Source: Actinomycetota bacterium | Lineage (GTDB): Bacteria; Actinomycetota; Thermoleophilia; Gaiellales; Gaiellaceae | Direction: 5' to 3' | NCBI GenBank assembly: GCA_947445525.1 | Contig: CANFDS010000014.1 | Location: forward strand, 1-32,475 | Length of the DNA stretch: 32,475 nt | Shown here: piece after piece, positions 1 through 32,475 of the stretch | How positions within the stretch are numbered: the stretch's first letter is position 1 | How the letters are laid out: every line of letters starts with the position of its first letter | Position numbers and translations under genes: made by a program | The notes under the pieces: generated by a model | Told to the model about the DNA's origin: nothing | What the model saw: the letters and a program-made list of their open reading frames with translations, nothing else | Databases searched by the model: none

Positions 1-159
1 CCCGTCGGCTCCGAGCCGCCGGCGTGCCCGGCCTGCAAGGGCAAGGCACAGCGGGTGTGGACGGTGCCGGCGACCGAGTGGAACCCGCCCGATGCGATGT
101 TGCACCGCATGCCCGGCGCGTTCGACGGGCCCGGGCGCGGCTCGTACACTGGGCAGTAG
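1..159 (+). CDS. C-terminal end of a zinc-ribbon (FmdB-like) protein, partial
   Basis: The frame is open from the first base to a TAG at 157-159 and gives 52 residues. It begins with a CPAC knuckle (residues 9-12) followed by basic residues, which looks like the second half of a small zinc ribbon. A Trp/Pro/Gly-rich tail ending in SYTGQ follows. FmdB-type zinc ribbons have this order: a C-x2-C pair, a short basic stretch, then a Gly/Pro tail. The first CxxC and the start lie left of the window. It ends 8 bases before the convergent vapC stop. The family assignment rests on one knuckle and the overall shape, so it is tentative. That the frame is coding is more secure. Confidence 0.5.
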   Translation, partial: PVGSEPPACPACKGKAQRVWTVPATEWNPPDAMLHRMPGAFDGPGRGSYTGQ

Positions 160-167
160 CGCGCGCC

Positions 168-554
168 TCAGCGGATCAACTCGACCGCGATGCCGTGGCC
201 GGAGCGCGTCCAGGCACGGTCCGCCGTGACTGCCGTGGCGCCGAGCCTCCTGGCGAGCGCAAGGCAGCAGCGGTCTGCAAGGGAGAGGCCGGCAGCGCGA
301 GTGGGCGCACGCAGCGCTGCCGCCAGGTCGGCGTCTTCGACCGTCAACGGGATCGCGACGACACCAAAGGCCGCCAGCAGGCCGGGCAACTCGTCGACCG
401 GCCCCCCTCGCTCGATGACCGACTGGAACATCTCGACGAGGTTGACCGTCGAGACGGCAGATCGCTCCAGGATCTCGCCGACGCGGAACTCTCCCGGCTC
501 GCGATGGACGAGCGCGAGCAGCGCTGACGCGTCGAGGACGAACTCGACGCTCAG
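168..554 (-). CDS. vapC: VapC-type PIN-domain toxin, apparent CTG start
   Basis: A PIN-domain ribonuclease of 128 residues, the normal VapC size. The four acidic metal-binding positions are present: Asp8 in FVLDASALL, Glu41 in NLVEM, Asp94 in SLADRC and Asp112 in TADRAW. VapC toxins cleave RNA with Mg2+ and are held inactive by the partner VapB. The gene follows vapB directly. The essential Asp8 strand lies upstream of the first ATG (Met42), so the protein must start earlier. No ATG, GTG or TTG exists in frame there. The only plausible start is CTG at 552-554, overlapping the antitoxin stop as CTGA in the manner of usual ATGA couplings. A rare start codon, or a changed ATG, is inferred. Confidence 0.85.
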   Translation of the reverse strand: MSVEFVLDASALLALVHREPGEFRVGEILERSAVSTVNLVEMFQSVIERGGPVDELPGLLAAFGVVAIPLTVEDADLAAALRAPTRAAGLSLADRCCLALARRLGATAVTADRAWTRSGHGIAVELIR

Positions 555-820
555 TGGAGCTCTCTGTCCTCGCGGGCCGCCTCGCGGCGCCGCTCCGCGA
601 TCAGCTCGTCGACGAGGCTGACCTCACGCGGGATGTGGTCGAACATGGACTGGAGTCGCTCAAGCGCGGCCGCCCGCGTCTCGAGCACGACGCTTTCGCC
701 CTCGATGCGCGCGATGAGTTGCGTGCCCACGTCAAGACCGAGGGCCTGCCGCACCGGTGCCGGCAGCACGATCCTTCCCTTATGTCCCATGACGACGTTC
801 ATCGGCGGTAGTGGCTCCAT
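551..820 (-). CDS. vapB: VapB-type AbrB/SpoVT antitoxin
   Basis: An antitoxin of up to 89 residues. The N-terminal part (about residues 9-50) is a swapped-hairpin AbrB/SpoVT DNA-binding domain, with GHKGRIVLPAPVRQALGL matching the usual GR-hVhP-x2-hR-x2-LGL pattern. The acidic and basic C-terminal helix (about 55-89) is where VapB proteins normally wrap the toxin. It overlaps vapC by four bases, the standard antitoxin-first order, so the pair is co-translated and probably autoregulated. The start is uncertain: Met1, Met7 and Met11 are all possible, because the conserved domain begins only at about Val9, and none has a decisive ribosome-binding site. Confidence 0.85.
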   Translation of the reverse strand: MEPLPPMNVVMGHKGRIVLPAPVRQALGLDVGTQLIARIEGESVVLETRAAALERLQSMFDHIPREVSLVDELIAERRREAAREDRELH

Positions 821-862
821 CTTGCCATGGTGCCACAGGCCTTCGCTAGTGTCACTTCAGGA

Positions 863-899
863 CGTGGCCGTAGATAGACCCGCAACGTGATGGGCCACG
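863..899. promoter_or_regulatory. Inverted repeat upstream of vapBC
   Basis: Perfect 7-base arms CGTGGCC (863-869) and GGCCACG (893-899) flank 23 bases, 43-79 bases upstream of the longest vapB start. Toxin-antitoxin operons are usually repressed by their own complex through inverted repeats near the promoter, so this is a candidate operator. No convincing -35/-10 pair was found beside it. The rest of 821-1044 has no gene I can support. It holds this repeat, a terminator-like repeat and a G-run motif. Confidence 0.25.
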
Positions 900-942
900 C
901 GGATACCGGGGCTCGCACCCGCGAGGCGTGTGCGTGAGCGAT

Positions 943-988
943 CGGAGACGCAGTCTCGACCGAGACGCCTACCGGCGCCGCGTCTCCG
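943..988 (-). terminator. Nested inverted repeat downstream of the racemase-family gene
   Basis: CGGAGACGC (943-951) and GCGTCTCCG (980-988) are perfect 9-base arms. Between them lies a second perfect palindrome, GTCTCG-AC-CGAGAC. The structure begins about 57 bases past the stop of the leftward racemase-family gene. No T run follows, so it is a GC-rich stem that could end transcription, stabilise the 3' end or be factor-dependent. Confidence 0.4.
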
Positions 989-1030
989 AACTGATCTCGC
1001 AACCCGACGAGTGGCAACGGAAGGCTTGCG

Positions 1031-1051
1031 CCCCGCCCCTACCCCTACCCC
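1031..1051 (-). other. Four-tract G-quadruplex motif across a stop codon
   Basis: On the minus strand, four runs of exactly four G are separated by TA, TA and C. The motif includes the last codon bases and the stop codon of the racemase-family gene (TAG at 1045-1047), and a second in-frame TAG follows two codons later. It fits the standard intramolecular G-quadruplex pattern with very short loops. As the coding strand is G-rich, it would also be present in the mRNA. Folding is inferred. Confidence 0.6.
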
Positions 1052-1818
1052 TGCCGCGTCTTCCCGTCGGCCCCGATCAGGCTGAAGAACTTGTAGTCCT
1101 GCGCGGGGTCGCCGCACTGCGGGAAGTCCTTCTTCGAGTGCGAGATGCCGAGCTGGACGAGCATCTCGGCGACCTTCAGCGCGACGGGGCCCGGGTTGAT
1201 CACCGGCACCGAGAGGCGCGGCTGCATGTACGCGACCGCCTCGTGCATCGTCGTCGAGCCGAGCAGGATCGCGCCAGCGCCGTCCTCGTCCACGGCCTTC
1301 TGCGCCTCCTCGACGAGCCGCTCGAACACCGTGTCCGGCTTCCCGGACAGCAGGTCCTTCTGGTTCGGCTGCTCGTTGATCGCGCGCACCGAGGCGCACT
1401 TGTCCCACAGGTGGTAGCTGTCGAGGTTCTTCTCGTACAGGTGCCGCCACTTGTCCCACATCGTGATGATCGAGAACTTCTTCGCCACCATCGAGGCGAC
1501 GCAGTACGAGACGAGGCCCGGCCCGATCACCGGGATCGAGAGCTGCGAGCGCAGCGCGTAGAGGCCCGAGTCCGACACGGTGTCCATGCAGACCGCGTCG
1601 AAGCCCTCCTTTTCCGACAGCAGGCCCGCCTCGGTGATGTACGCGTCGAGCAGCGTCGCCTCGTAGTAGCTGTCGAGGTTCGTGATCGAGTTGCGCACGG
1701 GGATGCACTCGACGACGGTGTCCGGACCGAGGATGTCGTGCGGGATCTGGGCCGCCCGGTTGGCGATGCCCTCCTCGTCGAACGGGAACGGGATGATGTA
1801 CTTGATCCGGATCGGCAC
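1045..1818 (-). CDS. Asp/Glu/hydantoin racemase superfamily protein lacking the second Cys
   Basis: 257 residues, starting at GTG 1816-1818 after a GAGGAG ribosome-binding site. The overall fold signature is that of the Asp/Glu racemase superfamily (hydantoin racemase, arylmalonate decarboxylase, maleate isomerase): two similar halves, each with a strand ending in a nucleophile loop. The first-half loop, EGFDAVCMDTVSDSG, keeps Cys77. The matching second-half loop reads AILLGSTTMHE, with Ser188 where hydantoin racemases have their second catalytic Cys. Two-base racemisation therefore looks unlikely, and an isomerase, lyase or decarboxylase-type role is possible. A paralogue with the same change lies at 9693-10463. 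It is divergent from the hydrolase operon. Substrate unknown. Confidence 0.85.
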   Translation of the reverse strand: MPIRIKYIIPFPFDEEGIANRAAQIPHDILGPDTVVECIPVRNSITNLDSYYEATLLDAYITEAGLLSEKEGFDAVCMDTVSDSGLYALRSQLSIPVIGPGLVSYCVASMVAKKFSIITMWDKWRHLYEKNLDSYHLWDKCASVRAINEQPNQKDLLSGKPDTVFERLVEEAQKAVDEDGAGAILLGSTTMHEAVAYMQPRLSVPVINPGPVALKVAEMLVQLGISHSKKDFPQCGDPAQDYKFFSLIGADGKTRQG

Positions 1819-1849
1819 GGCTCTGCTCCTCGTCGTTGCTGGCGGGCCT

Positions 1850-1879
1850 GTCCTACGTCAGACTGCAGGGCACTGTCAA
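1850..1879 (-). promoter_or_regulatory. Candidate promoter of the racemase-family gene with GTCTGAC in its spacer
   Basis: On the minus strand a perfect TTGACA (1874-1879) is followed 18 bases later by TAGGAC (1850-1855), a weak -10. The start of transcription would fall about 25 bases before the GTG. The spacer carries GTCTGAC (1857-1863), the same core as the palindrome in the promoter at 18701-18729. Confidence 0.45.
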
Positions 1880-1897
1880 GCGACACGGGGAGCCGGC

Positions 1898-2725
1898 ATG
1901 CCTTTCGTCGAGGCCAACGGGGTCAATCTCTACTACGAGTTCAGCGGCCCCGAGGACGGCCCGGTGATCATCCAGTTCGGCGGCGGCCTGTTCGGCCGGC
2001 ACAACTTCGGGATGGTCAACGACGGCATGCGCGCCAAGGGCTTCCGCCTGCTCGCGTTCGACGCGCGCGGCTACGGCCAATCCAGCTGCCCGCGCGAGCC
2101 GTACACGATCGAGGGCTGGGCCGACGACGGCGCCGCGCTCGTGCGCGCCCTTGGGCTGAAGCAGGTGCTCGTCCACGGGACGTCGATGGGCGGCATGATC
2201 GGCACGGCCTTCGTCGCGAAGTACCCCAAGCTGACGATCGCCGGCTGCTCGGACGTCGCCTTCGCCAAGCCCGACGTCTACCGCAAGACCGTGCTGCGTA
2301 TCTGGCGGCGCATGGCCGAGAGCATGCCCTGGGACGACTTCTCCGACCACGTCACGACGCAGGCCGTCGGCGCCAAGTTCCTCGAGTCGGAGGCAGGCAA
2401 GGACACCTTCGAGCAGGTGCGGTCGATCGTCATGCTCAACGACCCGTACACGGTGCGGCAGGCCTGCCTTGCGATGGAGAGCATGGATCTGACGCCGCTC
2501 GTGAAGAAGATCAAGCGGCCGCTGCTGATGACGAACGGCACGCACGACGTGCTCTCGCCGCCCGACATGGGGCCGTCCGGCCTGGCGGCGCGCCGGATGG
2601 TGAAGATGAACCCGAAACACCTCTCGCTCGTCGAGTTCCCGGACATCGGCCACGCCGATCTGCTGGAGTGCCCGCAGGACGCGATCCGCATCGTCAGCAG
2701 CTTCTTCTGGAAGCACGCCCGATGA
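1898..2725 (+). CDS. Alpha/beta hydrolase
   Basis: A 275-residue single-domain alpha/beta hydrolase. Visible are the nucleophile elbow HGTSMGG (Ser, GxSxG type), the acid in NGTHDVLSPPD and the catalytic His in DIGHADL, giving a Ser-Asp-His triad in family order. The oxyanion strand reads QFGGGLFG rather than the usual HG. No signal peptide, so it should be cytosolic. ATG 1898 is chosen because the homologous N-terminus (PFVEANGVNLYYE) begins here and GGGGAG precedes it; the frame upstream is open but unlike the family. Its stop overlaps the next start as ATGA, so it is coupled to the DUF1330 genes. Ester, lactone, thioester or C-C substrates are possible. Confidence 0.88.
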   Translation: MPFVEANGVNLYYEFSGPEDGPVIIQFGGGLFGRHNFGMVNDGMRAKGFRLLAFDARGYGQSSCPREPYTIEGWADDGAALVRALGLKQVLVHGTSMGGMIGTAFVAKYPKLTIAGCSDVAFAKPDVYRKTVLRIWRRMAESMPWDDFSDHVTTQAVGAKFLESEAGKDTFEQVRSIVMLNDPYTVRQACLAMESMDLTPLVKKIKRPLLMTNGTHDVLSPPDMGPSGLAARRMVKMNPKHLSLVEFPDIGHADLLECPQDAIRIVSSFFWKHAR

Positions 2726-3369
2726 GTGCGGCTCGCGGCTTCATGCTCGCCGACTCGGCAGTGTTCGACCAGGCCGAGTACGACGCGTACCGCGCGGTCG
2801 TGGCCCCCTCGGTGGAGTGCTACGGCGGCACCTTCATCATCCGCGGCGGGCGCTTCCAGCGGCTCGAGGGCGACCGCGAGTGGCACCGCCTCGTCGGGCT
2901 CGAGTTCGCCAGCATCGACGCGGCGCGCGGCTGGTACGCGTCGGAGGAGTACCAGGCGCTGAAGGCGCAGCGGCTGAAGGGCGCCCGCACCGACATGCTG
3001 CTCGTCGAGGAGACCCCGGGGGCGGGCCTGCCGCCGGCCGCGCTGCCGGCCGGCGCCCCCGCGCCCGGCACCGTCCCGCCCGCCTACCTCGTCGTCGACG
3101 TCGAGATCCACGACCTCGACACCTTCCGCCAGTACGCCGCGGGCTCGCCGGGGTCGATCGCGGGAGCGGGCGGCCACTACCTCTCGCGCGGCGGTCCGTA
3201 CGAGGTGGCGGAGGGCATGTGGCAGCCGGGCAGGCTCGTCCTCGTCGAGTTCCCGAGCTGGGACGTGCTGCAGAACTGGTACTTCGGCGACGAGTACCAG
3301 GCGCTGGCCCGGCTGCGTCAGAGCTGCTCGACGACCCACATGGTGGCGGTGGAGGGCCATGCCGGCTGA
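2722..3369 (+). CDS. Protein with two tandem DUF1330-like domains (first of a pair)
   Basis: 215 residues built from two ferredoxin-like (dimeric alpha-beta barrel) DUF1330-type units. The first is at about residues 5-98 (VFDQAEYDAY, GGTFIIRGG, LVGLEFAS, YQALKAQRLKGA). The second is at about 121-213 (YLVVDVEIHDLDTFRQY, GGHYLSRGG, LVLVEFPSWD, YQALARLRQ). A Pro/Ala-rich linker joins them. DUF1330 proteins are normally a single domain of about 95 residues that dimerises; most are uncharacterised. Here two units in one chain could mimic a dimer. The start overlaps the hydrolase stop (ATGA) and the end overlaps the next gene by 11 bases, so the three are one transcript. No catalytic residue can be named. 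Confidence 0.82.
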   Translation: MSAARGFMLADSAVFDQAEYDAYRAVVAPSVECYGGTFIIRGGRFQRLEGDREWHRLVGLEFASIDAARGWYASEEYQALKAQRLKGARTDMLLVEETPGAGLPPAALPAGAPAPGTVPPAYLVVDVEIHDLDTFRQYAAGSPGSIAGAGGHYLSRGGPYEVAEGMWQPGRLVLVEFPSWDVLQNWYFGDEYQALARLRQSCSTTHMVAVEGHAG

Positions 3370-4033
3370 CGCGGCGGCGGGGGGCACGGCGCCGGGCGCC
3401 GCGCTGCCCCACGGGCTCGTCATCGGCGAGTCCGACGTGTTCGACCGCGCGGAGTACGACACCTACCGGCTGCTCGGCGGCCCCTCGGTGGTACTCCACG
3501 GCGGCGCGGCCCTGTTCAGCGGCCCGCAGATCGAGGTGCTGGAGGGCACGCGCGACTGGCAGCGGCTCGTCGGCATCGTCTTCGCGAGCATGGCGGCAGC
3601 GCACACCTGGCACGACTCGCCCGAGTACCAGAACGCCCGCGAGCAGCGGTTGCGGGGCGCCCGCTCCAGCGTGTGGATCATCGAGCAGACCGGCGCTGCC
3701 GCGCCGATCGCCCCGGGCCGCAGCTCGACGCCGCTCGCCTACATGCTCGGTGAGGTGACGGCGATCCGCGACGTAGAGCCGTTCAAGGAGTACCTGCGCA
3801 GCGTAGAGCCGACGCTGGCCGCGGTCGGCGCGCGCTACCTGTCGAAGGGTGGCCGCATCGACCTGGTCGAGGGGCCGTGGCAGCCGCGGCGCGCCGTGCT
3901 GATCGAGTTCCCGGGCCGGGACGTGGCGCTGGCGTGGTACCGGTCGGACGCCTACCAGCCGCTCGCGCGGCTGCGCCAGGGCTGCTGCGACACCGACCTG
4001 GTGCTGGTCGAGGGCGTGCCGGCGCCGGCGTGA
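3359..4033 (+). CDS. Protein with two tandem DUF1330-like domains (second of a pair)
   Basis: 224 residues with the same two-domain plan as its upstream neighbour: unit one at about 19-112 (VFDRAEYDTYR, LVGIVFAS, EQRLRGA) and unit two at about 126-221 (FKEYLRS, GARYLSKGG, AVLIEFPGRD, PLARLRQG). Unit one resembles unit one of the previous gene more than its own unit two, and likewise for unit two. A short Ala/Gly-rich N-terminus precedes the first domain. It starts inside the previous gene's last codons and ends the hydrolase operon, 21 bases from the convergent sulfur-operon stop. It may form a heteromer with the neighbour; this is inference. Confidence 0.82.
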   Translation: MPADAAAGGTAPGAALPHGLVIGESDVFDRAEYDTYRLLGGPSVVLHGGAALFSGPQIEVLEGTRDWQRLVGIVFASMAAAHTWHDSPEYQNAREQRLRGARSSVWIIEQTGAAAPIAPGRSSTPLAYMLGEVTAIRDVEPFKEYLRSVEPTLAAVGARYLSKGGRIDLVEGPWQPRRAVLIEFPGRDVALAWYRSDAYQPLARLRQGCCDTDLVLVEGVPAPA

Positions 4034-4054
4034 CGCGGGACGGGCGCGGGCGCG

Positions 4055-4783
4055 CTAGACGAGCAGCCGTGCGGCCGCGCCGTAGTGGCGCTGCGCCGGC
4101 CCGATCGCGCCGGCCAGCGAGACGACCTCACCGATCACGATGAGGGCCGGCGTCGGCACGGCGGCGGCTGCCTCCGCGATCTCTGCGAGCACGGATGTGA
4201 CGACCTCCTGGTCGCTACGCGTGCCGTTGGCGATGACGGCGGCGGGCGTGTCGGGGTGCTTGCCCGCTGCGAGCAGGCCCGCGGCGATGCACGGCAGGCT
4301 GCGGGCGCCCATGAAGAAGACGAGCGTGCCGGGGCTGGCCGCCAGCCGCGCGAAGTCGAGGTCGGCGTCGTGACCCATCACGATCGTCGCCTCCTGCGCG
4401 AGGCCGCGGTGCGTGACCGGGATGCCGGCGGCAGCGGGCACCGCGGCGAACGACGACACGCCCGACACCACCTCCACCTCGATGCCGGCGTCACGCAGTA
4501 CGAGCGCCTCTTCGCCGCCGCGGCCGAACACGAACGGGTCGCCGCCCTTCAGCCGGACGACGCGCAGGCCGAGCCGTCCGTAGTCGACGAGCAGGTCGTT
4601 CACCTCGTCCTGGTCGATGCCGTCGCGGTCGACGAGGATCGCGTCCAGCGGCGCCTCCGCGACCAGCTCGGGGCCGACGAGCCGGTCGTAGACGAGCACC
4701 TGGCACTGCTGGATCAGCCGGAGGCCGCGACAGGTGATCAGGTCGGGGTCGCCGGGGCCGGCGCCGACGAGGGCGACGCTCAT
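4055..4783 (-). CDS. cobA: Uroporphyrinogen-III C-methyltransferase
   Basis: 242 residues. It makes precorrin-2 from uroporphyrinogen III using two S-adenosylmethionines, the entry to siroheme and cobalamin. Family motifs are clear: VGAGPGDPDLIT at residues 5-16, LKGGDPFVFGRGGEE in the middle, SGVSSFAAVPAAAGIPVTHRG, and a C-terminal IVIGEVV. No fused precorrin-2 dehydrogenase or uroporphyrinogen synthase domain is present. ATG 4781-4783 overlaps the upstream stop (ATGA) and gives the typical N-terminus; longer starts add unrelated residues. Last gene of the sulfur operon, supplying siroheme for the sulfite reductase encoded first. Confidence 0.95.
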   Translation of the reverse strand: MSVALVGAGPGDPDLITCRGLRLIQQCQVLVYDRLVGPELVAEAPLDAILVDRDGIDQDEVNDLLVDYGRLGLRVVRLKGGDPFVFGRGGEEALVLRDAGIEVEVVSGVSSFAAVPAAAGIPVTHRGLAQEATIVMGHDADLDFARLAASPGTLVFFMGARSLPCIAAGLLAAGKHPDTPAAVIANGTRSDQEVVTSVLAEIAEAAAAVPTPALIVIGEVVSLAGAIGPAQRHYGAAARLLV

Positions 4784-5400
4784 CCGAGCGCCTTCTCGAC
4801 CGTCTGCTGGAAGAACACCTTGCGCTCCTCGTAGGTGGCGAGCTGCTCCTTCGCCCACGGGCGCAGCCGCCGCAGCTCGAGCGCGAGCGCCTGATGTTCG
4901 GGCCCGACGACCCGCCCGATGTCGCGGCGCAGCCGCTGGGCCAGGGCGGGTGACGCACCGCCCGTCGAGATGCCAATCGCGATCGGGTCGCGCCGCAGCA
5001 CCGCGGGCAGGATGAAGTTGCAGAGGTCGGGCACGTCGGCGACGTTGCAGAGCAGGGAGCGCCGCTCGGCATCCTCGTAGACCTGGCGGTTGACCGCCGG
5101 GACGTTCGTCGCGGCGATGACTAGGAAGCGACCGTCGAGGTCGGCCGACTCGTACTCGTGCTGGATCCAGGTGAGCGGGAGCCTCTGCACCGCCGGAATC
5201 GCCGCGGGTGAGATGACGGTGACGCTGGCGTTCGCGTCGAGCAGACCCTCGATCTTCTCGAGAGCGACCGGCCCGGCACCGACGACGAGGCAGTCCCGCC
5301 CCTCGAGGTCGAGGCAGGCCATGTAGAAGCGCTTCTCACGGACGGCACCGGCCGTCGCCGAGCCCGGGCCCTCGCCCGCGAAGATGGCGTGGTCGTCCAC
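4780..5400 (-). CDS. Precorrin-2 dehydrogenase / sirohydrochlorin ferrochelatase (Met8/SirC type)
   Basis: 206 residues. It oxidises precorrin-2 to sirohydrochlorin with NAD and may insert iron to give siroheme. The NAD-binding fold opens with LEGRDCLVVGAGPVALEKIEGLL (about 32-54). The active-site region reads LCNVADVPDLCNFILPA, containing the conserved Asp. An ISTGGASPALAQRLR helix and the C-terminal helical domain follow. GTG at 5398-5400 has AGGAG seven bases upstream, within the preceding stop TAGGAG, so it is preferred although the family usually begins near Met27. The gene ends in an ATGA overlap with the methyltransferase. Confidence 0.93.
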   Translation of the reverse strand: MDDHAIFAGEGPGSATAGAVREKRFYMACLDLEGRDCLVVGAGPVALEKIEGLLDANASVTVISPAAIPAVQRLPLTWIQHEYESADLDGRFLVIAATNVPAVNRQVYEDAERRSLLCNVADVPDLCNFILPAVLRRDPIAIGISTGGASPALAQRLRRDIGRVVGPEHQALALELRRLRPWAKEQLATYEERKVFFQQTVEKALG

Positions 5401-5408
5401 CCTGGCTC

Positions 5409-5903
5409 CTAGATCGCGACGGTATTGAGCCGTGCGCCCTGCCGGTCGACGCGCACCGACAGCTCGATGCCGTCGGCGGCGAGCGTGACGACGTAGGCGC
5501 CCGGCCCGACCGACGAGATCGCCACCTTCTCGAGCTCGCGGCCGACCAGCGTCTGCAGCGCGCCGGTGATCTCGCGGGCGCCGTCGGCCAGCTCCTTGCC
5601 GAGCGGCAGCTTGCGGAACGTCCTGAGCGCGGCCTGCTCGCCCTCGGGGCCGTAGACGGCGCGCAGCCGCCCCGACACGAGGCCGAGCTCGAGCACCTCC
5701 TCGAGCGCCTGGGCGGAGTCGCCGGCGACGGCGCCCTCGTCGACGTCGGCGATCAGCTCGGCGAGCCGCTCGCGGCGGCGCGGATCCTGCACCGCGGCGA
5801 GGACGTGCTGCGCCTCGGCGAGGGCGACCTCGCGGGCCTCGCCCGCGAGCTTGACGGGGGTCGGCTCGGGTGCCGCAGCCGGGGCGGGCGCCTCAGCGCT
5901 CAC
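5409..5903 (-). CDS. Unrecognised Ala/Glu-rich protein inside the sulfur operon
   Basis: 164 residues, GTG start at 5901-5903 preceded by GGGAG and overlapping the APS reductase stop as GTGA. The first 20 residues are Ala/Pro-rich and probably disordered. Residues about 25-125 are helical and charged (DPRRRERLAELIADVDEGAVAG and an ALEEVLELGLVSGRLR helix). The last 40 residues look like beta strands (GAYVVTLAADGIELSVRVDRQG). I recognise no family, cofactor motif, Cys pair or signal peptide. Tight coupling on both sides between APS reductase and siroheme genes argues for a role in sulfite reduction, siroheme supply or their assembly. That is inference from position only. Confidence 0.8.
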   Translation of the reverse strand: MSAEAPAPAAAPEPTPVKLAGEAREVALAEAQHVLAAVQDPRRRERLAELIADVDEGAVAGDSAQALEEVLELGLVSGRLRAVYGPEGEQAALRTFRKLPLGKELADGAREITGALQTLVGRELEKVAISSVGPGAYVVTLAADGIELSVRVDRQGARLNTVAI

Positions 5904-6682
5904 TGCGCTCCCTCGCCGACGATCGCCGCGACCTGGTGCTCGAAGCCGCCGGTCTCGATCGCGCAGTGCATGCCGCACTCCTTGGGCGCGCCCGACTCCC
6001 ACCACCAGCGGCCGGCGCGCTTCTCCTCGCCGGGGTTGATCGCCCGGGTACAAGGCGCGCAGCCGATCGAGGTGTAGCCCTGCGCGTACAGCGGATGCAC
6101 GGGCAGGTCGTGCTCGCGGATGTAGTCCCAGACCTCGTCCTCAACCCACTCGGCGAGCGGGTTGAGCTTGACGACCCCGCCGTGGTCGTGGTCGACCTCG
6201 AGCTTGCGGATGTTGGTGCGCGTCGCCCACTGGTCGCGGCGCAGGCCGGTGACCCAGGCGTCGAGCGTCGCAAGCTTGCGCTGGAGCGGCACCACCTTGC
6301 GCGTCGAGCAGCACTGCAGGCGGTTCTCGATCGACGTGTACATCAGGTTCGGCCCATGCAGGTTGATGAGGCGCTGCACCGGCACCGGATCGGGCATGAG
6401 GATGTCGAGGTTGAGGCCGGGGTAGCGCGTACGGAGCTGCTCGATCAGCTCGAAGCTCTCCTGCGGCAGCCGCCCCGTGTCGACGGTGAACACCTGCACC
6501 GCCGGGTCGATCGCGTAGGCCATGTCGATCAGGACGACGTCGTCGGCCTGCAGCGCCACCGAGACGGCGATGCGCTTGCCGAAGCGGTCGATCGCCCACT
6601 CGAGCACGTCCCACGGCTCCAGCCCCTCGAACTCGACGGCGAGCTCACCCGCCTCCAGCTCGTCGATGATCTCGATGCTCAT
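5900..6682 (-). CDS. cysH: Assimilatory APS reductase (4Fe-4S, CysH family)
   Basis: 260 residues of the PAPS/APS reductase family. It reduces adenylyl sulfate to sulfite using thioredoxin. Four cluster cysteines are present as a CC pair (Cys124-Cys125 in RLQCCSTRKV) and a CxxC (Cys208, Cys211 in IGCAPCTR). The catalytic Cys lies in the C-terminal KECGMH (Cys236). The two cluster pairs mark the APS-using type rather than the cluster-free PAPS type of enteric bacteria. The nucleotide loop is at SVALQADDVVL, where the usual SFG or SFS is altered, and DTGRLPQESF matches the family. GGGAG lies five bases before the ATG. Second gene of the operon, 9 bases after the sulfite reductase. Confidence 0.95.
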   Translation of the reverse strand: MSIEIIDELEAGELAVEFEGLEPWDVLEWAIDRFGKRIAVSVALQADDVVLIDMAYAIDPAVQVFTVDTGRLPQESFELIEQLRTRYPGLNLDILMPDPVPVQRLINLHGPNLMYTSIENRLQCCSTRKVVPLQRKLATLDAWVTGLRRDQWATRTNIRKLEVDHDHGGVVKLNPLAEWVEDEVWDYIREHDLPVHPLYAQGYTSIGCAPCTRAINPGEEKRAGRWWWESGAPKECGMHCAIETGGFEHQVAAIVGEGAQ

Positions 6683-6691
6683 CTCGTCTCC

Positions 6692-8335
6692 CTACTCGTC
6701 GTCGTCGCGGCGGCTGCGTGCGGGCTCGACCCCGGCCAGCACGCCCAGCTCGTCGTCGGTCATGCGGTCGCAGAAGGCCTTGAAGGTCTCGCCGTCGAGG
6801 CGGCCGTCGAGCCAGCCCTGGATGAGGCCCTGGACGGGCGCGTCCAGCTCCGCGCTGAGGATGCGACGGAACAGCGGCCGGCCGATCGCGGCGTCGGCGC
6901 CGAGGCCGCCGCGCACGAAGATGTCGTAGGCCTGGCGGCGGGCGCCACCCTCGTCGCGGGCCGTGGTGCCCTGGAAGCCGAGGTCGGCGATCCAGTGCTG
7001 GGCGCACGCGTGCGGGCAGCCGTCGAGCTGCAGGCGGAGGTCGCCGATGGTGTCGCCGAAGCGCTTCTCCAGGTTGTCGATGAGCGGGCCGAGGCGCCCC
7101 TTCGTCTCGGCGACCGAGAAGTTGCAGTGCGGCTCGCCGGTGCAGGCGATGCCGTTGGCGCGCAGCTTGTTGACGCGCAGCGAGAAGCCGATCTCCTCGA
7201 CGCGCGCGATGGCAGCGTCCACCTGTGCGGCGGGAACGTCGACGAGCAGGAAGTTTTGCTGGCGCGTGATGCGCAGGCCCGCGCCGAGCGAGTCGGCGAG
7301 GTCGGCGACCTGCTGCAGCTGAGGGCCGGAGATGAGGCCGAGGTGCACCGGCACGCCGATCGTGGTGAGGCCCGGCTGCGACTGCGGCGTGATGCCCATG
7401 TGGTCGATCGGGCGGGGCGCGGGCGGCGGCGTGAAGCTCTCGAGCGTGCGGCCGAGCAACTTCTCGACGCGCTCGCGCATGCCCTCGGGGCCGATGTCGT
7501 CGATCATGAACTTCAGGCGCGCCTTGACGCGCGAGACCCGGTAGCGCAGGTCGGTCTTCCAGGCGTCGAGGATCGCGGCGAGCACCTCGACCGCCTCGTC
7601 CTTCGGCACGAACACGCCCATGTCACGGGCCAGCCGCGGCACCGACGAGAGCCCGCCGCCGACGCTCACCGAGAAGCCCTCGCGGCCGTCCACAATCTGC
7701 CCGATCAGGGCGATGCAGTTGATCTCGGGCGCGTTGCACTGGTGCGCGCAGGCCGAGATCGTAATCTTGTGCTTGCGCGGCAGGTCGACGTAGTCGGGGT
7801 TGCCGTAGAAGAAGTCGGCGGCCTGGCGGACGACGTCGCTCGCGTCGAACAGCTCGCCGTGGCCGAGGCCCGCCACCGGGCAGCCGGTGATATTGCGCAC
7901 CGTGTCGCCGCAGCCGCCGGCCGTGTTGAGATCGGCGGCGTCGAGGTCGGCGAACACGTCGGGCAGCGCGTGCAGGTCGAGCCAGTGCAACTGGACGTTC
8001 TGCCGGGTCGCCAGCTCGGCGTCGCCGCGGCCGTACTGCTCGGACACCTGGCCGATGGCGCGCAGCTGCCGCGGCGAGACCTCGCCGGCGGGCAGCTTGA
8101 CGCGCAGCATGAAGCGCCCGATCTTGGGCTTGTCGTGGTAGAGGCCCCACCACTGGAGGCGGACGATGTCCTCCTCCGCGACCGACTCGTAGCCGAGCGC
8201 GATCAGAGCCGGAAGCTCCTCGCGGATGCCTAGCGGGCTCTTGTCGCGCTTGATGCGCTCGACGGGGTTGCGCTTGTAGACGAGCTCCCAGTCGGGCTCG
8301 GGCGCGGACGGTCGCTTGCGGGGCTCGGGCGTCAT
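6692..8335 (-). CDS. Ferredoxin-type sulfite (or nitrite) reductase
   Basis: 547 residues, the usual size for single-chain siroheme [4Fe-4S] reductases. It reduces sulfite to sulfide, or nitrite to ammonia, with six electrons from ferredoxin. The two pseudo-symmetric halves are visible: the N-half with FMLRVKLPAG, ATRQNVQLHW, NITGCPVAG and ISACAHQCNAPEIN, and the C-half with RITRQQNFLLVDV. Cluster and siroheme ligation is by ACTGEPHC and, about 40 residues later, GCPHAC, the C-x5-C and C-x3-C pairs. A sulfite substrate is favoured because the next gene is APS reductase and siroheme genes follow. First gene of the operon; the promoter and repeats lie at 8336-8471. Confidence 0.93.
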   Translation of the reverse strand: MTPEPRKRPSAPEPDWELVYKRNPVERIKRDKSPLGIREELPALIALGYESVAEEDIVRLQWWGLYHDKPKIGRFMLRVKLPAGEVSPRQLRAIGQVSEQYGRGDAELATRQNVQLHWLDLHALPDVFADLDAADLNTAGGCGDTVRNITGCPVAGLGHGELFDASDVVRQAADFFYGNPDYVDLPRKHKITISACAHQCNAPEINCIALIGQIVDGREGFSVSVGGGLSSVPRLARDMGVFVPKDEAVEVLAAILDAWKTDLRYRVSRVKARLKFMIDDIGPEGMRERVEKLLGRTLESFTPPPAPRPIDHMGITPQSQPGLTTIGVPVHLGLISGPQLQQVADLADSLGAGLRITRQQNFLLVDVPAAQVDAAIARVEEIGFSLRVNKLRANGIACTGEPHCNFSVAETKGRLGPLIDNLEKRFGDTIGDLRLQLDGCPHACAQHWIADLGFQGTTARDEGGARRQAYDIFVRGGLGADAAIGRPLFRRILSAELDAPVQGLIQGWLDGRLDGETFKAFCDRMTDDELGVLAGVEPARSRRDDDE

Positions 8336-8360
8336 CGCAGGCCACCGTAGCAGTGCAAGC

Positions 8361-8420
8361 TATACGAAGTAAAGCGACTACCGTTCGTGAAGTATCGTCA
8401 CTTTGCTTTGTGAAGAAACG
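8361..8420. promoter_or_regulatory. Three 23-base-spaced direct repeats before the sulfur operon
   Basis: Three GAAG-centred copies start at 8366, 8389 and 8412, exactly 23 bases apart. The second (TTCGTGAAGTATCG, 8384-8397) and third (TTTGTGAAGAAACG, 8407-8420) agree at 11 of 14 bases; the first (from 8361) is weaker. The tract is AT-richer than its surroundings. It also contains an imperfect inverted repeat (8366-8378 with 8397-8409, 10 of 13). It lies 26-85 bases upstream of the sulfite reductase start, a place for a sulfur-responsive regulator. No clear -35/-10 pair could be fixed. Apart from this tract, nothing was seen in 8336-8471. Confidence 0.5.
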
Positions 8421-8471
8421 CTTTCCGGGTTAGCTTCTCACCTTCCGGGACGGTGATCGCCGCCAGGCTCG

Positions 8472-9692
8472 CTACCCGAACACCCCGGCCGCCCGCAGCA
8501 CCTCCAGCCGCTCCGCCGAGTAGCCGCAGTACTCGCTCAGCACGGCGTCGGTGTGCTCGCCGCGGAAGGGGCCGCGCACGGGCGGCTGGGCCCGCAGCTC
8601 CTGCCCGTCCTCGCCCGACAGGCGCAGCGGCGAGGCGATCGTGCGCACCCGGCCGAGCGTCGGGTGGTCGTGCTCGACGATGTCCTCGCGGGCGATGGTC
8701 TGCGGGTCCTCGAGCGCCTCGAGCACGGTGTTGATCCGGGCCGACGGGATGCCCGCGGCGACGAGCAGCGAGATCCACTCGTCCACAGTCCTCGCCAGGA
8801 ACACCTCGTCGAGGATCGGCAGCAGCGTCGCGCGGTTCTCGTGCCGCCCGGCCGTCGTCGAGAAGCGCGGATCGGCGTTCAGCTCGGGCCGGCCGACGAC
8901 GTCGCAGAGCCGCTCCCAGAACTTCTGCTTGGCGGCCGCAACCACGAACCAGCCGTCGGCCGCCTTGAAGTTCTGGAACGGGACGATCGACGGGTGGCCC
9001 GAGTTGGGCATGCGCTCGGGCACGTAGCCGTGCGTCGCCGCCCAGGGGCCGATGTACATCAGCTCGTGCAGCGCGGTCTCGAACAGCGAGACGTCCGCGT
9101 CGCAGCCGACGCCGTCGCGGCGGGCCCGCCAGATGCCGCCGAGCACGGCGATCGCCGAGGCGTAGCCGCCGGAGAGATCGACCAGCGAGAGCCCCGACTT
9201 GGTCGGCGGCCCGCCGGGCTCGCCGGTGAGCGACTGCCACCCGGCGAGCCCCTGCATCATGTAGTCGTAGCCGCCCTCGTTCGCCCGCGGCCCCGTCATG
9301 CCGAAGCCCGAAAGCGAGCAGCAGACGATGCGCGGGTTGACATCCTTCAGCTGCGCGTAGGTCAGCCCGAGCTTCAGCGGCTGGTCGCCACGGAGGTTCG
9401 AGTACACCGCGTCGGCGTTGCGGACGAGGTCATGGAAGACCTCGGTTGCCTGGGGGTGCTTGAGATCGAGCGAGACCGACTTCTTGTTGCGGTTGAAGGT
9501 CTCGAAGAAGAGGGAGTCCTCGCCCTCCTGGAACGGGGGCACGTAGCGGCTGACGTCGCCGCCCGAGCCCGGGTCCTCGATCTTGATGATCTCCGCGCCC
9601 AGGTCGGACAGCTGGAGCGTGGCCCACGGGCCTGCCCCGAACTGCTCGACCGAGACGATACGGACGTCGGCGAGTGGCAGCAGCCCCGCCAT
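8472..9692 (-). CDS. Class III CoA-transferase (CaiB/BaiF family)
   Basis: 406 residues. Family enzymes move CoA between acyl-CoA and free acids through an aspartyl-CoA intermediate. The catalytic Asp is Asp172 in SLVDLSGG. The N-terminal PLADVRIVSVEQFGAGPWATLQLSDLGAEIIKIE and the NRNKKSVSLDLK and GPRANEGGYDYMMQGLAG segments are family hallmarks, and the C-terminal part carries the usual HPTLGRVRTIASP. Length is standard. Its ATG directly follows the stop of the upstream racemase-family gene with no gap. Last gene of the leftward catabolic operon, where it probably activates or recycles the acid substrate as a CoA ester. Donor and acceptor cannot be told from sequence. Confidence 0.93.
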   Translation of the reverse strand: MAGLLPLADVRIVSVEQFGAGPWATLQLSDLGAEIIKIEDPGSGGDVSRYVPPFQEGEDSLFFETFNRNKKSVSLDLKHPQATEVFHDLVRNADAVYSNLRGDQPLKLGLTYAQLKDVNPRIVCCSLSGFGMTGPRANEGGYDYMMQGLAGWQSLTGEPGGPPTKSGLSLVDLSGGYASAIAVLGGIWRARRDGVGCDADVSLFETALHELMYIGPWAATHGYVPERMPNSGHPSIVPFQNFKAADGWFVVAAAKQKFWERLCDVVGRPELNADPRFSTTAGRHENRATLLPILDEVFLARTVDEWISLLVAAGIPSARINTVLEALEDPQTIAREDIVEHDHPTLGRVRTIASPLRLSGEDGQELRAQPPVRGPFRGEHTDAVLSEYCGYSAERLEVLRAAGVFG

Positions 9693-10463
9693 CTAGCTGT
9701 TCTTCTCGGCCCAGCCGGACGCACCGTCCAGCATCGCGTGCAGCATCCCGAGCTTCTCGCTGTGCGGCTTGGGGAAGGCGATGTGGCTGTGCGTCAGCTT
9801 CAGCGACAGCATCGTCTCGGCGATCTTGTACGTCGTCGGGCCCGGATTGATCACCGGCACCGGCAGGTTCTCCGAGAGGTACGCGGCCGACTGGTGCATC
9901 GTCGTCGAGCCGAGCACGATCGCCTCGGCACCCTTCTCGATCAGCCGCAGGCCGGCATCGCGAAGCTTCGGGAAGACGACCTCTTCCTTGCCGCCGAGCA
10001 GGTTGCGCACGTCCGGCGGGGTGTTGATCGACTCGACGCCGACCAGGTGGTTCTGCAGGTTCATCTCGGCGGCGCCCTTGGTGTAGAGCTTCTTCCACGG
10101 GTCCCACTGGGTGAGCACGCCGAACTTGTTGCCGAGCATCAGCATCAGGCCGAAGGCGGTGCGCGCCGGCGAGATCACCGGGATGTCGAGCACCGAGCGC
10201 AGGGCGTTGGCGCCGGAGTCGCTCATCGTGTCGATGCAGACCGCGTCGTAGCCCTCCGCCTGCGCCGTGCAGCCGGCCTCGAACATCGAGATGTCGGCCA
10301 TGGCGAGGTCGTGCCACGAGTCGTACAGGTCGGGGCCGGCCTTGACCGGCTTGAAGTCGAACTGGATGTCCGGGCCGAGCACGACGGCATCGAGCTGGGC
10401 GCTGCGGTTGGCGAGCCCGACGTCATCGAAGGCGAACGGGACGAGAACGACGACTTTCCACAT
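9693..10463 (-). CDS. Second Asp/Glu/hydantoin racemase superfamily protein lacking the second Cys
   Basis: 256 residues, starting at ATG 10461-10463; the GCAGG eight bases upstream and the family N-terminus (WKVVVLVPFAFDDVGLANRSAQ) decide this over a longer open frame. It is clearly paralogous to the protein at 1045-1818. They share VPFAFDD/IPFPFDE, the GYDAVCIDTMSDSG loop with Cys76, and VLGSTTMHQ with Ser186 in place of the usual second catalytic Cys. A short NPGP motif follows in both. It sits between an acyl-CoA dehydrogenase and a CoA-transferase, so it probably acts on an organic acid or an N-containing intermediate of the same pathway. Racemase activity is doubtful. Confidence 0.87.
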   Translation of the reverse strand: MWKVVVLVPFAFDDVGLANRSAQLDAVVLGPDIQFDFKPVKAGPDLYDSWHDLAMADISMFEAGCTAQAEGYDAVCIDTMSDSGANALRSVLDIPVISPARTAFGLMLMLGNKFGVLTQWDPWKKLYTKGAAEMNLQNHLVGVESINTPPDVRNLLGGKEEVVFPKLRDAGLRLIEKGAEAIVLGSTTMHQSAAYLSENLPVPVINPGPTTYKIAETMLSLKLTHSHIAFPKPHSEKLGMLHAMLDGASGWAEKNS

Positions 10464-10479
10464 GGTGGTACCTGCCTTT

Positions 10480-11709
10480 CTAGAGGCCCAGGGTCTGGGC
10501 AATGGTCGAGCGCTGTACCTCGTCGGAGCCGCCGGGCACGCGCAGGTTGCGGGCGATCAGGAAGAGCTTGTTGACGCCGGAGTCGCGCATCATCCCGGCC
10601 GCCCCGTGTACCTGCACGGCGCCGTCGGCGATGCGGTAGAACGCCTCGTCATTCTGGAGCTTGAGCGCACAGATCTTGCGCACTTCGTCCTTCGAGCGCT
10701 CTGTCTTCCACCACGGCCCGGGATTGTCGACCTCCCAGGTCACGGCGAGCGACATGGCGCGGGTCGTGAACCAGTCGTTCCACATGTCGGCGATCAGCCA
10801 CTGGATCCCCTGGTTCGAGCCCAGCGGCTTGCCACCGACAATACGGCTCTTCGCACGCTCGAGCGTCGCTTCGATGAGGAATGTTCCCCAGCCGGAGCAC
10901 ATGCCGGCGCGGCGCATGCGTGTCCAGTTGATCGACGTCATCGAGATCTCGAACGCGCCGCCGACCTCGCCCAGGACGTTCTCGTCGGTGAGCACCAGGC
11001 CGTCGAGGACGAACTCGCCGGTGACGCCGTCACCCCACATCGTCTGGAACGTCTTGCCGAGGCGCATCGTGCCGGCCGCCTTCGCGGGAGCAGTCTCGAA
11101 CTGGAAGTAGGTGAAGCCGCGCTTGCCGGCGGCCGGGTCGGTGACGCAGAGCACGTGCGCGATATCGGCCTCGAAGGCATTGGTGATGAAGGCCTTGTGG
11201 CCGTTGAGCTCCCAGGTGCCGTCGGGGCGGCGCTCGGCTCGGGTCGTGAAGTCGAAGAAGTTGGAGCCGGCCTGCGGCTCGGTGACACCGTGCAGGGAGG
11301 TGGCACGGCCGCTGACGAGCGGGTCGACGAAGCGCTCGCGCTGCTGCGGCGAGCAGAAGATGAGGCGCGGCGTTGCACCCTCCGTCCACGACAGCAGCGC
11401 CGGGTTGAGGCCGACGCCGTAGCGGTAGACCTGCTCCTCGACGAACACCATCTCGTGACGGCCGAGGCCGAGGCCGCCGAGCGACTCGGGGAGGTGGCAC
11501 GAGTAGACGCCCGCGTCGGCCGCTGCGACCATAATCTCGCGGCGGGCCTGCCACAGCTCCGGGTGCAGGCGCCCGTGCTCGTCGAGGTAGTTGCGGCTGT
11601 CGTCGAGCCGGTGCGCGAGCGCCTCCTCGCGGGGGCGCACCTCCGTCTCGTAGAGGCGGTCGATCGTCTCGATGACGGCGAGGGCGCGCTGGGGAGTGCC
11701 GGCGTCCAA
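10480..11709 (-). CDS. Acyl-CoA dehydrogenase family protein without the usual catalytic Glu
   Basis: 409 residues of the FAD-dependent acyl-CoA dehydrogenase fold: a helical N-domain (PESLGGLGLGRHEMVFVEEQ), a beta domain with LHGVTEPQAGSNFFDF and GHKAFITNAFEADIAHV, and the C-terminal helical domain ending RNLRVPGGSDEVQR. At the medium-chain enzyme's catalytic Glu position (YEGT) it has Gly393. At the isovaleryl-type position the sequence is NWTRMRR, with Thr. The base is therefore elsewhere, or the chemistry differs. The start is TTG 11707-11709: GGAGG lies nine bases upstream, and no ATG or GTG gives the full N-terminal helix. It begins one base after the LLM gene stop. Confidence 0.9.
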   Translation of the reverse strand: MDAGTPQRALAVIETIDRLYETEVRPREEALAHRLDDSRNYLDEHGRLHPELWQARREIMVAAADAGVYSCHLPESLGGLGLGRHEMVFVEEQVYRYGVGLNPALLSWTEGATPRLIFCSPQQRERFVDPLVSGRATSLHGVTEPQAGSNFFDFTTRAERRPDGTWELNGHKAFITNAFEADIAHVLCVTDPAAGKRGFTYFQFETAPAKAAGTMRLGKTFQTMWGDGVTGEFVLDGLVLTDENVLGEVGGAFEISMTSINWTRMRRAGMCSGWGTFLIEATLERAKSRIVGGKPLGSNQGIQWLIADMWNDWFTTRAMSLAVTWEVDNPGPWWKTERSKDEVRKICALKLQNDEAFYRIADGAVQVHGAAGMMRDSGVNKLFLIARNLRVPGGSDEVQRSTIAQTLGL

Positions 11710-11710
11710 G

Positions 11711-12697
11711 CTAGGCGGCCTCCACCGCGGCCAACTCGGCGCGCAGCGGCGCGACGACCTGCTCGTGCAGCGCCTCGACCTCGCCGAGGAAGCCAGCCGC
11801 CGGGCCGACGGGCGTGAGGACGACGTGGCGGACGCCGGCGTCGACGTACTCGCGGAGGCGCACGCGGCACTCCTCCGGGTCGCCGGCAATCGCGTAGCGC
11901 GCGACGTGGTGCGGCTCGAAGGCGGTGTTGTAGCGCTCGCCGAGGTGAGCGCGCGCCTGCTCGCGGGCGGCGTCGCCGTCGGCGCCGACATGCGCGGGCA
12001 GGACGATCGCGGGCGTGAGCACCGCGGGGTCGCGGCCTGCCTCGGTGGCGTGCCGGCGCACCTCGGCGAAGTCGCGGGCGAAGCGGTCGGCCGAGACCAT
12101 GTAGGCGAGCCAGCCGTCGCCGAGGCGCCCGGCGCGGCGCAGGGCGGCCGGGCTGCGCCCGCCCACCAGCAGCGGCGGCCCGCCGGGCCGCGCCGGCGGC
12201 GGGTCGATCGAGACGCCCTGGAACGGGTAGAAGCGGCCGTCGTGCGCCGCAACCCGTCCCTCGGCGCCCGCCCACCACAGCTCGCGCACGGCGGCGATCG
12301 CCTCGTCGGCGCGGGCGCCGCGCTCGCCGATCGGCACGCCCGCCGCCGCGAAGTCCTGCTCCCCCTCACCGCCGACACCGACGCCGAGCAGCAGCCGGCC
12401 GCCGGAGACGAAGTCGAGCGAGCCGTACGTCTTCGCCACCCACGACGGGTGGCGCAACGGCAGCAGCACCAGCCCAGCGCCGAGCAGCAGGCGCTCGGTG
12501 CGGGCCGCAAAGATCGACAGCGCCACGCTCAGGTCGAGGATCGGGTTGTGGAACGAGAGATGCTCACCGCCCCAGATCGAGTCCCAGCCGAGCTCCTCGG
12601 CGAGGTCGGCGACGGCGCGGAAGAGACCCGGGTCGGGCAGGCCCTCGGTGTGCTGGCCGCTGCCCTGGATGCCGAAGAGCACGGTGTCGTTGCTCAC
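11711..12697 (-). CDS. LLM-class flavin/F420-dependent oxidoreductase
   Basis: 328 residues of the bacterial luciferase-like TIM-barrel family. Typical segments are LAEELGWDSIWGGEHLSFHNP near residues 32-52, LGAGLVLLPLRHPSWVAKTYGSLDFVSGGRLLLGVGVGGEGEQDFAAAGVP at about 72-122, and the C-terminal GDPEECRVRLREYVDAGVRHVVL. The SGGRLLLGVGVG loop and this C-terminus are typical of F420-dependent actinobacterial members, although FMN use cannot be excluded. It would oxidise or monooxygenate a small organic substrate. The GTG start overlaps the GntR gene stop as GTGA, so it is translated with the regulator. Confidence 0.9.
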   Translation of the reverse strand: MSNDTVLFGIQGSGQHTEGLPDPGLFRAVADLAEELGWDSIWGGEHLSFHNPILDLSVALSIFAARTERLLLGAGLVLLPLRHPSWVAKTYGSLDFVSGGRLLLGVGVGGEGEQDFAAAGVPIGERGARADEAIAAVRELWWAGAEGRVAAHDGRFYPFQGVSIDPPPARPGGPPLLVGGRSPAALRRAGRLGDGWLAYMVSADRFARDFAEVRRHATEAGRDPAVLTPAIVLPAHVGADGDAAREQARAHLGERYNTAFEPHHVARYAIAGDPEECRVRLREYVDAGVRHVVLTPVGPAAGFLGEVEALHEQVVAPLRAELAAVEAA

Positions 12698-13440
12698 GGC
12701 AGCGGCCTTCCGGCAGCAGGCACGCTGCGGACCGCCTGCTTCCAGGCGCGGTCGTAGTACGGGCGCAGGAAGTCGAGGTGGTCGCGCATCTCGCCCTCGG
12801 CCTCGTCGGGGCGCCCGCCCGCCACCGCCGCCGAGATCGCCCGGTGCTGCTCGTGAATGCCGGTGTGGAAGCTGCGGCCGAGGCTCGACCGGGTGAGGTG
12901 GGTCTGCAGCACGGTGAACAGCGGCTGCGCCGCGATCAGGATCAGCTGGTTACCGCACGCGCCCAGCAGCGTCGAGTGGAAGTCCTTGTTGATTGCAAAC
13001 TGCTCGCTCGCCGGCAGCTGGAGCATCTCGTCGTCGATCGCCGCCTCGAGCGCTGCGATGTCCTGGTCGCGGCGACGCTGGGCCGCGAGCCGGGCGGCCG
13101 GCACCTCGAGCAGGTCGCGCGCCTCGAGCAGCTCGTCGAGCGAGAGATCGTGTGACTCGGTCATCAGCGCGATGCTCGAGCGGAGGAACTCCGAGATGTG
13201 GTCGACCGTGGGGCGCGTGATGTACGAGCCGCCGCCCGCGCCCTTCGCGGTGGTGATCAGGTTCTGGGCAGCGAGCACGCGCAGCGCCTCGCGCACCGTC
13301 GCCCGGCTGACCCCGAAGTCGCCTGCCAGCATGTTCTCGTTGGGCAGGCGCTCGCCGCGCACGAGGTCGCCCGCGAGGATCAGGGCACGCAGCTGGTCGG
13401 CGACCTGCTCGTAGGCGCGGCGCACCCGCTGCACGGGCAT
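12694..13440 (-). CDS. GntR-family transcription regulator, FadR/FCD subfamily
   Basis: 248 residues. The winged helix is at about 8-78, with YEQVADQLRALILAGDLVRGERLPNE and the recognition region FGVSRATVREALRVLAAQNLI. The FCD ligand domain is at about 95-228, and its metal-binding histidines are visible as His155 (NKDFH), His199 (EQHRAI) and His221 (RDHLDFL). FCD regulators usually sense carboxylic acids and repress neighbouring catabolic genes by binding palindromes with a GT-N3-AC core. Such a palindrome lies in the divergent promoter region at 18714-18724. The gene is inside the leftward operon, coupled to the LLM gene. It is the likely local regulator; effector unknown. Confidence 0.93.
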   Translation of the reverse strand: MPVQRVRRAYEQVADQLRALILAGDLVRGERLPNENMLAGDFGVSRATVREALRVLAAQNLITTAKGAGGGSYITRPTVDHISEFLRSSIALMTESHDLSLDELLEARDLLEVPAARLAAQRRRDQDIAALEAAIDDEMLQLPASEQFAINKDFHSTLLGACGNQLILIAAQPLFTVLQTHLTRSSLGRSFHTGIHEQHRAISAAVAGGRPDEAEGEMRDHLDFLRPYYDRAWKQAVRSVPAAGRPLP

Positions 13441-13469
13441 GCCGGGCGGCCGCTCGACCGCCCGCAGGA

Positions 13470-13506
13470 GACGGGGCCCCGCGTCTATGCGGAGCCCCTC
13501 CCCGTC
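13470..13506 (-). terminator. GC-rich hairpin between hyuB and the GntR gene
   Basis: GACGGGG (13470-13476) and CCCCGTC (13500-13506) are perfect arms, and the inner bases extend the stem with one wobble pair and a small bulge. It starts about 40 bases after the hyuB stop and lies 30-66 bases before the regulator start. There is no T run, so it may be only a partial terminator or a processing stem that separates hyuAB from the downstream genes. The rest of 13441-13546 shows no clear promoter. Confidence 0.45.
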
Positions 13507-13546
13507 GGCGCCGCGCCGCAGGTACAGGCACGGCGCTTGCGTTCCA

Positions 13547-15469
13547 CTAGGACCGTCCGAACTGCTTGTCCGCCGCGGCCGACACCGGGTTGATCTGGCG
13601 CTGCACCGGCTTCGCCCGGTAGTAGTCGGTGAGGCTGGAGAAGCCCTCGCCGCGGGCTCGCGCAGCGCGGATCTCGGCCCGGGCGGCCTCGGTGGCGGCC
13701 AGGTCGATCTCCAGGGAGATATCGTCCTTGAAGACCACGCCGTACGCCTCGCGGGCCAGCACGAGCGTCGAGAAGTCGTCGAGGATGTCCTCGCGCACCA
13801 TGTGCGGGTCGCGCTCCAGCGGGTCGCCGTAGCCGGCCGCGTTGGGCTCGACCAGCTCGACGAAGTCGCCGGCGACGAACGGGATGCCCGTGACCTTCGC
13901 CTCGAGCCACTCCTCGGTCGAGCTGTCGGCGTTCTTGCGGCACGACGCCACCAGGCCGTCCCAGCCGCCGAAGATGCCGCGGGGCGGGTCGAACTGGCGG
14001 TCGCCCTCGCACGAGTACGTGCCGTCCACCATGAAGCGGTTGCGCCGGATCGTGCCGATGCCGCCGCGCCACTTGCCGGGGGCCGCCGCCTCGGGCCGCA
14101 GCTCGTACTGCTCGGTGCGCATCGGGAAGCGCATGTCGAGCTCCTCGATCGGGTTGTTGCGCGTGTTTGCCATCAGGTTGTCGACCGAGTCCATGGCGTC
14201 CTTGCCGTAGCGGCCGCCGTACGAGCCCTCGTTGACCTCCAGGTACAGCCAGTACTCGCCCTGCTTCTGGTCGAAGCCGGAGTACGCGCAGAAGTGGATG
14301 CTGGCCGAGTTGCCTGCCGTGACCTTGGTCGGCATCGCGTCGGCAAGGGCGAGGATGACGTTGTCCACGACCCGCTGGCACTGCGTGAAGCGCGAGAAGC
14401 AGGCGCGCGGGAACTGCGGGTTGAAGATCGAGCCCTTGGGCGCGACCACCTTGACGCAGCGGAAGATGCCGTCGTTCTGCGGCACTTCCTCGGGGAACGT
14501 CACCTCGTCGAGGAAGATGGTGCGCACCGCGTAGTAGGCGGCCACCATCAGCGAGCCCTCGAACGGGACGTTGAAACCCGTCGGCACCTCGGCGTTCGAG
14601 CCGGTCAGGTCGATCGTGATCGAGTCGCCCTCGACGATCACCTTCGTCTCGACGCGGAGCCGCACGCCGCGGTTCTTCGCGTCGTCGTCGAGCCAGCCCG
14701 TGGGCGCCGTGTAGACGCCATCGGGGAGCTTCTCGATCTCGGCGCGCAGCATCCGCTCGGAGTAGTCCATCAGGTCGTAGGCGCAGCTCATCACGACATC
14801 CGGGCCGTACCGCTCGACGAGCTTGAGGAAGCGGTCGCGGCCGAGCTCGCAGGCCGCGCGCATGGCGTTCATGTCGCCGCGGTTCATCGTCTCGGTGCGG
14901 ACGTTGTCGAACAGCATGTGGTCGAGGTCCTCGTTGAGCTTGCCGGCCTGGTACCAGCGCAGGGCCGTCCACATCTTCCCCTCGGCGTACACGTCGAACG
15001 CGTCGGCGTTGACGCCCGGGAACGAGCCGCCGATGTCGAGGAGATGCGCCGTGACGGCAGAGAAGCCGAGCAGCTCGCCCTCCCAGAAGATCGGCACCGC
15101 CACCGCCGCGTCGGGGCTGTGCGACGCCCCCAGGTACGGGTGGTTGTGGACGATGACGTCGCCCTCCTCGAGCTTCCCGTCGAGCCGGGTGAGGAAGCCG
15201 CGGATGTACCAGGGCAGCGAGCCGATGTGCATCGGCGTCGACTCGGACTCGCACAGCTCGCGGCCGACGTGGTCGAAGATCCCCGCGCCGAGGTCCTCGG
15301 ACTCGCGGATGATCGAGCTGTACGACATGCGGTAGAGGACGCTCGCCATCTCGCGGGCGACGGCCTTGAACGCGCCGCTGAGGACGCGCGTGGTGATGGG
15401 GTCGACCTCGACGCGCGGGCGAGTGGGCGGGCCCGGGGAGCGACCGACTTCGTACTCGGCAATCGACAC
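13547..15469 (-). CDS. hyuB: Hydantoinase B / oxoprolinase B-subunit family protein
   Basis: 640 residues. HyuB-family proteins are the large partner of HyuA in ATP-dependent N-methylhydantoinases and 5-oxoprolinases, and they are related to the alpha subunit of acetone and acetophenone carboxylases. Family segments are DPITTRVLSGAFKAVAREMASVLYRMSYSSIIRESEDLGAGIFD at about 23-66, EGDVIVHNHPYLGASHSPDAAVAVPIF, an ITIDLTGSNAEVPTGFNVPFEGS stretch, and NGGAG-like glycine turns toward the end (GGWDG, GYGDP). GTG 15467-15469 has GGAGG seven bases upstream. It follows hyuA by 15 bases. Some 60 residues longer than many bacterial HyuB. Hydrolase or carboxylase activity cannot be decided from sequence. 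Confidence 0.93.
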   Translation of the reverse strand: MSIAEYEVGRSPGPPTRPRVEVDPITTRVLSGAFKAVAREMASVLYRMSYSSIIRESEDLGAGIFDHVGRELCESESTPMHIGSLPWYIRGFLTRLDGKLEEGDVIVHNHPYLGASHSPDAAVAVPIFWEGELLGFSAVTAHLLDIGGSFPGVNADAFDVYAEGKMWTALRWYQAGKLNEDLDHMLFDNVRTETMNRGDMNAMRAACELGRDRFLKLVERYGPDVVMSCAYDLMDYSERMLRAEIEKLPDGVYTAPTGWLDDDAKNRGVRLRVETKVIVEGDSITIDLTGSNAEVPTGFNVPFEGSLMVAAYYAVRTIFLDEVTFPEEVPQNDGIFRCVKVVAPKGSIFNPQFPRACFSRFTQCQRVVDNVILALADAMPTKVTAGNSASIHFCAYSGFDQKQGEYWLYLEVNEGSYGGRYGKDAMDSVDNLMANTRNNPIEELDMRFPMRTEQYELRPEAAAPGKWRGGIGTIRRNRFMVDGTYSCEGDRQFDPPRGIFGGWDGLVASCRKNADSSTEEWLEAKVTGIPFVAGDFVELVEPNAAGYGDPLERDPHMVREDILDDFSTLVLAREAYGVVFKDDISLEIDLAATEAARAEIRAARARGEGFSSLTDYYRAKPVQRQINPVSAAADKQFGRS

Positions 15470-15484
15470 GGTCTGCCTCCCTCC

Positions 15485-17578
15485 CTAGTGGTTGCCGGCG
15501 CTGGCTGCGCCGGTCTCGATGATGAGGTTCCCGAACCGGTCGACCAGGGCGACGAGCCCCGGCGGGATGACCGTGGTCGAGTCGTACTGGTTGACGATCG
15601 CGGGGCCGACGATCCGGTTGCCGGCCTTGAGCCTGGCCCGGTCGTAGTAGCCGGTCGCGACCTGCTGCAGCTTCCCGTCGAGTGGGAACCAGGCGTCGCT
15701 CGTCTTGCGCAGCGCGTGCGCCGGCGACTCGTCGCCGAACGCCACCTCCGACGTCTTCAGCTCCGGCATCAGGCCGATCGCGCGGACGCGGATGTTCGGC
15801 ATCTCGATGATGAAGCTGTCGTCGTGCTGGTGGTACTCGCGCTGGTGCGCCTCGTTGAAGCCGCGGTGGGCCTTGCGCGTCCACTCGGCGTCGATCGGGC
15901 CTGGCTCGAGGTCGACCCGCAGCTCGTAGCCCTGGCCGGCGTAGCGGCACTCGCCGATGCGCTGGATGATGATCCGGTCGGCCGGGACGCCGTCGGCCTC
16001 GAGCTGGGCGCGGGCCTGGTTCTCGAGCTGCGTGAACGTCTCGTAGAGCGACTGCGCGTCGAGCGAGGAGAGGCGCTGGTACACGGTCGAGACGTACTCG
16101 TACGCCGTGTCGGTGGCGAGCAGGCCCATGGCCGCCGTCACGCCGGGGTGCGGCGGGACGAGGATCCAGGGCGTGCCGACCTCCTGCGCGACGAGCGCCG
16201 CGAACAGCGGGCCGGCGCCGCCCTCGGCGACGAGCGCGAACTCGCGCGGGTCGAAGCCCTTGCGCACCGAGTTCTCCTCGATCGCCTGCACCATCGAGTG
16301 CGTGAGGATCTGGATCGAGCCGAGCGACGCCTCCTCGACGGACATGCCGAGCGCCTTCGCCGGGCCGTCCGCGAACGCGCGGCGGGCGGCGTCGACGTCG
16401 AGCTTCATGCCGCCGCCGAGGAAGTCCTCGGGCGAGAGCCAGCCGAGGTTGACCATCGCGTCGGTGGTGGTCGCCTCGGTGCCGCCGCGGCCGTACGCGG
16501 CGGGGCCCGGGACGGCGCCGGCCGAGCGCGGCCCGACGCGGAACATGCCGCCACCGTCGACGTAGGCGATGGAGCCGCCGCCCGCGCCGATCGTGTCGAC
16601 GTCCACCATCGGGATCATCGCGTTGTACGGGCCGACCTTGGTGTCCAGCAGGTGCTTCATGCGCAGGCGGCCGTCCTGCGCGAGGCCGACGTCCGCGGAG
16701 GTGCCGCCAACGTCCAGCGTGATCACGTTGTTGAAGCCGGCCTGCTTGCCGGCCCAGATGCCGCCGACGACACCGGCCACGGGGCCCGACATGAGCATGT
16801 TGACGGGGCGCGCGATCGCGCCCTCCGCCGTGGCGACGCCGGCTGCCGACGTCATCAGGTGGACGCCGGTGCGCACGCCCAGCGCGCGCAGCGAGTCCTC
16901 AAGGCGCCGGATGTAGCGGGCGACCTTCGGGCCGACGAACGCGTTCAGGCCGACGGTCGAGAAGCGCTCGTACTCGCGGTACTGCGGCAGCACCTCCGAG
17001 GAGACCGAGAGGAACGCCTCGGGGAACTCCTCGCGCACGATCTCGGCGACCTTCGCCTCGTGGGCGTTGTTGAGGAACGAGAAGAGGAAGCAGACCGCGA
17101 CCGACTCGACGCCGGCCGCCTTGAGCTTGCGCACCTGCTCGCGGGCCTTGGCCTCGTCGAGCGGCACGAGCACCTTGCCGTCGCCGGTGATCCGCTCGGG
17201 CACCGTCAGGCGGTAGCGGCGGCGCACCACCGGGAACGCCTGCCACGGCAGGTCCTGGTAGTTCGAGAAGTTGAACGGCTTCTTGTGGCGCGCGATGTGG
17301 AGAATGTCGCGGTAGCCCTCGGTCGTGATCATCCCGACCTTGGCGCCGTTGTGCTCGATGACGATGTTGGTGGCGATCGTCGTGCCGTGGAAGACCTGGT
17401 CGAGGTCGCCTGCCGAGATGCCTGCGCGGGCGGCCAGCTCCTGGATGCCCTGGACGGTGGCCACCGACGGGTCGTCGGGGCTCGTCGGGAGCTTGTGGAC
17501 GAGGACGGTGCCCGCCTCGTCGTCGACGTAGATCAGGTCGGTGAACGTCCCTCCGACGTCTACTCCGAGTCGCTTCAC
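15485..17578 (-). CDS. hyuA: Hydantoinase A / oxoprolinase A-subunit family protein
   Basis: 697 residues of the ASKHA ATPase fold. The N-domain opens with the phosphate loop DVGGTFTD at residues 7-14 and carries FHGTTIATNIVIEHNGAKVGMITTEGYRDIL (about 77-107). A second ATP-binding strand, TLDVGGTSADVGL, lies mid-protein, followed by AGGGSIAYVD and GPRSAGAVPGPAAYGRGG, and the C-terminal beta domain reads GPAIVNQYDSTTVIPPG. It phosphorylates the substrate for ring opening or carboxylation by the HyuB partner. GTG 17576-17578 (AGAGG eight bases upstream) places the P-loop correctly. It lies 34 bases after the MDR gene and 15 before hyuB, so these genes probably share a transcript. A truncated relative is at 21982-22329. 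Confidence 0.94.
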   Translation of the reverse strand: MKRLGVDVGGTFTDLIYVDDEAGTVLVHKLPTSPDDPSVATVQGIQELAARAGISAGDLDQVFHGTTIATNIVIEHNGAKVGMITTEGYRDILHIARHKKPFNFSNYQDLPWQAFPVVRRRYRLTVPERITGDGKVLVPLDEAKAREQVRKLKAAGVESVAVCFLFSFLNNAHEAKVAEIVREEFPEAFLSVSSEVLPQYREYERFSTVGLNAFVGPKVARYIRRLEDSLRALGVRTGVHLMTSAAGVATAEGAIARPVNMLMSGPVAGVVGGIWAGKQAGFNNVITLDVGGTSADVGLAQDGRLRMKHLLDTKVGPYNAMIPMVDVDTIGAGGGSIAYVDGGGMFRVGPRSAGAVPGPAAYGRGGTEATTTDAMVNLGWLSPEDFLGGGMKLDVDAARRAFADGPAKALGMSVEEASLGSIQILTHSMVQAIEENSVRKGFDPREFALVAEGGAGPLFAALVAQEVGTPWILVPPHPGVTAAMGLLATDTAYEYVSTVYQRLSSLDAQSLYETFTQLENQARAQLEADGVPADRIIIQRIGECRYAGQGYELRVDLEPGPIDAEWTRKAHRGFNEAHQREYHQHDDSFIIEMPNIRVRAIGLMPELKTSEVAFGDESPAHALRKTSDAWFPLDGKLQQVATGYYDRARLKAGNRIVGPAIVNQYDSTTVIPPGLVALVDRFGNLIIETGAASAGNH

Positions 17579-17612
17579 GAATCCAACCTCTTTCTTCTGC
17601 CCGGGTGGGCGG

Positions 17613-18593
17613 TCAGGGCTTGATGACGACTTTGCCGAAGTGCTCGCGGCTCTCGACGCGCCGGAACGCGTCCGCGATGCCGTCGAGCGAGAACACCGAG
17701 TCGACGAGCGACGTGATCTGGCCGCGGGCGCAGAGCGCGAGGCAGGTCTCGAACTCGTCCTTGTCGTAGACGAAGGAGCCGATGACGCTCTTCTGGCCCC
17801 GGAAGAACGGGATGATGTCGAAGGGCACGACCTCCTCGGCGTGGCCGCCGCAGGTGACGAGCCGGCCGCTGAAGGCAAGGGCCTCGAGGCTCTTCTGGAA
17901 CATGTCGCCGCCGACGTGCTCGAAGACGACGTCAACGCCCCTGCCGCCGGTCGCCTGCTTGACCTCCGCGACGAGATCCTGCGTGCGGTAGTTGATGCCG
18001 ACGTCGAGCCCGAACCCCTTGGCCTTCGCGAGCTTCGCGTCGCCCGAGGAGTTGCCGATGACGTACGCGCCGGAGAGCTTGGCGAGCTGCACGGCGGCCG
18101 AGCCGATGCCGGAGCCCACGGAGTTGATCATCACGGTCTCGCCGATCTTCAGCTTGGCGCGGTTGAAGAGCATGTGGAAGGCGGTGCCGAACGCGACCTG
18201 GAGCGCGGCGGCGTCCTCCCACGAGATGACGTCGGGGATGCGCACGAGCGCCCCGGCCTGGACGGCGACGTACTCGGCCATGCCGCCCGGCGAGTCGATG
18301 CCGAGGAACTTGCCGACGCTGCCGAGCAGGAACGGCGTCACGCGGTCGCCCTTCGCCCAGCCCTCGACGCCAGGGCCGACCTCGTCGACCTCGCCGACGA
18401 ACTCGATGCCCGGGATGTGCGGCAGGGTGATCGGGAAGCGGGAGATGCCCGCGCGGTGGTCGACCTCGACGTGGTTGATCGCAGCGGCTCTGACGCGGAC
18501 GATCACCTCACCGGCGGCAGCGACGGGCTTCGCGACTTCCTCGACCCTGAACACCTCGGGGCCGCCGTGCTCGTGGTACCTGACTGCCTTCAC
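17613..18593 (-). CDS. Zinc-free MDR-family NADPH:quinone-type oxidoreductase
   Basis: 326 residues of the medium-chain dehydrogenase/reductase fold: an N-terminal GroES-like domain (about 25-125, with HIPGIEFVGEVDEVGPGVEGWAKGDRV), a nucleotide-binding domain with NSVGSGIGSAAVQLAK (about 155-170) and GRGVDVVFEHVGGD, and a C-terminal HFGKVVIKP. The structural and catalytic zinc cysteines of alcohol dehydrogenases are missing, which places it with quinone oxidoreductases and enoyl reductases. GTG 18591-18593 is chosen because AGGAGG lies nine bases upstream; a longer open frame lacks this. First gene of the leftward operon. It probably reduces or oxidises an unsaturated or carbonyl intermediate with NADP(H). 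Confidence 0.92.
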   Translation of the reverse strand: MKAVRYHEHGGPEVFRVEEVAKPVAAAGEVIVRVRAAAINHVEVDHRAGISRFPITLPHIPGIEFVGEVDEVGPGVEGWAKGDRVTPFLLGSVGKFLGIDSPGGMAEYVAVQAGALVRIPDVISWEDAAALQVAFGTAFHMLFNRAKLKIGETVMINSVGSGIGSAAVQLAKLSGAYVIGNSSGDAKLAKAKGFGLDVGINYRTQDLVAEVKQATGGRGVDVVFEHVGGDMFQKSLEALAFSGRLVTCGGHAEEVVPFDIIPFFRGQKSVIGSFVYDKDEFETCLALCARGQITSLVDSVFSLDGIADAFRRVESREHFGKVVIKP

Positions 18594-18643
18594 CGTTCCG
18601 GACCTCCTGTGGAATGCGCTCTCGCCGCTGCCGAGCATGCTTT

Positions 18644-18654
18644 GGGTCTGACAT
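18644..18654. promoter_or_regulatory. Candidate GntR operator half-conserved copy, leftward side
   Basis: This site carries GTCTGACAT (18646-18654), identical over nine bases to the palindrome at 18716-18724 and 70 bases away. The GT-N3-AC core is intact. It lies about 50 bases before the MDR gene start, so it could control the leftward operon. CTGACA (18648-18653) also pairs with TGTCAG (18665-18670) across 11 bases. A -10-like TATACC on the minus strand (18677-18682) has no good -35. Confidence 0.45.
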
Positions 18655-18700
18655 CACCGACCGCTGTCAGGCAGAGGGTATAGCTCTCCGGCCTGTGTGG

Positions 18701-18729
18701 TTGACGGAGTCTAATGTCTGACATATAAA
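18701..18729 (+). promoter_or_regulatory. Strong sigma70-type promoter of the rightward operon with operator in spacer
   Basis: TTGACG (18701-18706), a spacer of exactly 17 bases, then TATAAA (18724-18729) make the best housekeeping promoter in the window. The spacer holds a perfect 11-base palindrome, ATGTC-T-GACAT (18714-18724), with the GT-N3-AC core typical of GntR/FCD regulators. Bound repressor would block RNA polymerase. The transcript would start near 18736, about 84 bases before the MaoC gene. Confidence 0.72.
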
Positions 18730-18731
18730 CA

Positions 18732-18748
18732 TGACAGCCGTACTGTCA
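18732..18748. promoter_or_regulatory. Second palindrome at the predicted start of transcription
   Basis: TGACAG (18732-18737) and CTGTCA (18743-18748) are perfect 6-base arms around five bases, just after the -10. It differs from the GT-N3-AC palindrome but shares the TGACA half-site. It may be a second operator or an early hairpin in the transcript. Confidence 0.4.
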
Positions 18749-18819
18749 CGGGAGCGAGCTGTTCGCGGTCAGCTCCACACGCAGGCACTCCTGTCAAAGC
18801 CTAAAAGGAGCCAGACCAG

Positions 18820-19350
18820 ATGAGCGCGAGCGAGTACCGGGCGCCGAAGGAGTGGCGTGGACGCTTCTTCGAGGACTTCGACATCGGCGACATCTTCAAG
18901 AGCCGCCTCGGCCGTACCGTCACCCAGAGCGACAACATCAACTTCACGCTGCTGACGTTGAACACGAACCAGATGCACTTCAACACGCCGTACACCGAGG
19001 GCACGCGCTTCGGCAAGCCGCTCGTCAACTCGGCGTTCACGCTGGCGCTGATCACCGGCATGACTGTCCCGGACACGTCCGAGAACGCCACGGCCAACCT
19101 CTCGTGGACCGACATCAAGCTGCCGAAGCCCGTCTTCGAGGGCGACACGCTGTGGGCGGAGTCCGAGATCACCGACCTGCGCGAGTCGAAGTCGAGCCCC
19201 AACGTCGGCATCGTCTCGATGCGCTGTCGCGGCATCAACCAGCGGCGCGAGGTGGTCATCGAGTTCAAGCGAACCTTCATGGTCTACAAGCGCGACGCCA
19301 CCGAGGTCTCGAACATGTATCCCGGCACCGACACGGACTGGACGGTCTAG
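18820..19350 (+). CDS. MaoC-family hot-dog hydratase (mesaconyl/itaconyl-CoA hydratase-like)
   Basis: 176 residues, one MaoC hot-dog domain. It would add water across an enoyl-CoA double bond. The sequence resembles mesaconyl- or itaconyl-CoA hydratases more than generic (R)-hydratases: RTVTQSDNINFTLLTLNTNQMHFN, FGKPLVNSAFTLALITGMTV and HPVF-like KPVFEGDTLWAESEI. The hydratase motif D-x4-H appears as Asn48-x4-His53, so the catalytic His is kept but Asp is replaced by Asn. AAAAGGAG lies about nine bases before the ATG. First gene of the rightward operon, two bases before the MmgE/PrpD gene. The exact CoA substrate is inferred, not shown. Confidence 0.9.
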   Translation: MSASEYRAPKEWRGRFFEDFDIGDIFKSRLGRTVTQSDNINFTLLTLNTNQMHFNTPYTEGTRFGKPLVNSAFTLALITGMTVPDTSENATANLSWTDIKLPKPVFEGDTLWAESEITDLRESKSSPNVGIVSMRCRGINQRREVVIEFKRTFMVYKRDATEVSNMYPGTDTDWTV

Positions 19351-19352
19351 AG

Positions 19353-20738
19353 ATGGCAACTGCCGCAGAGCGCCTCGCCGCATGGGGCCTCGGCCTCCGC
19401 TACGAGGAGATCCCCCAGCAGGTCGTGGAGGCCGCGAAGCTCCACTTCCTCGACACCATCGGCTGCGGCCTCGCCGCGCACGCCATGGGCATCGCGACCG
19501 AGGGTCGCATCATGGTCGCCGAGCAGGCCGGCACCCCGGACGCCACCGTGATCGGGCTCGACCGGGCGCTGCCCGGCGCCAGCGCGGGCTTCGCCAACGC
19601 GATGCTCTGCCACGGGCTCGACTTCGACGACACGCACCCCGCCTCTGTCGCCCACGTCTCGGCCGTCGTCTCGCCCGTCGCGCTCGCCGCGGCCGAGGTC
19701 GCCGGCAAGGCCGGCCGCGACCTGGTCACCGCCGTCGTGCTGGGCAACGAGACCGTCATCCGCGTCGGGATGGCCGCCCCGAGCAAGTTCCATGCGCGCG
19801 GCTTCCACCCGACGTCGATCTGCGGCATCTTCGGCGGCACGATGGCCACCGGCTACCTCTCCGGCACCGATCAGCAGGCCATGACCAGCGCGCTCGGCAT
19901 CGCCGGCTCGTTCGCGTCCGGCATCTTCGCCTACCTCGACGTCGGGACGGCCACCAAGCCGATGCACCCGGCCTGGGCGGCGCAGGGCTCGTTCTACGCG
20001 AACCGGCTCGGCCAGCTCGGCGCCGAGGGGCCCCCCACCGTGCTCGAAGGCCGCTTCGGCATCTACCACGCCTTCCTCGGCGAGTACATCGACATGGAGC
20101 CGCAGCTCGCCGACCTCGGCAGCCGCTGGGAGACGCCGCGGATCGCATACAAGCCGTACCCGGCGTGCCACTACATCCACGGCTCGCTCGGTGCGACGCG
20201 CAGCCTGCTCGGCCAGGTCGACGTCGCCGACATCGAGGACATCCTGGTGACCCTGCCCGAGGCCGGCGTCGCGCTCGTCACCGAGCCCGAGGTCGAGAAG
20301 CGGGCCCCGCGCACCGACTACGAGGCGAAGTTCAGCCTGCAGTATTCGACGGCGGCGATGCTCGTGCACGGCCACGTCGGCGTACAGACCTACACCGCAG
20401 CCGCGATCGCCGATCCGCAGGTGCTCGCCGTCGCCGCCAAGGTGCGCTACGAGATCAAGGACTACTCGACCTATCCCGGCTCGTTCCCGGGCGGCGTCGT
20501 GATCACGCTCAAGAACGGGCGCAAGCTGCTCGCCGAGCTCGACTACCAGAAGGGCGGCCCGGAGAACCCGCTGTCGGCCGACGAGGTGCTCGAGAAGTGG
20601 CGCGGCAACGCCTCGCTCGCGCTCACCGATGCCGAGGTCACGAGGCTCGAGCAGACGATCCTCGCAATCGAGGAGCACGCCGACCTGCGGGCGGCGTTCG
20701 CGCCCCTCGCGACCGCCAGGGCCGGAGTGGCCGCCTGA
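19353..20738 (+). CDS. MmgE/PrpD-family protein
   Basis: 461 residues of the MmgE/PrpD fold, which includes 2-methylcitrate dehydratase and cis-aconitate decarboxylase. Family markers are DTIGCGLAAH near residues 35-44, CHGLDFDDTHPASVAHVSAVV at about 88-108, a GFHPTSICGIFGG turn, KPMHPAWAAQGS, and YKPYPACHYIHGSL near 265-278. The subfamilies cannot be separated by eye. It would lose or gain water, or decarboxylate a tricarboxylic or branched acid. Its ATG follows the MaoC stop by two bases and its stop overlaps the next ATG by one base (TGATG). The pairing with a C5-type enoyl-CoA hydratase suggests branched C4-C6 acids; inference. Confidence 0.92.
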   Translation: MATAAERLAAWGLGLRYEEIPQQVVEAAKLHFLDTIGCGLAAHAMGIATEGRIMVAEQAGTPDATVIGLDRALPGASAGFANAMLCHGLDFDDTHPASVAHVSAVVSPVALAAAEVAGKAGRDLVTAVVLGNETVIRVGMAAPSKFHARGFHPTSICGIFGGTMATGYLSGTDQQAMTSALGIAGSFASGIFAYLDVGTATKPMHPAWAAQGSFYANRLGQLGAEGPPTVLEGRFGIYHAFLGEYIDMEPQLADLGSRWETPRIAYKPYPACHYIHGSLGATRSLLGQVDVADIEDILVTLPEAGVALVTEPEVEKRAPRTDYEAKFSLQYSTAAMLVHGHVGVQTYTAAAIADPQVLAVAAKVRYEIKDYSTYPGSFPGGVVITLKNGRKLLAELDYQKGGPENPLSADEVLEKWRGNASLALTDAEVTRLEQTILAIEEHADLRAAFAPLATARAGVAA

Positions 20739-21934
20739 TGGGCCTCGACGTCAGCGACCTCACCGAGGAGCAGCGCGACATCGTCCTCGCCGTCCGCGCG
20801 TTCGTGGACAAGGACGTCATCCCGCACGCATCCCGCCTCGAGCATGCCGACGAGTTCCCGACCTCGATGGTCGAGACGATGAAGGGCATGGGCCTGTTCG
20901 GCACCACCATCCCCGAGGAGTACGGCGGCCTCGGGCTCGGCCTCGACACCTACGCGCTGATCTGCGCCGAGATCTCGCGCGGCTGGGTGACGCTGTCGGG
21001 GATCCTCAACGGCTCGTTCATCGCCGGCTACATGATCCGCATGCACGGTACGCAGGAGCAGCGCGACCGCTTCCTGCCGAAGCTGGCGACCGCCGAGATC
21101 CGCTCGTCGTTCTCGATGACCGAGCCGCACGCCGGCTCCGATGTCCAGGCGATCCGCACGACGGCGGTGCGCGACGGCGACGACTTCGTCATCAACGGCC
21201 AGAAGATGTGGGTGACGAACGGCTGGCGCTCGGCGATCTGCATGCTGCTCGTCAAGACCGACCCGACGGCCGTCCCGGCCCACACCGGGATGACCGGCTT
21301 CATCATCGAGAAGGAGCCGGAGACGAACCCGCCCGGCCTGACCATCCCGATGCCGGCGATGAAGAAGCTCGGCTACAAGGGCGTCGAGTCGACCGAGCTG
21401 ATCTTCGACGACTTCCGCGCACCGGCATCCTGGGTGCTCGGCGGCGAGGAGGGCATCGGCCTGGGCTTCAAGTACTTCATGAGCGGCATCGAGGTCGGCC
21501 GCGTCAACGTCGCCGCTCGCGGCGTCGGCATCGCCCAGGCTGCGCTCGAGGAGGCGCTCAAGTACGCGAACGAGCGCGAGGCCTTCGGCAAGAAGATCGG
21601 CAACCACCAGGCGATCCAGCTGATGATCGCGCAGATGGCGACCCGCACCGAGGCTGCCCGGCTGCTCACCGCACAGGCGGCGCGCAAGAAGGCGACCGGC
21701 GAGCGCTCCGATCTCGAGGCCGGGATGGCGAAGTACTTCGCCACCGAGGCCGCCCAGGCCAATGCCACCGACTGCATGCGCATCTTCGGCGGCTACGGCT
21801 ACTCGCTGGAGTTCAACGTCGAGCGGCTGTACCGCGACGCGCCGCTGCTGATGATCGGCGAGGGCTCGAACGAGATCCAGCAGCTGATCATCGCCCGGCG
21901 CCTGCTCGAGCAGCAGCGGGAGGGCAAGGCCTGA
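20738..21934 (+). CDS. Acyl-CoA dehydrogenase, medium-chain/butyryl type
   Basis: 398 residues with the complete acyl-CoA dehydrogenase pattern: PEEYGGLGLGLDTYALICAEISRG, FSMTEPHAGSDVQAIRTTA, INGQKMWVTNG, REAFGKKIGNHQAIQ, MRIFGGYGYSLEFNVERLYRDA, and LLMIGEGSNEIQQLIIAR. The catalytic Glu is Glu375 in IGEGSNE, the short/medium-chain position. It makes a trans-2-enoyl-CoA using FAD and passes electrons to electron-transferring flavoprotein, whose genes are not in the window. Third gene of the rightward operon, overlapping the previous stop. Its product type would suit the MaoC hydratase of the same operon. Confidence 0.95.
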   Translation: MGLDVSDLTEEQRDIVLAVRAFVDKDVIPHASRLEHADEFPTSMVETMKGMGLFGTTIPEEYGGLGLGLDTYALICAEISRGWVTLSGILNGSFIAGYMIRMHGTQEQRDRFLPKLATAEIRSSFSMTEPHAGSDVQAIRTTAVRDGDDFVINGQKMWVTNGWRSAICMLLVKTDPTAVPAHTGMTGFIIEKEPETNPPGLTIPMPAMKKLGYKGVESTELIFDDFRAPASWVLGGEEGIGLGFKYFMSGIEVGRVNVAARGVGIAQAALEEALKYANEREAFGKKIGNHQAIQLMIAQMATRTEAARLLTAQAARKKATGERSDLEAGMAKYFATEAAQANATDCMRIFGGYGYSLEFNVERLYRDAPLLMIGEGSNEIQQLIIARRLLEQQREGKA

Positions 21935-21981
21935 GCGGTACGTTGCCGCAGCGGGCCAGGCGCGAAGACGGAGGCAACAGG

Positions 21982-22329
21982 GTGAGCGATCGGATCTCGG
22001 CGGACGTCGGTGGCATGTTCACGGACGTCGTGGTGACCGACGCGGCGGGGACGCTGACCGCCGGCAAGCGCCTGACGACGCCCGGGCTCGGCCTGCTCCA
22101 CCGCGACAGCGTCCAGATCGACATGCAGCGGACGCCGTTCCTGGTGCGGTCGCTGCCCCTCGTCACCGGCTCGGCGAGGGCGGGCCGCCAGCGCGGCGGC
22201 CTCGTGCCAGTGGCCGCGGCCCGCGCCGCCTGCGGCGCGGCCAGCACCGGAGAGATCGGAAACGACACACTCGCGATCGACGCGGGCGCAACTGCAGCGT
22301 TGCGCGCCGGTCGCGGCGACGAACAGTAG
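21982..22329 (+). pseudogene. Truncated remnant of a second hyuA
   Basis: A 115-residue frame with a proper ribosome-binding site (GGAGG, seven bases before GTG 21982). The first 35 residues read like the HyuA N-terminus: the phosphate loop is present as DVGGMFTD, with Met replacing the Thr of DVGGTFTD, followed by a strand, a turn and KRLTTPG, where intact HyuA has a similar KLPTSPDDPS. From about residue 37 the similarity stops and the rest is Arg/Ala-rich with no family I recognise. A working HyuA needs about 690 residues, so ATPase activity is excluded. It sits between two acyl-CoA dehydrogenase genes. A short expressed peptide cannot be ruled out. Confidence 0.65.
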
Positions 22330-22339
22330 GGAGAGAGAC

Positions 22340-23503
22340 ATGGACTTCGGAACCGACCCCGAGCTCGAGGAGATCCGCACCGGTGTGCGCGAACTCTGCT
22401 CCAATTTCCCCGGCGAGTACTGGCGCGCGCTCGAGCCGTCCACGTACCCCTCGGAGTTCGTCGACACGCTGACGAAGGACGGCTGGCTGGCCGCGCTGAT
22501 CCCCGAGGAGTACGGCGGCGCGGGCCTCACGATGACGGCGGCGAGCGTGATCATGGAAGAGATCAACGCCACCGGCTGTAACTCCGGAGCCTGCCACGCC
22601 CAGATGTACACGATGGGCACGATCCTCCGCCACGGCTCCGACGAGCAGAAGGCGCACTACCTGCCGAAGATCGCCTCGGGTGAGCTGCGCCTGCAGGCCT
22701 TCGGCGTGACCGAGCCGACCGCCGGCTCCGACACGACGTCGATCACGACCACGGCCGAGCGCACCGCCGACGGCTGGATCGTGCGAGGCCAGAAGATCTG
22801 GACGTCACGGGCGGAGCACTCCGACCTGATGCTCCTGCTCGCCCGCACCACCCCCGCCGACCAGGTGGCGAAGAAATCCGACGGCATCTCGACGTTCCTC
22901 GTCGACATGAAGGCCGCCCTCGCCGCGGGCACGATGACCATCCGCCCGATCAAGACCCTGATGAACCACGCGACGACGGAGATCTTCCTCGACGGCGTGG
23001 AGCTGCCGGCCGACGCCCTCGTCGGCGTCGAGGGGCAGGGCTTCAAGGCGATCCTCGGCGGCATGAACGCCGAGCGCATCCTGATCGCGGCGGAGTGCAT
23101 CGGCGACTCCCGCTGGTTCATCGAGAAGGCGGCCGCGTACTCGAACGAGCGCGTCGTGTTCGGCCGCCAGATCGGCGCCAACCAGGGCGTGCAGTTCCCG
23201 ATCGCGCGCGCGTACGCGGCCACCGAAGCCGCCAACCTGATGCGCTACAAGGCGGCGTGGCTGTACGAGCAGAACCAGCCGCACGGCGCCGAGGCGAACA
23301 TGGCGAAGTTCCTCGCCAGCGAGGCGTCGTGGGCGGCGGCCAACGCCTGCCTCGACACGCACGGCGGCTTCGGCTTCGCCGAGGAGTACGACATCGAGCG
23401 GAAGTTCCGCGAGACACGGCTGTACTCGGTGGCGCCGGTGTCGAACAACCTCGTCCTCGCCTTCCTCGGCCAGAACGTGCTCGGGATGCCGCGCTCGTAC
23501 TGA
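22340..23503 (+). CDS. Acyl-CoA dehydrogenase, isovaleryl-type catalytic position
   Basis: 387 residues. Typical parts are PEEYGGAGLTMTAASVIMEEI, FGVTEPTAGSDTTSITTTAER, VRGQKIWTSRAEHSD, VVFGRQIGANQGVQFPIARAYA and DTHGGFGFAEEYDIERKFRE. At the medium-chain Glu position the C-terminus reads VAPVSNN, without Glu. On the preceding helix, GGMNAERILIAAE puts Glu245 at the isovaleryl/long-chain enzyme position. It may therefore prefer branched or bulky acyl-CoA. GGGAGAG lies just before the ATG, 10 bases after the hyuA remnant. Last gene of the rightward operon. Confidence 0.94.
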   Translation: MDFGTDPELEEIRTGVRELCSNFPGEYWRALEPSTYPSEFVDTLTKDGWLAALIPEEYGGAGLTMTAASVIMEEINATGCNSGACHAQMYTMGTILRHGSDEQKAHYLPKIASGELRLQAFGVTEPTAGSDTTSITTTAERTADGWIVRGQKIWTSRAEHSDLMLLLARTTPADQVAKKSDGISTFLVDMKAALAAGTMTIRPIKTLMNHATTEIFLDGVELPADALVGVEGQGFKAILGGMNAERILIAAECIGDSRWFIEKAAAYSNERVVFGRQIGANQGVQFPIARAYAATEAANLMRYKAAWLYEQNQPHGAEANMAKFLASEASWAAANACLDTHGGFGFAEEYDIERKFRETRLYSVAPVSNNLVLAFLGQNVLGMPRSY

Positions 23504-23529
23504 GCAGCGTGCGGCCATGGGACGGGTGG

Positions 23530-23546
23530 TATCACTCTGATATCAT
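23530..23546 (+). promoter_or_regulatory. vapB promoter/operator, probably leaderless
   Basis: TATCA-CTC-TGATA (23530-23542) is a perfect inverted repeat overlapping the palindrome TGATATCA (23538-23545) and a -10-like TATCAT (23541-23546). The vapB ATG begins eight bases after the last -10 base, where transcription would start, and no ribosome-binding site precedes it. This suggests a leaderless mRNA and autoregulation by the VapBC complex. Confidence 0.5.
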
Positions 23547-23553
23547 CTGCCCC

Positions 23554-23805
23554 ATGGCCGCGTTCCACCTCCGCGACATCCCCGACGACACCTATGCGCA
23601 GCTACGCGAGCGCGCCGCGCGCAACGGTCGCTCGATCAACGCCGAGGTGCTGTGGATCGTCGACAGGGAGCTCGGCAGGCCGTCGGGCGAGGAGCTGCTC
23701 CAGCGGCTGAGGCGGCTCCGTGCCGAGTGGACGCTCCCGCCTGACGCACCCCGGCCCGAAGATCTGATCAGGGAGGATCGCGACCGTGTCCCCGACTGGC
23801 TCTAA
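23554..23805 (+). CDS. vapB: VapB/FitA-type ribbon-helix-helix antitoxin
   Basis: 83 residues. The N-terminal ribbon-helix-helix domain (about 1-42) reads MAAFHLRDIPDDTYAQLRER followed by AARNGRSINAEVLWIVDREL, the Arc/FitA pattern. The acidic C-terminal tail (PEDLIREDRDRVPDWL) is the toxin-binding part. Start ATG 23554 gives the complete domain. Its stop TAA (23803-23805) is exactly the base triplet duplicated by the inserted element downstream, so the antitoxin was left whole. The original toxin start lies inside its 3' end, with a strong ribosome-binding site. It may now be an orphan antitoxin. Confidence 0.87.
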   Translation: MAAFHLRDIPDDTYAQLRERAARNGRSINAEVLWIVDRELGRPSGEELLQRLRRLRAEWTLPPDAPRPEDLIREDRDRVPDWL

Positions 23806-24456
23806 GAGCTCGTTTCAGAAGAAGCGTTGAACCTCGGGGCGCTCGGAGCGAGCGGCTGGGTCGACCGGCGCGCAGGACAGGCTGGCCGCCTGGACAAGAG
23901 CCGGGCGGCCCAGCCGCGAAGCCCTGGAGACCGCTCGCAGAGCGGTCTCCAGGTCGCCGCAGGCCCAGAGCACGGACGCACCGCGGCCGGGCTCTGGGCC
24001 GAAGGACGATCCGAGCGATTCGCGGACGACGCTAATTCTGATTCGAGCTCTAAGGTCGTCATCGACGCGAGCGCCCTCGTGCGCGGGGTCGTCGTCGGCG
24101 AGCTACAAGCAGTCGAGTGGGTTGAGCGGATCGCGCTGCGGGACGTGCAAGCCATCGCGCCCGACCACGTGTACGCCGAGGTTGCCAACTCGTTGCGCGG
24201 GTACCTGCGCAGCCGCTGGATCGAAGCGGAAGCGGCCGCCGAGCGCATCTCCGCCGTGCTCGATCTCCCGCTGACGACCTTCCCGTCGCGGCTGCTCGCA
24301 CGCCAGGCGCTCGGCCTCACGCAGGCGCATGGCGTGAGCGCATACGACGGCCTCTACCTCGCCCTGGCGCTCGGCTTCGGCGCCCGCCTCATCACGGCCG
24401 ACCGGCGGCTGGCAGCTGCCGCCGGGGACGCCGCCGTGCTACTACCACCCGTGTAG
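23786..24456 (+). pseudogene. vapC: VapC PIN-domain toxin gene split by a 245-base insertion
   Basis: GTG 23786-23788, with GGGAGG nine bases upstream, starts MSPTGSK and then enters the inserted element, meeting TGA at 23828-23830. From 24052 the gene continues KVVIDASALV and runs to 24456. Deleting the element plus one TAA copy (248 bases, not a multiple of three) joins the two parts in frame to a 140-residue VapC. It would have all four PIN acidic residues: VVIDAS, HVYAEV, SAYDGL and ITADRR. A frame open through the element from TTG 23827 could give the toxin with about 75 foreign residues in front, but it has only a weak ribosome-binding site. The toxin is probably silent or altered. Confidence 0.85.
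23806..24050. mobile_element. 245-base MITE-like element inside vapC
   Basis: The ends are imperfect 24-base terminal inverted repeats, 19 of 24 identical, sharing the blocks GAGCTCG, TCAGAA and AGCGT in the same order. TAA flanks it on both sides (23803-23805 and 24051-24053). Inside are three stems: 23880-23890 with 23904-23915, a perfect 14-base stem 23923-23936 with 23940-23953 (3-base loop), and a perfect 10-base stem 23962-23971 with 23991-24000. There is no transposase. GAG ends with a TNA target fit IS5-family (IS1031-like) elements, so mobilisation by such a transposase elsewhere is inferred. Confidence 0.82.
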
Positions 24457-24465
24457 GCTCGCTCG

Positions 24466-25008
24466 ATGCCCCCCGACCTGAGCACGGCGCCGACCGACAC
24501 CTCCGCCCGCCGTACCCCGGAGGAGATCCTGCTCGCCGCCGGCGTGGCGTTCACCGTGCACGAGCACGACTCCGTGCGGACGTACGCCGAGGGCGTTGCC
24601 CGTCTGCCCTTCCCGCCCGGAGCGCTGGTCAAGACGCTGGCGCTGGAGACCGGCGGCGAACTCGTGCTGGTCTCGCTGCGGGGCGGCGCCAGCTTGCACT
24701 TCGGCAAACTGGCGCGGGCGCTCGGGGTGGGACGCTCGACGCTGAACGCGGTGAGCGCGGCGGCGCTCGACGTCGAGCTCGGCTTCGAGGTGGGTGGCGT
24801 GTCGCTGCTCACCGACTTCCCGTCGGCCCGCCTCGTCGACGAGGCGGTGCTTGCGCTCGGGATGGTGTTCACCGGCTCCGGCCGTACCGACCGGACGATC
24901 GAGCTGTCGGCCGCCGACCTCGTCCGCGTCAGTGGCGCCACGCTAGCGGAGCTGGTGGGAGCACCGCCCGGGGCGACGGCCGAGCCCGGCGCAACGTCGC
25001 CAGGCTAG
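24466..25008 (+). CDS. YbaK/ProX-type aminoacyl-tRNA deacylase domain protein
   Basis: 180 residues with one YbaK/aminoacyl-tRNA-associated domain (about 17-160). Such proteins remove wrongly attached amino acids (Cys or Ala on tRNA-Pro and others) in trans. Visible family features are the helix EEILLAAGVAFTVHEHDS, the strand with the conserved Lys in GALVKTLALE, VLVSLRGGASLHFGKLARALG, a VGGVSLLTDFP loop (usual form GG-x-SP) and VFTGSGRTDRTIELSAADL near the C-terminus. ATG 24466 is 9 bases after the vapC stop. A TAGGCT at 24454-24459 could be a -10 for a leaderless mRNA. Which tRNA is edited is unknown. Confidence 0.88.
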   Translation: MPPDLSTAPTDTSARRTPEEILLAAGVAFTVHEHDSVRTYAEGVARLPFPPGALVKTLALETGGELVLVSLRGGASLHFGKLARALGVGRSTLNAVSAAALDVELGFEVGGVSLLTDFPSARLVDEAVLALGMVFTGSGRTDRTIELSAADLVRVSGATLAELVGAPPGATAEPGATSPG

Positions 25009-25031
25009 CTGCGCGGTCTCGAGCAGCTCGG

Positions 25032-25970
25032 TCACGCCGGCGGGCCGGCCTCCGCCACCGCCGCCCGGGCGCGCCGCTGCACCACGTTGTCTGCGACCAG
25101 CGCGGCCACGACGACCACAGCCGCAACGCCCTCGACGATGCCCGGGTGATAGCCGCGAATCGACTCGGTCACGAACGCGACCACCGGTGTCAGGTACATG
25201 AAGACGGCGATGTCCTGGGCACCGAGCAGCATCCGCCCCTTGTTCCAGAAGAAGATAGCTGCCACCGTCGGGCCGATCACCATCCACACGGCAAGCCAGG
25301 CGCCGGCGCCCAGACCGCCGAAGTCGGGGCTCGACACGCCCGTCGCCCAGACGACGGCGAAGATCGACACGACAGCGACACCGCCGGTGATCGACGTCAG
25401 CGCCGTCGTGCGCAGGGTCGACCAGCCGGTGAACGACGGCAGCTCCGACGTGTAGACGATCCAGCTGAACTGGCCGAAGAAGCAGAGGATCACGCCCCAG
25501 CCGATGCCGCCTTCGACGAACGTCCGGGGGTCGCCCCGCGCGATCACGACGACGGCACCGACGAAGGCCACCCCGATCGCGATCGCGGTCGAGCGGGGGA
25601 GGGTGGCGCGCCCGGTCGCGCGCAGCCAGATCGCCATCAGCAGGGGCTGGAGCGCCACCATCAGCGCCGCGTTCTGGGGGCGCGTGTACTGAAGGCCGAT
25701 GTACGCCAGCAGGACGCTGCCGACGACCCCGGCCGGCCCCATCGCCCAGGCGCGACGCGTGTGCTCACCCATCCGGAACGCGCGCGGCCCCTCCACCGCC
25801 AGGAGGATTCCCCCGAGCACCGCCCCGCCGAAGCCATAGCGAATCGCCGTAATCGCGAACGCGTCGATGTGGCGGAACAGCACCTTCGACACGGTGTACT
25901 GAGAGCCCCACATGAGCACCGTCGCCAGGCCGAGCACCGCCCCCAGCTCTCTTCCCCCCGGACGCTCCAT
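25032..25970 (-). CDS. EamA/DMT-superfamily transporter
   Basis: 312 residues with about ten hydrophobic segments in two repeats of five, the EamA pattern of drug/metabolite exporters. The first repeat begins LGLATVLMWGSQYTVSKVLFRHIDAFAITAIRYG, with the usual W-G and R-x3 features at helices 1-2, and holds AYIGLQYTRPQNAALMVALQPLLMAIWLR. The second begins GWGVILCFFGQFSWIVYTS. A basic C-terminal tail (VVQRRARAAV) points to the cytoplasm. Substrate unknown. It is 23 bases from the convergent YbaK gene and ends one base before the stop of the GTPase gene starts, so it is first of the group 25970... while the GTPase genes are transcribed in the same direction upstream. Confidence 0.9.
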   Translation of the reverse strand: MERPGGRELGAVLGLATVLMWGSQYTVSKVLFRHIDAFAITAIRYGFGGAVLGGILLAVEGPRAFRMGEHTRRAWAMGPAGVVGSVLLAYIGLQYTRPQNAALMVALQPLLMAIWLRATGRATLPRSTAIAIGVAFVGAVVVIARGDPRTFVEGGIGWGVILCFFGQFSWIVYTSELPSFTGWSTLRTTALTSITGGVAVVSIFAVVWATGVSSPDFGGLGAGAWLAVWMVIGPTVAAIFFWNKGRMLLGAQDIAVFMYLTPVVAFVTESIRGYHPGIVEGVAAVVVVAALVADNVVQRRARAAVAEAGPPA

Positions 25971-27035
25971 CTAGCCGGCGCGGGCGGCGGCGTCGAACGC
26001 GACGAGCGAGTCGCGCACCGCACCCTCATCGACGCCGCGCGCGATCACGACGAGCCGCGAGCGGTGATCGCTGTCGGGCCAGGCGGCAAGGTGCTCGGGC
26101 GGGTGGACGACGTGCTGCACGCCGTTCAGCAGCAAGGGCCCCTCACCGCCCACATCCAGCAGCCCCTTTACCCGCAGCACGCTCTCGCCGTGCGCCTGCA
26201 GCAGCATCGAGAGCCACACGCCGAACGCCGTCCAGTCGAGCGGCTGCTCGAGCACGATCGAGAACGCGTGCGCCTCGCCGGGGCCGTGGTGATGGCCCGC
26301 GCCGTCGCCGTGGCCCACGCCGCCACCGTGGTCGTGGCGGTGCCTGGCTCCGCTGGCCGTCCCCTCGGCAGCCAGCTCGTCCGCAACGGTGCGCAGGTCG
26401 CGCTCCGGCGCAGCGAGCAGCGCGTCGGGCTCGATCTCGCCCAGCACGACCTCGAGCAGCGGCGCGTGCGGGTTGATGCGCCGCAGCCGCGCCGCGAGCG
26501 CCGCAGCGGCGCCCGGGCCGGCGATGTCGGTCTTGGTGACGACGAGCCGGTCGGCGACCGCGGCCTGCTTCGCGGCCTCGGGCTGGCGGTCGAGCTGGTC
26601 GGCGCCGTTGACGGCGTCCACCGTGGTGACAGTGCCGTCGAGCCGGTAGTTGGCCTGGACGAGACGATCGGTGAGCAGCGTGAAGAGGATCGGCGCCGGC
26701 TCCGCGAGCCCGGTGGTCTCGACGACGACGCGGCGGAACGGCGGGATCTCACCGGCATCGCGCCGGTCGATCAGGTCGCGCAACTCATCGGCGAGGTCGC
26801 CGCGCAGCGTGCAGCAGAGGCAGCCGGAGTCGAGCAGCACGGTGCGCTCGTCGACGCGGGTCAGCAGGTGGTGGTCGATGCCGACCTCGCCCAGCTCGTT
26901 GACGATGACTGCCGTCTCGCCCATCCCCGGATGCCCGAGCAGCCGGGCCAGCAACGTCGTCTTGCCGCTGCCGAGGAAGCCGGTCAGCAGGGTGACGGGG
27001 ATCCGCTCGTCCGCGCCGCGGGGATCGTCCGTCAT
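25971..27035 (-). CDS. COG0523 (CobW/YjiA-type) GTPase with His-rich loop
   Basis: 354 residues of the G3E GTPase family of metal chaperones. The Walker A is GFLGSGKT (19-26), the switch region VNELGEVGID, the metal-binding CxCC is Cys72, Cys74 and Cys75 in SGCLCCTL, the ETTGLAEP motif follows, and the base-recognition motif is TKTD. A His-rich stretch with eight His lies between the GTPase and the C-terminal CobW domain (about residues 232-253). The family delivers Zn, Co or Ni to client proteins. ATG 27033-27035 overlaps the upstream stop (ATGA). Zinc is the commonest metal for non-cobalamin members, and no cobalamin genes sit beside it. Confidence 0.92.
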   Translation of the reverse strand: MTDDPRGADERIPVTLLTGFLGSGKTTLLARLLGHPGMGETAVIVNELGEVGIDHHLLTRVDERTVLLDSGCLCCTLRGDLADELRDLIDRRDAGEIPPFRRVVVETTGLAEPAPILFTLLTDRLVQANYRLDGTVTTVDAVNGADQLDRQPEAAKQAAVADRLVVTKTDIAGPGAAAALAARLRRINPHAPLLEVVLGEIEPDALLAAPERDLRTVADELAAEGTASGARHRHDHGGGVGHGDGAGHHHGPGEAHAFSIVLEQPLDWTAFGVWLSMLLQAHGESVLRVKGLLDVGGEGPLLLNGVQHVVHPPEHLAAWPDSDHRSRLVVIARGVDEGAVRDSLVAFDAAARAG

Positions 27036-27340
27036 GCCGCTCCCGCCCGCAGCCGCAGCGCGAGCGCGGGGTCGAGCGGGTCGAGCGGCCCCTCGTTGAG
27101 CTGCTCGGCGATGACCCAGAGCCGCCCCAGATCGGGCACCGGCTTGCCCACGCCCTTGGCGTTGCGCAGCACGTAGACGCGGTTCCCCCAGTCGTCCAGG
27201 CGCAGCCCCCAGTGCCCGAGCACGGTGTTCAGGAACTTCACGCGCTCGATCCGGTCGCGCGTCCCTCCCCCCACCTCCGCCCAGTGGCTCGACAGCAGTT
27301 GACCGCAGAGGACGCACATACCTGCGGACGTTTCTACCAT
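27032..27340 (-). CDS. Small CxxC protein coupled to the CobW-type GTPase
   Basis: 102 residues from ATG 27340, or 95 from Met8. It opens with an MCVLCGQ CxxC motif, followed by SSHWAE and a compact, charged region (RDRIERVKFLNTVLGHWGLRLDDWGNRVYVLRNAKG) and a C-terminal PLDPLDPALALRLR. I do not recognise a named domain, but the stop/start overlap with a metal-chaperone GTPase and the CxxC next to His suggest a metal-binding partner or client. Neither ATG has a good ribosome-binding site, and the region between it and the divergent deacetylase is only 33 bases. The protein may be read from a short-leader transcript. Confidence 0.75.
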   Translation of the reverse strand: MVETSAGMCVLCGQLLSSHWAEVGGGTRDRIERVKFLNTVLGHWGLRLDDWGNRVYVLRNAKGVGKPVPDLGRLWVIAEQLNEGPLDPLDPALALRLRAGAA

Positions 27341-27373
27341 TAGCCGTGCACGACCACCCGAAGAGGAGGACGC

Positions 27374-28255
27374 ATGGCCAAGGAGATTCTCTGCGCATAC
27401 GGCATCGACGTCGACGCGGTTGCCGGCTGGCTCGGCTCGTACGGCGGCGAGAACTCGCCCGACGACATCTCGCGCGGCCTCTTTGCCGGCGAGGTCGGCA
27501 TGCCGCGCCTGCTCAGGCTGTTCGAGCGTTACGGCATCAAGACGACGTGGTTCATCCCCGGCCACTCGATCGAGACCTTCCCCGAGGAGACGGCGATGGT
27601 CGTCGCGGGCGGCCACGAGATCGGCATGCACGGGTACTCGCACGAGAACCCGATTGCGATGACGCGCGAGCAGGAGGAGACCGTCCTGCTCAAGTGCATC
27701 GAGCTGATCGAGCAGGTCTCGGGGCGCCGCCCGACCGGCTACGTCGCGCCCTGGTGGGAGTTCTCGACCGTCACCAATGAGCTGCTGCTGAAGCACGGCA
27801 TCAAGTACGACCACTCGCTGATGCACAACGACCACCACCCGTACTACGTGCGCGTCGGCGACACGTGGACGAAGATCGACTACACGAAGAAGGCCGAGGA
27901 GTGGATGAAGCCGCTCGTGCGCGGCCACGAGACCGACCTGATCGAGATCCCGGCCAGCTGGTACCTCGACGACCTGCCGCCGATGATGTTCATCAAGGCG
28001 GCGCCGAACAGCCACGGGTTCGTCAACCCGCGCGACATCGAGCAGCTGTGGATGGATCAGTTCGACTGGGTCTACCGCGAGTACGAGTACGCGGTGTTCG
28101 CGATGACCATCCACCCGGACGTCTCGGGGCGGCCGCAGGTGCTGGCGATGCACGAGCGGATCATCGAGCACATCAACAAGCACGAGGGCATCCGCTGGGC
28201 GACGTTCGACCAGATCGCGGACGACTTCGCCAGGAGGAGCCCACGGCAGAAGTAG
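27374..28255 (+). CDS. NodB-domain deacetylase, PgdA / cyclic imide hydrolase-like
   Basis: 293 residues of the polysaccharide deacetylase (NodB) fold. The metal triad is Asp14 ([10 protein letters not shown]), His86 and His90 ([10 protein letters not shown]), the same numbering as I recall for the H. pylori peptidoglycan deacetylase PgdA. Long stretches resemble that protein, such as [41 protein letters not shown] and [15 protein letters not shown]. No signal peptide, so it is probably cytosolic. This subgroup also contains a Pseudomonas cyclic imide hydrolase of the same length, so ring opening of an imide or hydantoin is as likely as peptidoglycan editing. GAGGAGG precedes the ATG by four bases. 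Confidence 0.9.
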
Positions 28256-28635
28256 GCCCCGAGCCGGAGAACGGTGACGCGGCGGCCGGCCCGGCGGCCG
28301 AGGACGACGAGTGGCCGCCGCGCGCCGACCGCGCCCGTGCCTGCTTCTGGCTGGGCGCGGGCGAGCTCGAGCGCGGGTCGTACTGGCACGCCTCGCGGTC
28401 GTTCCTGGAGGCTGCCGAGAAGTCCGACGACGCGCAGCAGGTGGAGCTTGCCCGCGGGCTGTTCCACCTGGCCGTCGCCGGCTTCAAGGGCCTGAGCGGC
28501 GACAGCGCGGGCAAGGGCCGCCAGCTCGCCCACGCGCGCCGGCGGCTCCAGCCGTTCCTGCCGCGCCACGACGAGCTCGACCTCGAGCTGGCCGAGCTGA
28601 TCGCCGCGGTCGAGGGGGACGCGCGCAACACGTAG
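28243..28635 (+). CDS. DUF309-like helical protein, apparent ACG start
   Basis: 130 residues. After a 35-residue acidic, Ala/Pro-rich N-terminus comes a helical DUF309-like domain, with [29 protein letters not shown], then [39 protein letters not shown]. The usual HE of the family's AHE motif is altered to HAS. No ATG, GTG or TTG is in frame between the domain and far upstream positions inside the deacetylase. A perfect AGGAGG (28232-28237) stands five bases before ACG 28243-28245, overlapping the deacetylase stop, so an ACG start, or an ATG changed to ACG, is proposed. The codons and frame look coding. Function unknown; coupled to the deacetylase. Confidence 0.7.
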
Positions 28636-28699
28636 CGCCGCGGTCGGCCGGCCGCCGCGCCGGCCACCCCATCCGTGCCGCCTCGCCCGCGCTGCCCTG

Positions 28700-28723
28700 A
28701 GAACTCATTGCAGACTGAGTTCT
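28700..28723. terminator. Symmetric hairpin between convergent genes
   Basis: AGAACTCA (28700-28707) and TGAGTTCT (28716-28723) are perfect 8-base arms with an 8-base loop. The right arm overlaps the asparaginase stop codon (28722-28724). As it lies between two convergent genes it could serve both directions, but no T run follows on either strand. Nothing else is seen in 28636-28721. Confidence 0.45.
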
Positions 28724-29699
28724 ACGCCTCTGCGGCGATCGCAGCGCGCGCGTCGATGCCGGCGCCGAGCGCCAGCTGCAGCAGTACCCGCGCCTTCGGC
28801 CCGGCCAGGTCGCCGGCGGGGATCGCGCCCGCGGCGACGAGATCGAAGCCGCCGCCCCTCGCGTACACGCCCTCGACCCGGCCCTCGGCGCTGCGCGAGC
28901 ACAGCACCACGGGCACGCCTGCCGCCACCACCTCGCTGACCGCGGCCAGCACCGCTGCGTTGCCGTTGCCGCGACCGGTCGCCTCGAGCACCACGGCGCG
29001 CGCGCCCGACGCGACGGACGCCCGGATGAGGCGGCCGTCCCAGCCGGCGTAGCCGCGAATCAGATCGACCTCGGCGACGATGGCCGGCGGCACCGGCAGC
29101 GGCGGCCGCCGGTCGGGCGTGCGCTGGAAGCGCACCGTCAGCTCGTCGACGACGCCGACCGGCCCATAGCCCGGCGAGCCGAAGGCCCGCAAGGCGCTCG
29201 TGTGCACCTTGCGCACCTCACGCGCGGCATGCAACTCGCCGTCGAAGCAGACGAGCGCGCCGCGGCCACGCGCCGCAGCCGACGCCGCCACGAGGATGCC
29301 GCTACGCAGGTTGCGCGGCCCGTCCGAGTCGGGCACCGAGTTCGGGCGCTGCGCGCCGACCAGCACCACCGGCGTCTCCGAGTCGAGCAGCCGGTCGATC
29401 ATGTACGCCGACTCCTCCATCGTGTCCGTGCCGTGCGTCACGACGACGCCGGTGACGTCGGGCCGGCGGGCCTGCTCGCACACGCGCAGCGCCAGCCGGA
29501 ACGCCAGCTCACCGTGCAGGTCCCAGCTGGGCACGTGGGCGAAGTCGTCGAGCTCGAGCGGCGGCGCCTCCGGCCAGCGGATCAGGTCGACCAGGTCGGT
29601 GCCGCTGAGCGCGGGCACGAGCCCGCCTGTGGCAGGGTCGGGCCGCATGGAGATCGTGCCGCCGGTGGTGACGACGACGATCCCCATGCGCCCTGGCAC
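28722..29699 (-). CDS. L-asparaginase family protein
   Basis: 325 residues of the bacterial type I/II asparaginase family, which hydrolyses Asn (or Gln) to the acid and ammonia. The first active-site Thr is in VVVTTGGTIS near the start. The second Thr-Asp pair is in VVTHGTDTMEESA, and the Lys in REVRKVHTS sits where the catalytic Lys is expected. LVGAQRPNSVPDSDGPRNL and the Gly-rich IRGYAGWDG and LEATGRGNGN segments also match. No signal peptide, so it should be cytosolic. GTG 29697-29699 gives the full frame; ATG 29685-29687 is an equal alternative that begins MGIVVVTTGG. It lies 9 bases after the permease gene, probably in the same transcript. Confidence 0.93.
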   Translation of the reverse strand: MPGRMGIVVVTTGGTISMRPDPATGGLVPALSGTDLVDLIRWPEAPPLELDDFAHVPSWDLHGELAFRLALRVCEQARRPDVTGVVVTHGTDTMEESAYMIDRLLDSETPVVLVGAQRPNSVPDSDGPRNLRSGILVAASAAARGRGALVCFDGELHAAREVRKVHTSALRAFGSPGYGPVGVVDELTVRFQRTPDRRPPLPVPPAIVAEVDLIRGYAGWDGRLIRASVASGARAVVLEATGRGNGNAAVLAAVSEVVAAGVPVVLCSRSAEGRVEGVYARGGGFDLVAAGAIPAGDLAGPKARVLLQLALGAGIDARAAIAAEA

Positions 29700-29708
29700 C
29701 CTTGCTGC

Positions 29709-30647
29709 CTAGTCGCCCGAGGCGGGTGTGGCCGGCGCGTCGCCGACCTTGAACGCTGCGGCCTGGCCGGTCTCCTCGGCCTTGATCGCCGACTTCTCGG
29801 GCCCACCGGTCCTGGTGCTCATCTTCATGCGCACGAGGGCGATCACGAGCGCCGCGAAGATCACGAGCAGCGACAGCCCCGTCGTGGCGCTGCCGAGCGC
29901 GTAGAGGTCCGGCCGGATCGCCGAGAACTGCGTCTGCGCGAAGATCTGGATCGGCAGCGTCACCGCCTCGGAGCCGTTGAGCAGCAGCGCCGTGCGGTCG
30001 TAGTCGTTCCAGGTGAGCGTGAAGCCGAACAGGAAGCAGCCGAAGAGGCCCGTCCAGACGAGTGGCAGCGTCACCTCACGGAAGGTCGTCTTCTGGTCGG
30101 CACCGAGGTCGCGCGCCGCCTCCTCGATGTGGTCGTCATAGCGGTTCCAGACGGCGAGCATGACGAGGAACCCGAACGGGATGCCCCAGATCGTGTTCGT
30201 GCCGAGCGCCGACTTCCAGACCGATGTCGGGATCTCCATCGACTTCCAGAACAGCTGCGTGCCGAGCGCCACCAGGAAGCCCGGGGTCATCAGGGCCAGC
30301 ATGATCAGGTAGAAGGCGACGCCGTCACCGCGGAAGCGCCGCCGGAACGCCATCGACAGGCCGAACGCCAGGAGCGTGGTGACCGCGCCCGCCGCAAGGC
30401 TCAGCTTGAGCGACTGCGTCGCCGCCGTGCCGATCTCGTTCGCCTTGGAGCCGGGCACGTTCGAGTCGACGATCGACTGCCACCACTCCCCGCTGAACGG
30501 GCCCCTGAACGGGAACGTGATCCCGCCGTAGCGGCCCTGGAACGAGAGCACGGCCATGATGATCATCGGGCCGTAGATGAACAGCAGGAACACCACGAAG
30601 TAGGTCGCGAGCGACCACTTGCCGATGCTGGCGCGCAGGCCCGACAT
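29709..30647 (-). CDS. ABC transporter inner-membrane permease, PotC type
   Basis: 312 residues with about six membrane helices, beginning WSLATYFVVFLLFIYGPMIIMAVLSF. The ATPase-contacting EAA loop is EEAARDLGADQKTTFREVTLPL near residues 181-202. The pattern is that of the second permease of spermidine/putrescine and related polyamine or small-ligand importers. A polar C-terminal tail of about 40 residues (GGPEKSAIKAEETGQ onward) is longer than usual. It follows the first permease with a one-base overlap (TGATG). Substrate unknown: no binding protein is in the window, and a neighbouring asparaginase hints at an amino compound. Confidence 0.93.
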   Translation of the reverse strand: MSGLRASIGKWSLATYFVVFLLFIYGPMIIMAVLSFQGRYGGITFPFRGPFSGEWWQSIVDSNVPGSKANEIGTAATQSLKLSLAAGAVTTLLAFGLSMAFRRRFRGDGVAFYLIMLALMTPGFLVALGTQLFWKSMEIPTSVWKSALGTNTIWGIPFGFLVMLAVWNRYDDHIEEAARDLGADQKTTFREVTLPLVWTGLFGCFLFGFTLTWNDYDRTALLLNGSEAVTLPIQIFAQTQFSAIRPDLYALGSATTGLSLLVIFAALVIALVRMKMSTRTGGPEKSAIKAEETGQAAAFKVGDAPATPASGD

Positions 30648-31654
30648 CAGAGCTCCTCGCGGAGGTTCGCGAAGCGGGTGATGGCGAACACGCCGATGAT
30701 CAGCGCTGCGATCAACAGCACCGCCGAGGCGGCGCCCTGCGGGTACTGGATGTTCGAGATGCGGGTCTGGACGATCGTGCCGACCGACTGCACGTTGCCG
30801 CCGCCGATCACGCGCACGCTGCCGTACTCGCCCATCGTGAGCACGAAGATGAAGATCGAGCCGATGACGACGCCGGGCATCGTCTGCGGCAGGATCACCT
30901 CCTTGAACACGCGGAAGCCGTTGCCGCCGAGGTCGCGAGCGGCCTCGAGCGAGCTGCGATCGACCTGCGAGAGCATGAAGAAGAGCGGCGTGACCATGAA
31001 CAGGATGTACAACTGGATCAGGGCGACGCGCACCGAGAGCTCGGAGAAGCCGAGCGCCGAGATCGGGTCGGTGATGATGCCAACGCCCTTGAGCGCCTGG
31101 TTGAGCGCGCCCTCACGGCCCGCCACCGGGTACGTCCAGGCGACAGCGCGAATCAGGAAGCTCGTCCAGAACGGTGCCAGCGCAAAGATGAACAGCGCGA
31201 TCTGGTTGCGCAACGTGACAACCTTCATCGCCAGGAAATAGGCGACCGGGAAGCCGAACACGAGACAGGCCGCCACCGAGATGACCGACGTCAGGAAGCT
31301 CTTCCACATCGAAGTCCAGTACGTCGTGCTGTGCAGGATGTCGCCGTAGTTGCCGAGCGTCCACTCCTTGACGAAGCCCGAGTCGGTGCGCGTCCAGAAG
31401 CTGACGAGGACGATGAACACCACCGGGGCGACGAGGAAGAAGCCCAGCCAGACGAACCCCGGGAGGCCCCAGAGGAACGTGACCATGGCCGCCTTGCGGT
31501 TGCGCTCCCGGGCGACGCTGAGGTCGGCCCCGAGGGCCTTCTCGACGTCCCGCGGGTGCTGTACCGAGACCTCGTCGGCCTCCGCGAGCTCGCCGAGGGC
31601 GACCTCCTGCATCTCTTTCTTCAGATGGTCGTCAGTCGGCGAGGAGTTGGACAT
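30647..31654 (-). CDS. ABC transporter inner-membrane permease, PotB type
   Basis: 335 residues. A charged cytoplasmic N-terminus of about 60 residues precedes six membrane helices, the first being FLWGLPGFVWLGFFLVAPVVFIVLVSF. The EAA loop is LEAARDLGGNGFRVFKEVILPQ in the last third. ATG 31652-31654 is chosen because AAGGAGG lies just upstream and overlaps the end of the ATPase gene; the open frame continues further but as Arg-rich non-family sequence. It overlaps the ATPase stop by about 20 bases and the next permease start by one base, so the three are translated together. Confidence 0.93.
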   Translation of the reverse strand: MSNSSPTDDHLKKEMQEVALGELAEADEVSVQHPRDVEKALGADLSVARERNRKAAMVTFLWGLPGFVWLGFFLVAPVVFIVLVSFWTRTDSGFVKEWTLGNYGDILHSTTYWTSMWKSFLTSVISVAACLVFGFPVAYFLAMKVVTLRNQIALFIFALAPFWTSFLIRAVAWTYPVAGREGALNQALKGVGIITDPISALGFSELSVRVALIQLYILFMVTPLFFMLSQVDRSSLEAARDLGGNGFRVFKEVILPQTMPGVVIGSIFIFVLTMGEYGSVRVIGGGNVQSVGTIVQTRISNIQYPQGAASAVLLIAALIIGVFAITRFANLREEL

Positions 31655-32475
31655 CCTCCTCCTTCCAGGAGATCCGGACCTTCTCGCCCTCCTTGCCGCG
31701 CAGCTGCGGATACCGATCACCGGGCACCTTCGCCAGGAAGCGATCACCGCCGGCGACGAGGTGCAGCTTGACGAGATCGCCGAGGAACTCGACGAACACG
31801 ATCTCCGTCTCGATCGAGTTGAGGTCGCCCGTGGTGCCGCCCGTCACGATGGTGACAGCGGCTGCGCGCACGGCGATGTTCGCTGCCTCACCGACGCCAC
31901 GGCTGTCGTCACGGGCCTGGGCGCTGACGCGCACGCCGTTGTTGTCCGTGACGATGACCCGGTCGCCCTGCTTCTCGGTGATCGCGCCGCGGATGATGTT
32001 GTTGTCGCCCATGAAGCGCGCGACGAGCTCGTTGCGCGGCCGGGTGGCGATGGTCTCCGGATCGGCGACCTGCTGGATGCGCGCGTCGTTCATGACGACG
32101 ATCCGGTCGGCCATCGAAAGCGCCTCTTCCTGATTGTGCGTCACGTGGATGAACATCAGGCCGAGCTGGCGCTGGAGGTTGCGCAGCTCGACGCGCATGC
32201 GCATCTGGAGCAGCCGGTCGAGGTCGCCGAGCGGCTCGTCGAGGAGCAGCGCCTTCGGCTTGGTGACGAGGACGCGCGCGAGCGCGACGCGCTGCTGCTG
32301 ACCGCCCGAGAGCTGCCGCGGCTTGCGTTCGGCAAGGGTCTCGAGGCCGACCATCTGCAGCGTCTCCATAGCCACCTTGCGCCGTGTCTCCTTGGCGACG
32401 CCGGTCATCTGGAGGCCGAACTCGACGTTCTCGACGACCGAGCGGTGCGGGAACAGCGCGAAATGCTGGAACACC
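31632..32475 (-). CDS. ABC transporter ATPase, PotA type, N-terminus outside the window
   Basis: About 280 residues are visible. The first codons are the Q-loop (VFQHFALFPH), so the Walker A half lies right of the window. The signature LSGGQQQRVALAR, Walker B ALLLDEP and H-loop HVTHNQEEA are in order. The D-loop region reads GDLDRLL rather than the usual SALDRKL. The C-terminal part is the regulatory TOBE domain, with IRGAITEK and FLGDLVKLHLVAGGDRFLAKVPG. It powers import through the two permeases that follow. Any periplasmic binding protein would have to be upstream or elsewhere. Confidence 0.94.
   Translation of the reverse strand, partial: VFQHFALFPHRSVVENVEFGLQMTGVAKETRRKVAMETLQMVGLETLAERKPRQLSGGQQQRVALARVLVTKPKALLLDEPLGDLDRLLQMRMRVELRNLQRQLGLMFIHVTHNQEEALSMADRIVVMNDARIQQVADPETIATRPRNELVARFMGDNNIIRGAITEKQGDRVIVTDNNGVRVSAQARDDSRGVGEAANIAVRAAAVTIVTGGTTGDLNSIETEIVFVEFLGDLVKLHLVAGGDRFLAKVPGDRYPQLRGKEGEKVRISWKEEDVQLLAD

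Follow-up and report, generated by a model that had tools for sequence, protein, structure and literature searches.

LysR-type sulfur regulators, namely CysB, CysL, CmbR and CysR, act at tandem dyads carrying T-N11-A near the -35 region. In Firmicutes, control of cysteine genes by LysR factors has been described in the portions of the literature consulted. In Streptomyces coelicolor, the available part of the report on NdgR, a regulator of the IclR family, gives a 15-bp imperfect palindrome, [GT]T[CT]CAC[CA][CTA][TC][GC][TC]GGAC, with cysI, cysH, cysM, a thiosulfate sulfurtransferase gene and leucine genes among its targets (PMC4340878). In Bacillus and Staphylococcus, according to the excerpts at hand, a single repressor of the Rrf2 family, CymR, governs many genes of cysteine and sulfur metabolism, including cysK (PMC2869319, PMC2940859), and Rrf2/CymR is named as a candidate sulfur regulator in Rhodococcus in the excerpts covering that genus. 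Cysteine regulons under one factor are already known; the literature searched, as far as its accessible text goes, held no description of the dyad motif reported below, of its gene set or of a sulfur regulon in the Gaiellaceae.

The locus compared here with these systems lies in the window, i.e. the whole stretch of 32,475 nucleotides analysed, from a member of the Gaiellaceae. As the sequence-only reading had it, the tract of interest stands in front of a sulfur assimilation operon, with sir, cysH and the sirohaem genes running on the minus strand from position 8335. The gap separating sir from the neighbouring CoA-transferase gene is AT-rich by the standard of this genome and holds, as conserved units, three 17-bp dyads of the form RCTTYAC-N3-GTRAAGY, with centres 18 bp (dyads 1 and 2) and 23 bp (dyads 2 and 3) apart (Table 1), the best copy reading GCTTTAC-TTC-GTATAGC on the minus strand. 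When the window was scanned with a leave-genus-out matrix, built solely on 17 sir sites from outside the genus, these three took the best three positions of its whole length, in the order dyad 3, dyad 1 and dyad 2, the fourth position scoring 7.5 bits. The sole regulator-like gene recognised in the window codes for a GntR-type protein (12694-13440) and adjoins a gene for a luciferase-like oxidoreductase; nothing was seen that ties it to the sulfur operon.

Table 1. Features of the sulfur operon and of the intergenic region in the window; operators and promoter hexamers are predictions.
Feature	Coordinates	Strand	Remarks
sir, ferredoxin-type nitrite/sulfite reductase	6692..8335	-	NIR_SIR and NIR_SIR_ferr domains; NirA/Sir models below cut-offs
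cysH, phosphoadenylyl-sulfate / APS reductase	5900..6682	-	NF002537 and TIGR02055 above cut-off
Sirohaem synthase N-terminal domain protein	4780..5400	-	TIGR01470 above cut-off
Uroporphyrinogen-III C-methyltransferase	4055..4858	-	TIGR01469 and NF004790 above cut-off
Intergenic region holding the dyad array	8336..8471	none	136 bp, between the sir start (8335) and the CoA-transferase gene (8472-9692)
Dyad operator 1 (predicted)	8359..8375	-	GCTTTAC-TTC-GTATAGC; 25.8 bits full matrix, 22.9 leave-genus-out; overlaps putative -35
Dyad operator 2 (predicted)	8377..8393	-	ACTTCAC-GAA-CGGTAGT; 17.6 bits full matrix, 16.1 leave-genus-out; one strong and one weak half
Dyad operator 3 (predicted)	8400..8416	-	TCTTCAC-AAA-GCAAAGT; 24.4 bits full matrix, 23.7 leave-genus-out
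Putative -35 hexamer	8368..8373	-	TTTACT, inside dyad 1; 18 nt before putative -10; read from sequence, unreported by consensus scanner
Putative -10 hexamer	8344..8349	-	TACGGT; ATG start codon 8 nt further on

Across the family, the dyad proved to be a constant companion of sir. A de novo palindrome search by expectation-maximisation, applied to the roughly 250 bp preceding 20 sir genes, recovered ACTTTAC-N3-GTAAAGT in all 20, with a log-likelihood of 193 against 26-37 in ten shuffled sets. Among the 58 sir loci scanned, every Gaiellaceae locus with enough upstream DNA scored at least 18 bits (19/19) and none of the 38 loci from other lineages reached 15 bits; the family locus L053, with 36 bp of upstream DNA, lies outside the 19, and L074 and L091, with no upstream DNA, are unscored. 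An early dyad-like match, at L036, was rejected as lying inside a coding region. Since the genes upstream of sir vary among genera, the dyad is kept independently of its context. The regulator array suggested by the sequence-only reading gains strong support. At the DNA level, a similarity search with the tract in 61 genomes gave convincing matches only in two congeners, the remainder being noise. The gap aligns in these three same-genus loci, where the 27-base block AACGGTAGTCGCTTTACTTCGTATAGC shows no difference between the window, L041 and L093. Dyad 1 has the same sequence in both congeners, dyad 3 scores 22.5 bits in L041 and 18.0 in L093, and dyad 2 scores 18.6 bits in L041 and 13.4 in L093, where it is weak and half-conserved. 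Set beside the NdgR palindrome as its available description gives it, the dyad core shares the TYCAC...G-G-A arrangement, whereas the outer bases differ (GTCCAC-N3-GTGGAC for NdgR vs. CTTYAC-N3-GTRAAG here).

The same tract had first been read as a direct repeat with an exact 23-bp period. GAAG does occur at 8366, 8389 and 8412 in exact 23-bp steps, and the flanks of copies 2 and 3 do match at 11 of 14 positions (8/14 for copies 1 and 2, 9/14 for copies 1 and 3). While the even spacing of these words stands, the repeat unit does not: GAAG at 8366 forms the spacer of dyad 1 and is out of register with the other two copies, the homologous half-sites, i.e. GTAAAGC (8369-8375), GTGAAGT (8387-8393) and GTGAAGA (8410-8416), being 18 and 23 bp apart. 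The reading as a simple direct repeat of 23 bp was consequently rejected, its period resolving into dyads at 18 and 23 bp, and a repeat search of the tract reported no 23-bp family. Relatives keep the dyads and not the GAAG direct repeat; in the congeners copies 1 and 3 are retained, and copy 2, which reads CTTTACC in place of CTTCACG in L093, is lost there as GAAG yet still serves as a dyad half-site. In other genera, sir is preceded by one, two or three dyads with other spacings, second dyads being found at 18, 21, 23 or 32 bp in promoters of other sir genes, of cysK and of carbonic anhydrase genes, so that the general pattern is one of multiple dyads at varying spacings and not of a constant 23-bp period. 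The proposed placement on one face of the DNA is a loose fit, 18 bp and 23 bp amounting to 1.7 and 2.2 helical turns and the 41 bp of the outer pair to about 3.9. As for the imperfect hairpin that had also been pointed out, it is nothing special (DNA fold z -0.15, equalled by 85 of 200 shuffles; RNA fold z -1.36, 16 of 200). The tract is upstream of the predicted transcription start, and no Rfam family, hence no known cis-regulatory RNA, matched in the window; with ordinary folds and no such match, a riboswitch or hairpin reading was rejected.

Beyond sir, a weight-matrix model aligned on 42 sites minus L116:4166, all in one orientation, found 61 sites in 103 family genomes, of which 56 were counted by hand upstream of sulfur-related genes, namely 15 sir, 10 DUF4395, 8 SseA, 7 carbonic anhydrase, 5 cysK, 5 peroxiredoxin, 2 MoeB, 2 metY and 2 GCS2; the other five precede an aminotransferase gene, AmtB, lon, a KorA-like gene and, in one case, no gene. 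Family models identify the targets as cysK-cysE, metY, a rhodanese-MoeB gene adjoining cysM and genes for a GCS2 carboxylate-amine ligase, a sulfurtransferase of the SseA type, DUF4395, a 1-Cys peroxiredoxin and carbonic anhydrases of two subgroups. In the window's own genome (G000), sites precede sir, cysK-cysE, rhodanese-MoeB (on two contigs) and GCS2 (also on two contigs), and the dyad regulon of this genome contains no regulator gene. A single operator motif is placed upstream of several sulfur genes, both within one genome and across genomes. Regarding independence from the training set, 32 of the 40 matches compared repeat no training 21-mer, and 28 of these 32 precede sulfur-related genes. 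In 1.17 Mb fetched regardless of dyads, six sites of at least 19 bits were found, whereas 40 permuted matrices averaged 0.35 and gave at most 3. Of the six, three lie at leuA in two genomes, one at a peroxiredoxin gene, one at a second HxlR gene and one at an unassigned position. At the cut-off used, with stricter filters in force, 60 of the 103 family genomes were without a match; the sulfate transporter genes carry no dyads, and in G021 cysK and lon likewise have none. It takes the matrix to separate the sites, since a one-mismatch dyad pattern showed no enrichment genome-wide over a reversed control, a first exact pattern search having given 15 strand-wise matches vs. 8 in the control. These dyads most likely define a new cysteine/sulfur regulon. 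Of note, in the G000 assembly, whose contamination is 8.28%, the MoeB-cysM locus (contigs C9/C146) and the GCS2 locus (C20/C135) each occur in two versions, which suggests mixed strains. The leuA dyads, before 2-isopropylmalate synthase in G031 and G034 (L441:8632, L445:9442, L445:9519), resemble the leucine and cysteine target set of NdgR.

With respect to the core promoter, a sigma-70 consensus scan of the tract returned no promoter at the scanner threshold, and the hexamers of Table 1 place dyad 1 over a putative -35 element. As 14 of 17 sir promoters have a TANNNT 8-9 nt past the dyad, the dyad covers the -35 region at sir; with the ATG only 8 nt after the putative -10, the sir mRNA is likely leaderless. 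By eye, a -10 hexamer (TATACT or TACACT) falls within the dyad at MoeB genes, the start codon falls within it at DUF4395 genes and TATACT stands just before it at one SseA gene. Many targets show a -10-like hexamer some 6-10 nt ahead of the start codon (8333-8349 in the window, as well as MoeB and DUF4395 promoters of relatives), and the layout suggests that leaderless mRNAs may be the rule for the target gene set. A SAM riboswitch (RF00162), an RNA leader element that also controls sulfur genes in the family and is not found in the window, follows the dyad at sir of G032 and at metY of G032 and G093 (L268:1446-1569, L341:1856-1978, L314:1521-1656); these genes are thereby independently marked as sulfur-responsive and come under double control by dyad and riboswitch.

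Taken as a whole, with a probability of roughly 75%, the tract would be a triple operator for one transcription factor controlling cysteine and sulfur supply across this Gaiellaceae-type family. Each operator would be a 17-21 bp dyad, tcRCTTYAC-WWW-GTRAAGYga, operator 1 lying over the -35 region of the sir-cysH-sirohaem promoter, whose mRNA is probably leaderless, and operators 2 and 3 lying 18 and 41 bp upstream of operator 1. What the computation itself shows is that the dyads exist and are conserved, which genes they precede across the family, and where they sit on the core promoters. Because the motif slides over the -35, the -10 or the start codon, whereas an activator would need a fixed place, a steric repressor suits the dyads, which suggests that the factor reading them represses. 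Concerning the sign of control and the signal, we infer that the factor would most likely be bound when cysteine or reduced sulfur is plentiful, blocking RNA polymerase, and would leave its operators when sulfur runs short; the extra sites would probably strengthen binding through cooperation, and a single protein may read all sites. Going further, it is conceivable, if somewhat short of an even bet, that the dyads mark a lineage-specific master sulfur regulon forming one thiol-homeostasis circuit, under a regulator class new to cysteine control, e.g. a thiol-sensing HxlR protein. If true, the circuit would link sulfate reduction and cysteine synthesis with sulfurtransferases, an enzyme resembling glutamate-cysteine ligase, peroxiredoxin, carbonic anhydrase and the uncharacterised protein DUF4395. 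For an actinobacterial family that has been little studied and whose genomes here are nearly all metagenome assemblies, the dyads provide a concrete regulon with a sharp motif, and a function in sulfur or thiol metabolism is predicted for DUF4395 and for a carbonic anhydrase.

Several other explanations have to be weighed against a family-wide operator array. Chance repeats in an AT-rich promoter gap might seem a ready account of the GAAG words: when the 136-bp gap was resampled 4000 times in first order, three equally spaced GAAG arose in 0.025% of cases, but an equally spaced triplet of any 4-mer appears in 4.2% of resampled gaps and in 19% of 136-bp stretches taken at random from the window, so that GAAG alone is modest evidence. 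The dyads leave next to no room for such an account, as one dyad of at least 17 bits occurs in 0.4% of resampled gaps and two in 0 of 3000, the real gap having three; together with the conservation and the target genes of the dyads, this already refutes chance. The sites could otherwise serve an activator, e.g. of the LysR type with tandem T-N11-A dyads as for CysB, CysL and CmbR, the upstream dyads acting as recruitment sites and the proximal one lying near the -35. The dyad does contain T-N11-A, the array resembles LysR promoters in having tandem sites about two turns apart, and LysR genes occur in all ten dyad genomes tested. This is nonetheless unlikely, for a dyad on the -10 or the start codon, as found in many targets, is a poor position for an activator, no LysR gene among 28 named LysR loci has a dyad of at least 12 bits nearby, and neither of two LysR orthologue groups was found in all ten dyad genomes, some of which are incomplete: each is present in 8 of 10, group 1 being absent from G001 and the single-contig G020 and group 2 from G000 and G012.

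Within a repressor reading, a close precedent by targets is CymR as portrayed in the excerpts cited above, i.e. one repressor over many cysteine and sulfur genes, and a CymR-like Rrf2 repressor has been proposed for Rhodococcus IGTS8. In the family, rrf2 genes do adjoin sulfate ABC transporter or TauE genes; yet the presence of Rrf2 is not associated with that of dyads over 103 genomes (25 with both, 18 with the dyad only, 31 with Rrf2 only and 29 with neither; Fisher p 0.55). Rrf2 is missing from 18 of 43 dyad genomes, including G032 and G090 (97% complete), no dyad lies near eight Rrf2 loci, and sbp and rrf2 are preceded by different sequences, all of which makes such a regulator very improbable here. 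At the Rrf2 loci L224-L231, AT-rich palindrome-like sequences unlike the dyad stand before sbp or rrf2 and probably reflect a separate control of sulfate uptake. An IclR regulator of the NdgR type was rejected, such proteins being absent from the window's genome and both congeners (0/3), and IclR_C gave no match in the dyad genomes G000, G001, G002, G012, G076, G021 and G005. The best lead for the regulator is an HxlR/DUF24-type thiol-sensing repressor, encoded in a lon-hxlR operon or near ilv-leu genes, HxlR proteins such as YodB and HypR being known to sense thiol stress. In G016, G082, G085 and G086, hxlR follows lon and adjoins dyads or dyad targets, lon itself has a dyad in G016 and G061, the lon-hxlR pair is also found in G021, and a dyad stands 48 bp ahead of the start of the second HxlR gene in G021. 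This identification remains tentative and on the doubtful side, since HxlR is a common family and a dyad directly at hxlR or at lon is not a conserved feature: the orthologues of the second HxlR gene in G031 and G034 lack one, as does lon of G021. The identity of the family's sulfur regulator is directly testable using one DNA bait. Among other genes near the dyad targets, XRE-TPR genes repeatedly adjoin some sseA genes and have relatives at several places. In the sulfur cluster of the single-contig genome G020, tandem BioY-like genes (L121:4413-5000 and 5101-5688) look identical over the first 195 residues shown.

Follow-up and report, generated by a model that had tools for sequence, protein, structure and literature searches.

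Three characterized proteins of the GntR family, AlkR, LhgR and AnsR, provide the closest described counterparts of the operator reported here. AlkR binds ATTGTCAGACAAT over the -10 element of alkB2 and represses this gene (PMC12042122), LhgR binds TTGTCTGACAA (PMC8206213) and AnsR binds ACCTGTCTGACAGCT (PMC9145765), in each case as shown by footprint/gel shift. The core TGTCNGACA is common to these three sites and to the palindrome described below as operator A. For the FadR subfamily the consensus TNGTNNNACNA, with outer T...A, was published, to which even the AnsR site conforms only in part (PMC9145765).

We analyzed a stretch of 32,475 nucleotides from an actinobacterium of the Gaiellaceae (assembly GCA_947445525.1, contig CANFDS010000014.1), referred to as the window. 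An earlier note on this DNA had proposed that a palindrome within the best promoter of the window is recognized by an FCD-type GntR protein encoded nearby, and that this would place the whole island under control of this protein. The comparisons presented here make it highly probable that a GntR/FCD dimer sits over the -10 element of the promoter of the MaoC-MmgE-acyl-CoA dehydrogenase operon and thereby represses this operon, and that it ancestrally also repressed the hydantoinase-like operon that carries gntR.

Organization of the divergent operons

The two divergent operons are separated by an intergenic gap of 225 bp. The rightward operon (plus strand) begins with a MaoC-like dehydratase (18820-19350; Pfam PF01575 and PF19315), preceded by the ribosome-binding site AAGGAG (18805-18810), and continues with an MmgE/PrpD family protein (19353-20738; PF03972 and PF19305) and a first acyl-CoA dehydrogenase (20738-21934; PF00441, PF02771 and PF02770). 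About 400 bp 3' of the latter, on the same strand, a second acyl-CoA dehydrogenase is encoded (22340-23503), which scores below the cut-off of the NCBIfam acyl-CoA dehydrogenase models and is a neighbour kept in relatives. Between both dehydrogenase genes lies a short reading frame (21982-22329) with no Pfam match; its start DVGGMFTDVVVTD resembles the N-terminus DVGGTFTDLIYVD of hydantoinase A, and it is possibly a remnant of hyuA. Just downstream of the rightward operon (23550-24456, approximate start) a FitA-like ribbon-helix-helix protein is followed by a PIN-domain protein, likely a toxin-antitoxin pair.

The leftward operon (minus strand) starts with a PIG3-like zinc-type oxidoreductase (17613-18593; PF00107 and PF08240), which has a GTG start after AGGAGG, followed by proteins similar to the hydantoinase/oxoprolinase subunits A (15485-17578; PF01968) and B (13547-15469; PF02538). 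The gene gntR (12694-13440) is the last or a late gene of this operon, and an LLM-class oxidoreductase (11711-12697) comes after it in leftward order. As gntR is located 106 bp after hyuB on the same strand, it is probably transcribed from the leftward promoter.

In the NCBIfam comparison the MaoC protein is RipB/Ich-like with a score below the cut-off, and relatives encode HpcH/HpaI lyase and CoA-transferase III genes; taken together this hints at itaconate-like chemistry and proves nothing. A literature search for the gene combination of the island returned no match.

The rightward promoter and operator A

The rightward promoter is predicted at 18701-18729, which reads TTGACG GAGTCTAATGTCTGACA TATAAA, with the -35 element at 18701-18706, a spacer of 17 bases and the -10 element at 18724-18729. 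In a scan of both strands against TTGACA/TATAAT this is the only sigma-70-like match of the window with 10 of 12 positions, the next best reaching 9 of 12, which bears out its earlier description as the best promoter in the window. The spacing lies within the 16-18 bases of sigma-70/sigma-A promoters and the elements are conserved, with A or C instead of T as final -10 base; since this base is A in the window, a stricter promoter scan of the window missed the promoter.

Operator A (ATGTCTGACAT, 18714-18724) forms a perfect 5+1+5 palindrome and has the GT-N3-AC core given for the FadR subfamily (Suvorova et al., 2015, PMC4494728), while its outer bases are A...T and not the T...A of the published consensus. 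It had been described as an 11-base palindrome filling the end of the spacer. Its perfection and position hold, but palindrome and -10 element share one base, the final T of the former being the initial T of the latter, so that the palindrome is not wholly contained in the spacer.

On its own, the palindrome is unremarkable: at least one such palindrome was found in 24.6% of shuffles of the 225-bp intergenic region (P about 0.25, not significant), and 93 of this 5+1+5 type occur across the window. However, the exact sequence ATGTCNGACAT has only two copies in the 2.43-Mb assembly, and of these only operator A is centred on A/T, as expected of the site of a local regulator. A genome-wide regulon was sought in the same assembly with one-mismatch sites, of which there are 32. 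No more than four of them are centred on A/T, and as the three besides operator A deviate within the core, no further target is claimed. This rarity, together with the conservation across relatives, raises the palindrome above chance.

Conservation of the mirrored promoters in relatives

With MaoC as query, 78 loci were obtained, and the seven nearest ones that share the divergent layout (L001-L005, L008 and L012; MaoC 76-98% identical) were taken as footprint set; the promoter blocks were aligned across eight loci. In the seven loci the intergenic regions vary in length and sequence and are largely unalignable, but two blocks are near invariant: block A, TTGAC-N..-AATGTCTGACATATAAM, and block B on the opposite strand, TTGACA-N16-18 ending in GTCAGACATAAA. 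Operator A is exact in L001-L004, L008 and L012 and has one mismatch in L005. The TTGAC of its -35 element is invariant in all eight aligned loci, the -10 element reads TATAAA or TATAAC in L001-L005, TACAAC in L008 and is less clear in L012, and TTGAC and TATAAM are spaced by 17-18 bases in the window and L001-L005. Blocks A and B are mirror images, with the same operator placed against the -10 element of each promoter. The blocks are 41 to 91 bp apart, but each operator is fixed in its place on its own promoter; the same behaviour is described for paired FadR-subfamily sites that act independently (Suvorova et al., 2015, PMC4494728). Judged by this footprint, the conserved unit is a pair of predicted divergent promoters with the same operator at each -10 element, and operator A is a genuine, conserved docking site for a regulator.

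These findings bear on the explanation that the palindrome arose by chance in an AT-richer promoter, with no regulator behind it. The shuffling frequency of about 25% and the number of palindromes in the window agree with it, but it would leave unexplained the near-perfect conservation in seven diverged loci, the mirrored second copy and the association of the site with GntR described below. Promoter function alone does not account for the block either, as its GTCTGAC belongs to neither the -35 nor the -10 element. We regard a chance origin as extremely improbable.

In the window itself block B is degraded. Operator B (18644-18654) reads GGGTCTGACAT, two mismatches away from the ATGTCTGACAT present in the sister locus L001, having lost its left half. 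The leftward -35 element (18665-18670, minus strand) reads CTGACA instead of the TTGACA of relatives, its first base being lost, and the -10 element (18641-18646, minus strand) reads CCCAAA, with two bases lost relative to the CATAAA of L001, L002, L003, L005, L006, L008 and L012. The GTCTGAC of operator B and the TGTCA of the leftward -35 element are invariant in all eight aligned loci. As block B is intact in L001, whose MaoC is 98% identical, the leftward operon may be less tightly controlled in the window, or there may be assembly errors at 18641-18670. The regulation of the whole island, as proposed earlier, fits the conserved operator on each divergent promoter of the relatives, but with the leftward operator degraded here equal control of both operons is less certain.

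Other repeats in this region were considered and set aside. TGACAG-N5-CTGTCA (18732-18748), a candidate TetR-like operator, is not conserved in L001; a terminator-like match at 18750-18730 was dropped, as it overlaps this unconserved repeat. CTGACA-N11-TGTCAG (18648-18670), a second TetR-like candidate, is accounted for by a half-site of operator B and the leftward -35 element.

The GntR/FCD regulator and its association with the operator

The gene at 12694-13440, 5 kb from the palindrome, was correctly recognized in the earlier note as encoding an FCD-type GntR protein: the N-terminal winged helix-turn-helix domain PF00392 (67.6 bits, cut-off 27) and the C-terminal FCD domain PF07729 (80.9 bits, cut-off 24.3) both score above cut-off. 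According to the curated NCBIfam cut-offs it is none of LldR, GlcC, PdhR or NanR, the best match being the NanR model with 111 bits against a cut-off of 260. A D/N-H-H-H pattern is typical of metal-dependent carboxylate-sensing FCD proteins. In an alignment with LldR (2di3) this pattern is formed by N151, H155, H199 and H221, which we take to be the FCD metal site, predicted from the residue pattern; the three histidines are present in 51-52 of 52 aligned relatives.

More than 30 loci have a GntR orthologue of 40-98% identity next to MaoC, among them loci of Micromonospora, Dactylosporangium, Actinomadura, Nonomuraea, Streptosporangium, Nocardioides and a gammaproteobacterial Ectothiorhodospiraceae MAG. 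In these distant genera a match to AAAYRTCWGAYRTTT is usually found close upstream of MaoC, between or near GntR and MaoC. When up to one mismatch was allowed, a site was found in the 330 bp preceding MaoC in 21 of 36 loci with GntR and in 3 of the 29 others (Fisher p = 8e-5; random windows 1.3%). Loci with GntR also reach higher best scores for AAAYRTCWGAYRTTT (Mann-Whitney p = 3e-8 against the other loci; a permuted control motif scored low); both p-values are optimistic as the loci share ancestry and are not phylogenetically independent, although the association spans families. Hence the site is kept in front of orthologous genes along with the gene of the regulator, as expected of a FadR-subfamily operator.

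Individual loci deviate. The three with a site and no adjacent GntR (L001, L005 and L045) have a homologue elsewhere in the genome, with 98, 44 and 43% identity, respectively. In L005 both operators are kept (9804 and 9895) with no gntR in the 18 kb covered. L064 has GntR and no good site. L009, by contrast, agrees with the association, as it has both operons with neither a GntR in the genome nor a site. In L102/G036, where GntR is 62% identical, the contig ends short of the promoter.

In L112 and L114 the recognition helix reads GVGR instead of GVSR and the sites are of the CATCWGATG type; the variant AAACATCWGATGTTT lies beside TTGAC (L112, 8369; L114, 8834), and co-drift of regulator and operator is possible there. 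The operator variant thus appears to track the recognition helix in part, as a lead and not as a rule, because L115 combines a GVSR-type helix with an ATC-type site. L117 (6500-9800) encodes an FCD GntR with 42% identity between luciferase-like monooxygenase and CoA-transferase-like genes, with ATTTGTCTGACATTA (6761) and ATATGTCAGACAAAC (9570) located at the promoters of these genes; this suggests that the operator core is common to a wider clade.

Alternatively, the operator could be real and be bound by another factor (TetR, LysR or a different GntR), the neighbouring GntR regulating something else. Sites without an adjacent gntR, as in L005, would fit this, as would the roughly 10-30 GntR-like candidates per genome and the LysR protein CrgA, reported on the P. 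aeruginosa alkB2 promoter that is also bound by AlkR. But it is the window-type GntR that co-occurs with the site in unrelated genera, recognition helix and site co-vary in part, and three characterized GntR-family proteins use the core, so that we consider another factor unlikely. That the GntR protein of the window recognizes the palindrome, as proposed earlier, is instead supported by the footprint across relatives, by this co-occurrence and by the published GntR-family footprints on the same core.

Proposed mechanism and implications

A dimer of the GntR/FCD protein, the predicted binder of operators A and B, would occupy operator A over the end of the spacer and the -10 element and, given this overlap, block RNA polymerase at the promoter of the MaoC operon. 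On the mirrored leftward promoter operator B would ancestrally have allowed repression of the oxidoreductase/hydantoinase-like operon by the same protein and, as gntR is part of this operon, autorepression. Release of the repressor would be brought about by a small acidic pathway metabolite that occupies the FCD metal site; with the FCD histidines conserved, an acidic pathway intermediate is probably the inducer. The sign of the regulation could also be different, with GntR binding the operator as activator or dual regulator, since FadR-type proteins can activate some promoters (PMC12042122). However, in relatives the operator overlaps the -10 element at both promoters, a position that normally blocks polymerase, and AlkR represses from the equivalent position (PMC12042122), which renders an activating role very unlikely.

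More broadly, it is evenly balanced in our judgement whether catabolic islands of the MaoC/MmgE/CoA-transferase/hydantoinase-like type across Actinobacteria are under the control of a so far undescribed FCD regulator clade that acts via AAAYRTCWGAYRTTT on mirrored divergent promoters, with a core that drifts from GTCNGAC towards ATCNGAT in step with changes of the recognition helix. If true, this drift offers a natural series from which the DNA specificity of FCD proteins could be read. The mechanism itself is an ordinary, textbook kind of gene switch. What is gained is a supported regulon prediction for an uncharacterized actinobacterial catabolic island, with operator and partner site named, and with operator, regulator and probable acidic effector a handle for finding the substrate of the island.

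Comparison with known systems

FadR-subfamily divergons with double sites have one site close to each of the two operons within a single intergenic region, as in the relatives of the window (Suvorova et al., 2015, PMC4494728). Unlike in these divergons, the sites described here lie on mirrored -10 elements, and the part of that survey considered here contains no regulon composed of MaoC, MmgE and HyuAB. AnsR from Corynebacterium glutamicum, a member of the FadR subfamily, is likewise an actinobacterial repressor encoded in the operon that it represses, but its site is located downstream of the transcription start, acting as roadblock, and it controls an asparagine operon (PMC9145765). The site of LhgR, the l-2-hydroxyglutarate regulator, shares an identical nine-base core with operator A and is autoregulatory, and the effector of LhgR is a small dicarboxylic hydroxy acid, similar to the one predicted here; pathway and outer bases are different (PMC8206213). 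AlkR from Pseudomonas aeruginosa SJTD-1 (GntR/VanR, FCD) resembles the GntR protein of the window as an FCD-type regulator using the core TGTCNGACA, with a site covering the -10 element of its target and a target in acyl-CoA metabolism (PMC12042122). In contrast, it has alkB2 as single target and not a divergent pair, the outer bases of its site are ATT...AAT and its effector is long-chain acyl-CoA (PMC12042122). Unlike in the AlkR case, the GntR protein of the window keeps the three FCD histidines, which makes a carboxylate the more likely effector.
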